64,000 nt of DNA. Origin: an uncultured Bacteroidales bacterium (GTDB taxonomy: Bacteria > Bacteroidota > Bacteroidia > Bacteroidales > UBA932). Position 1 is the first letter of the stretch, and every line of letters begins with the position of its first letter. The DNA is taken from the NCBI GenBank assembly GCA_944326335.1, contig CALVDM010000006.1:35061-99060 (forward strand), given 5' to 3'. Below are positions 1 through 64,000 of the stretch, in pieces. The notes under the pieces are model-generated. The model was not told where the DNA came from. It ran no database searches and was given only the letters and a program-made list of their open reading frames with translations. A program made the position numbers and the translations under genes.

Positions 1-993
1 GTCGTAGGCGAGGTATGTGCCGGCCCATCCGGCCTGTATGCGCAGGTGACAGGCATCCCAGTTCCCGGTCCAGCTCAGCACGGCTCTCAATGTCTTTTCC
101 CTCTGCTCGTTGATATAGTCTTCCGGGGAACCGTAGTTCACGGTCATGGGCGGAAGCTCCCTCCAGGAGTCGAGATACCAGGCCGACAGCCTCGCTCTGC
201 CTCTTCTTCCGGTCTTCCACCCGAGTTCCTGCATGATGTGCAGGTCGCGGTATTCCCCGTTCTCGTTCCTTTCCACCGGATGCCAGCTGTCCACAATCTG
301 CATATTTTCATCGTAGGCAATCTCCTTCTTGTCCATGTTGATGAACCTGAAGTTGTTGCGTGATGTCGAGAGAATCACTCCGGTGGAGGTCGAGAACCGC
401 TTCCCGCCGTATGAGATTTTCAGGAATTCGTCTGCCGTGAGCCATGAGCCCAGGCCCTGGATGTATCCGAGTCCGAATCCCTCGTTTTCCGGCAGCCTGG
501 TCTCGAGCAGGATTGCGCCTCCGAGCCCGCCGGAGGTCTCCTGGACGGATGAAGCTCCTTCGAATATGGTAGCGGAGTCCATCAGGAAGGCCGGAATCAT
601 CGAGAAGTCCGTCATCCCGAGCATCGGGGAGTCTATCTTCATCCCGTTCCATAAGGTTTTCGTGTGGGATGGGGAGGTGCCACGGAGGGATATTGTGGAC
701 AGCGATGCCCTGCCTGACTGTCTGATGAAGACCGATGTGTTGTAGGAGAGAAGTTCCGCCACTGATGTGGAGATGTTTTCCTTGAGGGCAGAGCTGTCTA
801 TGCCGGTCTTGAAGATTCCGGCATCTACAAGCGGTCTGCCGCCATGCACGACTGCCTCAGGGATAGTGTCATTCCTCATCTGCGCAAGCCTTGAAACTCC
901 GCCTTTTGAGGTGTCCTCAGCCCCGACGAACACGCCATACATCGCCGCTGACAGCAGCCCCGCCGCCACGCTGTTCATGAATATCCCGCACAT
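1..993 (-). CDS. btuB: BtuB-type TonB-dependent cobalamin receptor (3' part beyond the window)
   Basis: This outer-membrane receptor would import cobalamin with energy from TonB. I translated the minus strand from 993 down to base 1: 331 codons are open and the C-terminal barrel lies outside the window. A short hydrophobic N-terminus is followed by a plug domain with typical TonB-receptor signatures (SLRGTSPSHTKTLWNG, then SVQETSGGLGGAI around residues 105-160) and the first barrel strands. The chosen ATG lies 10 nt after the btuG stop, with GAGG just upstream; an in-frame ATG at 978 is the alternative. There is no N-terminal carboxypeptidase-like domain, which separates it from the SusC proteins in this window. 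The B12 assignment rests on the upstream riboswitch and on btuG, not on the receptor sequence alone. Confidence 0.85.
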   Translation of the reverse strand, partial: MCGIFMNSVAAGLLSAAMYGVFVGAEDTSKGGVSRLAQMRNDTIPEAVVHGGRPLVDAGIFKTGIDSSALKENISTSVAELLSYNTSVFIRQSGRASLSTISLRGTSPSHTKTLWNGMKIDSPMLGMTDFSMIPAFLMDSATIFEGASSVQETSGGLGGAILLETRLPENEGFGLGYIQGLGSWLTADEFLKISYGGKRFSTSTGVILSTSRNNFRFINMDKKEIAYDENMQIVDSWHPVERNENGEYRDLHIMQELGWKTGRRGRARLSAWYLDSWRELPPMTVNYGSPEDYINEQREKTLRAVLSWTGNWDACHLRIQAGWAGTYLAYD

Positions 994-1003
994 CCCGGCC
1001 TCG

Positions 1004-2092
1004 TCAATACCAGCAGAATGCCCCTGGGCACACCCCGACTTCGAACCTGTCTCTCTGCTCCCCTTTGGAAGAGAATCTGTACACAGTCCCTGCCTGCTGG
1101 TAGTCGGCGGCGTCGGACACGTATATCTCCGAATTTTCCGGACACACCGTCATGTCGTAGAAATTTGCCCCTTCCACCGATATCACGGCCTTTTCCGGGA
1201 GAGTTTCATCGTATATGGACATGGCCATGACTCCTCCGTTGAGGAAAAACAGGCTGTCTCCGGCCGTATTCATCTGCAGGGAGCTGACGTAGCTTCCCTC
1301 CGGAAAGTCCATCCTTTTTTCTATCGACAGCTTCTCCAGATTGGCTCTCGACAAGGCGGGAGCCTCATATCCTGCCGGATTGCCGCTCCAGCCGCCGCCG
1401 TCGGTGAGGACCCAGAGTTTCCCGTCCTTGTCGAGCCGTATCGAGCAAGGCTGCACACCTGTCTCAATCCTGCCTGTGACCTCGTCCGTGCGGGTGTCGA
1501 TTATCAGTATCTCCTTCTGGAAGGAGTAGCAATTCACAATCAGGTCCGTGCCCATGAGTATCATCTGCTCTGTCGAACATCCGTCCGCATTGTCCATGCC
1601 CGTGTCGATGTATCCTGTGACGGAGAACGTGGAAGGGTTCACGATGGCTATTCTCGGGTCGTTCATCTGGGATACGTATGCCTTCTCTTCCGATATAAAG
1701 CGGATTTCACGAGGCTGGCTGAGGCCTTCGGCAATCTGCCCTTTCAGTTTGCACGTGGCAGGGTCTGTCGCGAACACCACATTGGAGTTCGTCACGGTTA
1801 TCCACAATGTGCCGTTTTCCAATGTCATGGACTGTGCCACGTCCCCGAGCTTCTGTCCGTTTGCCCTGCGGAACACGTCGTTCTCCACTGTGCGGCTCCC
1901 GGTGTCGTACCATGAGAGTGAAGCGTTTCCGTACTGGTATTGTCCTTCGCAGGCGATGAACAGGGTTGTCCCCTCCTTTGGAGAGGTCACTGCCGTCTCT
2001 TCATTGCCGTCGTTCCATTTCATGCAGCCCGACAGGACTGCAAGGCAGCCGAACGCTGCCGCGATTGATTTTTTGAATGTGTGTTGTATCAT
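1004..2092 (-). CDS. btuG: BtuG-like surface lipoprotein, beta-propeller, cobalamin capture
   Basis: A 362-aa lipoprotein with signal peptide and lipobox (LSGC, Cys about residue 23). The rest is made of repeated YncE/DUF5074-like blades of the pattern 'TGxIxTG...P..I....G.LWV', consistent with a seven-bladed propeller. In Bacteroides thetaiotaomicron the protein of this size, fold and position is BtuG, which binds B12 very tightly and sits on BtuB at the cell surface. Here it lies directly between a cobalamin riboswitch and a btuB-like receptor, and the stop is 10 nt from the receptor start, so they are probably one transcript. Sequence shows fold, lipid anchor and operon; B12 binding is inferred from family and context. 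Confidence 0.82.
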   Translation of the reverse strand: MIQHTFKKSIAAAFGCLAVLSGCMKWNDGNEETAVTSPKEGTTLFIACEGQYQYGNASLSWYDTGSRTVENDVFRRANGQKLGDVAQSMTLENGTLWITVTNSNVVFATDPATCKLKGQIAEGLSQPREIRFISEEKAYVSQMNDPRIAIVNPSTFSVTGYIDTGMDNADGCSTEQMILMGTDLIVNCYSFQKEILIIDTRTDEVTGRIETGVQPCSIRLDKDGKLWVLTDGGGWSGNPAGYEAPALSRANLEKLSIEKRMDFPEGSYVSSLQMNTAGDSLFFLNGGVMAMSIYDETLPEKAVISVEGANFYDMTVCPENSEIYVSDAADYQQAGTVYRFSSKGEQRDRFEVGVCPGAFCWY

Positions 2093-2129
2093 GATTCTAA
2101 GGTTTCTGTAATCCCGCAGCGCCTTTCAT

Positions 2130-2325
2130 GCAGTACGGCAGGTCTTCTGGCTTATCCCCGGCTTTCCGGCCTTCCCGCCTTGCTGGCAGTGGCTGTTGTG
2201 GAAAGTCTCCGGATTGTCCGGATTCCCTGCGGGAGAAGCCCCGCCAGGGAAAGGATGTACACAGCAACGGGTATTGCTCCGGATTCGCACCGGATTCCCT
2301 ATTGAGTCGCAAGCGACACCGTATT
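2130..2325 (-). promoter_or_regulatory. Cobalamin (adenosylcobalamin-type) riboswitch
   Basis: Read on the minus strand, three conserved blocks occur in the right order: GGAATCCGGTGCGAATCCGG (within 2276-2298), GCCACTG (2193-2187) and the B12 box AAGCCAGAAGACCTGCC (2153-2137). The box ends 44 nt before the btuG start. I see no U-rich terminator between them, so control of translation initiation is more likely than attenuation (inference). It would repress btuG-btuB when B12 is plentiful. The outer limits are approximate. Confidence 0.93.
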
Positions 2326-2434
2326 GCACCGCAAAAGTATGAAAATTTTAATGATTATCCGCAAAATACCCATTATTACTTTCAGCCCTTTAGGAGGAAG
2401 GCAAAACTGATATCGGTAAAGCGGTAGTGTGGAA

Positions 2435-2515
2435 AAGATGGATTTCCTCAGCAAATAAAAACTTATTGATAATCAGTAATATTTGGTGTAAGATGGATTT
2501 CCTCGGCAAATAAAA
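2435..2515. repeat. 26-bp direct repeat, two copies 55 bp apart
   Basis: Copies at 2435-2460 and 2490-2515 share 25 of 26 bases (AAGATGGATTTCCTC, then A or G, then GCAAATAAAA). The second copy ends 4 bp from the stop codon of the AlbA-domain gene. Function unknown. Apart from the riboswitch and this repeat I see nothing else in 2093-2518. Confidence 0.8.
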
Positions 2516-2518
2516 CTC

Positions 2519-3964
2519 CTATGCGTAATAAGGCACATAAGAGGAATATTTCTTGGAGTCAGGGGCTTTGTCTGAAAGTTTGATCAGACCAGAATCAACG
2601 GTGTCGGATATTATTCTTGAAGCTCCTGCCGAGTTATTCTTGTTCATATCCAGGCGCGATCTCAATGATGCGTTGGTCAACTCCATGCCATTCTCATAGA
2701 GCAGACAGGTATGCTGATAGCAAGCCTGTATCTTATCGGCTTTTGTCATCTCCGTATATTTTATCAATGGAAACAAGCTGGCTCTTGTGAAATATTCACC
2801 CTTTTCTATCCGTATGGCTGGCAGTCTCATTTCTTCCACTCCGGCAACGGCTCTGTCCATACCGCTGCCGCGCTTTTCACACAAGTTGAACAGGAACATT
2901 GACTGGGCGACCTTTTCATTACGGGATTTAGGTGGCATGTCTATGAAGCGGTTGGTATCTATGAGAGGCACTCCTGGATTGGTGATTGTCAGTCTGTTTC
3001 CGAAAATCTCCACGGACAGTGTCATGCCCTGAATGTCGAAGTCTTGGTGAATCAAGGCATTGGCCACCAATTCACGGATGGAAACTTCTGGATAAGGATA
3101 TCTGTTTTCCCGGAACGGAGTACGGATAAACTCTGTCTTTTCCAACAGACTCATGATATGGTCTACAATTTTGTCCAGTGACAGGGCATATCCCTCATGG
3201 AAAAATGTTTCTGACGAGAGATGGAGATTGTTGTTGCCTTTATATTGCCGAACGACTACATTTTTGAAGGCAAGGGAAGGGAAATTTTTGAGGTCTCTTG
3301 CCAGAAGCACGGCACCAAGATTGGTAACAGACCACGCTCCGTCTTCTTTCCGACAGAATCCGTATGCTTCCATTCCTTCAACGATAAGGTCAATGCCGGA
3401 TGGGACAGACTTGTTGATCAGTCTGTAGAATCGGGCGAAGTCCAGCAATGTAATGACTTTTTCGGCTGTGATTCCAGACATGGCGATTCTATCCTCGAAT
3501 GTCTGTCCCTCGGCAGCGGCGAGTATTGCATGGACCTGTGATTTTGACATTTTGTGTGTCTGACCTGCAGACCGATAATAACTGTCATATATCGTCATGG
3601 CGCGAAGATACACAGGTTTGTCCTTTTGCTCCGGGACATGGACAAGCAAGATGCCGGAGCTATCCAATTCTACGGATGTATGCTCTATGCGGATGGGGAT
3701 GTTGAGATTGTTTCTGGCAATATTCCCTATCTTCTTGACAATCTCCTCGGTCTGCTCACGGGATGGCGTGAAAAGAGAAGCGTCGTTATTGACACCGAAT
3801 GCAAATGTGCCTCCCCCTGTCTGGTTTGCAAATGCGGAGATGTGCTGGGCAAGGCGTTCGGACTTTTCAGACAGTCCGCTTTTCCAGTCAAGCTCGTTGA
3901 GTTCTGTCTTGACGGGATATAGGCTGCGGTGTAGATATTTGACAGCTTCTTCTTTCCAATCCAT
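2519..3964 (-). CDS. Schlafen AlbA-2 domain protein with C-terminal ATPase-like domain
   Basis: About 481 aa, cytosolic, no signal peptide. The N-terminal third is an AlbA_2/Schlafen-type domain (ESERLAQHISAFANQTGGG-like segment; 'GGGTFAFGVNND'), followed by a region resembling the GHKL-type ATPase of this family ('ELVANALIHQDF', 'NPGVPL', 'KRGSGMDR') and a C-terminal winged-helix-like part. Such proteins are often annotated as ATP-dependent DNA helicase-related or transcriptional regulators; the role is unproven and some occur in defence or mobile contexts. I start at the ATG opening MDWKEEAV, because a promoter -7 element (TACTTTTG, 3988-3981) overlaps the 13 upstream codons that an ATG at 4003 would add. 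It stands alone between the B12 locus and PUL1. Confidence 0.75.
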   Translation of the reverse strand: MDWKEEAVKYLHRSLYPVKTELNELDWKSGLSEKSERLAQHISAFANQTGGGTFAFGVNNDASLFTPSREQTEEIVKKIGNIARNNLNIPIRIEHTSVELDSSGILLVHVPEQKDKPVYLRAMTIYDSYYRSAGQTHKMSKSQVHAILAAAEGQTFEDRIAMSGITAEKVITLLDFARFYRLINKSVPSGIDLIVEGMEAYGFCRKEDGAWSVTNLGAVLLARDLKNFPSLAFKNVVVRQYKGNNNLHLSSETFFHEGYALSLDKIVDHIMSLLEKTEFIRTPFRENRYPYPEVSIRELVANALIHQDFDIQGMTLSVEIFGNRLTITNPGVPLIDTNRFIDMPPKSRNEKVAQSMFLFNLCEKRGSGMDRAVAGVEEMRLPAIRIEKGEYFTRASLFPLIKYTEMTKADKIQACYQHTCLLYENGMELTNASLRSRLDMNKNNSAGASRIISDTVDSGLIKLSDKAPDSKKYSSYVPYYA

Positions 3965-3980
3965 GGTCAATATGTTTTTG

Positions 3981-3988
3981 CAAAAGTA
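3981..3988 (-). promoter_or_regulatory. Putative -7 promoter element (TACTTTTG)
   Basis: Matches the Bacteroidetes TAnnTTTG box 16 nt upstream of the ATG at 3964. I do not see a good -33 TTG, so support is partial. Confidence 0.4.
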
Positions 3989-4329
3989 ATGATTTGATTT
4001 CATTTATAATAATTTACATACGTTAAGCTGTTTGCCAAGGACATTGTGACAGGCGAAGAGAAGTCGTTCTATTTCAAGGACTTCCTTTTCGATATCGCTG
4101 CTGCCGGCAATGTTTTCACGACACATCAATCTTTAAAACAACCGCATCACATTCGAGGCCGCACTTGTCCCGATATCCGGCCGCGTTTTTTCCTGCAAGG
4201 ATGGCTTAGCGTAAAACGAGACATAAGCTGCGCTTTGTTTCTTGTTGTCAATCAGCGGTTTGGGCGGAAAAAAAAGAATGTGTCGCTGAAAATCAGCCAA
4301 AAAATCAACGGCCGGACACGGCTTTTTTA

Positions 4330-4360
4330 TTGTTAATTCAAATTTATTCATATAACTTTG
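4330..4360 (+). promoter_or_regulatory. Promoter of PUL1
   Basis: TTG at 4330-4332, 20-nt spacer, TAACTTTG at 4353-4360, a near-perfect Bacteroidetes promoter. The expected start of transcription is around 4366, about 33 nt before the ATG at 4399. A perfect 12-bp palindrome (GTGTACGTACAC, 4369-4380) lies just downstream of that point. The rest of 3965-4329 shows no convincing gene; 4019-4129 reads open on the plus strand but I recognise no family. Confidence 0.75.
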
Positions 4361-4398
4361 CGGAGGTTGTGTACGTACACAGCAAAAAACCGCATAAT

Positions 4399-5956
4399 AT
4401 GTCCATCTGTTTCAAAAAATTCATGTCATTGTTCACGGCGGCCATTTTTTCCATGGCTCTGACAAGCTGCGAAGGCTCTGAAAAGGGCGGTGAAAACGGC
4501 TCGGGGGGGGGGTGGACTGCCATCCGATGACGTCTGGAATGTGACCGACGCACAGACTGAACTCTATTCCTGGTCTCCTTCTATTGTCCCTTCCCAGTAT
4601 TATTCCGTAGAGGTAAACGGTGAAAATGCTTTCGTCCTTCCGTGCATTGACAGCCCCGAGGGGTCGCAGCCGGAAGAGGAACATCATGTCTGCACATTCG
4701 GATGTGACGGCGAGGTGCTCGTGGAGATAAACTCCTACAGCGAGAAGATAACAGAGGCCGAGGTGCTGCCCAAGTCCCGCGGCTACAGTTACAGGGTACA
4801 TGACGACGGCGTCCAGGTGATGCTCAAGCCCGGCGACCGCGTGGCAGTGGAGATGAACGGGAACGAGGATGATGTGCTGTTCATCTTCGTGAATCCGCTC
4901 GAGACATCGAAGCCTGCCAGGGACGACGCTTCCGTGACCTATTATGAAGCAGGTACGGTGACCGATGTCGGCACCATGACCATCCCTTCCGGGCAGACGG
5001 TCTATATCGAAGGCGGAGCCATCGTCAAGGGCCGGTTCACCTGTCCTCAGAATGCATCGGACATAAAGATAAAAGGTTACGGCATCCTCGATTCGAGAGG
5101 TGTCGACGGCCGTGCCATCCAGCTCCACAAGGTGTCCGGTCTCGAAATAGACGGTCTCCTCACCCTGAACGACATCAGCTGGACCACATTCATAGCCGAG
5201 GCGGAGGATGTCACCGTGAACAATTACAAGGTGGTGGCGGTACACAATCCGGGAAATACGGCCGGCAACGAGAACGATGCCCTCGACCTTCTCGGATGCC
5301 GCAACGCCAAGGTTACCGGGTGTTTCGGCTATGCCCATGACGACATTTTCTGTGTGAAGTCGCACAAGTGGTCATACAAGGGCGAGGTGGAGAACATCCT
5401 CTTCGAGGACTGTATCGCGTGGAACTTCCGCAGCGGCAACTCTTTCGTGGTGGGCGCCGAGACGAATTATGACGTGACCGGCGTCACGTACAGGAATTGC
5501 GTGAGCATCCACAGCGCCGGCAATCCGTCCGGTACCATGAACAGGGGCGGGTTGAGCGTGCACCATTGTGCCGGAGGCCATGTCTCTGACATCCTTTTCG
5601 AGAACATCACACTCGAAGACTGCAAGGAATACGGCATACACATAGACATCCGCGAGTCATACGTCACGAATCTCGGAAACGACGAGAACAACCAGCCCGT
5701 GGAGTATTCTCCGGGGACGATGGACGGCGTCACGCTGAGGAATATAGATGTCGTCAATACTCCTCCGCAGGGCAATTTCCTGTTCGGTTACGACAACGAC
5801 CACAAAATTCTGGATGTCGTGTTCGACAATGTGCGCATTGCGGGCACCGAGCTCACCGGGGACAATATCAGGACATATTTCGACCCGTCGATGTCCTATT
5901 CCAGGGGAGACCAGCTTTCACACAATCTCGAATTTGTCGAGTATTCATTTGAGTGA
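4399..5956 (+). CDS. GH28/GH49-like beta-helix lipoprotein, out of frame at a 10-G tract
   Basis: The first PUL1 gene. The start at 4399 gives a lipoprotein signal (MSICFKKFMSLF...LTSC) and a Ser/Gly linker; reading then reaches ten G (4503-4512), after which this frame stops at 4530. The other frame, open to 5956, carries the whole mature enzyme: an N-terminal beta-sandwich ('VLFIFVNPLE'), then a right-handed beta-helix with 'NENDALD' and 'HDDIFCVKS', matching the Asp-bearing motifs of GH28-type hydrolases. With nine G the two halves join in frame (about 518 aa). As sequenced the exported enzyme is not made; translation from an internal ATG at 4490 would lack a signal. This is either phase variation by slippage or a sequencing error. 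Substrate unknown: pectin-like polymers or a GH49-like role are both possible. Confidence 0.8.
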
Positions 5957-6021
5957 CATCGTGCCCTAGGGGCATGACACGGGAAAATTTCACATAATCA
6001 AAACACCAACCGGAAATGCTG

Positions 6022-7512
6022 ATGAAATCATTTGCAAAAACTATGTCCGCCCTGGCTGCATTGGCTCTTGCCGCATGCACCTCGTGCGACAGCACAGAGC
6101 CTTCGGGCGGGAACGAAGGGACTTCCTTGCCTGAAGAGTACACCACGGAAGTGGAATACTACAAATTCGACCCTACGGTCAAGGAGTCTTCGATTTACGC
6201 TGTGAAGGCTGCGGGCGAATACATTAAGGTGCTCCCTACGACAGAGCCGCACATGGCATGGCTCGGCGTTGACGAGGGAAAGGCGAAATTCGAGATTTCC
6301 CTGCAGGGGGAAAAGATAGAGTCCGTAGTCGTTAGACCTGTGGCCAAGAATTATGACTACAGGATTGAGGACGGGAAGATAATAATCGGCCTCGGAAAGT
6401 ACGACCGCGTCTCTGTCGAGGTGAACGGCAACATCAAGAATCCGCTTTTCATATTCGTGAATCCGATAGACAGGGAGCGTCCTTCAAAGGACGACCCGTC
6501 GGTGAAGTATTTCGAGGCGGGAAAGATATACGACGCCGGGGACATCGTGCTCTCGAAAGACTGCAAGGAAGTGTATCTGGAACCGGGCACTTATGTGAAG
6601 GGCAACATCCTCGGGGTTGACATCGAAGGTGTCAAAATCCACGGCGGAGGCTTCCTCGAGACCACTGAAACGAATGTGGGCCGCTACAGCGAGTTCTACC
6701 AGCCGTTCTCGATTGCCCTGAACAGATGCCACAACTCCACACTCGAAGACTACACCCATCTGTTCGCCGCCGGGGGATGGTGCTCGCTTTTCACCAACTG
6801 CGACGGAAGCAATATCGTGAATGTCCACACGATAGGCACGGAGACATCTCCGGGGGTGAAGACCAACAACGACTCCATGGACATAATCGGAGGCAAAAAC
6901 GTGCATGTGAAGCACACGTTCCTTCGCGGACATGACGACTGCTATTGCCTCAAGTCCCAGAAATTCAAGCTGAAAGGTGAAGTCGACGGGATTTTCTATG
7001 AAGACTGCATAGGCTGGAACCTCGAGGCCGGCAACACCTTCGAAATCGGCTACGAGACCAACATGGATATAAACAACGTGCAGTACAAGGATGTCTATGC
7101 CATCCACTCCGGGACATCAGGCACGGACATGCGCCGGGCGGCATTCAGCATACACAACGGGGCACGCGGCACTATCTCCAACGTGAAGTACGAGAACGCA
7201 TACGCCGAGGATGTCATGGAGTTCGCCGTCTATCTCGCCGTGCTTTCCCACAGCTACAATATAGGCTATGACGATGAAGGGAACGAGCTGGAGTACGCCC
7301 CCGGACAGATAGAGGGCGTGACATACGACAACCTCAATGTGCTTGCTGTCCGGGACGGAAAGGGATATTGTGTCATAGACGGTTACGATGACGGACATAC
7401 TGTTTCTGACGTGACCTTCAAAGGCTTCAATTATCTCGGCAGAAAGGTGACTTCGCTCGATGACAGCATCTGGAGCATAAAGGAACACCACTCGGACATA
7501 ACTTTCAACTGA
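6022..7512 (+). CDS. GH28/GH49-like beta-helix lipoprotein (intact paralogue)
   Basis: About 496 aa. Signal peptide with lipobox (LAAC, about residue 16), N-terminal beta-sandwich ('NPLFIFVNPID'), then a beta-helix with 'NNDSMDI' and 'HDDCYCLKS', the positions that hold catalytic Asp residues in GH28. Clearly paralogous to the preceding gene across its length, but without a G tract in its linker. ATGs at 6016 and 6022 are both possible. It is the second gene of PUL1, 40 nt before susC. The family acts on uronate-containing or other polysaccharides by inverting hydrolysis; the exact substrate cannot be read from sequence. Confidence 0.8.
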   Translation: MKSFAKTMSALAALALAACTSCDSTEPSGGNEGTSLPEEYTTEVEYYKFDPTVKESSIYAVKAAGEYIKVLPTTEPHMAWLGVDEGKAKFEISLQGEKIESVVVRPVAKNYDYRIEDGKIIIGLGKYDRVSVEVNGNIKNPLFIFVNPIDRERPSKDDPSVKYFEAGKIYDAGDIVLSKDCKEVYLEPGTYVKGNILGVDIEGVKIHGGGFLETTETNVGRYSEFYQPFSIALNRCHNSTLEDYTHLFAAGGWCSLFTNCDGSNIVNVHTIGTETSPGVKTNNDSMDIIGGKNVHVKHTFLRGHDDCYCLKSQKFKLKGEVDGIFYEDCIGWNLEAGNTFEIGYETNMDINNVQYKDVYAIHSGTSGTDMRRAAFSIHNGARGTISNVKYENAYAEDVMEFAVYLAVLSHSYNIGYDDEGNELEYAPGQIEGVTYDNLNVLAVRDGKGYCVIDGYDDGHTVSDVTFKGFNYLGRKVTSLDDSIWSIKEHHSDITFN

Positions 7513-7552
7513 GTATAACTCTATCAAACCAATAAACAAACACAAGTAACGT

Positions 7553-10500
7553 ATGAACATTTTCTTCAGAATGATGTTGTCGGCAGTCCTGATGCTGTCC
7601 GCCGTAACGGCATTCGCGCAGGATGTCGTCACGGGAACCGTGACTGACGACAACGGAGAGCCGCTGATAGGTGCCGGAGTGACATACAAGGGCACTACAG
7701 TCGGTGTGGTCACTGACCTTGACGGCAGATACAGCATCAAGAGAATGCCGGGCGAGACACTGCAGTTTTCGTCTATCGGAATGACAAGCAAGGAGGTGCA
7801 GGTGTCTGACCAGAAGGAAATCAACGTCCGCCTCGAGACGGACAATCTGGTGCTCGAGGATGCCGTGGTCATCGGCTACGGCACGCTTTCGAGGTCTGAC
7901 CTCACGGGTTCCGTGAGCTCATTCAAGTCCGAGGAACTCGCCAAGACAGGAAGCAGCAATGTCGTGGGCGCGTTGCAGGGACATGTGGCCGGACTGAACA
8001 TCACTTCGCAGTCCGGTGAGCCGGGAGCCGGATTCAACATCAAAATCAGGGGAAACAACTCCATCAACGCCGGCACCACGCCTCTGTTCGTGATAGACGG
8101 CATGCAGATGGACATATCCTCTGGCGAGATTGCCACCACAACCTCCACCGGTTCCGGCACATTCGACCCGATGTCCTTCATAAACCCGAACGACATCGAG
8201 TCCATAGAGGTGCTGAAGGATGCCACGGCGACAGCCATCTACGGAGCCCGCGGAGCGAACGGTGTCATAATCATCACCACCAAGAGCGGCCTTTCTGGAG
8301 CCGACAGGACAGTGGTCAACTTCAGCGCCTCGGTCGGTATCTCCAACGTGCCGAAATACATCCAGATGCTCAATCCGCAGGAATATGTGGACTACCGTTT
8401 CAGCAGGAGGGACTACGGATGGTCCGGATACGGTGTTGACACCAACGGAGACGGAGAGGCGGACACTCCTATGGATGCGAGCGGCATGGAATATTTCGAC
8501 TGGCAGAAGCTCCTGTACAGGACGGCTGTGACCCAGGACTACAACCTCTCGGTGAACGCTGTGGCAAGCAAGAAGACACAGCTGCTGGTAAGCCTCGGCT
8601 ACCTGAACCAGGACGGTCTCGTGGTGAACAACGACTACCAGAGGTACACGGGGCGCATCAAGCTGGACCATAGCATCAGCGACAAGGTGAAGATAGGAGC
8701 TTCCGTGAACTACGGCCGCACGATTTCCAACGGAGCAGTGTCTTCCGGTGGTGGAGAACTCGGCTACAGCGGTCTGATACAGCTCATCTATCTGCGCAGG
8801 CCGGTCGATTTCTACACAGAGGGAGATTCTCAGGACAACATGGGTTCCTATTCCCTTCTGGACTGCGTCACTGACGAGACATACAGGAAGACCGTCTATT
8901 CCCGTGTGGCAGGAAACGCCTACCTTGACTGGAAAATCATAGATGACCTCACTTTCCGCGCCCAGATTTCGGGAAACACATCCAATTCCAAAGGCATGGA
9001 GTTCTACAGCAAGGAGAGTATGTGGGGATATTCCAAGAACGGTTACGGAAGAATCAAGACCGTGGACACATACGGCTGGAACGCTTCCGCGACCCTCACC
9101 TACAACAAGACTTTCAAGGAGAAGCATAATCTTAGCGCCATGCTCGGCGTGGAGATGAACGCATATTCCAGCGAGAATCTCACCATAGGCGCATACGACT
9201 TCACGGATGCATCCACAGGGGTGTTCGACATCAGCAAGGGAGGTATCCAGGAAGCTCCGGTGGAGAGCATAGGCATGAGCACGATGATGTCAATGTTCGG
9301 CCGTGCCGAATACAACTACGACCAGCGTTACTACATATCGTTCAACATGCGTGCTGACGGTTCATCCAAGTTCATGCCGGGCAGCAGGGTCGGCTACTTC
9401 CCGTCCGTGGCCCTTGCATGGAGGCTCTCGGAGGAACCGTTCATGGAGAGCGCAGGGTGGCTCGACCAGTTCAAACTCAGGTTCAGCGTCGGAGCTTCCG
9501 GCAACGACCGTATCTCCAACTATGCCACGATGGCCCTCATGACCACCAACTACTACGCCATCAACGGTACGGAGGTCATGGGTATGGCACCGTCCAGCTC
9601 GGCCAATTCCAACCTCAAGTGGGAGACCACATACCAGTACGACCTCGGCTTCGACTTCAGCGTCCTGAACAACAGGATAAACCTCATGGCCGACATCTAC
9701 TACAAGGACACCCGCGACATGCTCTACCGTGCCACCCTTCCTGCCCAGACCGGATATGTGGAGCAGTGGCAGAATCTCGGGCGTGTGGAGAACAAGGGTA
9801 TAGAGGTGAGCCTCAACACCTACAACATCCAGACGCGCAACTTCTCGTGGGCCACGAACGTGACATTCGACCTCTCCCGCAACAAGGTGCTCGACATCGG
9901 AGGCATCGAATACACGAGCGTGAACATCTCCCACGGCCAGCTCTCCAACGACATTTCGCGTATCATGGTGGGCCAGCCGATCGGTATCGGCTACGGTTAT
10001 GTGGCTGACGGGAACTACCAGCTCACGGACTTCGTGGCAATCGACAAGGTCGGCAACAGGTTCGAGCATCCTGAGGAGATTGTGACAAGCGACAACATAG
10101 ACAACTACGACTTCGAGCTGAAGCCGGGTGTGGTGAAGATAAACTCCGTGACCCCTCAGCCGGGAGACCGCAAATACAAGGACTTCGACGGAGACAACGA
10201 AGTGACCACGGCGGACCGCCAGGTGATAAGCGATTCCAACCCTGACTTCACGATGGGATTCGGCAATACGTTCACATACAAGAATTTCGAGCTTACCCTC
10301 TTCTTCGAGGGCGTCTACGGAAGGGATATCATGAACGAGTTCAAGCTCCGCTCCGAGTCCGGACAGTCGGGAGGAACGCAGTACAACAACCTCCGCGCAG
10401 AGGCATGGCACGGACGCTGGACTCCGGAGAATTCGTCCAACACTTATTCGAGGCTGCTGAACCAGACCAATTCCTGGACATCCTCGTACTATGTGGAGGA

Positions 10501-10741
10501 CGGCAGCTACATCAGGTTCAAGACTCTCTCGTTTGCATATACGTTTGCAGGGGAGAAGCTTAAGAAGGCAGGGTTCTCTTCCATAAAGCTCAGCCTCAAT
10601 GCCGACAACCTGTTCGTATGGACAAAGTACAGCGGCATGGACCCGGATGTCAGCTCATCGAACGCCCTGTTCACCGGATTCGACAGACTGTCCTATCCTA
10701 AGGCAAGGTCCTTCACATTCGGGGTCAACCTGTCATTCTGA
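7553..10741 (+). CDS. susC: SusC/RagA-type TonB-linked outer-membrane transporter (PUL1)
   Basis: 1062 aa. Sec signal peptide ending near FAQD, a carboxypeptidase-regulatory-like domain (residues about 22-100, 'GTVTDDNGEPLIGAGV'), a plug with the family's 'VVIGYGT', 'SGEPGAGFNIKIRGNNSIN' and 'TAIYGARGANGVI' signatures, and a large barrel ending in Phe. With the SusD that follows it would import oligosaccharides across the outer membrane. It lies 40 nt after the second GH28-like gene and 9 nt before SusD. It is paralogous to the PUL2 SusC at 40771. Confidence 0.95.
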   Translation: MNIFFRMMLSAVLMLSAVTAFAQDVVTGTVTDDNGEPLIGAGVTYKGTTVGVVTDLDGRYSIKRMPGETLQFSSIGMTSKEVQVSDQKEINVRLETDNLVLEDAVVIGYGTLSRSDLTGSVSSFKSEELAKTGSSNVVGALQGHVAGLNITSQSGEPGAGFNIKIRGNNSINAGTTPLFVIDGMQMDISSGEIATTTSTGSGTFDPMSFINPNDIESIEVLKDATATAIYGARGANGVIIITTKSGLSGADRTVVNFSASVGISNVPKYIQMLNPQEYVDYRFSRRDYGWSGYGVDTNGDGEADTPMDASGMEYFDWQKLLYRTAVTQDYNLSVNAVASKKTQLLVSLGYLNQDGLVVNNDYQRYTGRIKLDHSISDKVKIGASVNYGRTISNGAVSSGGGELGYSGLIQLIYLRRPVDFYTEGDSQDNMGSYSLLDCVTDETYRKTVYSRVAGNAYLDWKIIDDLTFRAQISGNTSNSKGMEFYSKESMWGYSKNGYGRIKTVDTYGWNASATLTYNKTFKEKHNLSAMLGVEMNAYSSENLTIGAYDFTDASTGVFDISKGGIQEAPVESIGMSTMMSMFGRAEYNYDQRYYISFNMRADGSSKFMPGSRVGYFPSVALAWRLSEEPFMESAGWLDQFKLRFSVGASGNDRISNYATMALMTTNYYAINGTEVMGMAPSSSANSNLKWETTYQYDLGFDFSVLNNRINLMADIYYKDTRDMLYRATLPAQTGYVEQWQNLGRVENKGIEVSLNTYNIQTRNFSWATNVTFDLSRNKVLDIGGIEYTSVNISHGQLSNDISRIMVGQPIGIGYGYVADGNYQLTDFVAIDKVGNRFEHPEEIVTSDNIDNYDFELKPGVVKINSVTPQPGDRKYKDFDGDNEVTTADRQVISDSNPDFTMGFGNTFTYKNFELTLFFEGVYGRDIMNEFKLRSESGQSGGTQYNNLRAEAWHGRWTPENSSNTYSRLLNQTNSWTSSYYVEDGSYIRFKTLSFAYTFAGEKLKKAGFSSIKLSLNADNLFVWTKYSGMDPDVSSSNALFTGFDRLSYPKARSFTFGVNLSF

Positions 10742-10750
10742 GAATAGTTG

Positions 10751-12640
10751 ATGAAATCCAAACATTATTGCAGCACAATGAGAAAGACATTGACATACAT
10801 ATTATCAATCGCTGTCGCAGGGGCTTCCGCAATCTCATGCGAGAACGCAAAGTTCCTCGACCAGTACCCGTACTCGCAGACCTCGCCCGAGAACTTCTTC
10901 GATTCGGAGAACTCCATCTACATGGGACTTGTCTCGTGTTACGAGATAATCAACGGGCACAAGATACCGGGGGCGAGCTATGTGCAGAGGGGAAGCTACG
11001 GACAGGGCCTGCTGTACGTGATGAACAGCCCTTCCGACGACATGGTGGCTGCCACATCCTCGTCCGATGAAGGTCTCGAGATGATGTGGGGCAACTACAA
11101 CGAGAGCACAAGGTGCGTGCGCGACACATGGAAGGTGATGTACACCGGCATCAACAGATGCAACACCATCCTGCACTACATCGACAGGGTGGACATGGAC
11201 GAAGCCACCAGGACCCAGTACATAGCCGAGACACGTTTCCTGAGGGCCTTCTTCTACTACCATCTTGCATGGAACTTCGGAGGAGTGCCTATAGTCGAGG
11301 CATACGACTCGGACGGCCAGGAGCCGCGCTCATCCCTCAAGGATGTCTATGACCATATATTCGCGGACCTTGACTTCGCATACCAGAACCTCAACACGAC
11401 AGGCATCCTCCAGACATCCTCTGCCAACAAGTACACGGCGGCCGCCTACACGGCCCGCATCTGCAACTATCTTGCGGCCTGCAAGAATAACAACGTGGGA
11501 GCGGAACTTGTCGCCGAGCAGCCCCTGAACGATTTTTCGTTCGTGGATGCCGATGCCATGTACAAGAAGTCCAAACTGGCCTGCGAAGACATAATCAACA
11601 ATTCATCGTATAAGCTGATTCCGGACTACACCAACCTTTTCCGCGAGACCACAAAGACACAGCAGTACCAGGAATGCCTCCTTCTCGCCGAGCAGCCGCT
11701 GTCCGGGTCGGAAGGATACTGGCCGAACAGCTACTATCTGCCTTCTCCGACATGCAATACCGATTCTCCGACAGTTTACGGAGGACGTTTCGTGCCTACT
11801 CCGAGGGCGTTCTACATGTACAGCCCTAAAGACCCGAGGCGCGACCACAACTTCACCGGAAGGCTGCAGGATTTGCACAAGGACGGTACTCCGGGAAAGA
11901 TAGAGGTGACTGTGGACGGCTATACATACTACAATCCGGACCCGCCTCGCACTGAAATCACCGTGAAGGACGAACACGGCGAGGACGTGCTCGGACCTGA
12001 CGGACAGCCGCTGAAAGAGGACCATCCGCTCTATGACAGCGAGACCCAGACATACATGCCTATCGCCGGAATCCAGCTTTGTGCCGGGAAGTTCAGGCTC
12101 TGCAAGATAGACCAGCTCCAGAGGACATATCAGCAGCATGCCCTGTCCTATCCGCTCATCCGCCTTGCAGACGTGTATCTCATGTATGCCGAGGCTCTTG
12201 CCTTCGGTCAGGACAAGAATGAGGCTTTGGCCCGTGCCCAGCTCAGGACTGTGCTTTTGAGGGCGGTCAACAACAACGAGACCCTCTGCGACGAGCTCAT
12301 GACATACTATCACAGGGATAATTTTCTCGACGAACTTCTCGAAAGCCGCGAGAGGGAGCTTATATTCGAGTTCTCCCGCAAATGGGACCTCATCCGTTTC
12401 AATCTCATGGACGAGAAGATATCCAGCCTCAGTGAAGATATGGTCGTGGAGAAACTTGTCGAGGACACCGAGTCTCCTGACTATATCAACCCTGACTACC
12501 TGAAATTCCAGTCCGACGGCTACCTGAAACTCGGTATCCCTACCATAAAGCAGAACTGGCAGCCTCACAAGATATGGCTTCCGATATCCGAGGAGCAGAT
12601 AGGCGTGAACAAGAAGCTCACCCAGAATGCCGGCTGGTGA
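10751..12640 (+). CDS. susD: SusD/RagB-type glycan-binding lipoprotein (PUL1)
   Basis: About 629 aa lipoprotein (signal 'LSIAVAGASAISC'). The TPR-rich SusD fold is visible: 'YTGINRCNTIL', 'AETRFLRAFFYYHLAWNFGGVPI', 'YPLIRLADVYLMYAEAL' and a C-terminal 'SRERELIFEFSRKWDLIRF' region, ending with 'PHKIWLPISEEQI'. It caps the SusC barrel and presents glycan. An ATG at 10778 would give a tighter signal peptide and may be the real start. A 14-bp stem-loop begins 2 nt after the stop. Confidence 0.95.
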   Translation: MKSKHYCSTMRKTLTYILSIAVAGASAISCENAKFLDQYPYSQTSPENFFDSENSIYMGLVSCYEIINGHKIPGASYVQRGSYGQGLLYVMNSPSDDMVAATSSSDEGLEMMWGNYNESTRCVRDTWKVMYTGINRCNTILHYIDRVDMDEATRTQYIAETRFLRAFFYYHLAWNFGGVPIVEAYDSDGQEPRSSLKDVYDHIFADLDFAYQNLNTTGILQTSSANKYTAAAYTARICNYLAACKNNNVGAELVAEQPLNDFSFVDADAMYKKSKLACEDIINNSSYKLIPDYTNLFRETTKTQQYQECLLLAEQPLSGSEGYWPNSYYLPSPTCNTDSPTVYGGRFVPTPRAFYMYSPKDPRRDHNFTGRLQDLHKDGTPGKIEVTVDGYTYYNPDPPRTEITVKDEHGEDVLGPDGQPLKEDHPLYDSETQTYMPIAGIQLCAGKFRLCKIDQLQRTYQQHALSYPLIRLADVYLMYAEALAFGQDKNEALARAQLRTVLLRAVNNNETLCDELMTYYHRDNFLDELLESRERELIFEFSRKWDLIRFNLMDEKISSLSEDMVVEKLVEDTESPDYINPDYLKFQSDGYLKLGIPTIKQNWQPHKIWLPISEEQIGVNKKLTQNAGW

Positions 12641-12641
12641 T

Positions 12642-12679
12642 AGATGAGTTTTAAGGGGCAATCTGCTTAAAACTCATCT
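12642..12679 (+). terminator. Strong stem-loop directly after susD
   Basis: Perfect 14-bp stem (12642-12655 with 12666-12679) and a 10-nt loop. There is no T tract, so it is more likely an mRNA 3'-end stabiliser or processing barrier separating susCD from the downstream genes than a full terminator. Confidence 0.65.
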
Positions 12680-12707
12680 CTCCAGAGTAGTCAGTCATTT
12701 AAAAATG

Positions 12708-12788
12708 TCGGAAAGGCAAGCAGCGAACACCGTTGCGCCCGCACAGGGAGGGCCCCTTTAGGGAGGGGTGAGAGCGATGCCTTTCCGA
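12708..12788. repeat. Long inverted repeat upstream of the FISUMP lipoprotein gene
   Basis: TCGGAAAGGCA (12708-12718) pairs with TGCCTTTCCGA (12778-12788). The 59-nt interior is GC-rich and can fold further (GGGCCC; CCCC with GGGG). It occupies the gap 12680-12830, in which I see no convincing gene. Confidence 0.6.
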
Positions 12789-12830
12789 TGATATAAGACA
12801 AATGAAAACCAACTTTTAACCAATACAACA

Positions 12831-14978
12831 ATGAAACGTTACTTCTTATTATCGACAATGCTTCTTCTGGCTGTCGCAGCCTGCAAGAAGGACGAGATTA
12901 CCGAAGGAGGAGACCCTGTGCCCGAGCCGGGTGCGACATATCTTCTCGAAGGTACTGTCAACACTGAAGGCTTTGCCTGGAAAACCAATTCATCGGTTGG
13001 TCTCTATTCGGCAATGGACGCAGTCCGCATCATAAATAAAGAGTGCAAGATAGTGGGTTGGGCCGATACGACCCCTGTCTATGACGAAGAGGGTAACAAC
13101 ACCAACGACTACACCCCGTCCGAGTATGAAGGCAAGGCTGTGGCAAGGTTCAACACCCCGGCTCTCGACCTCGTGCAGGGAGAGAACAAGTTCATGGTCT
13201 ACACTCCGTTCAACAGTGAACTCACATACACCGCAGGCACTATCTACGGGCTCAGCATCGGCGACAACCAGCGTCAGACTGCTCCAAATGTCGCAGCAGA
13301 CTGCTTTGCGATAGGTTATGCGACCGGCACCCCGGGAGTGGACGAGGCTTTCAAGTTCGAGCTGAATCCTGTGACCGCCCTCGCTCAGGTGAAGATAGGT
13401 TCTTCCGAGTTCGCCGGCTACAGTCCGCAGAAGGTCTCCATCTATGACGATACCGGCACAACCATCGCCGGCGGTTTCAACATCAATGTGGAGACCAACG
13501 AGATACAGCCTGTCGGCGACCCTCTCACTTCGGTTGCAGTCACTGTACAGAATCCGGTTGCGCTTGCTTCCGGGCAGACACAGAACCTTTATCTGAACAT
13601 CCTTCCGGCAGATTTCAGCACCAAGCCGGTGTGGGTGGTTGTGGAACTTGTGGATGCTGCCGGCGGGAAAGTGACCATCCCTACGCAGCAGACCGGCCTC
13701 AAATTCACTGCAGGCAAGACCACAGTCATAGACCTTTCCAACCTGACGGCGGAGGACAACGATGCCGGCGCATGGTACTGCCCTGACGACAGCCGTATCC
13801 TCTCCGGACTCGGCTATGCATACGGCCAGGCCAACACATTCTTCATCCAGTGCAAGAACGGAAGCACGTATAACGGTGCCACATATTCTCCGAATGCCGA
13901 AATTCCGGACGAGGTGGTCATCGACTACCGCGTCCGCGGCAACTTCGCGAGCATCACCGAGGACATGAAGCCTGAAGGCGTGACATTCGAGTGGTTCAAG
14001 CTCTCTGACGGAAGACTGTACACTCCGAGGACGACCGATTATACATCTTCTAATGTGGTGATAAGTGAAGATACATTCACCGTAACTCCGGACGAGGCCA
14101 AACACACCGTTACCGTAAAGAATACAGGCTCATTCGCCGGCGCCCCTATCCTCGTGATGAAGAAAAACGGTAAAATCCTCTGGGCATGGTCCTTCTGGAA
14201 CGTGGCTGCCGACGGCACATCCATCGACCCAGTGACTGTTGGCAACTACAAGTTCGCCCCTATGGATTTGGGTCAGCCTACGACGAATGCCGATGCATGG
14301 ACTGCGAATAACAAATATCCGATGTTCAGCATGAACCTTCTGTACCAGTGGGGCCGTCCATACCCTATATTCTGGACCAAATTCTGGTCAATAGACGGTC
14401 TCGGAAACACAAAGGCGGCAAATGTACCAGGTGTCTACGGCCCGATGACATTGTCTGAATCCCTTTCATCAGTAGGTATGATTATAAATCATCCGGAGGA
14501 CCAGAATATGTCTGACTGGACTTCTGACACAGACAATCTGCTCTGGGGGTCTGAAAGCCTTGAGGAAGACGGGGCGAAGACCATCTACGACCCGTGCCCT
14601 AAGGGTTGGAAGGTCGTGTCCGGTCCGGCACTCGCCGCACTTCTCGCAAATACTCCTTCGTATGTCACGGACGGAGAAAAATATTCAATGACATTGGGTG
14701 GCGTCACATTCTATAATAACGGTTATTGCAATGCCAAAATTCCTGCAAACGGAAATCCGGCCGGGGATACTACTGCAGATCGTCCTACGAACATGCAGTT
14801 TGCCAACGGACAGTCCAACAGGGGATGGATGTGGTGCAATGTGGCAGGAGATCTGCAGGGACAGTCACTGTACTGGACGTCTCCTAAATTCAATTCTCCG
14901 GAAGACCCTCGTATGGCATCATTCAACAAGAGCACGGTGATGTCTGTCAGATGCATCGTCGACAATGACAAGAGGTAG
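12831..14978 (+). CDS. Fimbrillin-like lipoprotein with C-terminal FISUMP domain (PUL1)
   Basis: 715 aa. Short lipoprotein signal ('LLLAVAACKKDE', Cys near residue 18). Residues about 30-310 resemble the fimbrillin/Mfa-like beta-sandwich pair common in Bacteroidales; residues about 580-715 contain the 'YDPCPKGWKV ... SVRCIVDN' pattern of the Fibrobacter-succinogenes-major (FISUMP) domain. It sits where susE/susF-like glycan-binding proteins lie in classical PULs. Its middle and C-terminal parts ('SGLGYAYGQANT', 'VLVMKKNGKILWAW') recur in the PUL2 protein at 45862, so the two are paralogues. A surface glycan-binding role is inferred from position, not shown. Confidence 0.8.
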   Translation: MKRYFLLSTMLLLAVAACKKDEITEGGDPVPEPGATYLLEGTVNTEGFAWKTNSSVGLYSAMDAVRIINKECKIVGWADTTPVYDEEGNNTNDYTPSEYEGKAVARFNTPALDLVQGENKFMVYTPFNSELTYTAGTIYGLSIGDNQRQTAPNVAADCFAIGYATGTPGVDEAFKFELNPVTALAQVKIGSSEFAGYSPQKVSIYDDTGTTIAGGFNINVETNEIQPVGDPLTSVAVTVQNPVALASGQTQNLYLNILPADFSTKPVWVVVELVDAAGGKVTIPTQQTGLKFTAGKTTVIDLSNLTAEDNDAGAWYCPDDSRILSGLGYAYGQANTFFIQCKNGSTYNGATYSPNAEIPDEVVIDYRVRGNFASITEDMKPEGVTFEWFKLSDGRLYTPRTTDYTSSNVVISEDTFTVTPDEAKHTVTVKNTGSFAGAPILVMKKNGKILWAWSFWNVAADGTSIDPVTVGNYKFAPMDLGQPTTNADAWTANNKYPMFSMNLLYQWGRPYPIFWTKFWSIDGLGNTKAANVPGVYGPMTLSESLSSVGMIINHPEDQNMSDWTSDTDNLLWGSESLEEDGAKTIYDPCPKGWKVVSGPALAALLANTPSYVTDGEKYSMTLGGVTFYNNGYCNAKIPANGNPAGDTTADRPTNMQFANGQSNRGWMWCNVAGDLQGQSLYWTSPKFNSPEDPRMASFNKSTVMSVRCIVDNDKR

Positions 14979-14994
14979 GCCGCTGTAATCATGC

Positions 14995-15055
14995 CAACGC
15001 TGTGGTTGAATGCACTGCCTCATAACATTATGTCGGTGCTGGCGCCACAGCGTTG
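14995..15055. repeat. Long inverted repeat in the GH89 leader
   Basis: CAACGCTGTGG (14995-15005) pairs with CCACAGCGTTG (15045-15055) around 39 nt. A second structured stretch follows at about 15086-15145 (GCACTG and CAGTGC arms enclosing CCCC-GTA-GGGG). Together they fill most of the 198-nt gap before GH89. Confidence 0.6.
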
Positions 15056-15176
15056 TCCTGCAATTATTGTCGGAAGTGTGCGGTGTGAGCACTGTCGGCC
15101 CCGTAGGGGTTGTATTCCAGTGCGAGCGCCGCATACTCCCGATAATGCGTACTCCCGGCAATTTGAAAATACCATC

Positions 15177-17735
15177 ATGAATACGAGAAACCCCATAATC
15201 ATAATCCTGGCATCTCTGTTGCCGCTCTTCTCATGCACCGATGACGGAGCCGGCTTGTCCACGGCACCTGCGCAAGGTGTGATAGAACGTTTTGTCGGGG
15301 AAATGCCCGGCAATGTTTCCCTTGTGCTCGACCCTTCCCTGGAGAAGGACGGATGCGACGCCTACCGTTACAGCGTCCGCCGCGGAAGACTGACGGTCGA
15401 AGGCAGCTCCCAGGTGGCTCTGTGCAAGGGCTTCCATGACTATGCAAGGCGGCATGGCATCGGTGTCAAGACATGGAGCGGCACCCGCTGCGACTGGCCG
15501 GAAACACTGCCCGAGGCAAGAAGCGGCAAGGTCGTGTCTCCTTTCATGCATCACCTTTTCTACAATGTGTGCACCTTCGGCTACAGCATGCCGTACTGGA
15601 CGTGGGATGAGTGGTCCGACGAGATAGACTGGCTCGCCCTGCACGGATTCGACATGCCTCTCGCACCGGTTGCCGGAGAAGCCATATTCGCCCGCGTATG
15701 GAGGGACATGGGGCTTTCGGACGAGGAGATAGACGAGTATTTCACCGGTCCGGGGCATTTCCCGTGGATGAGGATGGGAAACATGACCGCGCTCGACGGA
15801 GCTCCTTCAAAAGAATGGCATGAGGCCCAGATAGAGCTGCAGCATAAAATCATCGGCAAGATGAGGAGTCTGGGCATGGACCCCGTGTTCCAGGGCTTCG
15901 CAGGCTTTGTCCCGAAGGCGATGGAGAGACATTACCCGGGAATAGACCTGACCGTGACAAACTGGAGCGGGTTCGAGAACTACATGCTGTCCCCTCTCGA
16001 CAGCCTTTTCCCTGAAATCCAGAAAAGATACATAAAGGAATGGGAAAAAGAGTTCGGAAAGGGAAAATATTACCTTGTGGACAGTTTCAACGAACTCGAC
16101 ATACCTTTCGGCGAGAAGGGAAGCCCGGAAAGGGCGGAACTGCTCGGGAAATACTCCTCCACCATCTACGGCTCCCTCTCTGCAGCGAATCCTGACGCCG
16201 TGTGGGTGATGCAGGGATGGATGTTCGGCTACCAGAGGGATATCTGGGACCCGGAAAGCGTCGAAGCCTTGCTTTCCGGCGTGCCGGACGACAGGATGCT
16301 CATAATCGACCTTGCCGTGGATTTCAACCGTTTCATCTGGCAGAACAGGAAGAGCTGGGAATACATCCCCGGCATGTACGGAAAGGGCTGGATATATTCC
16401 ACCACCCCGAATTTCGGGGGCAGGACGGCTGCCATCGGCAATATCGAAAGCTATCTCAACGGCCATCTTGAAGCGTTGGGCAGCAGCACGAAAGGCAATC
16501 TTGCCGGTTTCGGGGTGTCTCCGGAAGGAATAGAGCAGAACGAGGTCCTGTATGAAGCCTTGTCGGATGCCGGATGGAGGGACACTCCTGCAGACCTGCA
16601 GAAGTTCCTCGAGGAATACTCAGCGGCCCGGTACGGAGAATGCAACGGAGGTGTCGCGGAGTTCTGGAAGGAGATGGTGCAGGGCCCTTATGGGGAATGC
16701 ACGAACAATGCGAGATATCGCTGGCAGATGCGTCCGGTGGACTCGAGGGTGCCTACCATGGGTATAGACGGGCATTTCTTCAAGGCCGTGGAGTCTTTCC
16801 TCTCGTCAGCCGGAGAGCTCGGAGACAATCCGCTGTACAGGGATGACGCCGTGGCATACGCCGCGATGTATCTCGCTGCAAAGGCGGATATCCTTCTCGA
16901 CACCATCGAGTGTGGCTATGTCTATGGACGCTGGAAAAATGCCCCCGGGGAGCTGAAGTCTCTCGAAGACAGATTCCTGAGTCTGCTGACGGAGTGTGAC
17001 AGGCTTCTGGAGTCGCATCCCGTGTTCCGTCTTGAAAGGTGGTCGGGCAAGGCTCTGAAATCCGCGGAGACGGCTGCAGACAGTGCCGCATTCCTCAAGG
17101 AGTCGAGGCGTCTCGTCTCGGTGTGGGGAGGACCGAATCTCTGTGACTATTCGGCAAGACTCTGGTCGGGACTCATAAGGGACTGGTATATCCCGCGCTG
17201 GGAAAGGTATTTCAGCACGAGGGCTGCGCTCGAGAGAGGCTCGGGATATTACCCGGACTTCAGGGCAGAGGAAGAGCGGTTCCATGCTGCGGACGGCATT
17301 TCGGCTGTGGAGCCGTATGAAGACCCTCTTGCCGCTGCACTCAAGGCCGTGTCCGAGGCTTCGGGCATCTCAGGCGGCAGCATCGGCAGGCAGGACGGGC
17401 TTTTCGGATATGTGAGCCGTTACGATTTCAGCAAGCCCATGATATGGAAGACATTCACCGTGAGGGATTTTGATTTCAGGCCGGCAAAGGCCGTGACGGT
17501 GTCCCATGTCTGCGGCGGCGATTCCCTTTTTGTGCGCCAGCTGAATTTCTCGAGCCACAACGACAAGCTCGGGACCGTTGAGGTGAACCTCTGGATTTCG
17601 CCCGGGGAGACATTGGAGATTCCGATGGAAGGAGTCATGAAATTGCCTGAACTGGCAAAGGAAGTCGGTGTGCAGGCCGTGGTCAGGGGACACAAGGCTG
17701 CGGATGCATCTCTCGTCTTCGGTTTTAAACGTTGA
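15177..17735 (+). CDS. GH89 alpha-N-acetylglucosaminidase (NAGLU family), lipoprotein
   Basis: 852 aa. I start at the ATG at 15177, which gives a lipoprotein signal ('IIILASLLPLFSC'); the longer open frame from 14991 crosses a structured leader. The three NAGLU regions are present: a small N-terminal domain, the (beta/alpha)8 barrel with 'SFNELDIPFGE' (E306) and 'SPEGIEQNE' (E450), matching the two catalytic Glu of the family, and an all-helical C-terminal domain. Family members remove terminal alpha-linked GlcNAc, as found on gastric mucin O-glycans and heparan sulfate. Length is normal. This enzyme gives the best single clue to the PUL1 substrate. Confidence 0.93.
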   Translation: MNTRNPIIIILASLLPLFSCTDDGAGLSTAPAQGVIERFVGEMPGNVSLVLDPSLEKDGCDAYRYSVRRGRLTVEGSSQVALCKGFHDYARRHGIGVKTWSGTRCDWPETLPEARSGKVVSPFMHHLFYNVCTFGYSMPYWTWDEWSDEIDWLALHGFDMPLAPVAGEAIFARVWRDMGLSDEEIDEYFTGPGHFPWMRMGNMTALDGAPSKEWHEAQIELQHKIIGKMRSLGMDPVFQGFAGFVPKAMERHYPGIDLTVTNWSGFENYMLSPLDSLFPEIQKRYIKEWEKEFGKGKYYLVDSFNELDIPFGEKGSPERAELLGKYSSTIYGSLSAANPDAVWVMQGWMFGYQRDIWDPESVEALLSGVPDDRMLIIDLAVDFNRFIWQNRKSWEYIPGMYGKGWIYSTTPNFGGRTAAIGNIESYLNGHLEALGSSTKGNLAGFGVSPEGIEQNEVLYEALSDAGWRDTPADLQKFLEEYSAARYGECNGGVAEFWKEMVQGPYGECTNNARYRWQMRPVDSRVPTMGIDGHFFKAVESFLSSAGELGDNPLYRDDAVAYAAMYLAAKADILLDTIECGYVYGRWKNAPGELKSLEDRFLSLLTECDRLLESHPVFRLERWSGKALKSAETAADSAAFLKESRRLVSVWGGPNLCDYSARLWSGLIRDWYIPRWERYFSTRAALERGSGYYPDFRAEEERFHAADGISAVEPYEDPLAAALKAVSEASGISGGSIGRQDGLFGYVSRYDFSKPMIWKTFTVRDFDFRPAKAVTVSHVCGGDSLFVRQLNFSSHNDKLGTVEVNLWISPGETLEIPMEGVMKLPELAKEVGVQAVVRGHKAADASLVFGFKR

Positions 17736-17747
17736 TAAAATTGAGGA

Positions 17748-17909
17748 GCAGGACCAAGTCCTGCGACAGGGCTCCCGGAGAGGTCGGGAGCGGTTCATGA
17801 GAATGTCCGGTGGACATTCGAAAGCGAGCAGAAATGAGGGTGACGCCCCTTGACAAGGGGCTGTCGCGCAGCGACCGGGGATTAAGACAAGGGGATTTCA
17901 CGGAAATCC
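17748..17909. repeat. Cluster of tandem hairpins after the GH89 gene
   Basis: At least six perfect short stems follow each other: 17748-17764, 17772-17790, 17801-17819 (GAATGTCC-ggt-GGACATTC), 17845-17861, 17863-17875 and 17893-17909. They fill the space between GH89 and the next lipoprotein gene with no room for a gene. Part of the cluster (17781-17832) recurs in inverted orientation at 25872-25924. Confidence 0.8.
17781..17832 (+). repeat. 52-nt dispersed hairpin repeat, copy 1
   Basis: About 43 of 52 positions match the reverse complement of 25872-25924 with one single-base gap, including the near-identical core GTGGACATTCGA-R-AG-Y-GAGCAGA. It contains the GAATGTCC/GGACATTC hairpin. Confidence 0.75.
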
Positions 17910-17911
17910 AT

Positions 17912-17969
17912 AACGACTGTCCGACGAATCTTCCGGCGCTGAGTATAATAATCCGTCGGACAGTTCGTT
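17912..17969. repeat. Long-stem hairpin with 27-nt loop, copy 1
   Basis: The left arm 17912-17926 pairs with 17954-17969 (15 bp with one bulged A) around a 27-nt loop that starts AATCT and ends AATAATC. Copy 2 is at 51948-52004. It ends 7 nt before the next ATG, so if transcribed it would fold right at the start of translation. Confidence 0.75.
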
Positions 17970-17976
17970 ATTTGAT

Positions 17977-19023
17977 ATGAAACTGAAAATTTTATATATT
18001 GCCATACTGACCGCGCTGATGTCCTGCTGCTCCTGCGACAATCAGGTTGACGACGGCGGGGAAGGCGAGGTAGTGGAAGACGGCACCTGCATGGTCAGGT
18101 TCGTCAAGGACGGGAGCAGCGAATACTTCAATGTAGCTGTCAGGGACCTTTACAAGGACTATATATGGTACGTGTTCAGAATCAACCATTACAATGACCA
18201 CTCTGGCATGAAATACATGGACCTTTGGCGCATCGACTGGGCATACCAGGGCAGATGGGACAAAGAGACCGGAGAGATGACGGTCATCCTGGACAAGATA
18301 ATCACCGACGGCGAGAGCGAGAGTGTGCTCAAGGACTACGGTGAGGGTCTGGGCACCTCGTCTCACATCGATACGGACGACTTCACGGGCGGGTTCCACG
18401 GTGACGAGAGGATAGACATCGAGGACGGATGCGGGGTCACTTTCTACATCGATGACGCCGCCATCCCTGCCGAGAGCCTTGCGGAGTCGTTCGGCTGGAA
18501 GGTCTGCGACAAGTTCCATTATGTCCAGAATTCCACGATGCACAAGACAGCCCTGAAGTCCGGTGAAGACGGGGCGGCTGTCGAGTCCGACCACCATGTC
18601 ATAGCAGACCACCTGAAGACCACGACATTCTCCGATTCAGGTTATCTTACGGAGAATACCATCGTCATGAGGGACAAGATAGATTTCTACTGGTATTCCG
18701 GGATATGCTGCGTGGGCACGAGTGTGGCCGTCAAGGGCTGCAACGAAGACATGCAGGCGGTCACATTCGACCGCTCGGGGGCCAACAGGCTTGACGGGAC
18801 CGGAAAAGGCCTTTACATGGCGTGGAACGATGAAGCCGGCATAGAAGTGCAGGTGAAGGCCGGCATGACCGAGGGGGCCGACGACAGCCAGTGCAGGATG
18901 TTCGTGTGGGACACTTCCAACTACGCCAAGTTCTACAGACGCTACCCGGCCAACGGGGCATACAGGACTTCGGATGGTGAACGGTTCTCCTCTACGATGG
19001 ATGTGCGTTTTGCTACAAGATGA
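17977..19023 (+). CDS. Unrecognised PUL1 lipoprotein
   Basis: 348 aa. A clear signal peptide precedes a Cys-rich lipobox area ('LMSCCSCDN'). The mature part is acidic, rich in Trp and Tyr ('YIWYVFRINHYND', 'WRIDWAYQGRWD'), with paired cysteines later ('YSGICCVGTS'), and no membrane segment. I do not recognise a family. Position between a GH89 and a GH31 fusion, with the stop 4 nt before the next ATG, says it is co-translated with PUL1 enzymes and probably surface-exposed. It could be a binding protein or an undescribed enzyme; the sequence does not decide. Confidence 0.75.
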   Translation: MKLKILYIAILTALMSCCSCDNQVDDGGEGEVVEDGTCMVRFVKDGSSEYFNVAVRDLYKDYIWYVFRINHYNDHSGMKYMDLWRIDWAYQGRWDKETGEMTVILDKIITDGESESVLKDYGEGLGTSSHIDTDDFTGGFHGDERIDIEDGCGVTFYIDDAAIPAESLAESFGWKVCDKFHYVQNSTMHKTALKSGEDGAAVESDHHVIADHLKTTTFSDSGYLTENTIVMRDKIDFYWYSGICCVGTSVAVKGCNEDMQAVTFDRSGANRLDGTGKGLYMAWNDEAGIEVQVKAGMTEGADDSQCRMFVWDTSNYAKFYRRYPANGAYRTSDGERFSSTMDVRFATR

Positions 19024-19027
19024 CAAT

Positions 19028-22000
19028 ATGAAAGGTATTATTGCAACATGTTCCGCGATGGCGGTGGCCACCGTGCTTTCACTTTCATGCTCGACAGACA
19101 TTCCCCGGGGAAACGGCAAGAAGGTGTATGCCGACTATCACGGGGTGCGTTACACGAGGGAGCATGACGGGAAGCTCGGACGCTGGGAAATGTTCGCCGA
19201 CACTTACCAGTCCGCCACGGGACGCCGGACGCTGTGCTACAACGCCGACCTTATCGACAGTTCCGGCCGGCACATGATAGCCGCCTCAGCGTATCCCCAG
19301 GCAGGGATGCAGTCCAATCTCGACGAGGATTACATCGAATACCAGATACTTTCCGCCAAGGCTGCCGGCATAGACGGCTTCTTCATCGAGTGGGGATTCC
19401 TGCCGCATGAGAACGATGTGCTGCTCAGGGCGATGCAGAAGGTGGCCGCAAGGTACGGTTTCGAGATAAGCGTCAACTGGTGCGACGGATGGCTTTACTA
19501 CGACTGGATTACAAGAAAATATCCGGAAGTGGACACGAGGGAGGAAAAGACGGAATACATGGCGAAGTGCTACCAGTACCTTGTCGACAGCGTGTTCACG
19601 GGGCCCACGGCTCCTTCCGTGAACGGAAGACCGGTATTCTACCGGTTCGGTGCCGGTGCGACCGGCGCCGGAGCCTCCGTGGACGAATACCTGGACGTGC
19701 TCTCGGAACTCAGGCTTCCGGAAGGCATGAAGTCACCTGCCGTGCTGCTTCGTTGGGCCGACTGGGGCACGCTCGAGGACGGGAAATACGTCCCTGTCAC
19801 CAGGAGCGACGTGAACGACAGCTGGAAGGCAATCGGGGAAATCCCTACCGCGTGGCTCCCGGCCAGAGTGCGTCCGATGGACGAGGAGCATCCTTTCTGG
19901 GACAATTATGCCACGGCAGAGGATGTGGTGGAGTTCATGAAACCTTTCCGGGACTCGATATGGCTCAGCAGCGACCCGCGTTTCACTGTAAAATCCGGAT
20001 TCGTAATGCCCGGGATGGACAACCGCGGCTGTGCCGGCTGGGGCAGAGGACATTTCTACCTTATCCCGAGGAACGGAGGGAAGACGTACGAGGACATGTG
20101 GAAATTTTGCATGGAGAGCAGGGACAGTCTCGACATGGTGTTCATAGCGTCCTGGAGCGACTACACGGAAGGCCACGAGATAGAGCCTACGGTGGAGAAC
20201 GGAGACCGCGAACTGAGGACCACCCTCAGATACGCCTCGTTGTTCAAGGATGAACGGTGCGACACCTCCGGGATAGCACTTCCTCTGCAGCTCTTCCGTC
20301 TCAGGAAGACTTCCGGGTTCATTGCGGACTGCGGCATCCCGACAGGGAAAATCGACGTATTGCTCGACAAGGCTGCCGTTGCGGCAGCCGCAGGGAAGTA
20401 CAGGCATGCAGGTCGGCTGCTGACGAAAGCCGGAAAGGAGGCGGAGCGTCTGAAGTCGGAAATTTCATGCAGCAGCGTGGCCCTTCGCGGGCTCGGCTCC
20501 CCTGTGATGCTTCCGGAGGGGCTTGCGGAGCGGCTGATGAATCACCACTATAAGGGCTACATCACTTTCGAATACAAGGATGACGGCAGGGAATACCTGT
20601 TCGTGAGGTCGTCCACAGCGCGCAAGGGCGGCAGTTTTGACGTTGTCGGAAAGCTGCGTACGGACTCGACCGGAGAATGGAAGAAGGCCAGGATGGAACT
20701 TTTCCCGGAGAACATAGTGTACAGGGAGGGGACTCCGGCATTCCGCTTCGACGGGGATGTCCGTGTGCGCGACATTTCACTCGAATATGAGATATACGAT
20801 GCCGGTGACGGCTCTGCATCCATGTCCCGCACAGGGGATGTGTCGACTTTCGTATGCGATGCCATAAGGTACAATGTGTCCTTCGCCTCGGCAGGCATCG
20901 CCCATCTGCAGGCTTTGCCGGAAGGCGACACACTTGTCACGAAGAGGCTTGTGGCGTCTCCTTCCCCTTTCGGAGGCTATCGCAGCTGCGAGTCGCGTTC
21001 GGAGATAGTTTTCCGGACTCCGGAGATTGACCTCGTGTTCGACAAGGCCTCGTCCGTATTCTCTTTCTTCGATGCCGCAACCGGGGAGCTGCTCCTGTCG
21101 GAGGCCGGGCGCAGGCTTGTGCCTTCAGAAGCGGGAGGCGAGAAGTGCCTCGAGGTCACGCAAAGTTTCTCATGCTCTGACGGTGAGGGACTTTACGGGC
21201 TCGGCCAGTACCAGGACGGCATCATGAATTATCGCGGCAGCAAGGTGCTGATGACACAGTCCAACATGGACATAGTGAATCCTGTACTTGTCTCGACCAA
21301 GGGGTACGGCATCCTGTGGGACAACTATTCATCGACGGTCTTCGAGGACAGGGACGGGAAATTCAGCTTCCGCTCGGAAGTCGGCGATGCTTCGGACTAC
21401 TGGTTCATACGCGGGAAGGATATGGACGGGGTTGTGTCCGGATACAGGGACCTTACCGGAGATGTGCCCATGCAGGGAAGATGGACATTCGGGTTCTGGC
21501 AGTCCAAGGAGAGGTACAAGTCCTTCAACGAACTTGAATCCGTGGTCGGGGAATACCGCCGCAGGGGCGTCCCTCTCGACAACATCGTCCAGGACTGGGA
21601 ATATTGGGGAGACAAGCCTCACTGGAATGCCCTCAGGTTCGATTCCGGGAATTTTCCAGAGCCGGAGAAGGCGATAGGGAGGCTCCACTCCCTGTACAAT
21701 GTGCATCTGATGCTGTCGGTATGGCCGGGATTCGGCCCTGAGACCGAAGTGTACCATGCCCTCGATTCGGCAGGTGTCCTGTTCGACGAGCCTACCTGGG
21801 CCGGCTACAAGGTGTTCGACGCCTATTCGCCGGAAGCGAGGGACATATTCTGGAGATATTTCAAGGCAGGGCTCTACGACAAGGGTGTGGATGCCTGGTG
21901 GATGGATGCCACGGAGCCGTCTTTCAGGGACGGTTTCACCAGACAGAAGCAGGAGGAGCGGACGAAATCCGCCGGGAACACAAGCATAGGGAGTTTCCAC

Positions 22001-23089
22001 CGCTATCTGAACACATATTCCCTTGTGATGATGGGCGACCTGTACGCCAGGCTGAGGGCTGCCGACAATGAAAGGCGCGTGTTCATCTTCACCCGTTCTG
22101 CTTTCGCTTCGCAGCAGAAATATGCCACGGCAGTGTGGTCAGGAGATGTGACCGGGACATGGGAGAACATGCGCAGGCAGCTTGTGGCAGGCCTCAACCT
22201 GAGCGTTTCAGGAATCCCGTACTGGACATCGGACACCGGCGGCTTCTATGTGTCCGGCCGCGACGGAGTGTATCCTGACGGGCTCGGAAGCGATGAGTAC
22301 AAGGAACTTTATTCGAGATGGTTCCAGTTCGGTGCGTTCACACCCGTGTTCAGGGCACATGGGACAGATATCCCGAGAGAGATATGGCAGTTCGGGGAGC
22401 CTGGGTCCGTATGGTACGACAACCAGCTGAAGTACATCCGCCTGCGTTACCGCCTCCTGCCTTACATCTACTCGGTGTCGTATATGGTTTCTTCCGTGGG
22501 CGCATCCATGATGAAGCCGCTTGTCATGGACTTCACCGCTGACAGGAATGTCTACGGGAACGGCTGTTCATACATGTTCGGGCCTTCCTTCCTCGTCCGT
22601 CCGGTGTCGAGCCCCGTGTCGGAAGAACCGGAAGTCTCCACCTATCTTCCAGGAGACTGTCTCTGGTATGATTTCAATTCAGGAAGAGTCCTGGAAGGGG
22701 GAAAGACAGACGTGCAGCCGTCCAGGATAGACGTCCTGCCGCTATATGTGAAGGCCGGGTCCATAATCCCGATGGCGGAGGTGAAGCAGTGGGCTGATGA
22801 GTACCCGGATTCGTCCCTGGAGCTGAGGGTATATGCCGGAGCTGACGGGAGCTTCCTGTGGTATGACGACGAAGGCGATTCCTACCGTTATCTGGACGGG
22901 GAGTGCTCGAAAGTCTTGCTGGAATGGCGGGACTGGAGCAGGACACTCGTCATAGGCGGAAGGGAAGGTTCCTATGACGGCATGCCCGGGACTGTGGAGA
23001 TGGATGTGAAACTGTGGCTGCCTTCCGGCGAGGTGCTGGAGAAAAAGGTTTCATATTCCGGCCGCAGGATGGAGGTAGTGTTCGAGTGA
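19028..23089 (+). CDS. Two-enzyme fusion: GH71/99-like domain plus GH31 alpha-glycosidase, lipoprotein
   Basis: 1353 aa. The start at 19028 gives a lipoprotein signal ('ATVLSLSCSTD'). Residues about 28-450 form a GH71/GH99-like (beta/alpha)8 domain: 'YADYHGV', 'GIDGFFIEWGF', 'ASWSDYTEGHEIEP'. After a beta-rich linker (about 500-700), residues about 710-1300 are a complete GH31 with nucleophile D960 ('WWMDATEP') and acid/base D1040 ('WSGDVTG'). Typical GH31 proteins are 650-950 aa, so this is a true fusion. GH99/71-type enzymes cut within alpha-linked glycans and GH31 removes terminal alpha-linked sugars, so one chain may do both steps at the surface. Substrates are not readable. Confidence 0.85.
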   Translation: MKGIIATCSAMAVATVLSLSCSTDIPRGNGKKVYADYHGVRYTREHDGKLGRWEMFADTYQSATGRRTLCYNADLIDSSGRHMIAASAYPQAGMQSNLDEDYIEYQILSAKAAGIDGFFIEWGFLPHENDVLLRAMQKVAARYGFEISVNWCDGWLYYDWITRKYPEVDTREEKTEYMAKCYQYLVDSVFTGPTAPSVNGRPVFYRFGAGATGAGASVDEYLDVLSELRLPEGMKSPAVLLRWADWGTLEDGKYVPVTRSDVNDSWKAIGEIPTAWLPARVRPMDEEHPFWDNYATAEDVVEFMKPFRDSIWLSSDPRFTVKSGFVMPGMDNRGCAGWGRGHFYLIPRNGGKTYEDMWKFCMESRDSLDMVFIASWSDYTEGHEIEPTVENGDRELRTTLRYASLFKDERCDTSGIALPLQLFRLRKTSGFIADCGIPTGKIDVLLDKAAVAAAAGKYRHAGRLLTKAGKEAERLKSEISCSSVALRGLGSPVMLPEGLAERLMNHHYKGYITFEYKDDGREYLFVRSSTARKGGSFDVVGKLRTDSTGEWKKARMELFPENIVYREGTPAFRFDGDVRVRDISLEYEIYDAGDGSASMSRTGDVSTFVCDAIRYNVSFASAGIAHLQALPEGDTLVTKRLVASPSPFGGYRSCESRSEIVFRTPEIDLVFDKASSVFSFFDAATGELLLSEAGRRLVPSEAGGEKCLEVTQSFSCSDGEGLYGLGQYQDGIMNYRGSKVLMTQSNMDIVNPVLVSTKGYGILWDNYSSTVFEDRDGKFSFRSEVGDASDYWFIRGKDMDGVVSGYRDLTGDVPMQGRWTFGFWQSKERYKSFNELESVVGEYRRRGVPLDNIVQDWEYWGDKPHWNALRFDSGNFPEPEKAIGRLHSLYNVHLMLSVWPGFGPETEVYHALDSAGVLFDEPTWAGYKVFDAYSPEARDIFWRYFKAGLYDKGVDAWWMDATEPSFRDGFTRQKQEERTKSAGNTSIGSFHRYLNTYSLVMMGDLYARLRAADNERRVFIFTRSAFASQQKYATAVWSGDVTGTWENMRRQLVAGLNLSVSGIPYWTSDTGGFYVSGRDGVYPDGLGSDEYKELYSRWFQFGAFTPVFRAHGTDIPREIWQFGEPGSVWYDNQLKYIRLRYRLLPYIYSVSYMVSSVGASMMKPLVMDFTADRNVYGNGCSYMFGPSFLVRPVSSPVSEEPEVSTYLPGDCLWYDFNSGRVLEGGKTDVQPSRIDVLPLYVKAGSIIPMAEVKQWADEYPDSSLELRVYAGADGSFLWYDDEGDSYRYLDGECSKVLLEWRDWSRTLVIGGREGSYDGMPGTVEMDVKLWLPSGEVLEKKVSYSGRRMEVVFE

Positions 23090-23133
23090 GCCGTTGCGGC
23101 GGCCGTGAGTGGTTAAGACAAAAAAATTGGATT

Positions 23134-25797
23134 ATGAAGAAATTTTTAGCAGGAATACTGCTGTGCCTGCTGTCAGCCGGAATGACAGCAGGCCGCCAGA
23201 GGGTGGTCTACACGATAAACGAGACATGGGAGTTCAGCAAGGAGGCCACATCCGCCGAGGATGACTGCGGGTGGACCCTGGTTGACCTTCCGCACACGTG
23301 GAATGCTTCTGATGCCGATGACGACGAGCCCGGGATGTACAGGGGAAGCGCATGGTACAGGAAGACTGTCATGATACCCGGAATCTTTTCGGGAAACAGG
23401 GCGATAATCTATTTCGAGGGGGCCAACCAGCAGACCGCCCTGTATGTGAACGGGAAGTTCGCGGGGGAGCATGTCGGAGGCTATACGAGGTTCTGCTTCG
23501 ACATCACGGGGCTCCTGGAATTCGGGAAGGAAAACAGGATAGCCGTGAAGGTGGACAACAGCCACAATCCGGACATACCTCCTCTTTCCGCGGATTTCAC
23601 GTTCTTCGGCGGCATTTACCGGGATGTCTATCTGAAGTTCGTATCTCCCGTGCACATAGCCACGGGCGACCATGCTTCCTCCGGAGTCTATATAACGACA
23701 CCGGAAGTCAGTTCAGGGTCAGCTTCCGTAAAGGCGGAAGTCCTGATAACCAACAGTTCCGGTGAGGATGCCAGGGTGCTCGTATCTCATGACCTCAGGG
23801 ATGCGGACGGGAATACCGTGACCTCATGCTCATACACGGCGAAAATTCCTGCAGGGCAGACTGTGACATGCAGCCCGAAGCCGATGGAAGTGGCTGACCC
23901 TCATCTCTGGGACATCGACAATCCGTATCTCTACCGGCTTTATACCACAGTCTCGGACAGGAAATCCGGGGAGATAATGGACGAGGTGGCCGAGTCAGTG
24001 GGACTGCGCTGGTTCAGTTTCGACCCTGAGAAAGGCTTTTTCCTGAATGGAAGGCATCGCAAGCTGGTCGGGACGGCAAGGCATCAGGACTTCCTGCACA
24101 TCGGCAATGCCCTGCGGGATGAATATCACCTGCAGGATGTCATGCTGCTGAAGAAGATGGGCGGGAATTTCCTGCGCGTCTCGCATTATCCGCAGGACCC
24201 TGCAGTCATGGACATGTGCGACAGGCTCGGTATTGTGACCTCTGTAGAGATTCCGGTGATAAATGCAGTCACCGAGTCGGAGGAGTTCCTCGACAACTGT
24301 GTGGACATGGCGGTGGAAATGGTCCGCCAGGACTTCAACCGCCCGAGCGTCATGATATGGGGCTACATGAACGAGATTCTTCTGCGGCAGCCATATCCGG
24401 ACGGGGACACTGTGGACCTTCCACGCTACTATGATTTCACGGCCAGGGTGGCGCGCGCACTCGAGGATACGATACGGAAGGAAGACCCTTCGAGATACAC
24501 CATGACGGCTTTCCACAATGCTCCGCACCGTTATGAGAAGGCGGGCCTGACTGAAATCCCGATGATAGTGGCATGGAACCTCTATCAGGGATGGTATGAG
24601 CCCGACATAAACGAGTTCCAGAGGCTTCTCGACAGGGCTCATGAAGTGTATGACGGGAAGGTGCTCATAGTGAGCGAGTATGGTCCCGGCGTGGATGTGC
24701 GCCTGCATTCATATTCCCCCGAGCAGTTCGATTTCTCCCAGGAATACGGGGTGGTGCTGCACAGACATTACATCAGGGAGATAATGGCACGTCCGTTCGT
24801 GGCAGGTTCGAGCCTGTGGAATCTCAATGATTTCTACTCGGAGCCGAGGATGGACACCAACCCGCATATCAACAACAAGGGAATCACGGGACTCGACAGG
24901 GAAAGGAAGGATGCATATCTCTTTTATTCGGCATTGCTCTCTGACGGGCCGTATCTCTCCATAGGGAACCGTGAGTGGAAGTCCCGCGGCGGAATGACCG
25001 GCTCCGGGACGGGACTGTGCGTGCAGACCGTGCCTGTCTTCACCAATGCCGCGTCTGTGGAGATGTCGGTGAACGGCCGGAGTCTCGGGTCGGTGCCGGT
25101 TGAGGGTTCCTGCGCCTTTTTCGACGTGCCTTTCGCTGACGGGGCCAATGTGCTCGAGGCCGTGGCTTCGTTCTCGGACGGGAGACAGGTGCGAGACATG
25201 CTCCGCGTGGATTTCCAGGGCGTTCCTGAAAAGCCGGGAAAGGATTTCAGCCAGATGAATGTGATGCTCGGATCTGAACGATATTTCGATGACAGGCTCG
25301 GAGGGCTTGCCTGGATTCCGGAAAAGGAATACGAGGAGGGCAGCTGGGGCTATGTCGGAGGAGAACCGTATCGCAGGCCTACCGATTTCGGAAGCATGCC
25401 CGGCTCGGATATCAGTATCTCCGGAACGGATTACGACCCTTTGTTCCAGACCCAGAGACGCGGAATAGAGTCTTTCCGGGCCGATGTTCCCGACGGGGAG
25501 TATTCAGTCTATCTGTACTGGTCTGAACTCAGCCAGACTGAGGACAGGGAAGCTCTGGCGTATAATCTCGGGGCTGACTCCAAGGACGGAGGAGAGTCCG
25601 GAACCAGGTCTTTCGATGTGCTGGTCAACGGTACGGAAGTGCTGAAGGACTTCAATATCGCGAAGGAGTGCGGTGTGGCCCGTCCGGTGATAAGGAAGTT
25701 CGTGGTGGAAGCAAAGGACGGCAGCGGCATCACCGTGGATTTCCGCAAGGTGCATGGGGAGCCGGTCCTGAATGCCATCCGGATTTCACGGATGTGA
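23134..25797 (+). CDS. GH2 beta-glycosidase (beta-galactosidase-like)
   Basis: 887 aa. I start at 23134, where a Sec signal begins ('ILLCLLSAGMTAG'); earlier codons overlap the previous gene in another frame. Order: sugar-binding jelly roll (about 25-200), Ig-like domain, (beta/alpha)8 barrel with acid/base E414 ('GYMNE') and nucleophile E515 ('VSEYGPG'), then a DUF4982-like part and a C-terminal galactose-binding or malectin-like domain ('DGEYSVYLYWSEL'). No lipobox, so probably periplasmic. Last gene of PUL1; a hairpin overlaps its stop codon. Beta-galactosidase is the commonest activity, but beta-glucuronidase or beta-mannosidase cannot be excluded. Confidence 0.88.
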   Translation: MKKFLAGILLCLLSAGMTAGRQRVVYTINETWEFSKEATSAEDDCGWTLVDLPHTWNASDADDDEPGMYRGSAWYRKTVMIPGIFSGNRAIIYFEGANQQTALYVNGKFAGEHVGGYTRFCFDITGLLEFGKENRIAVKVDNSHNPDIPPLSADFTFFGGIYRDVYLKFVSPVHIATGDHASSGVYITTPEVSSGSASVKAEVLITNSSGEDARVLVSHDLRDADGNTVTSCSYTAKIPAGQTVTCSPKPMEVADPHLWDIDNPYLYRLYTTVSDRKSGEIMDEVAESVGLRWFSFDPEKGFFLNGRHRKLVGTARHQDFLHIGNALRDEYHLQDVMLLKKMGGNFLRVSHYPQDPAVMDMCDRLGIVTSVEIPVINAVTESEEFLDNCVDMAVEMVRQDFNRPSVMIWGYMNEILLRQPYPDGDTVDLPRYYDFTARVARALEDTIRKEDPSRYTMTAFHNAPHRYEKAGLTEIPMIVAWNLYQGWYEPDINEFQRLLDRAHEVYDGKVLIVSEYGPGVDVRLHSYSPEQFDFSQEYGVVLHRHYIREIMARPFVAGSSLWNLNDFYSEPRMDTNPHINNKGITGLDRERKDAYLFYSALLSDGPYLSIGNREWKSRGGMTGSGTGLCVQTVPVFTNAASVEMSVNGRSLGSVPVEGSCAFFDVPFADGANVLEAVASFSDGRQVRDMLRVDFQGVPEKPGKDFSQMNVMLGSERYFDDRLGGLAWIPEKEYEEGSWGYVGGEPYRRPTDFGSMPGSDISISGTDYDPLFQTQRRGIESFRADVPDGEYSVYLYWSELSQTEDREALAYNLGADSKDGGESGTRSFDVLVNGTEVLKDFNIAKECGVARPVIRKFVVEAKDGSGITVDFRKVHGEPVLNAIRISRM

Positions 25798-25816
25798 CCA
25801 AAAGTTTTTGGTCACA
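25793..25816. repeat. Hairpin overlapping the GH2 stop codon
   Basis: Perfect 11-bp stem TGTGACCAAAA/TTTTGGTCACA with a 2-nt centre (so a smaller effective loop). The TGA of the GH2 gene lies in the left arm. No T tract. Confidence 0.7.
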
Positions 25817-25871
25817 TCCAAACGTCTTTCTTCGAAAGACTGACCCCTCTCAACCCCCGTAGACTTGTCTA

Positions 25872-25924
25872 TCTGCTCACTCTCGAATGTCCACAGGACA
25901 TTCTCGCGAAAACGTTCGCGACCT
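25872..25924 (-). repeat. 52-nt dispersed hairpin repeat, copy 2 (inverted)
   Basis: Reverse complement of copy 1 at 17781-17832. It is one of a row of stems in 25817-25995: GTCTTTC/GAAAGAC, AGAC/GTCT, GAATGTCC/GGACATTC, CGCGAA/TTCGCG, CGAGCC/GGCTCG, GTCCC/GGGAC. The whole 25798-25999 interval holds hairpins and no gene that I can see. Confidence 0.75.
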
Positions 25925-25999
25925 ATTAGGGGCGCTTCGAGCCTACGGCTCGGTCCCTTCGGGACTTTTTAAGGCTTTCGGGTCACCCACACAAAAGAA

Positions 26000-26030
26000 G
26001 CCGACCTCAAAAATCCTATTTTGGGTCGGC
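26000..26030 (-). terminator. Terminator of the sod-rubredoxin transcript
   Basis: Stem GCCGACC/GGTCGGC with inner AAAAT/ATTTT pairing, followed on the minus strand by CTTCTTTTG. It lies about 60 nt after the rubredoxin stop. Confidence 0.6.
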
Positions 26031-26092
26031 CTCTTCGTTTCGTACTCCTGATGGAGTCCGTGCACAGATATTTGATTTGTCCGGGAAGGCCG

Positions 26093-26254
26093 CTATTCAA
26101 CGACCTTGAAATCTTCCTTGCCTACTCCGCACAGAGGGCACACCCAATCTGCCGGAAGGTCTTCGAAAGCTGTTCCCGGTTCGATCCCGCTGTCAGGATC
26201 ACCTACTGCAGGATCATATTCATATCCGCAGACAATGCAAATGTACTTTTTCAT
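26093..26254 (-). CDS. Rubredoxin
   Basis: 53 aa, a full-length rubredoxin. Two CxxC knuckles bind one iron: '[10 protein letters not shown]' near the start and '[13 protein letters not shown]' near the end, with the usual 'GDPDSGI.PGT.FEDLP' between. It carries single electrons and in anaerobes feeds peroxide or superoxide reduction. It follows the superoxide dismutase gene by 32 nt on the same strand, which fits a joint oxidative-stress role. Confidence 0.96.
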
Positions 26255-26286
26255 AATATTTTCTCAGTTTGTGATAGTGTTGTCTG

Positions 26287-26862
26287 TCATACGAGCCTGT
26301 CGGCTACCTTTTCCCAGTCTATAAGGGCCCAGACGGCTTCCAGGTAGGCCGCCCTGCGGTTCCTGTAGTCGATATAGTATGCATGCTCCCACACATCTAT
26401 GGTAAGGAGAGGCTTCAGCCCCTGGGTCATCGGGTTGTCGGCGTTCTGCGTCTGGACTATGGTGAGGTTGCCTTCCTTGTCCTGGCATAGCCATGCCCAT
26501 CCGGAGCCGAAAAGCGTGGAAGCCGCCTTTATGAAGGCCGCCTTGAAGTCGGCTACCGTCCCGAAGGCCTTTGTGAGCCTGTCTTCAAGAATCTCCGGAA
26601 TCCCGACGGGGGCAGGGGTGAGTGTCTGGAAGTAGAAATTGTGATTCCATGCCTGCGCAGCGTTGTTGAAGACTGCTCCGCCGGCTTTCATGACGATGTC
26701 CTCGATTTCCATGTCTTCATACGGGGAGCCTTCAATCATCTTGTTGAGATTGTCGACGTATGTCTGGAAATGCTTCCCGTAGTGATATTCTATTGTCTCT
26801 GCGCTTATTACCGGAGCGAGGGCGTCCTGGCTGTAAGGCAATTCTGGTACAGAATGAATCAT
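26287..26862 (-). CDS. sodB: Superoxide dismutase, Fe/Mn type
   Basis: 191 aa, the normal length. Metal ligands are visible in family motifs: 'EYHYGKHFQTYV' (His), 'AAQAWNHNFYF' (His) and 'DVWEHAYYIDY' (Asp and His). Cytosolic. I start at MIHSVPELPYSQ; an upstream in-frame start would add a non-homologous extension that overlaps a promoter box (TATATTTG, 26913-26906). It detoxifies superoxide to peroxide and oxygen. Likely one transcript with rubredoxin. Fe versus Mn use cannot be set from the sequence. Confidence 0.95.
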   Translation of the reverse strand: MIHSVPELPYSQDALAPVISAETIEYHYGKHFQTYVDNLNKMIEGSPYEDMEIEDIVMKAGGAVFNNAAQAWNHNFYFQTLTPAPVGIPEILEDRLTKAFGTVADFKAAFIKAASTLFGSGWAWLCQDKEGNLTIVQTQNADNPMTQGLKPLLTIDVWEHAYYIDYRNRRAAYLEAVWALIDWEKVADRLV

Positions 26863-26905
26863 AAGAATGAAGTTTAGAAAAACTGTTGCAGCAACCTGCA
26901 AAAAA

Positions 26906-26913
26906 CAAATATA
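26906..26913 (-). promoter_or_regulatory. Putative -7 element for sod (TATATTTG)
   Basis: Matches TAnnTTTG 43 nt upstream of the sod ATG; the -33 element is not obvious. Confidence 0.45.
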
Positions 26914-26994
26914 CAATAAATTTTGAAATTTATGTGTATGTTTGCAGTCTTTCCGGCCGGGGATGGCCGGATGAAACACCCAAAATGACAGATT

Positions 26995-29274
26995 ATGCTG
27001 CCGTTCCTGTATTCATTGCTGCTTCTTGCCCCCGTGGCCGCAGCATCTTCCCCGGAGACCGGAAATGATGCCGTGAAGGAAGCCGTCGCAGAGATTTCCG
27101 ACACGCTTTCCGGGGCCGTGACGGTTTCTTCATATAAACAGGTGCTTCCGGTCGGGAGACTTGCTTCTCCGGTCACCTCAATAGAGGCCGGCGAGATGGA
27201 CGAAAGGGGGATTGAAGACATCCGAAAACTGTCTTCCATAGTCCCGAACCTGCATATCCCTGACTACGGGTCGTCCATGACTTCGACGATTTACCTCAGG
27301 GGCTTCGGTTCGAGGATGGAGAACCCGGTGATGGGCCTGTACATAGACGATATCCCGGTCCTGAACAAGAATTCATACGACATATCACTTTACGACATAA
27401 GCAGTGCGATGCTTCTGCGCGGCCCTCAGGCAACTCTCTACGGACGCAACTCCATGAGCGGGGTGCTTGTCCTGAACACGCTTTCCCCCGAGACTTTCCA
27501 CGGCTCGAGTCTCAGGCTCGAATACGGCAATGCAAACACTGTCTCGGCGAAACTGTCGGTCTACGGCAGTTCGGGGGTAGGCGCGACGGTGTCTTACCGG
27601 CATACCGACGGTTTCTACTTCAACACATACGACGGAAAGTATGTGGACAGGTCCGATGCCCTCGACTTCCGGCTGAGGGCCTGGAAAAGGCTGCGTGCAA
27701 ATCTCGAATTCGAGAATGTATTTTCCGTGAACCTCACCGGACAGGGAGGCTACCCTTACAGGGAATACGATTCCTCGACAGGCTCGCTCGCCCCGATTTC
27801 CTACAATGACAGATGCGGGTACAGAAGGCTTTCAGCCTCGGAAGGCCTGAAATTCAAGTATATGGCAGAAGACTGGACCTTGAGCTCCGTCACAAGCCTG
27901 CAGTTTCTTGCGGACGACATGGACATGGACCAGGATTTCACGTCGCGCTCCATGTTCACATTGTCCCAGGTGCAGAAGGAGGGCGCCGTGACCCAGGAGC
28001 TGGTACTGAAGCCGGAAGCCGGTTGGAGGAGACCGTGGTGGAACTGGCAGACGGGCTTTTTCGGTTTCGCGAAATACAATGACATGTCCGCTCCTGTCCG
28101 TTTCAAGCAGGACGGCATATCCGATCTGATACTCGCGAATGCAAACAAGGGGCTGCAGGCTGCGTTCGGCGGTGATGCGGCCCTGTCGCTCCAGGAGGAC
28201 GAGTTCGACATCACGAGCGATTTCGGGGTGACTGTGGCAGGTGCGGCCATCTACCATGAATCATATTTCACGGTGGGCCGCTGGCTTTTTACGGCAGGGC
28301 TCAGGCTGGATTACGAGTGGACCGGCATGGATTACGACAGCGGCGCACTGATGCACTACAGCCTGCGTCTCCCGTTCATGACCACCGATTTCATCCCTGT
28401 GGAGTGTTCCTACAAAGGTTATGAGGATGTCGATTATCTGGAAATCATGCCGCGCATCTCCGCAATGTACGATTCCGGGCCCGTGAAACTGTTCGCCACA
28501 TTTTCGGAAGGTTACCGCTCCGGAGGATTCAACACGCAGATATTCTCCGACATAGTGCAGAACATGCTCATGCAGGAGATGATGAAGGATGCCCCTGTCC
28601 GTATGCCGGAGTCTTCCGTCGGTGCCGACGATACCGTCTACAGGCCGGAGAAGAGCATAAATGCCGAGATAGGGGCGCGTACGGCTTTCTCGTCCGGCCG
28701 CCACAGATTCGACGGCACCCTTTCCCTGTACAGCATAATGTGCATAGACCAGCAGCAGACCGTATTCCCGTCAGGACAGAGCACGGGCAGGATGATGACC
28801 AATACCGGGAAGTCCAGGAGCCTCGGGGTTGAAGCTGCGTTTTCATATTCTTTCGCGGACTTCTCCCTTTCGGCGGCCTACGGCTATTGCGACGCCCGCT
28901 TCGTGGACTATGACGACGGCATGGCCGACTATTCGGGACACAGGATTCCGTATGCTCCGGAGCACACGTTGAACCTGTATGCCGGTTACCGGTGGAATTT
29001 CCGGAACGGATATTTCCGGGGGATATCCGTAGGGGCGGACCTTTCCGGGGCCGGCCGCATCTGGTGGAACGAGGACAATTCCCTGTACCAGCCGTTCTAT
29101 GTCTTGCTCGGTGCGAATGCGAGGGGGCATTTCAAGTGGTTCGACATCTATCTGAGAGGGGAGAACCTGACCGGGGCGGCCTACAATACGTTTTATTTCA
29201 AGTCTGTCGGCAAGTCGTTCTTCCAGCGGGGGAAACCGTTGCGGCTTCTTGTCGGCGTGTCCGTGACATTGTGA
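26995..29274 (+). CDS. TonB-dependent receptor, substrate unknown
   Basis: 759 aa. Signal peptide 'FLYSLLLLAPVAAA', then a plug ('TSTIYLRGFGSRMENPVMGLYIDDIPV', 'LLRGPQATLYGRNSMSG') and a barrel ('YRPEKSINAEIGAR', 'GVEAAFSYSF', 'IYLRGENLTGAAYNTFYF') ending VSVTL. No carboxypeptidase-like N-terminal domain and no SusD partner, so it is closer to iron-chelate or vitamin receptors than to SusC. No neighbour points to a ligand: sod is divergent and the next gene belongs to PUL2. Confidence 0.88.
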   Translation: MLPFLYSLLLLAPVAAASSPETGNDAVKEAVAEISDTLSGAVTVSSYKQVLPVGRLASPVTSIEAGEMDERGIEDIRKLSSIVPNLHIPDYGSSMTSTIYLRGFGSRMENPVMGLYIDDIPVLNKNSYDISLYDISSAMLLRGPQATLYGRNSMSGVLVLNTLSPETFHGSSLRLEYGNANTVSAKLSVYGSSGVGATVSYRHTDGFYFNTYDGKYVDRSDALDFRLRAWKRLRANLEFENVFSVNLTGQGGYPYREYDSSTGSLAPISYNDRCGYRRLSASEGLKFKYMAEDWTLSSVTSLQFLADDMDMDQDFTSRSMFTLSQVQKEGAVTQELVLKPEAGWRRPWWNWQTGFFGFAKYNDMSAPVRFKQDGISDLILANANKGLQAAFGGDAALSLQEDEFDITSDFGVTVAGAAIYHESYFTVGRWLFTAGLRLDYEWTGMDYDSGALMHYSLRLPFMTTDFIPVECSYKGYEDVDYLEIMPRISAMYDSGPVKLFATFSEGYRSGGFNTQIFSDIVQNMLMQEMMKDAPVRMPESSVGADDTVYRPEKSINAEIGARTAFSSGRHRFDGTLSLYSIMCIDQQQTVFPSGQSTGRMMTNTGKSRSLGVEAAFSYSFADFSLSAAYGYCDARFVDYDDGMADYSGHRIPYAPEHTLNLYAGYRWNFRNGYFRGISVGADLSGAGRIWWNEDNSLYQPFYVLLGANARGHFKWFDIYLRGENLTGAAYNTFYFKSVGKSFFQRGKPLRLLVGVSVTL

Positions 29275-29373
29275 AACAGGGCCTTTCTGAAATTTAAATC
29301 TGTCATCAAACTACTTGATATTATTATAGATTCTAACTATTGTCGGAAATTGGATAAAAAATCATATAAAAAG

Positions 29374-29404
29374 TTTGCAATATCCTTTTGAATTGCTACC
29401 TTTG
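29374..29404 (+). promoter_or_regulatory. Consensus promoter upstream of a short transcript and the PUL2 permease
   Basis: TTTG (29374-29377), 19-nt spacer, TACCTTTG (29397-29404), a perfect Bacteroidetes promoter. Predicted start is about 29411, only some 50 nt before a strong intrinsic terminator and about 255 nt before the permease ATG. Confidence 0.8.
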
Positions 29405-29410
29405 CACCAG

Positions 29411-29495
29411 ACATAAGAATTTTTTTCGTGTCTATTTGTTAAGTTCGTTTTATATATGGGCAGGTTCCTTGGGGAGGGAACCTGCTTTCTTTTTG
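29411..29495 (+). ncRNA. Putative small RNA or attenuated leader of about 85 nt
   Basis: Bounded by the promoter at 29374-29404 and the terminator at 29460-29495. I see no reading frame with a plausible start inside. It could be a free small RNA or a transcription-attenuation leader for the sugar permease gene. I recognise no known RNA family. The rest of 29275-29666 shows no gene. Confidence 0.45.
29460..29495 (+). terminator. Intrinsic terminator
   Basis: 9-bp stem GCAGGTTCC/GGAACCTGC (29460-29468 with 29477-29485), 8-nt loop, then TTTCTTTTT. Confidence 0.85.
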
Positions 29496-29666
29496 TGCCG
29501 GGGTATGGCTGAGCCTCGTTTCTTCTTGATTCTGACGAGAAAAGGAAAAGAAATTTTTCCGGGCCGTTATATTTTTTGCTAAAATTTTTTAACTTGCAGA
29601 AATTTTTGACCGTCATCCGGTCTTGTTGGAATAACATTCATAATTAATAAATAAAACTTAATTGCA

Positions 29667-30935
29667 ATGAACAAAAAAGGTAATGTCCTCGCGATTGTAA
29701 TCATGTTCTTCCTTTTTGCCATGATTTCATTCGTGACAGGACTTCAGAATCCGATGGGCATCATTGTCAAGGCGCAGTTCGGTGCAACCAACGCGATGTC
29801 CCAGCTCGGCAATCTTGCGAACTTTATCGCATACGCATTCATGGGTCTCCCTGCGGGCCTGATTCTCAAGAAGTACGGATACAAGGTCACTTCGCTCCTG
29901 GCCGTTGCCATCGGTTTCATAGGAGTGGGCATATCCTTCCTTTCCGGTGTGGCCGAGAGTTTCGCCGTATATCTTACGGGAGCTTTCGTGTCGGGATTCT
30001 CGATGTGTATGCTCAACACTGTCGTGAACCCTATGCTCAACACTCTCGGAGGCGGCGGGAACAAGGGAAACCAGCTCATACAGTTCGGAGGCTCGATGAA
30101 TTCATTGGCGGCTACCATAGTGCCGGTGCTTGTCGGATACCTTATAGGTGATGCTTCCAGAGCCACCATCTCGGATGCCAACCCTGCATTGTTCATTGCC
30201 ATGGCGATTTTCGCACTTGCCTTCCTGATAATACTGTTCTCGAGGATTCCTGAGCCGGACCTTGAGGCTGTGAAGGCCAATCCTGTGAAAGAAAACACCG
30301 TGGAGAGCATCAAGGGTGCGCTTTCGTACCGTCATTTCGTGTTCGGAATCATCGCCATATTCGTGTATGTGGGTGTGGAAGTCGGCATTCCCAACATCGC
30401 CAATCTCTACATGACATCTCCTGAAGTGGGCATTGCGACCGGTGTCGCAGGCACGGTTGTGGGAATGTACTGGCTGCTTATGCTCGTGGGCCGTCTCATC
30501 GGCGGGGCGGTAGGCGGGAAGGTATCCAGCAGGGTGATGATGATATGCGTTTCGACGGTTGCCATCTGCTTCCTGCTTCTCGGCATGTTCCTGCCGGAAG
30601 GGACGATGGTGAAGTTCCCTGCGGTAGGTTCCGACCTCAAGTTCTCACTTGTACAGATTCCTGTCGGCGTGATGTTCTTCGTCCTCTGCGGACTGTGCAC
30701 GTCCGTGATGTGGGGAAACATCTTCAACCTTGCTGTGGAAGGCCTCGGCAAATACACGTCCATCGCTTCCGGACTCTTCATGGTGATGGTATGCGGCGGC
30801 GGTGTGCTTCCTTATATCCAGGGTGCGGTGGCTGACGCGTTCGGTTACATCAACAGCTTCTGGGTTCTTGTGATAGCCGTGGCTTACATGCTGTTCTTCG
30901 CATTGTTCGGCTCCAAGCCGGTAAAGAAGGCCTGA
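29667..30935 (+). CDS. MFS sugar permease, FucP/GluP type
   Basis: 422 aa with about 12 hydrophobic segments, no cleavable signal, an inner-membrane proton-coupled sugar importer by family. Typical signatures: 'FFLFAMISFVTGLQNPMG' in the first helix, 'NLANFIAYAFMGLPAGLILKKYGYK', and 'NTVVNPMLNTLGGGGNKGNQLIQFGGSMNSL' in helices 4-5. The ROK sugar kinase follows by 26 nt, so import and phosphorylation are probably coupled. With GH20 next in line, GlcNAc, glucose or galactose are candidate cargoes; the sequence alone does not choose. Confidence 0.9.
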   Translation: MNKKGNVLAIVIMFFLFAMISFVTGLQNPMGIIVKAQFGATNAMSQLGNLANFIAYAFMGLPAGLILKKYGYKVTSLLAVAIGFIGVGISFLSGVAESFAVYLTGAFVSGFSMCMLNTVVNPMLNTLGGGGNKGNQLIQFGGSMNSLAATIVPVLVGYLIGDASRATISDANPALFIAMAIFALAFLIILFSRIPEPDLEAVKANPVKENTVESIKGALSYRHFVFGIIAIFVYVGVEVGIPNIANLYMTSPEVGIATGVAGTVVGMYWLLMLVGRLIGGAVGGKVSSRVMMICVSTVAICFLLLGMFLPEGTMVKFPAVGSDLKFSLVQIPVGVMFFVLCGLCTSVMWGNIFNLAVEGLGKYTSIASGLFMVMVCGGGVLPYIQGAVADAFGYINSFWVLVIAVAYMLFFALFGSKPVKKA

Positions 30936-30961
30936 TGTTGAATCAATACTGACATGACAAT

Positions 30962-31939
30962 ATGAATAATACTGATATCTTAGAAAAGCCCTATGTCGTA
31001 GGTGTCGACGTCGGCGGACAGACAACCAAGATGGGTATAGTGGACATGCGCGGACAGGTCCTTTCACAGACTGTAATCAGAACGGACACCCATACGGAGG
31101 TCGACAAGTATATCGACGATGTGGTCGAGGCGCTGGACAAGATAATAAACGAGTCCGGCACGGCAGGAAAGATACGCGGAATCGGAGTCGGTGCGCCGAA
31201 CGGGAACTACTACACCGGGACCATCGAGAATGCCGCCAATATAGCATGGGGTTCCAACCGTACCATCAATTTCTCGGAACTGCTGTCTGCCAGGACAGGA
31301 GGGATGAAGGTGGCCCTGACGAACGACGCAAACGCCGCCGCCGTCGGAGAGATGACATACGGAGCCGCAAGGGGCATGAAGAACTTCATAATGATAACCC
31401 TCGGCACAGGAGTCGGAAGCGGCATCGTCATCAACGGGGAGGTGGTTTACGGACATGACGGATTCGCCGGAGAGCTCGGGCACACCTGCGCTGTCCGCAA
31501 CAACGGTCGTCTGTGCAACTGCGGAAAGACCGGCTGCCTCGAGACATACTGTTCTGCGACAGGAGTGGCCCGTACTGCACGTGAGTGGCTCACCCTCAGC
31601 GACGAGCCGTCTGTCCTGAGAAGCCTTGACAGCATCTCGTCCAAGGATGTCTATGAGGCAGCCAAGGAAGGGGACAGGTTAGCCTTGAAAATTTTCGAGT
31701 TCACCGGCAAGATGCTCGGCCAGTCGTTTGCGGATTTCGTGGCATTCAGCGCACCTGAAGCCATTGTGCTTTTCGGCGGTCTCGCACGTGCCAAGGAGTA
31801 TCTCTACCAGCCTATCCTCGATTCGATGAATGCCAATCTTCTCGACATCTGGAGAGGAAAGATAAAGATAGTATTTTCCCAGCTCAAGGAGTCCGATGCC
31901 GCAATCCTCGGAGCATCGGCTCTCGCATGGGAACTGTAG
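30962..31939 (+). CDS. ROK-family sugar kinase
   Basis: 325 aa, cytosolic. N-terminal ATP-binding 'GVDVGGQTTKMGIVD', catalytic region 'NDANAAAVGE', 'TLGTGVGSGIVINGEV', and the zinc-binding ROK signature 'GELGHTCAVRNNGRLCNCGKTGCLETYCS' (three Cys plus His), all intact. The family phosphorylates glucose, N-acetylglucosamine, N-acetylmannosamine or fructose. Its place after a permease and before a beta-hexosaminidase favours glucose or GlcNAc kinase. No HTH domain, so it is not a ROK repressor. Confidence 0.9.
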   Translation: MNNTDILEKPYVVGVDVGGQTTKMGIVDMRGQVLSQTVIRTDTHTEVDKYIDDVVEALDKIINESGTAGKIRGIGVGAPNGNYYTGTIENAANIAWGSNRTINFSELLSARTGGMKVALTNDANAAAVGEMTYGAARGMKNFIMITLGTGVGSGIVINGEVVYGHDGFAGELGHTCAVRNNGRLCNCGKTGCLETYCSATGVARTAREWLTLSDEPSVLRSLDSISSKDVYEAAKEGDRLALKIFEFTGKMLGQSFADFVAFSAPEAIVLFGGLARAKEYLYQPILDSMNANLLDIWRGKIKIVFSQLKESDAAILGASALAWEL

Positions 31940-32110
31940 CGGCTGGAGAATACGTGGCTTGTCCGTAATGGACCGGTCTTTAAAGTCATGGGAGGTGTCC
32001 GAAAGTTCCTTTTTGGTCACCTCTCTTTTGTCCTCGGGCAGGATGCTTCGGGACTTCCGATACACCACATGACAGCCTTGTTGATAGCTGACACTAAATT
32101 TATAACCATC

Positions 32111-33745
32111 ATGAAGCCTTTGTTTTTTTTGATTGCACTCCTTTTGATTTCATGTTCTCGGGAAATCATAAAGACGGAAGTAGATGTAATCCCTCAGCCT
32201 GCGTCCGTGGAAGTTTATGAGGGCGAATGCGTCGTGGCAGGAGCCACATTTAAGGTAGATGACAGATTCGACGAGATTGCTTCGGCTGCTGTCGCGGATT
32301 TCGAGGCCGCTGTAGAGGCCGCTTCCGGTACTGTATCAGGAAGTTCGAAGACTGCGGTAGTGTTCAAATATGACAGACGTTCAGGAAAAGAGGCCTATTC
32401 GATTTCGATAGCAGAGAACAGGATTACGGTCAAGGCTTCTTCTTCGAACGGTGTCCTGTATGCGATTCAGACACTGAAACAGATGCTGCCTGTGGAAATT
32501 TATACCGGTGCTTCTGCTTCTGACAAAGTCTGGGCATTGCCATTGGCGAAGATTGAGGACAGCCCGAGGTTTGCATATAGAGGTCTGCATCTGGATGTGG
32601 CCCGTCATTTTTTCGATATGGACGAGGTGAAAAGATATATCGACATAATGGCTGTGCATAAGCTGAATATCCTGCATTGGCATCTGACCGACGACCAGGG
32701 CTGGAGGATAGAGATAAAAAAATATCCGGAACTCACCAGGATTGGCTCGATAAGGAAAAGGACAATCGTAGGTCACTCGCGGAGGAGCAATACATACGAC
32801 AACACCCCATACGGAGAGGGATGCTGGTTCACGCAGGAGCAGATTCGCGAAATTATCGGTTATGCAGCTTCCAAAGGCATAGAAATCATTCCGGAAATCG
32901 ACCTTCCGGGACACATGCAGTCTGCTTTGGCGGTTTTCCCTGACCTGGGCTGCACAGGAGGCCCTTATGAGGTCTGGGACAGGTGGGGAGTTTCCAAGGA
33001 TGTGTTGTGTGCCGGCAAGGAAGGCACCATGGAGTTCCTGAAGAATGTGCTGTCGGAAGTGGCGGAGCTCTTCCCTTCGGAGTATGTGCATATCGGAGGG
33101 GATGAATGTCCCAAGGACAGGTGGGAGAACTGTCCGGCATGTCAGGCTAAAATCGCGGAGCTCGGGCTGAAGGATGATGAGGAACATTCGGCAGAGCATT
33201 ATCTGCAGAGTTATGTGATGGCTGAGATGGAGACCTTCCTGGCATCTAAAGGCAAGAGGATTATAGGCTGGGACGAAGTATTGGATGGCGAAGTGACTCC
33301 GGATGTCACAGTAATGTCATGGCGCGGAGTTGCCGGCGGGCATAAGGCGGCCAAGATGGGGCACGATGTCATCATGGCTGCGAACAATTATTTCTATTTC
33401 GATTATTACCAGGCTAAAGATACCGCTGGCGAACCTTTGACTATAGGCGGCTACGTCCCGGTGAGCAAGGTTTATTCATACGAGCCGTTCACAGAAGATA
33501 TGACGGAGGAGGAAAGGTCCCATATAATAGGCATCCAGGCCAATCTCTGGACCGAGTATATCAAGACCCCGGAGGGGCTGGAGTACATGCTTCTACCGCG
33601 TCTGTCCGCCCTGAGCGAAGTGCAGTGGTGCCAGAGCGGGGATAGGGACTACGACAGGTTCCTCAGGGAAATGGAAAAGATGGCCGATATTTACGACATT
33701 TTGGATTATAACTACGCTACCCATATTTTCGATGGCCGGGAGTAG
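32111..33745 (+). CDS. GH20 beta-N-acetylhexosaminidase, lipoprotein
   Basis: 544 aa. The ATG at 32111 gives a lipoprotein signal ('FFLIALLLISCSRE'). Residues about 27-145 are the small GH20b domain ('VIPQPASVEVYEG'); the (beta/alpha)8 catalytic domain follows, with 'RGLHLDVARHFF', 'WHLTDDQGWRIEIK' and the catalytic pair D331-E332 in 'HIGGDECPK', used for substrate-assisted removal of terminal beta-GlcNAc or beta-GalNAc. It overlaps the next gene by 14 nt, which suggests coupled translation with the regulator. Confidence 0.94.
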   Translation: MKPLFFLIALLLISCSREIIKTEVDVIPQPASVEVYEGECVVAGATFKVDDRFDEIASAAVADFEAAVEAASGTVSGSSKTAVVFKYDRRSGKEAYSISIAENRITVKASSSNGVLYAIQTLKQMLPVEIYTGASASDKVWALPLAKIEDSPRFAYRGLHLDVARHFFDMDEVKRYIDIMAVHKLNILHWHLTDDQGWRIEIKKYPELTRIGSIRKRTIVGHSRRSNTYDNTPYGEGCWFTQEQIREIIGYAASKGIEIIPEIDLPGHMQSALAVFPDLGCTGGPYEVWDRWGVSKDVLCAGKEGTMEFLKNVLSEVAELFPSEYVHIGGDECPKDRWENCPACQAKIAELGLKDDEEHSAEHYLQSYVMAEMETFLASKGKRIIGWDEVLDGEVTPDVTVMSWRGVAGGHKAAKMGHDVIMAANNYFYFDYYQAKDTAGEPLTIGGYVPVSKVYSYEPFTEDMTEEERSHIIGIQANLWTEYIKTPEGLEYMLLPRLSALSEVQWCQSGDRDYDRFLREMEKMADIYDILDYNYATHIFDGRE

Positions 33746-36700
33746 GTGGGTTTTCCTGATTTTCCTGTTCCTCCCTTTCCTTTTGGAAGGGGAGGTCTTG
33801 CATAATCATCCTCTGAAGCGGGAATCGGTTTACAGGTCATTCGACAATATAAGACTTCCTTTCGATGATAATCAGGTCAATGCCATATTCCAGGATAACA
33901 GGGGAATGATATGGTTGGGGACAAAAAGGGGTCTCTACAGTTTCAACGGGTATGACTTCCATGAGTATCACGATGAAATATTCTCGAATCAGTCAAGGGT
34001 CTTGTCCATTGTGCAGATTGATGACGACCATCTGTGTCTCGGGACGGATGATGGAATAAAATGGTTCGACCTTACGGATGAATCCTTCTGCGTGCTGTAT
34101 CCCGAGACCCGTCTGGACTATGGCGTATGCTCTCTGGCATTGCACGCCGGCAGCCTTTGGATAGGGACACAGGAGCACGGACTGCTGAGGATGGATATTG
34201 CGGACGGCTCGGTGGAAAAGACAGGCTTGTCCGTAGGGGACGAAACGATGATTTATTCTATCGAGCCGGCGGAAGAAAAACTGTTCATCGCCTCATACGA
34301 GCATTTGTGCTATTATGATATGGAGGCCGGCAGGGTGAGTCTCGTCGATTTGGGGGTCTCCGGCAGATTGCCAGTAAATGCCCTGTTGTGGGATGAGGGG
34401 AAGGACTGCATCTGGGTAGGGACGAGGGGTTGCCTGTATAAATACGATATCGGGAAGGAGGACGTAATATGGAAATCGGACATGACGGGGATTTCCATAA
34501 GGACTTTGTCCAGGGATGCCGACGGCAATCTGCTGATAGGGACTGATGCAGGATTGTATATTCTCGATGCAGAGTCCGGCGACTGTACACATGTAGTGCA
34601 TGATTCCAGAAATTCCAAGTCTCTATGTAACAATATAGTGCTGGATATCCTGTGCGACAGGAACCATAATGTATGGCTTGGCACTGACAGCGGAATATCC
34701 CTTGTCTATGCCAATTCGGGACAGGATTATATCCATCTGTCCGAATTCGTTTCCTCCGGTGAAGGCAATCTGTTCACCTGTATGATAAAGGATTCCTCAG
34801 GGGACTACTGGCTGGGCGGGAAAAACGGTCTGCTGCATATAACCGATACCGCTGAAGGGTATAGAACCGATTGGTTCAGGCAGAATTCCGGCAGCCATCC
34901 TTTAAGGCATAATATCGTCCGGTACATTTTCGAGGACAGTTCGGATAATATATGGATTGCCTCGGACGGAGGAGTAGGCAGGTACGATGACAGGAAAGAT
35001 GAATTCATATTTTACCGTATTCAGGACGGGAAATCAGGACGGAATGCCGATTGGGCTTATTCCATAGCCGAGGACATGTACGGAAGGTTGTGGATAGCCA
35101 CGTACAAGGGAGGCATCTTCGTCTGCGACAGGGATAATATGAAACTTCTTCACCACTTCGACGAGAGTACGGGAGTGGGCAACAACGTTTACATGGTCCA
35201 GAATGACGACGGCGGACATGTCTGGGCCTGCACCTCGTCAGGACTGGTGTCCGTGGATGTAAATTCGCTGGAGGTAAGGCAGCACGGCATCAACACTTTC
35301 AACATGCTTTACTACAGGAATTCGATATGGTATTCCGTCCTTGGAAAACTATACCGTTACGACATAAACACTTCCCGAACTGCAGACATCCCTTATCCCG
35401 GGACCGGCAGCTATATCTATTCTTTTGTGCCGGGGAATGACAGGATATGGTTTACATCTGCCGAGGGGGTTTTCTGTGCCGACCCGTTGACATTGACAGT
35501 AAAGAGCATTCCTGTCGCCCCTGACAATTATTTATGCGGCCTGTATGATGGTCAGGATAATGAATTGTTGTGGGGAGGGGAGGATTGCATAGTAAGGATG
35601 TCATTGGATGGGAAAGAGACAGGGAGCCGTCCGGACTCCGTCTTCATATCTTCCATCGTGTCGAATGGAAGGCTTCTGAAATTCAATGAAGATTATTCAG
35701 GGTGTAATCCGAGATACGGCAACAGCATTGAGCTCAAGAAAATTACCAATGTAGATGTGGAGCTTTCCTCTTATTCATACCGGTCGGATGATACGTTTTT
35801 TTACAAGTTCGATAATGATGCATGGTGGTCGGCTCTGAGAAAAGGCCAGAACCATATTCCGCTGGTAAACCTCCGTGGAGGCAGGTATAAACTGATGCTG
35901 AGTGTTTCCAATCCGGATTCTGACCCGTCAGCGGCCATAAACGAATACTACATTTCCGTCCCCTATCCATGGTATCTGGACAGGAAGGCTTTTGCCGTGT
36001 ATCTGCTTTTGGCGGTTTCTTTGGTTGTGGCGGTTGTCAGGCAGGTGCATGTACGGAACCGCAGGAAACTTGAATTAAGGGAAAAGGAGATGAAGCAGGA
36101 GCTGGCCGACATGAAGATGGACTTCTTCGTGAATGTCTCCCATGAACTTAAGACCCCTCTCAGCCTTATCATGGCTCCGGTAAGCAAGATGCTGTCAGAG
36201 ACCACAAATGCCAGGCAAAGGAATGCCTTGTCGAAAATCTATGACAATGCGTTAAGACTGAATACTCTTATTCATAAAATTCTGGATTTCAGACAGATAG
36301 AAACCGAAAGCGGGGATTCCCTGATACGCTCCCATGTGGAGGTCTGCTCGATGGTAAGGGGCTGTATGAATATTTTTTCCGCCGCTTTGGAAGAAAAGAG
36401 AGTTACGGTGAATTTCCATAGTGCCAGGGAAACTGTATGGGCGAATATTGACAAGCTGAAAATAGAATCCGCGATAATGAATATCCTGTCGAATGCGATA
36501 AAATATGTGGAAAAGGGGACGGGTATAATAGATGTCGGAGTGGAGTCAGACAAGAATAATCTGGAGATTACAATAGCTGACAACGGCTGCGGAATAGACA
36601 AGGACGAACTTCCACTGGTGTTCATAAGGTATTTTCAGGGCAGGCACAGCAGGGAGGGAAACGGCATCGGCCTTTATCTGGTAAAGAAATACATAGAGCT

Positions 36701-37631
36701 TCACGGAGGTAAAATCAGTATTGAAAGCGACAGGGGAACGAGAGTAAGGATGACAGTGCCGCTTTCTGCAGATGCGGATGACAGAAAGCCGGACGAGGAC
36801 TACAGTCATGAAGAGGGAGCGGATGCAGCGTCCGCAAGGATTCTCATCATCGATGACAATAAGGAGATGGTGGCATTTCTTGCCGGGACATTGTCCCGAT
36901 ATTATCAATGCAGGTGCGCATATAATGGCAATGACGGACTGGAAGCGCTGGACGGGTATTCTCCGGACCTTATTATTGTTGACGAGATGATGCCGGGAAT
37001 GGATGGTCTGGCTTTTTCACGGGCAGTCCGTCAGAATCACCGTACTGCCACTGTCCCGATAATAATGCTCACGGCGAAGGATGATATGGCGACTGAGATG
37101 AAAAGCATAAAGATAGGTGTGGATGTGTTTATGCCCAAACCTTTCGATTTGAAAAAACTTCAGCTCAGAATAGCACAGCTGCTACAGAGAAAGGACTCTG
37201 TAGAGCAGTCTGTCAGGATGGAAGCCGTCTTGAATACGGCTTTCAACGGAAGCCCGGAAAGTAAGTCATACGACGAGATTTTCATGGAGAACGTAATCAG
37301 GGGCATCGACGGGAATATGGAGCGGGATGACTTTGACGTCTCCTCTCTGGCGGACATGCTCGCAGTGGACAGCAAGCAGCTATATAGGAAACTGAAGCAG
37401 CTGACAGGCTATTCCCCGGTAAATTATATCAGGAAACTCAGGATGAAGAAGGCTGCCCTGCTGCTGAAAGAAGATAAATTTACGGTTTCCGAGGTCATGT
37501 TCCTCGTGGGTTATTCCAACTCGTCATACTTTTCAAAATGTTTTGCGGAAGAATTCGGCATGAAGCCCAAGGATTACATCATCATAAACAGAAATAAGGA
37601 CAAACGGCAGATACAGGACATGTCTGATTAG
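33732..37631 (+). CDS. Hybrid two-component system regulator of PUL2
   Basis: 1299 aa. Signal/anchor at the N-terminus, two seven-bladed sensor propellers of Reg_prop repeats ('NRGMIWLGTKRGLYSF' type) to about 660, Y_Y_Y domain, membrane span about 751-771, then histidine kinase with H804 ('NVSHELKTP'), ATPase motifs ('NAIKYV', 'DNGCGIDKDELP', 'GNGIGLYL'), receiver with phospho-acceptor D1084 ('VDEMMPGMDG') and a C-terminal AraC DNA-binding domain ('VSEVMFLVGYSNSSYFSKCF'). All catalytic residues are present. The periplasmic sensor binds a glycan fragment and the AraC part activates PUL genes. It is the only such regulator in the window, so it may serve both PULs. Confidence 0.96.
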   Translation: MAGSRWVFLIFLFLPFLLEGEVLHNHPLKRESVYRSFDNIRLPFDDNQVNAIFQDNRGMIWLGTKRGLYSFNGYDFHEYHDEIFSNQSRVLSIVQIDDDHLCLGTDDGIKWFDLTDESFCVLYPETRLDYGVCSLALHAGSLWIGTQEHGLLRMDIADGSVEKTGLSVGDETMIYSIEPAEEKLFIASYEHLCYYDMEAGRVSLVDLGVSGRLPVNALLWDEGKDCIWVGTRGCLYKYDIGKEDVIWKSDMTGISIRTLSRDADGNLLIGTDAGLYILDAESGDCTHVVHDSRNSKSLCNNIVLDILCDRNHNVWLGTDSGISLVYANSGQDYIHLSEFVSSGEGNLFTCMIKDSSGDYWLGGKNGLLHITDTAEGYRTDWFRQNSGSHPLRHNIVRYIFEDSSDNIWIASDGGVGRYDDRKDEFIFYRIQDGKSGRNADWAYSIAEDMYGRLWIATYKGGIFVCDRDNMKLLHHFDESTGVGNNVYMVQNDDGGHVWACTSSGLVSVDVNSLEVRQHGINTFNMLYYRNSIWYSVLGKLYRYDINTSRTADIPYPGTGSYIYSFVPGNDRIWFTSAEGVFCADPLTLTVKSIPVAPDNYLCGLYDGQDNELLWGGEDCIVRMSLDGKETGSRPDSVFISSIVSNGRLLKFNEDYSGCNPRYGNSIELKKITNVDVELSSYSYRSDDTFFYKFDNDAWWSALRKGQNHIPLVNLRGGRYKLMLSVSNPDSDPSAAINEYYISVPYPWYLDRKAFAVYLLLAVSLVVAVVRQVHVRNRRKLELREKEMKQELADMKMDFFVNVSHELKTPLSLIMAPVSKMLSETTNARQRNALSKIYDNALRLNTLIHKILDFRQIETESGDSLIRSHVEVCSMVRGCMNIFSAALEEKRVTVNFHSARETVWANIDKLKIESAIMNILSNAIKYVEKGTGIIDVGVESDKNNLEITIADNGCGIDKDELPLVFIRYFQGRHSREGNGIGLYLVKKYIELHGGKISIESDRGTRVRMTVPLSADADDRKPDEDYSHEEGADAASARILIIDDNKEMVAFLAGTLSRYYQCRCAYNGNDGLEALDGYSPDLIIVDEMMPGMDGLAFSRAVRQNHRTATVPIIMLTAKDDMATEMKSIKIGVDVFMPKPFDLKKLQLRIAQLLQRKDSVEQSVRMEAVLNTAFNGSPESKSYDEIFMENVIRGIDGNMERDDFDVSSLADMLAVDSKQLYRKLKQLTGYSPVNYIRKLRMKKAALLLKEDKFTVSEVMFLVGYSNSSYFSKCFAEEFGMKPKDYIIINRNKDKRQIQDMSD

Positions 37632-37728
37632 CGTTGTTTTTTGTCCGATTTGGTTTTCCGGCAGAACGGCTTTTTCCTTAAACTTGCGTGAAACTGTCAG
37701 ATTACAAACTTTTTAAAAATAGTCAGCA

Positions 37729-37887
37729 ATGGAAAAAACCAGACATCCGGATTTTGACGGCCCGGCAGCTTATGAGTCGCCTCGTGTGGAAACTGTCTCA
37801 GTTCATACCGGCACAGGCGTGTGTACTTCTATGGCCGGGTCAGATACCGAAACATTCGAACAAGGGGAAGATTATTTACTGTTTTAG
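37729..37887 (+). CDS. Small acidic protein upstream of a lipoprotein gene (52 aa)
   Basis: An ATG frame of 52 codons ends 12 nt before the lipoprotein start at 37900. The protein (MEKTRHPDFDG..., with 'AAYESPRVETVSV' in the middle and 'ETFEQGEDYLLF' at the end) has no signal peptide or membrane span and an acidic tail. It shares order and motifs with the 47-aa protein at 54364-54507 (YE-S/T-P, then ETFE), which also precedes a fimbrillin-like lipoprotein gene. Function unknown; a leader or chaperone-like role is only a guess. Confidence 0.6.
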   Translation: MEKTRHPDFDGPAAYESPRVETVSVHTGTGVCTSMAGSDTETFEQGEDYLLF

Positions 37888-37899
37888 TTTTAACGACGT

Positions 37900-39261
37900 A
37901 TGAAAAAACGACATATCTTGTTGCCGATGGTGGCAATCTGTGTTTCATGTGCAAAGGAACCTGCTCCGGAACAGGAATCTGCAACAACCGGAGTCAGGGA
38001 GTTCATTGCGAACATAGAAAGTGTGCAGACAAAGACGGTGCTGGATGCCGACCTGAGCGTGAAATGGGGAGTGGGCGATGCTATCAGTGTATTCGACGAG
38101 GCCGGAAATCATTTCCAGTTCAAGTCGCAGGGCGAAGGGACTTCCGTGGTTTTCAGGCAGGTCACCGAAGGTGAACTTGTAGGGTCTACGTTCTATGCCA
38201 TATTCCCATATAATGAGAACAATACCATTTCGGGCAATGTCATCAGCACCTTTATGAATACGAATAATTATTCGGCTTCACCGGGAAGTTTCTCGAAGAC
38301 ATGGCATAATGTCATGACGGCCAAGTCGTCTGGTAATGAGCTTGATTTCAAGAATCTGGCAGCATTGGTGAAATTCGAGGTGCCGCAGGACCTGTCCCTT
38401 GCCTCGTTCTATTTTTCGGCTACAAATGTGGTTGCACGGGAAATAGATGTGGCGATAGATGACTCCGGAATACCTTCCGTATCATCGCGCTCTACTGAAT
38501 CTTACGGCTGTATGGTCCTTCCTCCCGAGGGAAGCGCCACTCTTGCTGCCGGCGTGTATTATATGCCTATCCTCCCGGGGACTTACAGGAATTTCAGGCT
38601 TGCCCTGATCTGGGCTTCAGGGACAGTGACCCAGTCTGATGCTTTCAGCCTTGATGAATTTGTCGCGGACAGGAATAAGGTGATTAATGTGGGGACACTC
38701 TATGATAACAGGGATTACTATAAATGGATTTCCTTCGAAAATGGCATGCTGCATTCCTCCGTCGCCAACTACCAGGACAATGCGACTTTGAAGGTGATAG
38801 AGAATCCGTGGAAATATACTGCAAATTCAAGCCGGTACATTCTTGAGTCGGATGCATCTGCCCGGACGTCAAATATCCATGGCGGCTTTACAGTGGATAT
38901 AAGCGGCCTTAACAGTGCTGTAAGGGGAAGAATCCGGAGTGTCAAGTTCCAGATGTTCATGCCATCTGCCAATGCAGGCAAATATTACCCGAGGCTTGAA
39001 CTCGATGACAACAGCAGAATAATGCCTGTCAGTATAAATGGGACGAAGCCTGCAGGTACTGCCTGGACACAGGCGGAATTTAATGAAGCGATAATAGCGG
39101 ACGGCTGGAATACATTCGTTTATACGTATGATGATGCAAATATGTCACTTATAAGGTTCAGACCTATGGCCTGGTTCAGCAGTGGCGGAAATGTAGATGC
39201 GTCTACCGGAAATCATCTGGTTTATTTCGACAACATCGGATTCTCATTTATGGAAGAATAA
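37900..39261 (+). CDS. Fimbrillin-like lipoprotein with C-terminal carbohydrate-binding-like domain
   Basis: 453 aa. Lipoprotein signal ('LPMVAICVSCAKE', Cys 17). Residues about 30-265 match the fimbrillin-like/Mfa pattern ('TKTVLDADLSVKWGVGDAISVF ... STFYAIFPY'). Residues about 280-453 form a beta-rich module ('GGFTVDISGL', 'KFQMFMPSANAGKYYPRLELDD', 'VYFDNIGFSF') resembling carbohydrate-binding modules. The stop is 1 nt from the next ATG, so it is translated with the clan-A hydrolase. A surface glycan-binding role is inferred. Confidence 0.72.
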   Translation: MKKRHILLPMVAICVSCAKEPAPEQESATTGVREFIANIESVQTKTVLDADLSVKWGVGDAISVFDEAGNHFQFKSQGEGTSVVFRQVTEGELVGSTFYAIFPYNENNTISGNVISTFMNTNNYSASPGSFSKTWHNVMTAKSSGNELDFKNLAALVKFEVPQDLSLASFYFSATNVVAREIDVAIDDSGIPSVSSRSTESYGCMVLPPEGSATLAAGVYYMPILPGTYRNFRLALIWASGTVTQSDAFSLDEFVADRNKVINVGTLYDNRDYYKWISFENGMLHSSVANYQDNATLKVIENPWKYTANSSRYILESDASARTSNIHGGFTVDISGLNSAVRGRIRSVKFQMFMPSANAGKYYPRLELDDNSRIMPVSINGTKPAGTAWTQAEFNEAIIADGWNTFVYTYDDANMSLIRFRPMAWFSSGGNVDASTGNHLVYFDNIGFSFMEE

Positions 39262-39262
39262 A

Positions 39263-40759
39263 ATGAAAAGGGCTGTATTGTTTACATTTTTTCTCTGCAT
39301 GGCACTGATTATCGCCTGTTCTTCAGTGCCGGATATGGGTGAGGCAGGTACAAGACCCGGCGAGGGATCATCCCAGTCCCTGGGCCCGCTTCCTGCCGAT
39401 AAGGGATATGTGATGGTTGAGGCGAAGAATTGGGAATGGGAGGACAAGTCAAAGGAGTATTGGGCATGGTATCCTTCGATGACGGTAGACAGTCTCGGTG
39501 TGAAACCTTCCGAACAGGATAATGTAAATAAATACGGAAGCTGGGCGGATGGCCCGCAGCTGTCAGCCACCGGTTTTTTCCGTACGGATAAATATCGCGG
39601 CCGCTGGGTCATCGTGGACCCGGAAGGGAGAATCCATATCGATGCGGCAGTCGTGGGAATAAATGTAGGCGGCGGCCTGGTCAACAAACAGTATTTTACG
39701 GAAAAATACCAGGACGACAAGGAACTGTGGATAGAGCATGTGGCAGAGCAGCTTTCCGGATATGGTTTCAATGGCGCAGGAGCATGGTCTGACGAGGACC
39801 GGATAAGGTTTTACAACGATTTCTCTGCAGACAGGAAACTGACCTACTGCCCCAACATAGATGTAATGTCGGATTATGCCTATATGATTGGTGCGGCATC
39901 CCAGAATCCGGGAAATACGGCCTATCCCAACAGGTGTATCCTGGTCTTTGACCCGGGTTTCAAGGAATATTGCGAAAAGGTGATTCCTGAATTTGTCTCG
40001 ATTTACAAGGACGACCCGAATGTCCTGGGCTATTTCACGGATAATGAAATGCCGCTGCAGACGGGAAACCTCAAGGGGTACCTTTCGTTGCCGGAAGGTG
40101 ATTACGGAAGGGCGGCAGCGGAAAGCTGGCTGGCGCAGAAAGGGATATCCGAGGATGAAATCACGACCGAGACAAGCCGGGAATTCGCCGGATATGTGGC
40201 TGATACATATTTCAGGATAGTAAGCAGGATTCTCAAGGAGAACGACCCGAACCACTTGTATCTCGGTGCGAGATATGCCGGCACGTCCAAATATATTGAA
40301 GAAGTGTATAAGGCAGCTGCAGAGCACTGTGATATCATATCCATGAACTATTATGACCGCTGGAGCATAAATGACTCCCATAAGGATATACAGAAGTGGG
40401 AGGCGTGGGCTGACAAGCCTTTCATGATAACGGAGTTCTATACCAAAGGCGAGGATTCATACGGCAATCTTCCGAACATCACCGGAGCGGGCTGGACTGT
40501 CCATACGCAAAAGGACAGGGGTATCTATTATGAAAATTTTATAATCGACCTTCTCCGTTCCAGAACCTGTGTCGGATGGAGCTGGCTCAAATACCTCGAT
40601 AACGACCCTACCACACCGAATGCGGAATCATCGAATATCGATTCCAATAAAGGCATCCTTGACAATCGCTATGAACCGTATGAAGATTTGGTGTCAAGTA
40701 TGACAAAGGTCAACAGAATCCGATACGGCCTGCTATCCTATAATTGGTTATATCAGTAA
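39263..40759 (+). CDS. Clan GH-A hydrolase, agarase/porphyranase-like, lipoprotein
   Basis: 498 aa. Lipoprotein signal ('CMALIIACSSV'). A (beta/alpha)8 barrel with 'GRWVIVDPEGRIHIDAAVVGIN' at its start, acid/base E262 in 'YFTDNEMP' and nucleophile E391 in 'FMITEFYTKG', the usual positions of retaining clan GH-A enzymes. The layout resembles proteins annotated as beta-agarase in gut Bacteroidetes, where real agar activity is not implied; endo-acting beta-galactosidase or similar is plausible. It lies between the fimbrillin-like gene and susC, 11 nt before susC. Confidence 0.72.
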   Translation: MKRAVLFTFFLCMALIIACSSVPDMGEAGTRPGEGSSQSLGPLPADKGYVMVEAKNWEWEDKSKEYWAWYPSMTVDSLGVKPSEQDNVNKYGSWADGPQLSATGFFRTDKYRGRWVIVDPEGRIHIDAAVVGINVGGGLVNKQYFTEKYQDDKELWIEHVAEQLSGYGFNGAGAWSDEDRIRFYNDFSADRKLTYCPNIDVMSDYAYMIGAASQNPGNTAYPNRCILVFDPGFKEYCEKVIPEFVSIYKDDPNVLGYFTDNEMPLQTGNLKGYLSLPEGDYGRAAAESWLAQKGISEDEITTETSREFAGYVADTYFRIVSRILKENDPNHLYLGARYAGTSKYIEEVYKAAAEHCDIISMNYYDRWSINDSHKDIQKWEAWADKPFMITEFYTKGEDSYGNLPNITGAGWTVHTQKDRGIYYENFIIDLLRSRTCVGWSWLKYLDNDPTTPNAESSNIDSNKGILDNRYEPYEDLVSSMTKVNRIRYGLLSYNWLYQ

Positions 40760-40770
40760 AAACACGGACT

Positions 40771-43700
40771 ATGAAAAAATTGTTGGTCTTTGTGCTTTGG
40801 ATAACCGTCCCATGGCTTTCCATCGCTCAGGACGGAATGGTAACCGGCAAAGTGACTGATACATCAGGCGAGCCGGTAATAGGCGCGGCGATTTATTACG
40901 AGGGCCTGAATGCAGTGAATGCCACTACGGACTTCGACGGGAATTATGCAATAAAGCCTGTCCCGGGAAAATCTCTCGTGTTCAGCTGTATAGGAATGAA
41001 GGAAAAATCCGTGCCGGTTACAGGTCCGGCAAAGATGGATGTGATACTTGAGCCGGAAAATCTTTTCCTTGAAGATGCAGTGGTAATCGGGTATGGAGAG
41101 CAGCAGCGGCAGGATTTGACAGGGGCTATTTCTTCGGTAAAGGCGGATGAGCTCCGTAAGTCATCGGAGCTGGATGTCTTAGGCTCCCTGAGAGGCCTGG
41201 TGGCAGGACTGGATATATCTTCACATTCCGGAGAGCCAGGTGCAGGATACAGTATATCCATCAGGGGGAACAATTCGATAAACGCATCTTCAGCGCCTTT
41301 GATAGTGATAGACGGGATGCAGATGGATATTAATTCCGCAGAATCCGCCACCTCGTCAATGTCCATATCGGGAACGGACCCGCTGTCCTTCCTGAATCCG
41401 GTCGATATCCAGTCGGTCGAGGTCCTTAAAGACGCCTCTGCGACGGCTATATATGGTGCCAGAGGCGCCAATGGCGTAATCCTGATAACGACCAAAAGCG
41501 GAACGTCCAATGCCGGCAAGACCGCAATAACCTTTGATGCGAATTTCAATGTCACCACAAGGGCAAGGGACCTCGATATGCTGGATGGCCAGGAATGGAT
41601 TAACTATAGATTCGAAAGGGGTGACACCGACTGGTGGTATTTCGGCAAGGATACGGACGGTGACGGAGTGGAGGATACCCCCAAGACGGTCGAGGATTAC
41701 GGACGGGAAGCCGTGGATTGGAGGGATTTGATGTTCAGGAATGCATTTTCCCAGCAGTATAATCTTTCAGTAAGGGCCAGTGTGGGAAAGGGGACGGACA
41801 TCCTCACGAGCATAGGCTATCTTGACCAGCAGGGCCTGATAGTCAATAACGGGTACACGAAGCTCACGGCCAAAGTCAAGTTGGACCACGAAATCAACGG
41901 CCGGGTCAAGATAGGGGTCAATGCAAATTATGCCCGCACCAAGTCCACAGGAGCTGCGACATCGTCCGGCGGCACATTCAGCGGTTATGGTATGACGCAG
42001 ATGATATACCTGGAAAAGCCTATCGACAGATTCGAGGACCCTGCGGATGCCAATTCATCCTACTCGGCATTGACATCCATATACGACTGCATAACCGAAG
42101 AGTCAAGCAGGACCGGAATATCGGACAGATTGATAGGGAACGCGTGGCTTGACTGGAAGATAATGGATGACCTTACCTTACGTGTCTATGCTTCAGGAAA
42201 TGTTTCCTCTGCCACCAACAACGAGTTCTATTCTGCCAAAACACGCTGGGGACGCTCGAATAACGGAGTGGCGACCAGTTCAAGTTCAAACTCTTACGGA
42301 ATTACGGCCAATGCCACCCTGACATACAGACATGCGTGGAAGAAGAAGCATAACTTCGATGCAATGCTGGGAGGGGAACTTGGTGATTACGGCTTTATGT
42401 CTTATTCCCAGGAGGCGGTGGATTTCGAGGAAGACGCTCTTGGAGACATGTCCATGGCTATGGGGACCATCAAGAATCCTGTACAGGTAAAAAACTCCAG
42501 TTCCAGGCTTTCAGCATTCGGCAGGGTGAACTATAATTTCAACTGGCGATATTATATTACTCTGAATTTCAGGGCAGACGCTTCGTCCAAGTTCAGCAGG
42601 GAGTCCCGGGTGGGTTATTTCCCGTCCGTGTCGGCTGCCTGGAGGATATCCAACGAGCCATGGATGAAAGCCGCAAAGTCGAAGGCAGTCGATAACCTGA
42701 AACTGAGGTTGAGTGCAGGCCTGTCGGGTAATGACAGGATTTCCAATTACGCCTATATGTCCTATATGGACAAGATATATTATTCCTCCGCCTCGGGTTC
42801 TCAGCTCCTCGGGACAGCGGAAATTTCATTGGGCAACGAGAAACTTAAATGGGAGACCACCTATCAGTATGACGTGGGATTGGATATGACTCTCTTCAAG
42901 GGACGGGTGGACTTCGTATTCGATGCCTATTACAAGGATACAAGGGATATGCTGTTTATGGCTACTCTGCCGTCACAGATGGGATTCACATCACAATGGC
43001 AGAATATAGGAAGTGTGTCGAACAAGGGTATCGAGCTGACGCTCAATACTGTCAATGTCCGTAATGACGATTTTTCGTGGAGTACCTCCCTGACATTTTC
43101 ACTTAACCGGAACCGTATCGAATCTCTCGGAGAAGGCGTGTCGGTAAAACCGAACAATATCAGCAAGGGAGCCTTCAAGGATGAACCGACACAACTGATG
43201 ACCGGGCATCCCATAGGCATCATATACGGCTATGTATGGGATGGCAATTACCAGCTCAGCGATTTTGACATCTACTATATGAGCACTTCGATTCCCGTGG
43301 ACCCGTCCCTGGTCAGCTCCGCCAATTACAACGACTTCGATTATGTGCTGAAGGATGGCGTGACATCCATCAACGGTGTCAATCCGAAACCGGGAGACCG
43401 GAAACTGAAGGATATCAGCGGGGACAATATCATCAATCCGTCCGATGACAAGACGATAATCGGAAAATGCCTCCCTGATTTTACATACGGTATAGGCAAT
43501 ACCTTTACATGGAAAGGACTGAGTCTTTATTTCTTCTTCGACGGGGTCTATGGCAAGGACATTCTGAATGAATTCAAATACAGTACGGTGTCTGGAGGAG
43601 TGACTACATACAACAACATCACAAAAGATGCCTACTACAATGCCTGGCGTCCGGAGAACGGGTCCAACAAGCATGCCCGCCTCATAAACCAGAGCGCATG

Positions 43701-43974
43701 TCAGGAGCCTTTGTCGACTTATTTCGTAGAGGACGGATCCTTCATAAAATTGAGGACATTGAGCCTGTCCTACAGTTTTCCCCGGGAAATATGCCGGCCT
43801 ATACATTTCGAGGGCCTGAAACTGTCTTTTACCGTGAACAATGTCTACACCTGGACGAAGTATTCCGGCCTCGACCCGGACATAACCTCTTCCAATCCTA
43901 CCTTCCCTGGCATGGATAGAATGGCATATCCTGCAGGACGGACTTATTCACTGGGTATAATCGCCAATTTTTAA
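40771..43974 (+). CDS. susC: SusC/RagA-type TonB-linked transporter (PUL2)
   Basis: 1067 aa. Start at 40771 gives a signal peptide ending 'LSIAQDG'; then the carboxypeptidase-like domain ('GKVTDTSGEPVIGAAI'), plug ('VVIGYGEQQRQDLTGAISSV', 'SGEPGAGYSISIRGNNSINA', 'TAIYGARGANGVI') and barrel ending in Phe. It is a close paralogue of the PUL1 SusC along its full length, while codon use is visibly more A/T-ending. Partner SusD begins 10 nt later. Confidence 0.95.
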   Translation: MKKLLVFVLWITVPWLSIAQDGMVTGKVTDTSGEPVIGAAIYYEGLNAVNATTDFDGNYAIKPVPGKSLVFSCIGMKEKSVPVTGPAKMDVILEPENLFLEDAVVIGYGEQQRQDLTGAISSVKADELRKSSELDVLGSLRGLVAGLDISSHSGEPGAGYSISIRGNNSINASSAPLIVIDGMQMDINSAESATSSMSISGTDPLSFLNPVDIQSVEVLKDASATAIYGARGANGVILITTKSGTSNAGKTAITFDANFNVTTRARDLDMLDGQEWINYRFERGDTDWWYFGKDTDGDGVEDTPKTVEDYGREAVDWRDLMFRNAFSQQYNLSVRASVGKGTDILTSIGYLDQQGLIVNNGYTKLTAKVKLDHEINGRVKIGVNANYARTKSTGAATSSGGTFSGYGMTQMIYLEKPIDRFEDPADANSSYSALTSIYDCITEESSRTGISDRLIGNAWLDWKIMDDLTLRVYASGNVSSATNNEFYSAKTRWGRSNNGVATSSSSNSYGITANATLTYRHAWKKKHNFDAMLGGELGDYGFMSYSQEAVDFEEDALGDMSMAMGTIKNPVQVKNSSSRLSAFGRVNYNFNWRYYITLNFRADASSKFSRESRVGYFPSVSAAWRISNEPWMKAAKSKAVDNLKLRLSAGLSGNDRISNYAYMSYMDKIYYSSASGSQLLGTAEISLGNEKLKWETTYQYDVGLDMTLFKGRVDFVFDAYYKDTRDMLFMATLPSQMGFTSQWQNIGSVSNKGIELTLNTVNVRNDDFSWSTSLTFSLNRNRIESLGEGVSVKPNNISKGAFKDEPTQLMTGHPIGIIYGYVWDGNYQLSDFDIYYMSTSIPVDPSLVSSANYNDFDYVLKDGVTSINGVNPKPGDRKLKDISGDNIINPSDDKTIIGKCLPDFTYGIGNTFTWKGLSLYFFFDGVYGKDILNEFKYSTVSGGVTTYNNITKDAYYNAWRPENGSNKHARLINQSACQEPLSTYFVEDGSFIKLRTLSLSYSFPREICRPIHFEGLKLSFTVNNVYTWTKYSGLDPDITSSNPTFPGMDRMAYPAGRTYSLGIIANF

Positions 43975-43984
43975 AACCGGAGGA

Positions 43985-45856
43985 ATGAGTATGAAGACAA
44001 TGTATAAGCCGATGGTTATTTTCATGGTGGCGTGTGCTGCGGGAGCATGCGATTTTCTGGACCGCACCCCCTTTACACAAATCGCCACGGATGAATATTT
44101 TACCGAAGAATTGCATTTCAAGCATGCTACAATAGGAGCATACGAGGCCATAACGACCAATGTCGTCGGCGGGGCCCAGACCTCCAGCGTTTCCGGCGGG
44201 ACATATTATTGCGGGCTTCCGGTCATAATGAATGCTCCGTCCGACGAATTGCTTTGCTATTACAGTGCGGGCGTGACCGAAGGCCAGTTTACGCAGGTGA
44301 TAAATGCGAGCTTTACGGAAACAAATTCCGGTTTCAGACGCATGTGGGATGCATTCTATTCAGGGATAAACAGATGTAATTCCATTATAGCGAATGCCCA
44401 TAAGGTGGAGACCGATGCTGTCAAAGGCTATGTGGCGGAGGCGAGGTTTCTCAGGGGAGTATATTACTGGTATCTGGCCCAGACATTCGGCGGTGTCCCC
44501 ATCGTGGAATACAGGAGCAGCGGAGACGAACCCCGGTCATGTCTTGAAGATGTCTATGCCTATATTCTTGACGACCTTCAGCATGCTGCCGACAATCTGC
44601 CTGAAGAAACTGGTAAAGGGGCGATAGGAGAAGGGTCTGCCACGAAGTATTCTGCAGAAGCCTATATCGGAAGGATATGCAACTATCTGGCGGCCTGTAA
44701 AAGGACCGGCGCCGGTGCAGAACTGGTCGCTGCACAGCCTCTGAACGATTTTTCATGGGTGGATGCCGCACAGATGAGCGAAAGGGCGTATTCATGTCTC
44801 AAGGATATAGTGGATAATTCTCCATACGTTTTAATAGATGATTTTACGAATCTGTTCAGGGAGACGACGAAGGAAGATCAGCACAAGGAATGCCTGTACA
44901 TGGCGGAGAATTATCTGGAAGGCTCTGAAGGCACATTCCCGTCCACGAGGATGTTTGCCCTGGCCCCTGGCAGCAGCGGACTCGCCGAATACGGACAGAC
45001 AGGGGCCGTGAATGCCCGTTACGCAATGCCCACTCCGAAAATATTCGGTTTTTTCTCGCCTCTCGACCCGCGGAGGGACTGGTTCTGTACAGGGACGGCG
45101 GGCGGTTCCGTAAATGGGGGAACTCTGATTGAGGAGCGGTCGAGTGACGGTTACATTTATGTCAAACCGTTCAAGAGGCACGGAACGATAGGCGGTGTGG
45201 AATGGAACGCCGACAACGATTCCAGGGTAGACAGCCCCACACAGACTTACCTTCCTTTCCTTGACCCGGTCAATGCCAGCGTAGGCAAGTTCAGGTTCGT
45301 GCAGATAGGTCAGATAACCACCCATACCCAGGACAGGCACGGCCTCTCTTTCCCGCTGATGCGTATGGCGGATGTTTATCTCATGTATGCGGAAGCCATA
45401 TTTTTTCATCTCGGAGATGAAGCTGCCGCCCGGGAATATATGCGAGACGTGCTGCTCCGTGCCTGCGGAAAAGACGAAGCCCTGACAGACTATCTCATGG
45501 AAAAATACAGGAAGGATGACTTTATCGAGGAATTGCTTGAGTCCCGTGAACGTGAGTTGTGCTTTGAAGGGACTCGCAAATATGATTTGTTCCGGTTCAA
45601 CCTTCTTGACAAGACGATGAAGGACCTGGTCCATACTCCGATTGCCCAGAGCGGGAATTACAATTACTACGGCTGGTCGTCCTATCATCGTTTTGACGAC
45701 GGGAAGCTGATTGGCATAAGGGAAAGTGCGGCCATATATTTTGCCCCTTGCGCTGAATCCATCAGGAATAATTGGAAACCGCATAAGATATGGGCACCGA
45801 TATCCTCGCTGCAGATTACCGCAAATCCGAATCTTGAACAGAATGCTAACTGGTAG
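43985..45856 (+). CDS. susD: SusD/RagB-type glycan-binding lipoprotein (PUL2)
   Basis: 623 aa. Signal and lipobox 'MVACAAGACDFL'. SusD signatures: 'FYSGINRCNSII', 'AEARFLRGVYYWYLAQTFGGVPI', 'SFPLMRMADVYLMYAEA', 'SRERELCFEGTRKYDLFRF', 'PHKIWAPISSLQI'. Paralogue of the PUL1 SusD. Its start could be the ATG at 43985 or 43991. The next gene starts 5 nt after the stop, with no stem-loop between, unlike in PUL1. Confidence 0.95.
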   Translation: MSMKTMYKPMVIFMVACAAGACDFLDRTPFTQIATDEYFTEELHFKHATIGAYEAITTNVVGGAQTSSVSGGTYYCGLPVIMNAPSDELLCYYSAGVTEGQFTQVINASFTETNSGFRRMWDAFYSGINRCNSIIANAHKVETDAVKGYVAEARFLRGVYYWYLAQTFGGVPIVEYRSSGDEPRSCLEDVYAYILDDLQHAADNLPEETGKGAIGEGSATKYSAEAYIGRICNYLAACKRTGAGAELVAAQPLNDFSWVDAAQMSERAYSCLKDIVDNSPYVLIDDFTNLFRETTKEDQHKECLYMAENYLEGSEGTFPSTRMFALAPGSSGLAEYGQTGAVNARYAMPTPKIFGFFSPLDPRRDWFCTGTAGGSVNGGTLIEERSSDGYIYVKPFKRHGTIGGVEWNADNDSRVDSPTQTYLPFLDPVNASVGKFRFVQIGQITTHTQDRHGLSFPLMRMADVYLMYAEAIFFHLGDEAAAREYMRDVLLRACGKDEALTDYLMEKYRKDDFIEELLESRERELCFEGTRKYDLFRFNLLDKTMKDLVHTPIAQSGNYNYYGWSSYHRFDDGKLIGIRESAAIYFAPCAESIRNNWKPHKIWAPISSLQITANPNLEQNANW

Positions 45857-45861
45857 CCAAT

Positions 45862-48213
45862 ATGAAACATGTCCTTCAAATATTGTTTTGTGCCGGTCTG
45901 TCGTGCGGCTGCATGATGGAGCAGGAATATCCTGATGCCGTGCCGCAGAACTCCGAACCGCAGAAGTGTATCCAGGTGTCTATGTCGGACGGCAGCGATG
46001 TCCCTTCCGGCAAGACACTTACCGGATGGGTCCCTGTGGGGAAAGGGAAAAGTTATATGTATGAAAGTGTCCTGGAAGAAAATCCCCTGACTTTCGGGTA
46101 TTCAGGTGAAGGTGAAGCCCCTGTACAGGTGGCATACACCTTATATGCGGACAATGTGGCGGATTCATTGTATCGCGGGTCTTTCTATTTATCCATTAAG
46201 CCTGACCAGACTGTCACTGAAGGGGATTGGGATTATTCTGCAGTATCATACGCAGGACATCTGTCAGAGGGGAAGACGTCATTATATCCGCTTACCGGGA
46301 AAATAGGCTTTACCGTAAATCAGGATGATGTTTCGCTGTGCCGTATCTCCACCAGGCAGGACAACGCCCTTGCCGGGCATGTAAGGGTCGAAATGTCGTC
46401 ACGGCCGAAAGTGCTGCCGCATGAAAAATCGTCCAGGTATGTGGAGGTGGCAGGTGAGCTGGAAAAGGGCGGGACTTACTATGCCGTGGTCGCGGCGGAG
46501 GACTATTCCATATTGGATGTCGAGTTTGAGAATTCGTTCGGAGTCAAGGTTTATGAGACGACATACACCGGATATTACCCCTTGTCCGGAGGTGAGACTG
46601 TAAATCTCGGAAATTTGGGAGACCCGAATGTGTCATCTCTCGAAATGACGGTTTCGACAGAGGAATATGAAGGCTATCTTTTGAAGTCGGTAGTCGGATA
46701 TTCTGCGGTTAACGGTACGAGGATTATGGGGACGGACGTCGGAGAAGTTTTTGAAAAGGATACCCCTCTGACAGCCCGTTTCTTCGGACTGGAGCCTGCG
46801 GACTACTCGTCTGACAAGATATGGTATGTGTTTACATTGGAAAAGGACGGGATTGGCAGAGTGCTTCCAGTGGAGACCCGGGGACTGAATATACCTGCGG
46901 CTACTGTGGTGAAGTATGATATTGGAAGCCTTTCCGAAAGCCGGAATGCCGCTCCGTGGTATTATCCGTATGAGGATAGACGGCTTATGAGCGGAGCAGG
47001 CTATGCCTACGGCGACGCCAATACTTATCTTATCCAATTCAAGGACGACACATATAGCGGCGCCACCCTGAATCCGGACCCTGAGATACCGGCTTCTGTG
47101 ACCATTGATTATCGGCTGAGAGGAGATATGTTCGGAGCGCCTGTACCGGACAATGTCACATTCGAGTGGCTGGAGGGATATAACAATTCAAATCCGTCCT
47201 GGGGCAAATATACCATGGACCGGTCGCTGATATGGAATTGTGATAAATATTCCATAAGTGTGGATGCTGAAAATTACAAAGTGACAGTCACGAATACGGG
47301 GGCCCATGCCGGTGCACCGATTCTTTTGATGAAAAAGGACGGGAAAGTCCTTTGGGCATGGACTTTCTGGAACATAGCCGCAGACGGGACAAGACTGGAG
47401 GCGGTAAGGTTCGGTGATGCGGAAATAGCGAATATGGCTATTGGCCATGCTTCCACACAAAAAGAAGAGATATTGGGCAAATTGTCTGAATTGAGACGTT
47501 CGACTTATTATTATCAATGGGGGAGGCCTATACCGACCTTCTCGGAAGACGGGACGGGCGTGTATTTTTCAGAATCCGACAGCAGGAATGCGTCAAGACC
47601 CCGTGTTCCTGTCTGCGACAAGGGACCTTTGTCTGTAGAAGAAGCCCTCCGGAATCCTGGATATCTGATACAGAATCCATATACCGAAGGTGTAACTTCA
47701 TCTTTTCTGAATGACTGGAATGTTGACGGTATGGGAAACGATGCAGACTTGTGGGGAGGCGTCGATGAAGTTTCCGAGGGGGTCAAGTCCATTTATGACC
47801 CTTGTCCGAAAGGGTGGAGGGTGGCGGATGCCAGGACATATCTGAACTGTGTCCCGAGGCCTGTCGTAGGTTACGGCAAGGATGATTATCCTCAGGAGGA
47901 GACTCCAGGCTATAACGGGGTCACGGTTGATGGTGTCCTGTTCATCTGCTCAGGATATTTTTCGTCACGTATAAGTGCTGACAAGTATGCCGATAATTAT
48001 GGCGTTTCCTACGGGACAGACAGGACGGCGGCCAACGTATACTGGACAAATACTTTCCACTCAGGGACAAAGGCCTATTCGTTCGGTGCGGATTATTTTT
48101 ATATGAGGTATAATGGCGCGGTGGAGAATACATCAAGGGAGATAAGTGTAAGGGATATGTCGGTCGGGGATGCGCTTCCTGTACGCTGCCAGGTAGACAA
48201 AGACAACAGATGA
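45862..48213 (+). CDS. FISUMP-domain lipoprotein (PUL2)
   Basis: 783 aa. Short signal with lipobox-like 'GLSCGC'. N-terminal half made of beta-sandwich regions; the middle and C-terminus match the PUL1 protein at 12831: 'MSGAGYAYGDANTYLIQF', 'TIDYRLRGD', 'GAPILLMKKDGKVLWAWTFWNIAADGT', then a FISUMP-like domain 'YDPCPKGWRVADART ... LPVRCQVD'. The gene overlaps the next start (ATGA). Probably a surface protein that works with SusCD; glycan binding is inferred from position. Confidence 0.78.
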   Translation: MKHVLQILFCAGLSCGCMMEQEYPDAVPQNSEPQKCIQVSMSDGSDVPSGKTLTGWVPVGKGKSYMYESVLEENPLTFGYSGEGEAPVQVAYTLYADNVADSLYRGSFYLSIKPDQTVTEGDWDYSAVSYAGHLSEGKTSLYPLTGKIGFTVNQDDVSLCRISTRQDNALAGHVRVEMSSRPKVLPHEKSSRYVEVAGELEKGGTYYAVVAAEDYSILDVEFENSFGVKVYETTYTGYYPLSGGETVNLGNLGDPNVSSLEMTVSTEEYEGYLLKSVVGYSAVNGTRIMGTDVGEVFEKDTPLTARFFGLEPADYSSDKIWYVFTLEKDGIGRVLPVETRGLNIPAATVVKYDIGSLSESRNAAPWYYPYEDRRLMSGAGYAYGDANTYLIQFKDDTYSGATLNPDPEIPASVTIDYRLRGDMFGAPVPDNVTFEWLEGYNNSNPSWGKYTMDRSLIWNCDKYSISVDAENYKVTVTNTGAHAGAPILLMKKDGKVLWAWTFWNIAADGTRLEAVRFGDAEIANMAIGHASTQKEEILGKLSELRRSTYYYQWGRPIPTFSEDGTGVYFSESDSRNASRPRVPVCDKGPLSVEEALRNPGYLIQNPYTEGVTSSFLNDWNVDGMGNDADLWGGVDEVSEGVKSIYDPCPKGWRVADARTYLNCVPRPVVGYGKDDYPQEETPGYNGVTVDGVLFICSGYFSSRISADKYADNYGVSYGTDRTAANVYWTNTFHSGTKAYSFGADYFYMRYNGAVENTSREISVRDMSVGDALPVRCQVDKDNR

Positions 48214-50045
48214 TGAGGAAACCATATTCAGTAGCAGTGCTTCTGTCGCTGGCATTGTCCAGTGTGCCGGTGCATGCCCAGAAGCATATAGAGCCGGTTT
48301 TTCCGTGTAGTGAAAAGCTGGAATATCCGTACGGTCTCACATCTGAGATAACCAGGCGTAAAGGAGAGTTCGTCATGCGTGACGAGTCTGTGGACAAGCT
48401 CCTGAAGTCGGGGACCGACTGGGTCCGTCTGCCCATGTACTGGGATGCCTTCTATTATGACGGCCGCTTTGTCTATAAAACTTATGACGCGGCGATGGAA
48501 ACCATGAGGTTCACCCCGTTCCCTGTCCTCGGGATCATATCCCCTTCTTATGACAGGAAAGTGAATGCGTGGAGCGAACCGGCGGTTTTTGCAAATTACG
48601 TGAAAGAACTTTGTTTCCGTTACCGGCAATATATATCGGTCTGGGAGATAATGCCCGGGATGGACTATGCCTGGTTCAATGGCTCGAAGCTGACGCCCCA
48701 GCAGTTTTATACGACATTAAGGGGAGTGAATGCCATCCTCAAGGCGGCAAATCCGGATAACAAGCTGGTTCTCGGGGCCTTGAATCGTGTAAGGAGCAGT
48801 TTTTTGGATACACTCTGCAAATATGAAGGATACAAATACTTCGATATAATGAGTTTTGTATCACACGGAGATGCGGAGTCGATAGTCGGTCAGGCAAACG
48901 GACTGAAGCGTACCATGACTAAGTACGGCTTTCAGAAACCCGTGTGGATGACTTCTGTGTATTATGGAACGGCACCTGTCGGACATACATCCGACGGATT
49001 TTGGGAGGAGGTGGTGCCGGTGGCTCTTGCCGAATCCGGAATATCATTGAAGAAGGCGGAAGTAGCGGTTGTGACGGGTTTCCGCCGGGGAGTTCCGGCT
49101 TTAAACGAGCATCAGATAAACCGCTATCTCAAGGGCCGTTTCAAAAATGTCCGTTTAATTGCAAATTATGAAATCTCCGGTTTGGACCCTGCAAAAATAC
49201 CGGTATTGATACCAGGAAGGAATGTGCCTTCTTCTGACATTGCCCGGTATTTGGAGAAGGGTGGTACGGTGATTCTGGAGGAGCCGCTCTGGCCGTCGGT
49301 CACTCATGTGGGAGTTTTGAACGGGCTGTCTGCTGAAGCCGGGTCTCTCGGCGCCCCGGCCATGCCGACAATGTTGAAAGCGGCAAAAGGTTATGATTTC
49401 AGGTATTCGTGGGAGTTCTCAAAGTCCCGGACTGCCAGATACCTGACCGGCGATAACCTGCAGGACGGGGACAGGATGATTCCCCTGATGGTTGCCGGGA
49501 ACAATGAGTTTGAAGCGCCTGTCATAGCGATGTACAGACTGGCAAAAGGCGGCACTGTCATAGTGCAGTCCAGGAAGGGGACTTTGCCGTTTGTCGACCG
49601 GGAGGAGGAACAGGCCAGAAGAATCGCCAGGGTGCATCTCATATCATTTGCGTGTGGCATTGACAAGGTTTTCTGGAACGGGCTGCGTTCACAGGAAGCG
49701 GATGCTGCCAGGCAAAGCCAATATGGCGGGCTGTATCACGCCGACATGTCCCCTAAACCTGCTTCTATAGCATATTCCGTATTGACAACCATGCTCCCGT
49801 CCGGTAGTTCCCGCCCGGTTCTCAATGTCAAGGACGAACTTTATCTTGCCGGCTGGGTGGCACCGGATGGACAGAAACGTTGGGCGGTGTGGAGTACGGA
49901 TAACAAGGATGCCTCGTCAATAGAGATTGAGGGTAAGGCGCAATTTGTCAGTTATCTCGGAGATAAATTGAAAAGCATGCCTGAAATAAGCGACAAGGTC
50001 GTCTTTATTACAGGTGCCGAGGAAGTGAAAATAAAAAATGAATGA
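48210..50045 (+). CDS. Clan GH-A-like barrel protein with Ser at the usual nucleophile site
   Basis: 611 aa. Sec signal ('LLSLALSSVPVHAQ'), no lipobox. Residues about 45-290 look like a GH39/GH5-type barrel: 'DWVRLPMYWDAFYY', 'ISVWEIMPGMDY' (E146 near the acid/base position) and 'KPVWMTSVYYGT', where relatives usually have Glu; here it is S249. Residues about 290-500 resemble a Rossmann-like amidotransferase-like domain ('IPVLIPGRNVPSSDIARYLEKGGTVILEEP'), then a beta domain. It may be a binding pseudoenzyme or use another nucleophile. The start overlaps the previous stop (ATGATGA); 48213 is also possible. Confidence 0.65.
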   Translation: MMRKPYSVAVLLSLALSSVPVHAQKHIEPVFPCSEKLEYPYGLTSEITRRKGEFVMRDESVDKLLKSGTDWVRLPMYWDAFYYDGRFVYKTYDAAMETMRFTPFPVLGIISPSYDRKVNAWSEPAVFANYVKELCFRYRQYISVWEIMPGMDYAWFNGSKLTPQQFYTTLRGVNAILKAANPDNKLVLGALNRVRSSFLDTLCKYEGYKYFDIMSFVSHGDAESIVGQANGLKRTMTKYGFQKPVWMTSVYYGTAPVGHTSDGFWEEVVPVALAESGISLKKAEVAVVTGFRRGVPALNEHQINRYLKGRFKNVRLIANYEISGLDPAKIPVLIPGRNVPSSDIARYLEKGGTVILEEPLWPSVTHVGVLNGLSAEAGSLGAPAMPTMLKAAKGYDFRYSWEFSKSRTARYLTGDNLQDGDRMIPLMVAGNNEFEAPVIAMYRLAKGGTVIVQSRKGTLPFVDREEEQARRIARVHLISFACGIDKVFWNGLRSQEADAARQSQYGGLYHADMSPKPASIAYSVLTTMLPSGSSRPVLNVKDELYLAGWVAPDGQKRWAVWSTDNKDASSIEIEGKAQFVSYLGDKLKSMPEISDKVVFITGAEEVKIKNE

Positions 50046-50049
50046 CGAT

Positions 50050-51849
50050 ATGAGACTGTTATTAACGGTATTGCTGTCCCTTTGTGCTTTCCAGTATGCA
50101 TTGGCGCAAGACCCCGTATTTATGACGAATGTTTACGGGAGGACCTTTGAGAGTCTTAACGGCAAGTGGAATGTCCTTGTTGACTGTTATGATATAGGGG
50201 AAAGGCGGCATTTTGAGAAAAATGCCAAAGCTGTCGGGGACGAAGATTTCGTGGAATACTCTTTCGACGGGGCAATGCGGCTGAATGTTCCCGGCGACTG
50301 GAATTCGCAGAGTCCGGAACTCAAATATTACGAGGGAGTAATGTGGTATGGCAGGAACTTCAATGTCCGGAAGTCTGAAAGGCAGAGGAAATTCCTGTAT
50401 TTCTGCGGTGTGAGTTACCGTTGTAAAGTGTTCCTTAACGGAAAATTCGTGGGGGAACATGAGGGTTCGTTCACTCCTTTCCAGTTCGAGGTGACGGACT
50501 TGCTTAAGGATGGGGACAATTTTCTGTGTCTTAAGGTCAGCAATGTCCGGACAAAGGATGCAATACCGGCTATGAATTTCGACTGGTGGAACTATGGCGG
50601 CATCACGAGAGATGTGCTTCTTGTAACTACCCCGGAGACATACGTGAATGAGTATTTTGTGAGGTTGGATGATGGTAATCCCCATAAAATCAGGGTGACA
50701 CTCGGTTTGTCCGGGAAGGTTGAAAGGAGCGTGAAGGTGGAGATTCCGGAATTGGAATTGTCTGCGGAGGTTACAACTGACACCAATGGCCAGGCGGAAT
50801 TGGTGATGGCTTCCGACAAGATAGAACTGTGGTCTCCCGGGAATCCGAAACTTTACAGGACGGTAATATCTTCCGGTGATGACACTGTCTCGGAAGATAT
50901 AGGTTTCAGAACGCTTTCGGTCGATGGAACCAGGATATTGTTGAACGGGAAACCTTGCTTCATGAAGAGCATCTCATTTCACGAGGAGATTCCTCAGAGA
51001 ATGGGAAGGGCGTTCAGCGAAAGCGACGCCCGGATGCTGTTGGGCGAGGCGGCTGCTTTGGGTGCCAATATGGTGAGGCTTGCACATTATCCTCAAAATG
51101 AATACATAGTAAGGCTTGCCGAGAGGATGGGTATAATTTTATGGGAAGAGATACCATTGTGGCAGGGAATAGATTTCAGCAATGAGGATACCCGGAGAAA
51201 AGCCGTTGCGATGTATCGTGAAATGTTATTCAGGGACAGGAACAGATGTGCCGTATGTTTTTGGGGCCTGGCCAATGAAACCCGTCCGTCAGCGGCAAGG
51301 AATGCCTTTCTTGAAAATGTCCTGCAGATTGCCAGGGCCATGGACGATACCAGGCTCTATGTCATCGCAGACGATGTGGCGAAGTGGAACGATGGAAAAG
51401 GGCTGTTCGAGATGGATGACCCTTTGACAGATAAGGTAGATGTTGTGGCAGTGAACAGATATATGGGCTGGTATGCCCCGTGGCCGAAGGCTCCGGCCGA
51501 GTGCAGATGGAATGTCGCAGCAGGAAAACCTCTCATCATATCGGAGTTCGGGGGAGAAGCTCTTTATGGTGTCCATGGCGAAGGGCACAGGGCATCGTCA
51601 TGGAGCGAGGATTATCAGGCAAATCTGATGAGAGATAATATTGAGATGTTCAAAAACATAGATAATCTGGCTGGAATCTCGCCATGGATTCTGTTCGACT
51701 TCAGATCCCCGTACCGGCTTTCTCCGGGGAATCAGGACGGCTGGAACAGGAAAGGTCTCCTTTCCGACCAGGGTCTGCGTAAAAAGGCCTGGTATGTAAT
51801 CCGTGACTTCTATGACGGATGCGGCTATGGCCCTGACTTGACCGACTGA
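50050..51849 (+). CDS. GH2 beta-glycosidase, possibly beta-glucuronidase
   Basis: 599 aa. I prefer the ATG at 50050, which opens a clean signal peptide ('RLLLTVLLSLCAFQYALAQ'); ATG 50038 would add two Asp in front of it. Sugar-binding domain ('VPGDWNSQSPEL', 'NGKFVGEHEG'), Ig-like domain, barrel with acid/base E410 ('GLANETRPS') and nucleophile E499 ('ISEFGGE'). Near the C-terminus 'WNRKGLL' lies where beta-glucuronidases have the N-x-K motif that contacts the carboxylate; some beta-galactosidases have a similar triplet, so this is suggestive only. Compact, without the extra C-terminal domains of the PUL1 GH2. Last PUL2 gene. Confidence 0.87.
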   Translation: MRLLLTVLLSLCAFQYALAQDPVFMTNVYGRTFESLNGKWNVLVDCYDIGERRHFEKNAKAVGDEDFVEYSFDGAMRLNVPGDWNSQSPELKYYEGVMWYGRNFNVRKSERQRKFLYFCGVSYRCKVFLNGKFVGEHEGSFTPFQFEVTDLLKDGDNFLCLKVSNVRTKDAIPAMNFDWWNYGGITRDVLLVTTPETYVNEYFVRLDDGNPHKIRVTLGLSGKVERSVKVEIPELELSAEVTTDTNGQAELVMASDKIELWSPGNPKLYRTVISSGDDTVSEDIGFRTLSVDGTRILLNGKPCFMKSISFHEEIPQRMGRAFSESDARMLLGEAAALGANMVRLAHYPQNEYIVRLAERMGIILWEEIPLWQGIDFSNEDTRRKAVAMYREMLFRDRNRCAVCFWGLANETRPSAARNAFLENVLQIARAMDDTRLYVIADDVAKWNDGKGLFEMDDPLTDKVDVVAVNRYMGWYAPWPKAPAECRWNVAAGKPLIISEFGGEALYGVHGEGHRASSWSEDYQANLMRDNIEMFKNIDNLAGISPWILFDFRSPYRLSPGNQDGWNRKGLLSDQGLRKKAWYVIRDFYDGCGYGPDLTD

Positions 51850-51947
51850 CTCTAATTTTTACAAACCGGTGCGGAAATCCGGAATTTATATGTAAGTTTG
51901 TATCTGAATTGCTCGAATATGTGTTGTCTGGCTGGCATGCATATTTT

Positions 51948-52004
51948 AACGTCAGTTCGACGGAATCTCTGATATTGAACAGAATAATTCGTCGAACTGA
52001 CGTT
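51948..52004. repeat. Long-stem hairpin with 27-nt loop, copy 2
   Basis: Perfect 15-bp arms (51948-51962 and 51990-52004) around a 27-nt loop that starts GAATCT and ends AATAATT. Same loop length and shared ends with copy 1 at 17912-17969, while the middle of the stem differs on both sides. Apart from this and a terminator, 51850-52185 shows nothing I can name. Confidence 0.8.
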
Positions 52005-52144
52005 ACGATTTCTTCGAAATCCCTTTCCTTTTTCGTGTCACCCCTCTTAAATTCATTCCATTCATTTCATCGAACTCACGTTATTTTAAGGCCATGTGGA
52101 GGGAGGAAATCGAATTTCATTGACACCCCGTAACCAATGAAAAA

Positions 52145-52166
52145 GCCGCCCCGGTCGGGGCGGCTG
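52145..52166 (-). terminator. Terminator of the lamin-tail lipoprotein gene
   Basis: AGCCGCCCC/GGGGCGGCT, 9-bp stem and 4-nt loop, followed on the minus strand by TTTTTC. 20 nt after the gene's stop codon. Confidence 0.88.
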
Positions 52167-52185
52167 GAATTAAAAGAGCAAACAA

Positions 52186-54348
52186 CTACTCATTCATCGT
52201 ATGCTTTCCAAGGTCAGACACATCATCTTTAGAATATGTTGTCCACTGACTTTCAATAAACTCTGCAGATGGTCCAGTAACGTCTGGATTTCTTCTCATA
52301 GTAACGTCTTTACCATAATCGGCAGTAGAGCCGATAATGCCCCAGACATCTATATTCACTCCATTTTTACTTAAAGCTATGGCATCTCCTTTCTCGCCAT
52401 TGAAAGAAATACTGCCTGATTTCCTTTCCTTAGGCACCTCATAAAGATTAGCATTTGAATTAGCATAGACAAGTGCCGTTTTTGATTCAATCGAGCCCTC
52501 TAATTTAACAGATGTCGAAGTTGTCTTGCCATTACTGTATATTTCAAGCGTATAGTCACTCAAATCAATCGTATTTGATGTAGGGTTATATATTTCTATA
52601 TACTTATTGTTCGCTGATCCTTCTACATATTCAGAAATGAAAAGCTCAGTAGGTTCTATAACCTGTCCTGCAACACGCTGGGTAAGAGTAACTGTCTTTT
52701 CGACGCCGGATTCGCTAAGTATCGTGAAGATTACTTCTACAGGATCAGTACCTTCATTCGCAGGATATGTAACTGTGATGGTGGCGTTACCTGTACCTTC
52801 TTCCGGAGATACTGTGTAAGCAGGATTATTGGATTCAACCATCCAGTATTCGTTGGATGAAATGTTGAAAGTAGTCGTACCTGCTTCAGCTGTAACATTC
52901 AATACACTTGGAGTCACGTTGCAGTAAGGGGCGCCTTCGATACCCGTGATGAGGATATTAAAGTATTTTCCGCTTGTGATTCCATTGAAATAACCTGTAA
53001 CGGTTATGTTCATGCCGTTAAATCCTGACAGGTCCTCTTCAGGATAAGAAATCGAACCTGTATAATTTGCTCCATCTATGGCAATATTATAGAAACTGCC
53101 GGATACATTCAGAATTCCGCTGAACTGTATGAATTTGCACTCAGGAGATGCTGCAAGAGCATTTACTCCGGCTCCGTCGAGAACGACAGGTTCAGGATAT
53201 GCTACAGGGGCATTGGATACGACGTTGTTTACGACAGGGCTGGAAATCTGCGGCATTTCACTATACTCTGCCATGGTACCTGAAATCTGCACTTTATCTC
53301 CGACTTTTACTTCTGTCGGGGTTGAATTCTTATAAGCGAGAAGATACGTTGAATTGTCAGTTGCGTCAACAAGCATATAGCTTTTAGCATTTACTGCTCC
53401 GACAATACCTTCTACATTTACAGACGTTCCAGCAGTCTGCTGACGAGCCTCGGCAACAGACATATATTCGACTGTTTCAATCTCTTCAACAGTCACATTG
53501 ATATGATTGACCTTGCCGGCTTCGAATGCCGATGCCTCGGTAATATTTTTAACAATGGTGCTTTCTCCCTCTCCGGTCGTTATCGTTACTGTCAGAGTAG
53601 AGTTGGCGGAAAGTTCGAACGGTGCGGAGGTGAAATAGAAGCTGCCCTTTGCATTGTCTGCGATAGTGCCGTTGTTGACATTCAAATTGGCTGTCGGACT
53701 TACATACTGGCCTTCTTTCAAGGCTCCGGTCTGAGGATTTATGTAGAACTGGCCAATCATGTTCTTGTCTTCACTGTTGGTCACTTTGATGTTGGCTACG
53801 GAAATTTCCTTGCCGGCATTGTTGGTGACTATCACTTCGAACAATGTAGTGGCATGCTTCATTTCCACTACGGTAGTACCTTCGGCAGAGACTGTTGCGT
53901 AACCATAGAGCGGAGCTGCTATATGTGAAGCGTCATTGGTGCCGTTCTGAGTCTGGGCAGCATCACTCCTTGAACCGAAATAAATATAACCGTTCTCAAA
54001 ACCGTCGCTGTCTATGCTCTTGATAAAGTCATCATACGGATAGATTGCGTTTAATGCTTCTATTTCTCCCGGATTGGAAACATCCTCGCAAACGAAAGAG
54101 TCTCCATCAGTCCATTTGAATTCATATCCGGCATATGTGCCGTCAGCATACTGAGGTACTACGGAAAGTGCATCTCCGCTTGTCCAGGAAACGGAATACG
54201 GCGGGTCATAAATAGTCTTTGTCGAAGCGACAGAAGCTTCTATCACATATTTTTCGCCAGCAGGAGCAGTATTTTCATTTATCTTCTCCACTTGGCAAGC
54301 TGTAATGGCTGCAACAAAAGCTGCCAACGAAAATATCGTCTTTTTCAT
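52186..54348 (-). CDS. Multidomain lipoprotein: fimbrillin-like, OB-fold, BACON, lamin-tail
   Basis: 720 aa. Start at 54348 is set by GAGGAGG 7 nt upstream, a rare clear ribosome site here. Lipobox 'AAITACQVE'. Then a fimbrillin-like region (to about 275), an OB-fold domain ('SVAEARQQTAGTSVNVEGIVGAVNAKSYMLVD'), a BACON-type Ig domain ('SSNEYWMVESNNPAYTVSPEEGTGNATITVTYP') and a C-terminal lamin-tail domain ('LFISEYVEGSANNKYIEIYNPT'). These are binding and adhesion modules; no catalytic site is visible. Probably surface-exposed. It follows a 47-aa small protein in one transcript and has its own terminator. Confidence 0.82.
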   Translation of the reverse strand: MKKTIFSLAAFVAAITACQVEKINENTAPAGEKYVIEASVASTKTIYDPPYSVSWTSGDALSVVPQYADGTYAGYEFKWTDGDSFVCEDVSNPGEIEALNAIYPYDDFIKSIDSDGFENGYIYFGSRSDAAQTQNGTNDASHIAAPLYGYATVSAEGTTVVEMKHATTLFEVIVTNNAGKEISVANIKVTNSEDKNMIGQFYINPQTGALKEGQYVSPTANLNVNNGTIADNAKGSFYFTSAPFELSANSTLTVTITTGEGESTIVKNITEASAFEAGKVNHINVTVEEIETVEYMSVAEARQQTAGTSVNVEGIVGAVNAKSYMLVDATDNSTYLLAYKNSTPTEVKVGDKVQISGTMAEYSEMPQISSPVVNNVVSNAPVAYPEPVVLDGAGVNALAASPECKFIQFSGILNVSGSFYNIAIDGANYTGSISYPEEDLSGFNGMNITVTGYFNGITSGKYFNILITGIEGAPYCNVTPSVLNVTAEAGTTTFNISSNEYWMVESNNPAYTVSPEEGTGNATITVTYPANEGTDPVEVIFTILSESGVEKTVTLTQRVAGQVIEPTELFISEYVEGSANNKYIEIYNPTSNTIDLSDYTLEIYSNGKTTSTSVKLEGSIESKTALVYANSNANLYEVPKERKSGSISFNGEKGDAIALSKNGVNIDVWGIIGSTADYGKDVTMRRNPDVTGPSAEFIESQWTTYSKDDVSDLGKHTMNE

Positions 54349-54363
54349 GGTGCTCCTCCTCAT

Positions 54364-54507
54364 TTATATTGTCAGACCTTCTCCATAGTCTGGAGCCTCA
54401 AATGTCTCGAGTCCGCTTTGTGCGAACCCCTTTTCTACGACGAAAGCCGTAATCCGGATTTCAGGTGTCTCATAATTGAGACCTCCGTCAAATTGATTCT
54501 GTGCCAT
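54364..54507 (-). CDS. Small acidic protein upstream of a lipoprotein gene (47 aa)
   Basis: Starts MAQNQFDGGLNYETPEIRI and ends 'ETFEAPDYGEGLTI'. No signal peptide. It lies 15 nt before the lipoprotein ATG and about 60 nt after a consensus promoter, so it is the first gene of that transcript. It resembles the 52-aa protein at 37729-37887 (YE-T/S-P, short beta-like stretch, then ETFE). Function unknown. Confidence 0.65.
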   Translation of the reverse strand: MAQNQFDGGLNYETPEIRITAFVVEKGFAQSGLETFEAPDYGEGLTI

Positions 54508-54573
54508 GATAGTAGTTGTTAATGTTGACAATTAATGATTATTATTTTTAAAGCCTTTATCCTTAATAATTTT

Positions 54574-54605
54574 CAAAGGTACTCGGTTTGTATGTAATAA
54601 ACAAA
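54574..54605 (-). promoter_or_regulatory. Consensus promoter of the 47-aa protein and lamin-tail lipoprotein
   Basis: On the minus strand TTTG (54605-54602), 20-nt spacer, TACCTTTG (54581-54574). Expected start near 54567. Confidence 0.82.
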
Positions 54606-54713
54606 AATTACCAGTTAAATTTTCCTAAATTTTTCTCAAACCGCCGCACCTCCATCTGGACCGCCAGCGGAGCTACATTCCGCTGATTGCAAATCGGTAA
54701 CATTAAGGATGAT

Positions 54714-55937
54714 ATGTTGTTGATTGAAGAAATTGAGGAAACCCCTGGGATTCAGGAGGGCGAATACCTGATTGCGGCATATTATAATAACTCATGGGCC
54801 ATACTTACGCCGGAAAATCCTGATGATTATTTTACAGCTGCGCCTACTTCGGTATCCACTTCCATCGCAGACATCAATTGCACGTATTTTTATGGAATAA
54901 CCGATGTAGAAAGTAATGTCTGGAAAATTGAAAAATCGGGGAGCGGATACTCCATCTGCAACGGTACTGCCTATATTGAAATAAGCGATGAAAAGGCGGG
55001 AATAGCTTCTTTCCCTGTAGCACTGTCTATAACAGAAAATGAAGACGGGACATGTTTTATAGAAGAAATTGGAGCCACAAGCAACAGAAGTCTGCAATAC
55101 AACTACAATAATGGTAATTCAAGATTCAAGCCATACAGTAAAAGTTCTACCGGCCAGTATCCTGTGCCAGTTCTGATTCCGTGGGTCGAAAATACGGCGC
55201 CGGTCATAATCGTCTATGAACAGGAAAAGACTGTTGGACATGATGCCGAAAGCGTAACTTTCGAGTACACTACAAGCAATATTGATGGCGATATTTCAGC
55301 TGCTGAAGTTTCTGATGCAGACAACATTGTCTCAGCAGTATCCGTCGCAGACGGAACGGTAAGCGTCACACTTGTCCCTAATACGGAAGAAAAAGACAAG
55401 ACCGCAGAAATAGAACTTTCATACACTGGTGCTGAATCCGTAATTCTGAAAATAACCCAGCGAGCACTTCCTGCTGCCGGAACTAAGTATTATGTGAAAG
55501 TTACCGAAGAACCTGCAGACTGGAGCGGACAATATCTGATTGTCTATGAAAACGGAAACAACTCAATCGCATTTGACGGTTCCTTGACAAGCGGATTCGG
55601 TAACAAAGGAAACCATAAATCTGTAACTGTTGAAGACGATATGATTTTAAGCACGGAAGAAACTGACAATATCTCATTTACCATCGCCCAGATTTCGGGA
55701 GGCTATTCTATTCAAAGTCATTCCGGATATTATATATACAATTCAAAGTCTGGTTCCAATCAGGTGGAGGGATCGATGACGGAAACGGGACTAAATACAA
55801 TAAGCATTGAAGATAATTCATGTAAAATCGAGAGTACGACGACTGTATTGAGGTACAATACTACAGGCATGTTCAGGTATTATAAGTCGGCTTTGTATAA
55901 AAGCCAGAAATCGATACAACTTTACAAACTTCAATAG
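54714..55937 (+). CDS. Duplicated-domain protein with BACON-like centre; no signal peptide, possibly 5'-truncated
   Basis: About 407 aa from ATG 54714 (a TTG at 54687 is possible; TGA lies immediately before it). Two copies of one beta-domain flank a BACON-like Ig domain: copy 1 about 10-160 ('GEYLIAAYYNNSWAIL ... SRFKPYSKSS'), copy 2 about 280-407 ('GQYLIVYENGNNSIAF ... MFRYYKSALYKSQKSIQLYKL'). Such domains are normally exported in Bacteroidales, yet no signal or lipobox is present and I see no promoter. Either the 5' end was lost in a rearrangement or the protein is cytosolic. A terminator follows. Confidence 0.6.
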   Translation: MLLIEEIEETPGIQEGEYLIAAYYNNSWAILTPENPDDYFTAAPTSVSTSIADINCTYFYGITDVESNVWKIEKSGSGYSICNGTAYIEISDEKAGIASFPVALSITENEDGTCFIEEIGATSNRSLQYNYNNGNSRFKPYSKSSTGQYPVPVLIPWVENTAPVIIVYEQEKTVGHDAESVTFEYTTSNIDGDISAAEVSDADNIVSAVSVADGTVSVTLVPNTEEKDKTAEIELSYTGAESVILKITQRALPAAGTKYYVKVTEEPADWSGQYLIVYENGNNSIAFDGSLTSGFGNKGNHKSVTVEDDMILSTEETDNISFTIAQISGGYSIQSHSGYYIYNSKSGSNQVEGSMTETGLNTISIEDNSCKIESTTTVLRYNTTGMFRYYKSALYKSQKSIQLYKLQ

Positions 55938-55960
55938 CATAATGCTTTTTGTGTATCCTC

Positions 55961-55990
55961 AGCCGCTCCGTCCGTCGGGGCGGCTTTTTC
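55961..55990 (+). terminator. Terminator after the duplicated-domain gene
   Basis: AGCCGCTCC/GGGGCGGCT (with G-T pairs) then TTTTTC. It is nearly the same sequence as the terminator at 52145-52166, in opposite orientation. Confidence 0.8.
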
Positions 55991-56006
55991 ATTTTTACGA
56001 TGCACT

Positions 56007-56085
56007 ACGGCAGGAATGAGGCGGTGAGCACTGTTGATTTCCGTCAGGAAATTGTAATTCTGTGCGAACGCCTCATTCCTGCCGT
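56007..56085. repeat. 17-bp inverted repeat around 45 nt
   Basis: The arms at 56007-56023 and 56069-56085 pair perfectly over 17 bp; the 45-nt interior can form a further stem (ATTTCC/GGAAAT). It lies between the terminator and the toxin-antitoxin promoter; no gene in 55938-56222. Confidence 0.75.
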
Positions 56086-56168
56086 CATTGACATCCGTAT
56101 TATCCTGTTCGCTGCAATGAAACGTCCACTTTATCGTATGAACTTTTGTCGTAAATATGGACATTGTC

Positions 56169-56199
56169 TTGTATTAATCAATACATTGTATTATATTTG
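56169..56199 (+). promoter_or_regulatory. Toxin-antitoxin promoter with operator-like half-sites
   Basis: TTG (56169-56171), 20 nt, TATATTTG (56192-56199). The spacer holds alternating half-sites GTATT (56171), AATAC (56180) and GTATT (56188), placed where an autorepressing antitoxin could bind. The operator role is inference. Confidence 0.7.
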
Positions 56200-56222
56200 T
56201 TTATACATTCAAGCAGACTATT

Positions 56223-56516
56223 ATGGGACAAGCAACATTATCAATGAGGGTGGATGATGCCCTGAAGAAAAAATTCGATATGATATGCGATGATTTCGGC
56301 TTCACAAGCACTGCGGCAATCACCGTATTTATGAAAACTGTCGTGCGTGAGAGGCGCATTCCTTTCGAGATAAAGGCATCCGGCACGGATCAGATAAATA
56401 AAGAAGCGTGGGAGGCATTTCTTGAAATGAGGACACAGGCTGCCGCCGCAGGAGTGCAGGATCTTACACTTGATGAAATTAATGCCGAGATACAGAATGC
56501 CCGCAATGAAAGATAA
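56223..56516 (+). CDS. RelB/DinJ-family antitoxin
   Basis: 97 aa. The N-terminal ribbon-helix-helix DNA-binding part ('TLSMRVDDALKKKFDMICDDFGFTSTAAITVFMKTVV') is typical of RelB/DinJ; the C-terminal half is helical and would wrap the toxin. It overlaps the PIN-domain gene by 11 nt and lies behind a promoter with repeated half-sites, as expected for autorepression. DinJ-type antitoxins usually pair with RelE/YafQ toxins, so the PIN partner is uncommon. Confidence 0.85.
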   Translation: MGQATLSMRVDDALKKKFDMICDDFGFTSTAAITVFMKTVVRERRIPFEIKASGTDQINKEAWEAFLEMRTQAAAAGVQDLTLDEINAEIQNARNER

Positions 56517-56919
56517 AATTTTTGCTGTCATCGACACCAATGTCATTGTCTCTGCACTCTTATCAAGTAATCTTGAATCCAATCCTGTCAAAGTCTTCCG
56601 TGCAATCCTGCTGGAACGGATTGTGCCTTTATTCAATGACGAGATCCTTGAAGAATACAAGAGCGTGTTATCAAGACCAAAGTTTCATCTGGATCTTCCA
56701 TTGATAGAAACAGTAATCAAAGCTATTATTGCCGATGGATTAAATATAGACAGGACGCCGACAGCGGATATTGACTTTCCAGATCCGAAAGACATTGTAT
56801 TCTACGAGGTCGCTCTTTCAGTCGAAGATTCTTATCTTGTTACAGGCAATATCAAGCATTTCCCTGTAAAACCATTTGTTGTCACGCCTGCTGAAATGGT
56901 TCGCATCTTAGAAGATTAA
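56506..56919 (+). CDS. PIN-domain toxin (putative ribonuclease)
   Basis: 137 aa. Matches the PIN family of COG1569 type: first acidic site in 'FAVIDTNVIVSALLSS', middle 'EYKSVLSRPKF', later acids in 'DFPDPKDIVFYEVA' and 'DSYLVTGNIKHFP'. These Asp/Glu normally hold Mg for RNA cleavage. An ATG at 56497 would add three residues. Co-transcribed and overlapping with the antitoxin. Ends 22 bp from the convergent membrane-protein gene. Confidence 0.85.
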   Translation: MKDKIFAVIDTNVIVSALLSSNLESNPVKVFRAILLERIVPLFNDEILEEYKSVLSRPKFHLDLPLIETVIKAIIADGLNIDRTPTADIDFPDPKDIVFYEVALSVEDSYLVTGNIKHFPVKPFVVTPAEMVRILED

Positions 56920-56941
56920 AATCCTTCCGGACTTGGGAAAC

Positions 56942-57970
56942 TTATTTCCTGAAGGTCTCGTCAAGGTACGAGACGCCGCCGCATACGGCCATGGTTATGG
57001 CCTGCGACTCGTGTGAAAGCGTGGCGAAAATTATCCCCGACGCGAAAGGAACCCCGTAGATTGTGGACAGGGCAAGCGACACTATGAAATGAAAGGCCCC
57101 GAATCCTCCCGGGACAGGCACCAGCCAACCGAAACTCCCCGCAATCATCAGAAACAGCGCATCTACGGGGCCGAGGCCGTCAAGGTCCGGCATCGCACTC
57201 ATCGTGGCGACACTCATTACCCAGTACATCAGCCATATAAGCAGGGTGTAAAGGAAAAATTTCCACTTGCTTTTCATTTTCAGGCACGAGAATACGCCTT
57301 GAAGCAGCCCTTTGCACACGTCTGCAATTTTTCGCGACAACTTTATCCTGTTTCTCGTCAAGTATGTCAGACAGACAAGGGCTGAGCAGATGACAAGGAT
57401 GCCTGCGAGAACCCACCATGCGCTGAAATCCATTTTCTCCTCGAACGGCTTCCACATCTTTTCCACGAAGAATTCCCCGAACTCCTGCCATTTGAACACA
57501 AGAAGAGCCAAAAGGATAAGAACCATTGAAATCATGTCCCAGCTGCGCTCCAGCACTACCGTTCCGAGCACCTTGTCGTAAGAGGCTTTCTTTTTTGGCA
57601 ACCCGTCCCCGGAAAATTTCTCCGGAACCGAGTTCTTTGTGATGAAGCCGCACCGGACGAATTCCCCGATGCGCGGGAATACGAAATTCGCGATATATCC
57701 GATGTTCACTGCGTTGAATGTCGCCCTGCGGCTTATGCTGCCGTCGAGAGGAAGCAGAATTTCCCTCCACCGCACACCGCGGAACCAGAATGCGGCAATC
57801 CCCGCAACCATGGAGACCACAATGTATCCCCATCTGCAGGACTTGAGACCGGTCAGGAAATCTTCCCATTTCACTCCTCTGAAAGTGAAGTAGAGGAGGA
57901 AACAGGCTACCGCCGCCGAAAGCAGGTATTTGATGAGGTCTGTCCCGTAGTCTTTTCTCTTTGTCGTCAT
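56942..57970 (-). CDS. YbhN/flippase-like integral membrane protein (LPG synthase TM family)
   Basis: 342 aa with about 8 membrane helices. Family features: 'FWFRGVRWREILLPL', 'NIGYIANFVFPRIGEFVRC', 'VVLERSWDMISM' and 'VPVPGGFGAFHFI'. These proteins share the membrane part of lysyl-phosphatidylglycerol synthase/flippase but lack its catalytic domain; role is probably in lipid handling. A -7 box (TAAATTTG, 57994-57987) lies 17 nt upstream, back to back with the promoter of the kinase gene. Confidence 0.88.
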   Translation of the reverse strand: MTTKRKDYGTDLIKYLLSAAVACFLLYFTFRGVKWEDFLTGLKSCRWGYIVVSMVAGIAAFWFRGVRWREILLPLDGSISRRATFNAVNIGYIANFVFPRIGEFVRCGFITKNSVPEKFSGDGLPKKKASYDKVLGTVVLERSWDMISMVLILLALLVFKWQEFGEFFVEKMWKPFEEKMDFSAWWVLAGILVICSALVCLTYLTRNRIKLSRKIADVCKGLLQGVFSCLKMKSKWKFFLYTLLIWLMYWVMSVATMSAMPDLDGLGPVDALFLMIAGSFGWLVPVPGGFGAFHFIVSLALSTIYGVPFASGIIFATLSHESQAITMAVCGGVSYLDETFRK

Positions 57971-57986
57971 ATCTGCCGGAAAAGTG

Positions 57987-58014
57987 CAAATTTATCTAAA
58001 ATTCCATATCTTTG
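57987..58014. promoter_or_regulatory. Divergent -7 elements
   Basis: TAAATTTG on the minus strand (57994-57987) for the YbhN-like gene and TATCTTTG on the plus strand (58007-58014) for the PfkB gene. The -33 elements are weak on both sides. Confidence 0.5.
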
Positions 58015-58041
58015 CGGAATATTGTTGAATAATTGGTCCGG

Positions 58042-59043
58042 ATGAAATCGATTTTAGGCATGGGGAATGCTCTTACAGACATTCTCGCGGTGATGCAGGA
58101 CGACACGTTGCTCAGACAGTTCCATTTGCCGAAAGGCAGCATGCAGCATGTGGACATGAAGACAGGGGACAGGATATGGCAGGCCCTGAAACAGATGGGG
58201 GTGCAGTATGTCGCAGGCGGTTCGGCCGCAAATACCATCACCGGAACGGCCATCTTCGGGATGCCTTCAGGCTTCATCGGCAAGGTAGGAGACGATGAAC
58301 TCGGACATCTTTTCAAAAGCGACCAGGAGCAGTACGGCATAAAGTCCACTTTGCTCAAGGGCGTGAATTCTTCAGGGCGTGCGATGGTCTTCATAACTGC
58401 CCCTAACGCTGAAAGGACGTTCGCCGTGTATCTCGGGGCCGCGCTCGAGCTTGTTCCCGAAGATTTGAAACCTGAATTTTTCGAAGGTTACGATTATTTT
58501 CATATAGAAGGGTATCTTGTGCAGAACCAGAGTCTCATCAGGAGAGCTGTCGAGCTTGCGAAAGCAGCCGGTTGCGTCATATCCCTCGACATGGCTTCCT
58601 ACAATGTGGTCGAGTCGAACGAGGCTTTCCTGCATGACATCGTGGAACACTACGTGGACATAGTCTTCGCAAACGAATCCGAGGCGAGGTCTTTCACAAG
58701 GATGTCCCCTCGGGACGCTCTCGACGAGATAGCGAAGCATTGTTCCATAGCCGTGGTCAAAATCGGCAAGGACGGGTCCATGGTGAAAAGCGGAGACGAA
58801 TATCATTACATAGAGGCGTGGCCTGCCGACACCATCGATGCCACAGGTGCCGGGGACACGTATGCCGCCGGTTTCCTTTATGCACATTCGCTCGGCATGC
58901 CGCTCAGGACCTGCGGGGAAATCGGGTCTGTCATAGCTGCCAAGGTCGTGGAAGTGATAGGTACGAAGATAGACATCCCGCGATGGAAAGCGGCGAAGAC
59001 GGAAATCCGTGCCTTGATAGCAGCAAACTCTCCAGAAAAGTGA
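58042..59043 (+). CDS. PfkB-family carbohydrate or nucleoside kinase
   Basis: 333 aa, cytosolic. N-terminal 'GMGNALTDILAVM', the glycine-rich 'GGSAANTITGTAIFG' and the C-terminal PfkB signature 'DATGAGDTYAAGFLYA' with the catalytic Asp. Closest in style to adenosine kinase-like members; ribokinase-type substrates are also possible. The ATG at 58042 is 28 nt after a -7 promoter box. First gene of a three-gene core operon with 59050 and 59613. Confidence 0.9.
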   Translation: MKSILGMGNALTDILAVMQDDTLLRQFHLPKGSMQHVDMKTGDRIWQALKQMGVQYVAGGSAANTITGTAIFGMPSGFIGKVGDDELGHLFKSDQEQYGIKSTLLKGVNSSGRAMVFITAPNAERTFAVYLGAALELVPEDLKPEFFEGYDYFHIEGYLVQNQSLIRRAVELAKAAGCVISLDMASYNVVESNEAFLHDIVEHYVDIVFANESEARSFTRMSPRDALDEIAKHCSIAVVKIGKDGSMVKSGDEYHYIEAWPADTIDATGAGDTYAAGFLYAHSLGMPLRTCGEIGSVIAAKVVEVIGTKIDIPRWKAAKTEIRALIAANSPEK

Positions 59044-59049
59044 TTCGAT

Positions 59050-59616
59050 ATGGCTTTTTTCCTGAAGACCTGGCTCAGAAGACATAAGTTGAAGAAATTT
59101 TCCTCCACCGGAAAGACCGGCTTTGTCCCGTTGAAGGAAATACGCTCGGTCTTGCTTGTGCTGGATGGGGCCGACCCGGAATGCCGCAGATATGAGTCTA
59201 TGGCAAATGAGTTCTTCGGGAAAAGAGGGTGCAGGGTTTCACCTGTGTTCATCGACCTCCGCAGGCGCAGGAAGGACACCCCCGTCTATGTCGAAGGGGA
59301 GAACGTGATTTCCGCGAGGCTCGTCAACTGGTTCGGACTGCCTGTCCTGAAGAAGACCGGCCGGCTTTTCATGAATGAGACCGACCTCCTGATAAATCTG
59401 AGGGAGAGTGCAGATTTTACCGGAGACTTCATCTCCAAATCTTCCAGGGCAGGATTCAAGATAGGCATCTGCGATTATCCCGGCAATGCGTTCGACCTTG
59501 TAATCACTCACAGACAGGAGCCGGAAGCGTCAGACTCTGCCGAGGAGCACGCCGGCAGGCATACGGCCGAGATAATGGACACGATATTTAATTTTTTAAA
59601 ACAGATAGTTCGATGA
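59050..59616 (+). CDS. DUF6913-like small protein
   Basis: 188 aa, cytosolic, basic N-terminus ('FFLKTWLRRHKLKKF'), then an alpha/beta segment ('SVLLVLDGADPECRR', 'DLLINLRESADFTGDFISKSSRAGFKIGIC'). I recognise it as the conserved Bacteroidetes family that I believe is DUF6913; no function known. It overlaps the next start by 4 nt (ATGA), so translation is coupled. Confidence 0.75.
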   Translation: MAFFLKTWLRRHKLKKFSSTGKTGFVPLKEIRSVLLVLDGADPECRRYESMANEFFGKRGCRVSPVFIDLRRRRKDTPVYVEGENVISARLVNWFGLPVLKKTGRLFMNETDLLINLRESADFTGDFISKSSRAGFKIGICDYPGNAFDLVITHRQEPEASDSAEEHAGRHTAEIMDTIFNFLKQIVR

Positions 59617-60608
59617 AAAAATTGGCAAAATACCTTCTGGTGACAGTCAAAGGAATATGCATGGGTGCAGCCGATGTCATTCCAGGCGTTTCCGGAGGTA
59701 CAATCGCATTCATGACCGGCATATACGAAGAGCTTGTCGGGTCAATCAACTCCATCAACATGACGGCCGTGAAACTGCTTTTCACCGGAAAATTCAGACA
59801 GTTCTGGAAGCATATCAACGGCAATTTCCTTTTTTCGCTGATTCTTGGAATCGTATTGAGCATACTTTCTCTCGCAAAGCTGATGCAGTATCTCCTCGAC
59901 TATCAGCCTGTCCAGACATGGGCATTCTTCTTCGGCCTTATCGTGGCATCTTCCATCTTCATCCTCAAGGGGATAAAGGGGTGGAAATTCAAGGACTTCC
60001 TGATGTTGGCGTTCGGTATAGTCCTCGGTGTCGTGGTATGTACCCTGTCTCCGACGGAAACTCCTGACGGGCTCTGGTTCATCCTGATATGCGGGGCGAT
60101 AGCAATATGCGCAATGATTCTTCCGGGGATTTCCGGCAGTTTCATCCTTCTTGTCCTCGGAAAGTACAAGTATATGATGGACACTCTGGCTAATATCATC
60201 GACGGCAAAGGCGACCTGATGGATTTCCTTACCATCATTGTGTTCGTGGTGGGGGCTGCGGCCGGCATAATCGCATTCTCCAAGTTCCTCCACTGGCTTC
60301 TGAAGCATTACCACAGGGAGACATTGCTTGTGATGGCAGGTTTCATCATCGGTTCCCTTGTGAAGGTGTGGCCGTGGAGCGACAAGAAGACAGTGGTCAT
60401 GTCACAGTTCCCGGAACTCATGGAGCTCAACAAGTCCGGCGCACTTACCGATGCAATCATTGAACAGCATTTCGGTATGGTCGACCTTCATGTCGGAGGA
60501 GCAGTCATTTTTGCAATCGTCGGCCTTGTGCTTGTCGTGGGGATTGAAGTCGTGACCATGGTAATCGCAAAACGCAGGGAGTCTGCCGGAAATACGGCTC
60601 AGGACTGA
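59613..60608 (+). CDS. popT: DUF368 polyprenyl-phosphate transporter
   Basis: 331 aa, about 8-9 membrane helices. The DUF368 signature is clear: 'GICMGAADVIPGVSGGTIAFMTGIYEEL' near the start and its internal repeat 'ICAMILPGISGSFILLVLGKY' around residue 170. DUF368 proteins (PopT) recycle undecaprenyl-phosphate across the inner membrane for cell-wall and capsule synthesis. Found with PfkB and the small protein in a tight operon. Confidence 0.93.
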   Translation: MKKLAKYLLVTVKGICMGAADVIPGVSGGTIAFMTGIYEELVGSINSINMTAVKLLFTGKFRQFWKHINGNFLFSLILGIVLSILSLAKLMQYLLDYQPVQTWAFFFGLIVASSIFILKGIKGWKFKDFLMLAFGIVLGVVVCTLSPTETPDGLWFILICGAIAICAMILPGISGSFILLVLGKYKYMMDTLANIIDGKGDLMDFLTIIVFVVGAAAGIIAFSKFLHWLLKHYHRETLLVMAGFIIGSLVKVWPWSDKKTVVMSQFPELMELNKSGALTDAIIEQHFGMVDLHVGGAVIFAIVGLVLVVGIEVVTMVIAKRRESAGNTAQD

Positions 60609-60655
60609 TATGCTCGGCCCGGCCCGGGCACACACTGGCCTGGCTGTTTTTTTAT

Positions 60656-60686
60656 TTTGTCATTACGAGAATAAATTTTATCTTTG
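60656..60686 (+). promoter_or_regulatory. Promoter of tRNA-Arg
   Basis: TTTG (60656-60659), 19 nt, TATCTTTG (60679-60686). The leader before the tRNA folds into a nested hairpin (CCGCTT/AAGCGG enclosing GTCCGC/GCGGAC). Confidence 0.82.
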
Positions 60687-60731
60687 CAACCGCTTCTGTC
60701 CGCATTGCGGACTGTCAAGCGGAATCGGTTC

Positions 60732-60805
60732 GGTCCGGTAGCTCAGCTGGATAGAGCAACAGCCTTCTAAGCTGTGGGTCTTGGGTTCGAATCCCAACCG
60801 GATCA
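60732..60805 (+). tRNA. tRNA-Arg (anticodon TCT)
   Basis: 74 nt cloverleaf: acceptor GGTCCGG/CCGGATC with one G-T pair, D arm (GCTC/GAGC), anticodon stem CAGCC/GGCTG-like with loop CTTCTAA, T arm TTGGG-TTCGAAT-CCCAA, discriminator A. CCA is not fully encoded. Confidence 0.95.
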
Positions 60806-60820
60806 CATGAAAACATGATG

Positions 60821-60847
60821 CGCCTGACCGGATGGTCAGGCGTTTTT
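60821..60847 (+). terminator. Terminator after tRNA-Arg
   Basis: CGCCTGACC/GGTCAGGCG with a 4-nt loop, then TTTTT. Confidence 0.85.
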
Positions 60848-60904
60848 GTGTCGTGACGGACAGGACGGGAGTTCACTCACGGACTGGAAGTTACGACACA
60901 AAAA
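60843..60904. repeat. 12-bp inverted repeat around 38 nt
   Basis: TTTTTGTGTCGT (60843-60854) and ACGACACAAAAA (60893-60904). It begins in the T tract of the tRNA terminator. Confidence 0.7.
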
Positions 60905-60944
60905 AGTCGGGCAGAGCCCGGCACATCATGTGTTGCCATGTAAG

Positions 60945-61006
60945 ATCGCCCGTGGCGCAGGGTAAGGGAAAAAGCCTTGCAGAGGCTTAATCCCAACCGG
61001 ATCACA
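60945..61006 (+). pseudogene. tRNA relic with duplicated tRNA-Arg 3' end
   Basis: A D-arm-like stretch and a perfect anticodon arm (AAGCC, loop TTGCAGA, GGCTT; anticodon GCA, Cys) run straight into an exact 18-bp copy (60989-61006) of the tRNA-Arg 3' end found at 60790-60807. The T arm is incomplete, so no working tRNA forms. This looks like an attachment-site scar or a decayed tandem tRNA. The rest of 61007-61172 shows nothing. Confidence 0.65.
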
Positions 61007-61172
61007 AGTTAAATAGTTGAATTTCAAGCAGTTATCATCAAAGGTAACTTTTTCAAAGACAGAAATTTGTCACAGGAAATAGCTATATTTACAACAGATT
61101 TTTGAAAATTTAAGTTTAACCAAATATGGTTTTACATAGGATGTAAACCAGTGTGTAAACTGGATGAAAGAA

Positions 61173-62279
61173 TCACTGCTGAATCCGGCGCCATTTTGCA
61201 GGAGTGATGCCTTCCTTTTCCGTGAATGCTTTTGAGAAATGACTCCGCGAAAGGAACCCTGACACTTCTGAGATTGACCCTATGGTCATTTCGGGGTGTG
61301 CGGAAATCATCTGTCTGGCAAATTCCAGCCTTAGCGATGTAATCCATTCCCTGAATGAGGCATTGTATGTCGTCTTGATATACTCTGACAGATAAGTCCT
61401 GTTTGTGCCTATTGCACGCGACACGTCTTCTATGGTCAGTCCGGTGCGTGTAAACTCTTTTTTCTCAATCCATGCGGCCAGGTTCTTCTCCACCTCGGCA
61501 TAGAACTGAGGTTTTTCCTCGCGCAGGTCCGCCACGGCATCTTCCTCAATCATCGGCATCTCTATCTCAAGCGCAGTCTCCACCTTTTCATAGAAAAGTA
61601 TGTAGTTCATATACGAGCAATAGAGATAGATATAGAACGGGATTGACGAAAGTACCCAGAGGAACACATAATTTTCCGGTATGAACGTGAAAATGCCGCA
61701 TCCGACTCCATATATGACTGCCCACCAGGTGAATACCGAAAACCAGTCGATGTATGCCGAGATATGGTCCGACTGAGTCTCGTCGAAAAGCCTTACCGCG
61801 TGTCTGTATGCACGTATCAGTCTTGCTGCAAGGCTGAAGGCGTAAACCAGAAACCACAGTGTCATTACAATGATGCCTGCAGTCCTCACCGGATGTCCCG
61901 GCGGAATGACCGAAACCGCTCCTGCGGCTGCCACGTAACACAGCCAAGAGGCGATGTGCAGCAGGAACCGTTTGCGGGTGAGGTATTGCCTGTCAAGCAG
62001 GGATGTCAGGGCCGAACTGAAAAGCCACGAGGAAATGTAGTATGTGGCGAGATTTATCAATATGGCTGTGCCGGGAGCTGTAAAGCGCAGTTTGAACACC
62101 AGATGTGCCGCATAGTTCGCGGAAAGGACCAGCAGCGCCACACCCATGATTCTCCTTGAGCGTATGTAATTGCTGAAGACCGGATTGTCCGGTTTCCGGG
62201 CCGCTATGAAATAGAACCCGAAAAAGAGCATGAGTGTCAACGCCGTATATAGTGAATACCCGTATAATATCTGACTCAT
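61173..62279 (-). CDS. Membrane-anchored AraC-family regulator
   Basis: 368 aa. Residues 1-230 hold about seven hydrophobic helices; residues about 265-368 are an AraC DNA-binding domain ('LTIEDVSRAIGTNRTYLSEYIKTTYNASFREWITSLRLEFARQMI', 'ISEVSGFLSRSHFSKAFTEKEGITPAKWR'). This one-component layout, with a 7TM sensor and a cytosolic HTH, is common in Bacteroidales. Target genes and signal are unknown; it stands alone. Confidence 0.9.
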   Translation of the reverse strand: MSQILYGYSLYTALTLMLFFGFYFIAARKPDNPVFSNYIRSRRIMGVALLVLSANYAAHLVFKLRFTAPGTAILINLATYYISSWLFSSALTSLLDRQYLTRKRFLLHIASWLCYVAAAGAVSVIPPGHPVRTAGIIVMTLWFLVYAFSLAARLIRAYRHAVRLFDETQSDHISAYIDWFSVFTWWAVIYGVGCGIFTFIPENYVFLWVLSSIPFYIYLYCSYMNYILFYEKVETALEIEMPMIEEDAVADLREEKPQFYAEVEKNLAAWIEKKEFTRTGLTIEDVSRAIGTNRTYLSEYIKTTYNASFREWITSLRLEFARQMISAHPEMTIGSISEVSGFLSRSHFSKAFTEKEGITPAKWRRIQQ

Positions 62280-62370
62280 CTGAAACTATGTTTTCGGGAT
62301 GTAAAATTACGATTTTTGTCTCTAAATATCAGCCTGCCTGGCAAATATTCGGGGCACTTATATACAACAA

Positions 62371-62396
62371 ACCCTCCCGCATTATTGCAAGAGGGC
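62371..62396 (-). terminator. Possible terminator after hepT
   Basis: CCCTC and GAGGG arms (about 62373-62394), 30 nt beyond the hepT stop, T-poor tail. Weak. Confidence 0.4.
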
Positions 62397-62425
62397 TGAT
62401 ATGTCATTCGTCCATCTAAATTAGT

Positions 62426-62764
62426 CTATTGTTCCAGTAATATCTGCGCTTCCTCTTTCAGTTTCGGCAGGTGGTTTATCACTATACTCCATAGAATATC
62501 GGCTGAAAGACTGTCATAACCATGTATGATATAGTTCCTTGCATCCACTATCTTTCGGGAATTGGTAATGGCTATGTTCCTGTTCTCTTTCAGAATCCTG
62601 TTCATCGCTTCCCCGATTATCTCAATATCCCTTTCTACTGCCCGCCTTAAACACAGGTCTTTGCAAAACTCATTGAAATACTTGGGCTTCTCTCCGAAGA
62701 ATGATTCTATCTCATTGATTGCATCCAGAATGTCGTGCAGATGCTTGTTTATATTCTCATCCAT
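62426..62764 (-). CDS. hepT: HepT-like HEPN ribonuclease toxin
   Basis: 112 aa, helical, DUF86 family. The HEPN catalytic motif R-X4-H-X-Y is present ('RNYIIHGY'), as is the family's 'RAVERDIEIIGEA'. HepT toxins cut RNA and are silenced when the paired MntA adds AMP to the motif's Tyr. The gene overlaps mntA by 8 nt. Confidence 0.92.
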   Translation of the reverse strand: MDENINKHLHDILDAINEIESFFGEKPKYFNEFCKDLCLRRAVERDIEIIGEAMNRILKENRNIAITNSRKIVDARNYIIHGYDSLSADILWSIVINHLPKLKEEAQILLEQ

Positions 62765-63056
62765 ATATCAATTGCTTTGTAGAATCAACGCTTTTTCGAA
62801 AATACGGATTCTTTATGGACTGTTCCTCTACCAAATCAACCTTTCTGCCGAACAAGTCCTGTAATGAATACTTGAAATCGAAGTAATTGTCGAAATAGTC
62901 CTCCACCTCGTCTTTCTTGAAATCCACGACCAAATCTATGTCGCTTTCATCATTGAATCTGTCAGTCAGTACAGACCCGAAAACGAAAAGCCGTTTTACC
63001 TTGTACCGTTTGCACAAGGAAACTATGTTATTGATATGATTGTCTATCAATTTCAT
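62757..63056 (-). CDS. mntA: MntA-like minimal nucleotidyltransferase antitoxin
   Basis: 99 aa. The signature G-S-X10-D-X-D is exact ('FGSVLTDRFNDESDIDL'), giving the two metal-binding Asp; a third acidic site follows in 'RKVDLVEE'. I prefer ATG 63056 because a TATCTTTG -7 box (63070-63063) ends 6 nt upstream, so the mRNA would be almost leaderless and the earlier start at 63065 would lie inside the promoter. Neutralises HepT by adenylylation. Confidence 0.92.
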   Translation of the reverse strand: MKLIDNHINNIVSLCKRYKVKRLFVFGSVLTDRFNDESDIDLVVDFKKDEVEDYFDNYFDFKYSLQDLFGRKVDLVEEQSIKNPYFRKSVDSTKQLIYG

Positions 63057-63080
63057 CTTTTGCAAAGATAGTCTTTTTAT

Positions 63081-63293
63081 CTATAAACAGATAAAGAGAC
63101 TGCCAATTCCATTCCATTTTTCCGGGATAAACAGGTGTGTTCTTTTTAAGTCCCAGTCCTTTTCCTTTACAGATATGTCCAACGATACATTCTTTCTCTT
63201 TCCAGATTTCGTCAGTCGGAGCACCAAAGGATAAGTGTTGTCCTTTTTGGGGCGATAATTTAAGCAAATCGCTTCAGCAGAAGTAGTTAACAT
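63081..63293 (-). pseudogene. Truncated tyrosine recombinase (integrase N-terminal stub)
   Basis: About 70 codons match the arm-DNA-binding start of Bacteroidales integrases ('ICLNYRPKKDNTYPLVLRLTKSGKRKNVSLDISVKEKDWDLKRTH'), then end at a stop; the core-binding and catalytic R-H-R-Y domains are missing. An upstream ATG at 63323 is also in frame. Remnant of an integrative element. Confidence 0.7.
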
Positions 63294-63465
63294 GATAATT
63301 TTGCTAACCCAAGAAAACGCCATGGTTTGAATCTACTGTGGAATCAGATTTGTCGCCTGCCATGCCTGGCGGCATCTGCCGTATCTGTCTGTATTCCATT
63401 GAGAGCCAGCTCTCATGGTCTCCATCCTTATACGGACGGACTTCGTCCCTGCAGGCAATAAAAAA

Positions 63466-63489
63466 ACACCGCAGAGGAATCTGCAGTGT
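63466..63489 (-). terminator. Terminator next to the tRNA fragment
   Basis: Read on the minus strand, ACACTGCAG and CTGCGGTGT arms are followed by TTTTTTT. It lies 10 nt after the tRNA 3' fragment, as a real tRNA terminator would. Confidence 0.8.
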
Positions 63490-63499
63490 CGTTTTCTTG

Positions 63500-63532
63500 T
63501 AGCGGGTCGCAGGATTGAACTGCGGACCTCAT
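63500..63532 (-). pseudogene. 3' fragment of a tRNA (attachment-site-like)
   Basis: Minus strand shows a T arm (CGCAG-TTCAATC-CTGCG) and an acceptor half ACCCGCT-A, but no matching 5' half upstream. Such tRNA 3' ends are left at one border of integrated elements. Confidence 0.65.
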
Positions 63533-63614
63533 GATTATTGTTCATATTGATTGTGTTTTATTGGTTTATAGGATTGTTTTGTCTTTCAGATATTTTCTCT
63601 AAATTTGTCTTGCC

Positions 63615-63812
63615 ATGAAGAAAGAATTGGGAAAATGGTTAATGGATATTGCGAAGTATACCATGACCGCAGTTATATTGACATCCATTTTTGGAGAGTT
63701 CTCGCAAAAATGGGTAATCTATGCAGGAGGTGCATTGACCGTTGCCTGTACTTTGGGTTGGGGATTGTACCTCTTACGGGACAAGGACAAAGATAAAAAG
63801 GAGGTCGAATAA
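63615..63812 (+). CDS. Small membrane protein, DUF6722-like
   Basis: 65 aa with two hydrophobic stretches ('YTMTAVILTSIFG' and 'WVIYAGGALTVACTLGWGLYLL') and a charged tail (KDKDKKE). I recognise it as the small Bacteroidales family often called DUF6722, common near mobile genes; function unknown. Its stop overlaps the next ATG by one base. Confidence 0.75.
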   Translation: MKKELGKWLMDIAKYTMTAVILTSIFGEFSQKWVIYAGGALTVACTLGWGLYLLRDKDKDKKEVE

Positions 63813-63919
63813 TGGGCGCATTAGTAATGTTCGCTTTGGCTATCATTATCGCCAATGTCGCTGGTATCTATTATTGGAGACAGGACAGAAAAGAGAAAAA
63901 AACGCATAAAGTACAGTAA
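63812..63919 (+). CDS. Tiny single-span membrane protein (35 aa)
   Basis: Overlaps the preceding stop (TAATG). One hydrophobic helix ('LVMFALAIIIANVAGIYYW') and a basic tail ('RQDRKEKKTHK'). Likely translated together with the 65-aa protein; no known family. Confidence 0.65.
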   Translation: MGALVMFALAIIIANVAGIYYWRQDRKEKKTHKVQ

Positions 63920-63940
63920 TACTCTGTGCTATACTTTACA

Positions 63941-63970
63941 GAAAGGACAGGTTTAATCGCCTGCCCTTTC
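63941..63970 (+). terminator. Terminator after the small membrane proteins
   Basis: GAAAGG-A-CAGG pairs with CCTG-C-CCTTTC (one mismatch), 8-nt loop, then TTGTTTTT. Confidence 0.75.
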
Positions 63971-64000
63971 TTGTTTTTATAGCAGATTCTTCATCGCTTC

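Follow-up and report, generated by a model that had tools for sequence, protein, structure and literature searches.

A poly-G tract behind the lipoprotein signal of a GH28 gene as a probable slipped-strand phase-variation switch in a Bacteroidales PUL

The window, a stretch of 64,000 nucleotides from an uncultured Bacteroidales bacterium, carries a gene cluster in which a SusC/SusD pair adjoins glycoside hydrolases, the arrangement by which a PUL is recognized. The first enzyme gene of this cluster is divided in the assembly by a run of G that separates its export signal from its catalytic frame. The features discussed below are as follows.

4330 to 4360, plus strand: promoter-like site of the Bacteroidota type by motif reading, composed of TTG (4330-4332) and TAACTTTG (4353-4360), an instance of TAnnTTTG, which we take to be the Bacteroidota promoter consensus.
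4367 to 4381, plus strand: palindrome TTGTGTACGTACACA, a putative operator near the transcription start, recognized through the conserved motif TTGTGYAYGTRCACA.
4399 to 4470, plus strand: lipoprotein signal peptide with lipobox Cys24 (codon 4468-4470), read from the translation and at a similar position in orthologues.
4399 to 4530, plus strand: short off-state frame of 43 codons plus a stop at 4528-4530, translated as MSICFKKFMSLFTAAIFSMALTSCEGSEKGGENGSGGGWTAIR.
4490 to 4492, plus strand: GTG in the enzyme frame, a possible start of an unexported form by ORF reading.
4503 to 4512, plus strand: run of ten G (G10; site A) at which slippage is proposed, from the sequence and orthologue comparison.
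4514 to 5956, plus strand: GH28 enzyme frame (GH28a) of 480 codons ending in TGA (5954-5956), which the assembly places in a different frame from the signal, from its ORF and Pfam match.
6016 to 7512, plus strand: GH28b lipoprotein, a paralogue without the tract (Pfam GH28, 25 bits, cut-off 22.9).
7553 to 10741, plus strand: SusC-like TonB-dependent receptor, by domain match.
10748 to 12640, plus strand: SusD-like lipoprotein, by domain match.

The run at 4503-4512 consists of exactly ten G, flanked by TC on the 5' side and TGGACTGCC on the 3' side, and translation of 4399-4530 places a Gly/Ser/Glu linker between Cys24 and the tract. The initial annotation had described ten G behind a lipoprotein signal and linker, with the frame from the ATG at 4399 stopping at 4530, and this description holds. 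Codon arithmetic bears out its further statement that nine G, or any number n of G with n ≡ 0 mod 3, fuses the signal to the GH28 frame, and the neighbouring GH28 paralogue has, as stated there, no G run in its linker. The ORF at 4490-5953 matches Pfam PF00295 (Glyco_hydro_28; E 7e-11, 42.2 bits against a cut-off of 22.9), and by this cut-off the product of the tract gene belongs to GH28, the polygalacturonase family, with a predicted activity on pectic substrates; a search of PDB chains by sequence at E 0.001 returned no match to the enzyme.

The GTG at 4490 raises the possibility of a localisation switch, in which the G10 state would yield an unexported enzyme. This candidate was rejected because the start is not conserved: no ATG, GTG or TTG lies near the tract in L032 and L179, two other species in which the gene is off.

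Under a null model of dinucleotide shuffles the run is unremarkable, since about 3.4 G8 words are expected per window and 3 were found. The spectrum of G/C runs in the window comprises 270 of length four and 38 of length five; lengths six to nine are absent, and a single run reaches ten. Extrapolation of the four-to-five ratio gives 0.002 expected runs of ten or more. Because GGG accounts for 21% of the Gly codons in the window's long frames and synonymous sites are near saturation among copies of the gene, an all-GGG stretch would not be expected to persist by neglect. The whole genome (2.34 Mb in 61 contigs, 89.67% complete) contains 12 G/C runs of at least nine, three of them of length 10; inspected by eye, two of them, the window tract and that of locus L004, break the frame within or after an export signal, and most of the others are in frame or intergenic. 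A G9 at L011 (G000:C30:312) lies in frame near the N-terminus of what by eye looks like an ECF sigma factor.

Orthologues of the tract gene were sought in a GTDB-based contig collection and in three overlapping draws of whole genomes from relatives and from the genus (41, 300 and 400 genomes). The initial annotation had proposed that tract lengths be counted in related genomes; counted in this way, nine species have 6-11 G in the front part of the gene, and in six of them the frame is broken, each length being one assembly consensus per species and the comparison one across species. Within the linker (site A), the gene is off in the window (G10), L032 (G9) and L179 (G11), and on in L034 (G9), L033 (G6) and L035 (G8); L178, L177, L042 and L043 are repeat fetches of L032, L033, L034 and L035, respectively. 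In three further species the tract lies at a second position, some 66-68 codons past the Cys (site B), with G10 in L036 (L036:3165), G8 in L037 (L037:3168) and G9 in L039 (L039:3162). Here the signal frame stops at most 4 codons past the tract in each species, and since all three copies are off, no on state was seen at site B. A non-repetitive linker carrying the same frameshift had been named as the mark of a plain pseudogene. The linkers of these three species are indeed non-repetitive, but the frameshift in them is due to another, downstream poly-G, which favours the switch reading. Sister clades carry their tracts at different places in the gene, which suggests that switching as such has been selected for. 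Together the nine species with a tract make up one clade of nine rows (support 100/99), and sister pairs on the tree differ in state (L034 on, L179 off; L033 on, L032 off). Six off copies in nine is the share expected from random lengths (2/3).

Eleven more distant homologues of the same gene (L038, L040, L044-L047 and L049-L053) have no G/C run of at least six in the front of the gene, although two of them have a G6 some 290-330 codons in, and all eleven are in frame, their signals being read by eye; L054, with a further copy fused to an upstream gene, was left out. The contrast between 6/9 off with a tract and 0/11 off without one has a probability of 0.0022 by counting, with relatedness ignored. 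Past the tract, the six site-A species have an open enzyme frame of 445-481 codons and the three site-B species one of 382-383 codons in another phase, and no further stop was found in the enzyme frame of the off species. Among site-A copies dN/dS is 0.06-0.17 where computable, at dS values of 1.7-3.3 that are near saturation; between off copies it is 0.063 (window and L032) and 0.109 (window and L179). The gene has several of the properties by which contingency loci are recognized: the repeat lies inside an open frame, a change in its length alters frame and product, the gene is otherwise intact when off, and tract length differs between relatives, here nine species rather than strains. The locus was not found in G383, a genome 87% complete whose copy of the L004 gene is 96.5% identical in DNA sequence.

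Recurrence of such tracts in the genus was surveyed in two overlapping draws, of 121 genomes for runs of at least ten G and of 61 genomes for runs of at least nine, which gave 166 tracts among the matches listed, 162 of them unique. Two requirements defined the signal-peptide class: the tract had to lie in the hydrophobic core of an N-terminal signal or no more than 15 residues beyond it, and at least 150 open codons had to follow. Tracts near contig starts were left out (among them G114:C38, G018:C57, G109:C135, G158:C74, G135:C10 and C30, G122:C72, G124:C82, and G125:C51 and C73), as were G005:C90 and G048:C16, which had been taken as hand-picked loci, and a few others; in the draw for at least nine, entries after G003 were left out except for automatic loci, some of which lie near contig ends. 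The window gene stands outside the counts, because the automatic rule misses it (a distance of 18 against the limit of 15, and 63 open codons before the ATG), and so do the examples L163-L176, which came from a CTGC-anchored search.

Eleven of the 162 sampled G/C tracts of at least nine, among the matches listed, lie in or just behind a signal peptide, six on and five off, one of the five (L256) looking doubtful. Random positions in the same loci give expectations of 2.2 in total and 0.3 off, with p 1.6e-5 for each and 3e-5 and 7e-5 in a rerun; the tight rule was set after the loose result, so that these p values are not independent of that choice, and limits of 8, 15 and 25 agree. The looser first test of signal peptides had shown no overall excess (5/76, p 0.17) and an excess of off cases (3, p 0.002). 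Interior coding tracts are scarce: 8 intact and 2 broken ones among the 162, as against 44% of random positions. The remaining 141 of the 162 fall in neither class. Elsewhere in Bacteroidales, none of 30 tracts taken from a longer order-wide list is a signal-peptide tract, a result that says little because only about 0.5 would be expected. Very long G runs at the contig starts of G199:C81 and G018:C57 are probably sequencing artefacts and call for caution in counting tracts. The same 24 bases followed by G9 occur near contig ends in G084:C57:23421 and G119:C32:6 and are perhaps part of a repeated or mobile element.

We interpret the tract as a slipped-strand phase-variation switch of an exported PUL enzyme and consider this reading probable; the signal-peptide tracts of the genus sample and the receptor family described below speak for it as well. 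Polymerase slippage at replication would change the number of G. Whenever this number is a multiple of three, the signal would be joined to the GH28 frame and a lipidated, exported enzyme would be made; at other lengths translation would end at most 18 bases past the tract and yield only the 43-codon peptide. The rate of slippage, its reversibility, the coexistence of several lengths in one population and the display of the enzyme at the surface are what we infer from this arrangement.

Two readings do without a switch. If the consensus were wrong and the true tract in frame, the gene would simply be on, and the lengths do rest on assembly consensus over G runs of 9-11, which are prone to error; indeed, deposited G-tract lengths can be wrong, as the accessible text of PMC9187656 notes. 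Such an error would have to account for six off species with lengths of 8, 9, 9, 10, 10 and 11 at two sites, and for interior coding tracts being intact in 8/10 cases when signal-peptide tracts are off in 5/11 (small numbers), and a conserved poly-G would remain even if some lengths were mistaken; we regard this explanation as unlikely. Alternatively, the enzyme might have been lost irreversibly by a frameshift at a weak spot. That the gene is off in the assembly and in all three site-B relatives, and that GH28b may make it dispensable, would suit a plain pseudogene, but the enzyme frames of the off species have no other stop, dN/dS between off copies is low, promoter motif and palindrome are conserved and sister species differ in state, which together leave this account very unlikely. 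The slippage switch put forward in the initial annotation is thus favoured over both by the nine poly-G species, six of them off, set against the eleven run-less homologues that are all in frame, although a further part of that proposal, concerning the rest of the PUL, is not supported (see below).

Homopolymers can also cause transcriptional slippage and ribosomal frameshifting, and the G run might in this way permit a constant low expression with no heritable switch. Selection on the off copies would then be explained; such a mechanism, however, needs no length variation, and on-lengths are common at site A (3/6), so that we give it little credence. Least probable of all is that promoter inversion, the usual switch of Bacteroides, also acts here. 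It is common in that genus according to the consulted parts of PMC12632263 and PMC11868660, but a search of 3900-4600 gave a single weak inverted pair (11 nt, 91%, arms 376 nt apart). The slipped-strand switch remains our preferred reading.

The position of the tract gene within the cluster bears on what its off state would entail. On the plus strand between 3900 and 13000, TAnnTTTG occurs just upstream of the tract gene and at one other place, inside susC; given this distribution and the gene order, the tract gene is probably the first cistron of GH28a-GH28b-SusC-SusD in the window, as judged from sequence. The order GH28a-GH28b-SusC is kept in the window, L032, L033, L035, L036, L037 and L039, and L034 and L040 have GH28a followed by SusC. 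The motif TTGTGYAYGTRCACA lies upstream of the gene in five of five species (window, L032, L033, L034 and L179), 5-11 nt downstream of TAnnTTTG, and with at most 2 mismatches the palindrome has a single site in the window if its reverse-strand reading is not counted. The two elements together are likely to form an operator, still putative, for some regulator of the PUL. Within the 600 bases checked, the palindrome was not found in L035, L036, L037, L039 and L040, of which L040 has a lone TAnnTTTG; in L035, L036, L037 and L039 promoter and palindrome are both missing, so that the gene there is probably not the first.

An early stop at the tract leaves about 1.5 kb of untranslated message before GH28b. 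The initial annotation had the enzyme switched without touching the rest of the PUL. We do not follow this claim: the tract gene looks first in its operon and stops early, an arrangement for which polarity has been argued in Bifidobacterium breve, and the off state may also dampen GH28b-SusC-SusD by polarity. A stronger version, compatible with the slippage switch as an addition to it, is that the tract gates GH28b-SusC-SusD and hence the whole PUL. In its favour are the lone TAnnTTTG outside susC, just upstream of the tract gene, and the similar argument made for the B. breve pilus operons in the available text of PMC9187656; against it, promoter and palindrome are missing in the four species named above, reinitiation at GH28b is possible, and polarity is read from the layout of the sequence. 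We consider whole-PUL gating possible but rather doubtful.

Outside this phylum, poly-G phase variation is a classical phenomenon. The contingency loci of Neisseria, Campylobacter and Helicobacter, as far as the literature consulted describes them, likewise switch by frameshifts in poly-G or other homopolymers. The closest parallel is offered by the sortase-pilus switches bbr_0113 and bbr_1889 of the gut commensal B. breve, where, in the portions available of PMC9187656, an intragenic tract of G9-G12 in the first gene of a surface operon fuses two frames according to its length, equivalents occur in the genus and the authors argue for polarity. Those genes encode pili in another phylum and their mixed lengths were measured (PMC9187656), whereas the window gene is a Bacteroidales PUL enzyme with the tract behind the lipobox and a length read from an assembly consensus. 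Slipped-strand mispairing in the Gardnerella sialidase NanH3, named in PMC11868660 and in the reference list of PMC10187134, also concerns a glycan-cutting enzyme, again in another phylum, and the 5' poly-A of Listeria inlA (PMC2831843, available sections) is likewise a homopolymer at the 5' end of a gene whose frameshift gives a very short product, but it is a run of A; the 5'-end bias described there holds for poly-A and poly-T. Within Bacteroidales, reviews name DNA inversion as the form of phase variation, and inversion in Bacteroides, too, turns PULs and surface proteins on and off but is driven by invertases (PMC12632263 and PMC11868660, in the parts available); a word search of the main text of PMC12632263 found neither 'slipped' nor 'homopolymer'. 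Among the papers listed by searches of the open PMC literature, none was seen to report a homopolymer switch for a PUL of Bacteroidales. Poly-G switching itself is known, and within that literature a Bacteroidales PUL enzyme with the tract behind its export signal is a new setting. A homopolymer switch at the joint between export signal and enzyme, if true, would be a second way, without a recombinase, for cells to come to differ in glycan use and surface exposure.

Other genes of the genus carry comparable tracts. In a TonB receptor with matches to Plug, carboxypeptidase-regulatory-like and STN-like domains, the tract lies straight after the signal and is G10 and on in one species (L163/L307), G8 and off in a second (L308, 83%) and G11 and off in a third (L164/L309, 81%); two of these three species were hand-picked from the CTGC-anchored search and L308 came from a separate search. 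Among distant relatives of this receptor, L310 (68%) has no tract behind the signal and a G8 upstream of the gene, and L311 (65%) has none. In the genome of the window, L004 (G000:C3:39738, minus strand) has an off-frame G9 in the signal peptide followed by a 665-codon frame of the BACON/BspA-type LRR kind, and its copy in G383 (L313; L004 is L312 in that comparison), 96.5% identical, has a shorter run (G8) and is also off. BACON domains occur in three of the genes hit (L004, L159 and L221), L128 matches a metallo-beta-lactamase fold, and several further tract genes resemble SusC-like receptors by mutual BLAST. We suggest, tentatively and at somewhat less than even confidence, that the genus carries dispersed poly-G switches in or just behind the signals that export SusC-like receptors, BACON/LRR lipoproteins and PUL enzymes. 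Each would gate the export of its own gene product and, if that gene comes first, the whole PUL; the set would form a slippage counterpart of the Bacteroides inversions, the tract having arisen anew at different places in the same gene.

Two minor observations concern tracts elsewhere. In the SusC-like receptor L153 a G10 lies further in, within the regulatory-like domain, and the signal frame stops at the tract, an arrangement that resembles site B of the GH28 gene. Of the 162 tracts, 71 touch no open frame of 100 codons (in the ranges L087-L162 and L183-L272), and some of these may act in promoters.
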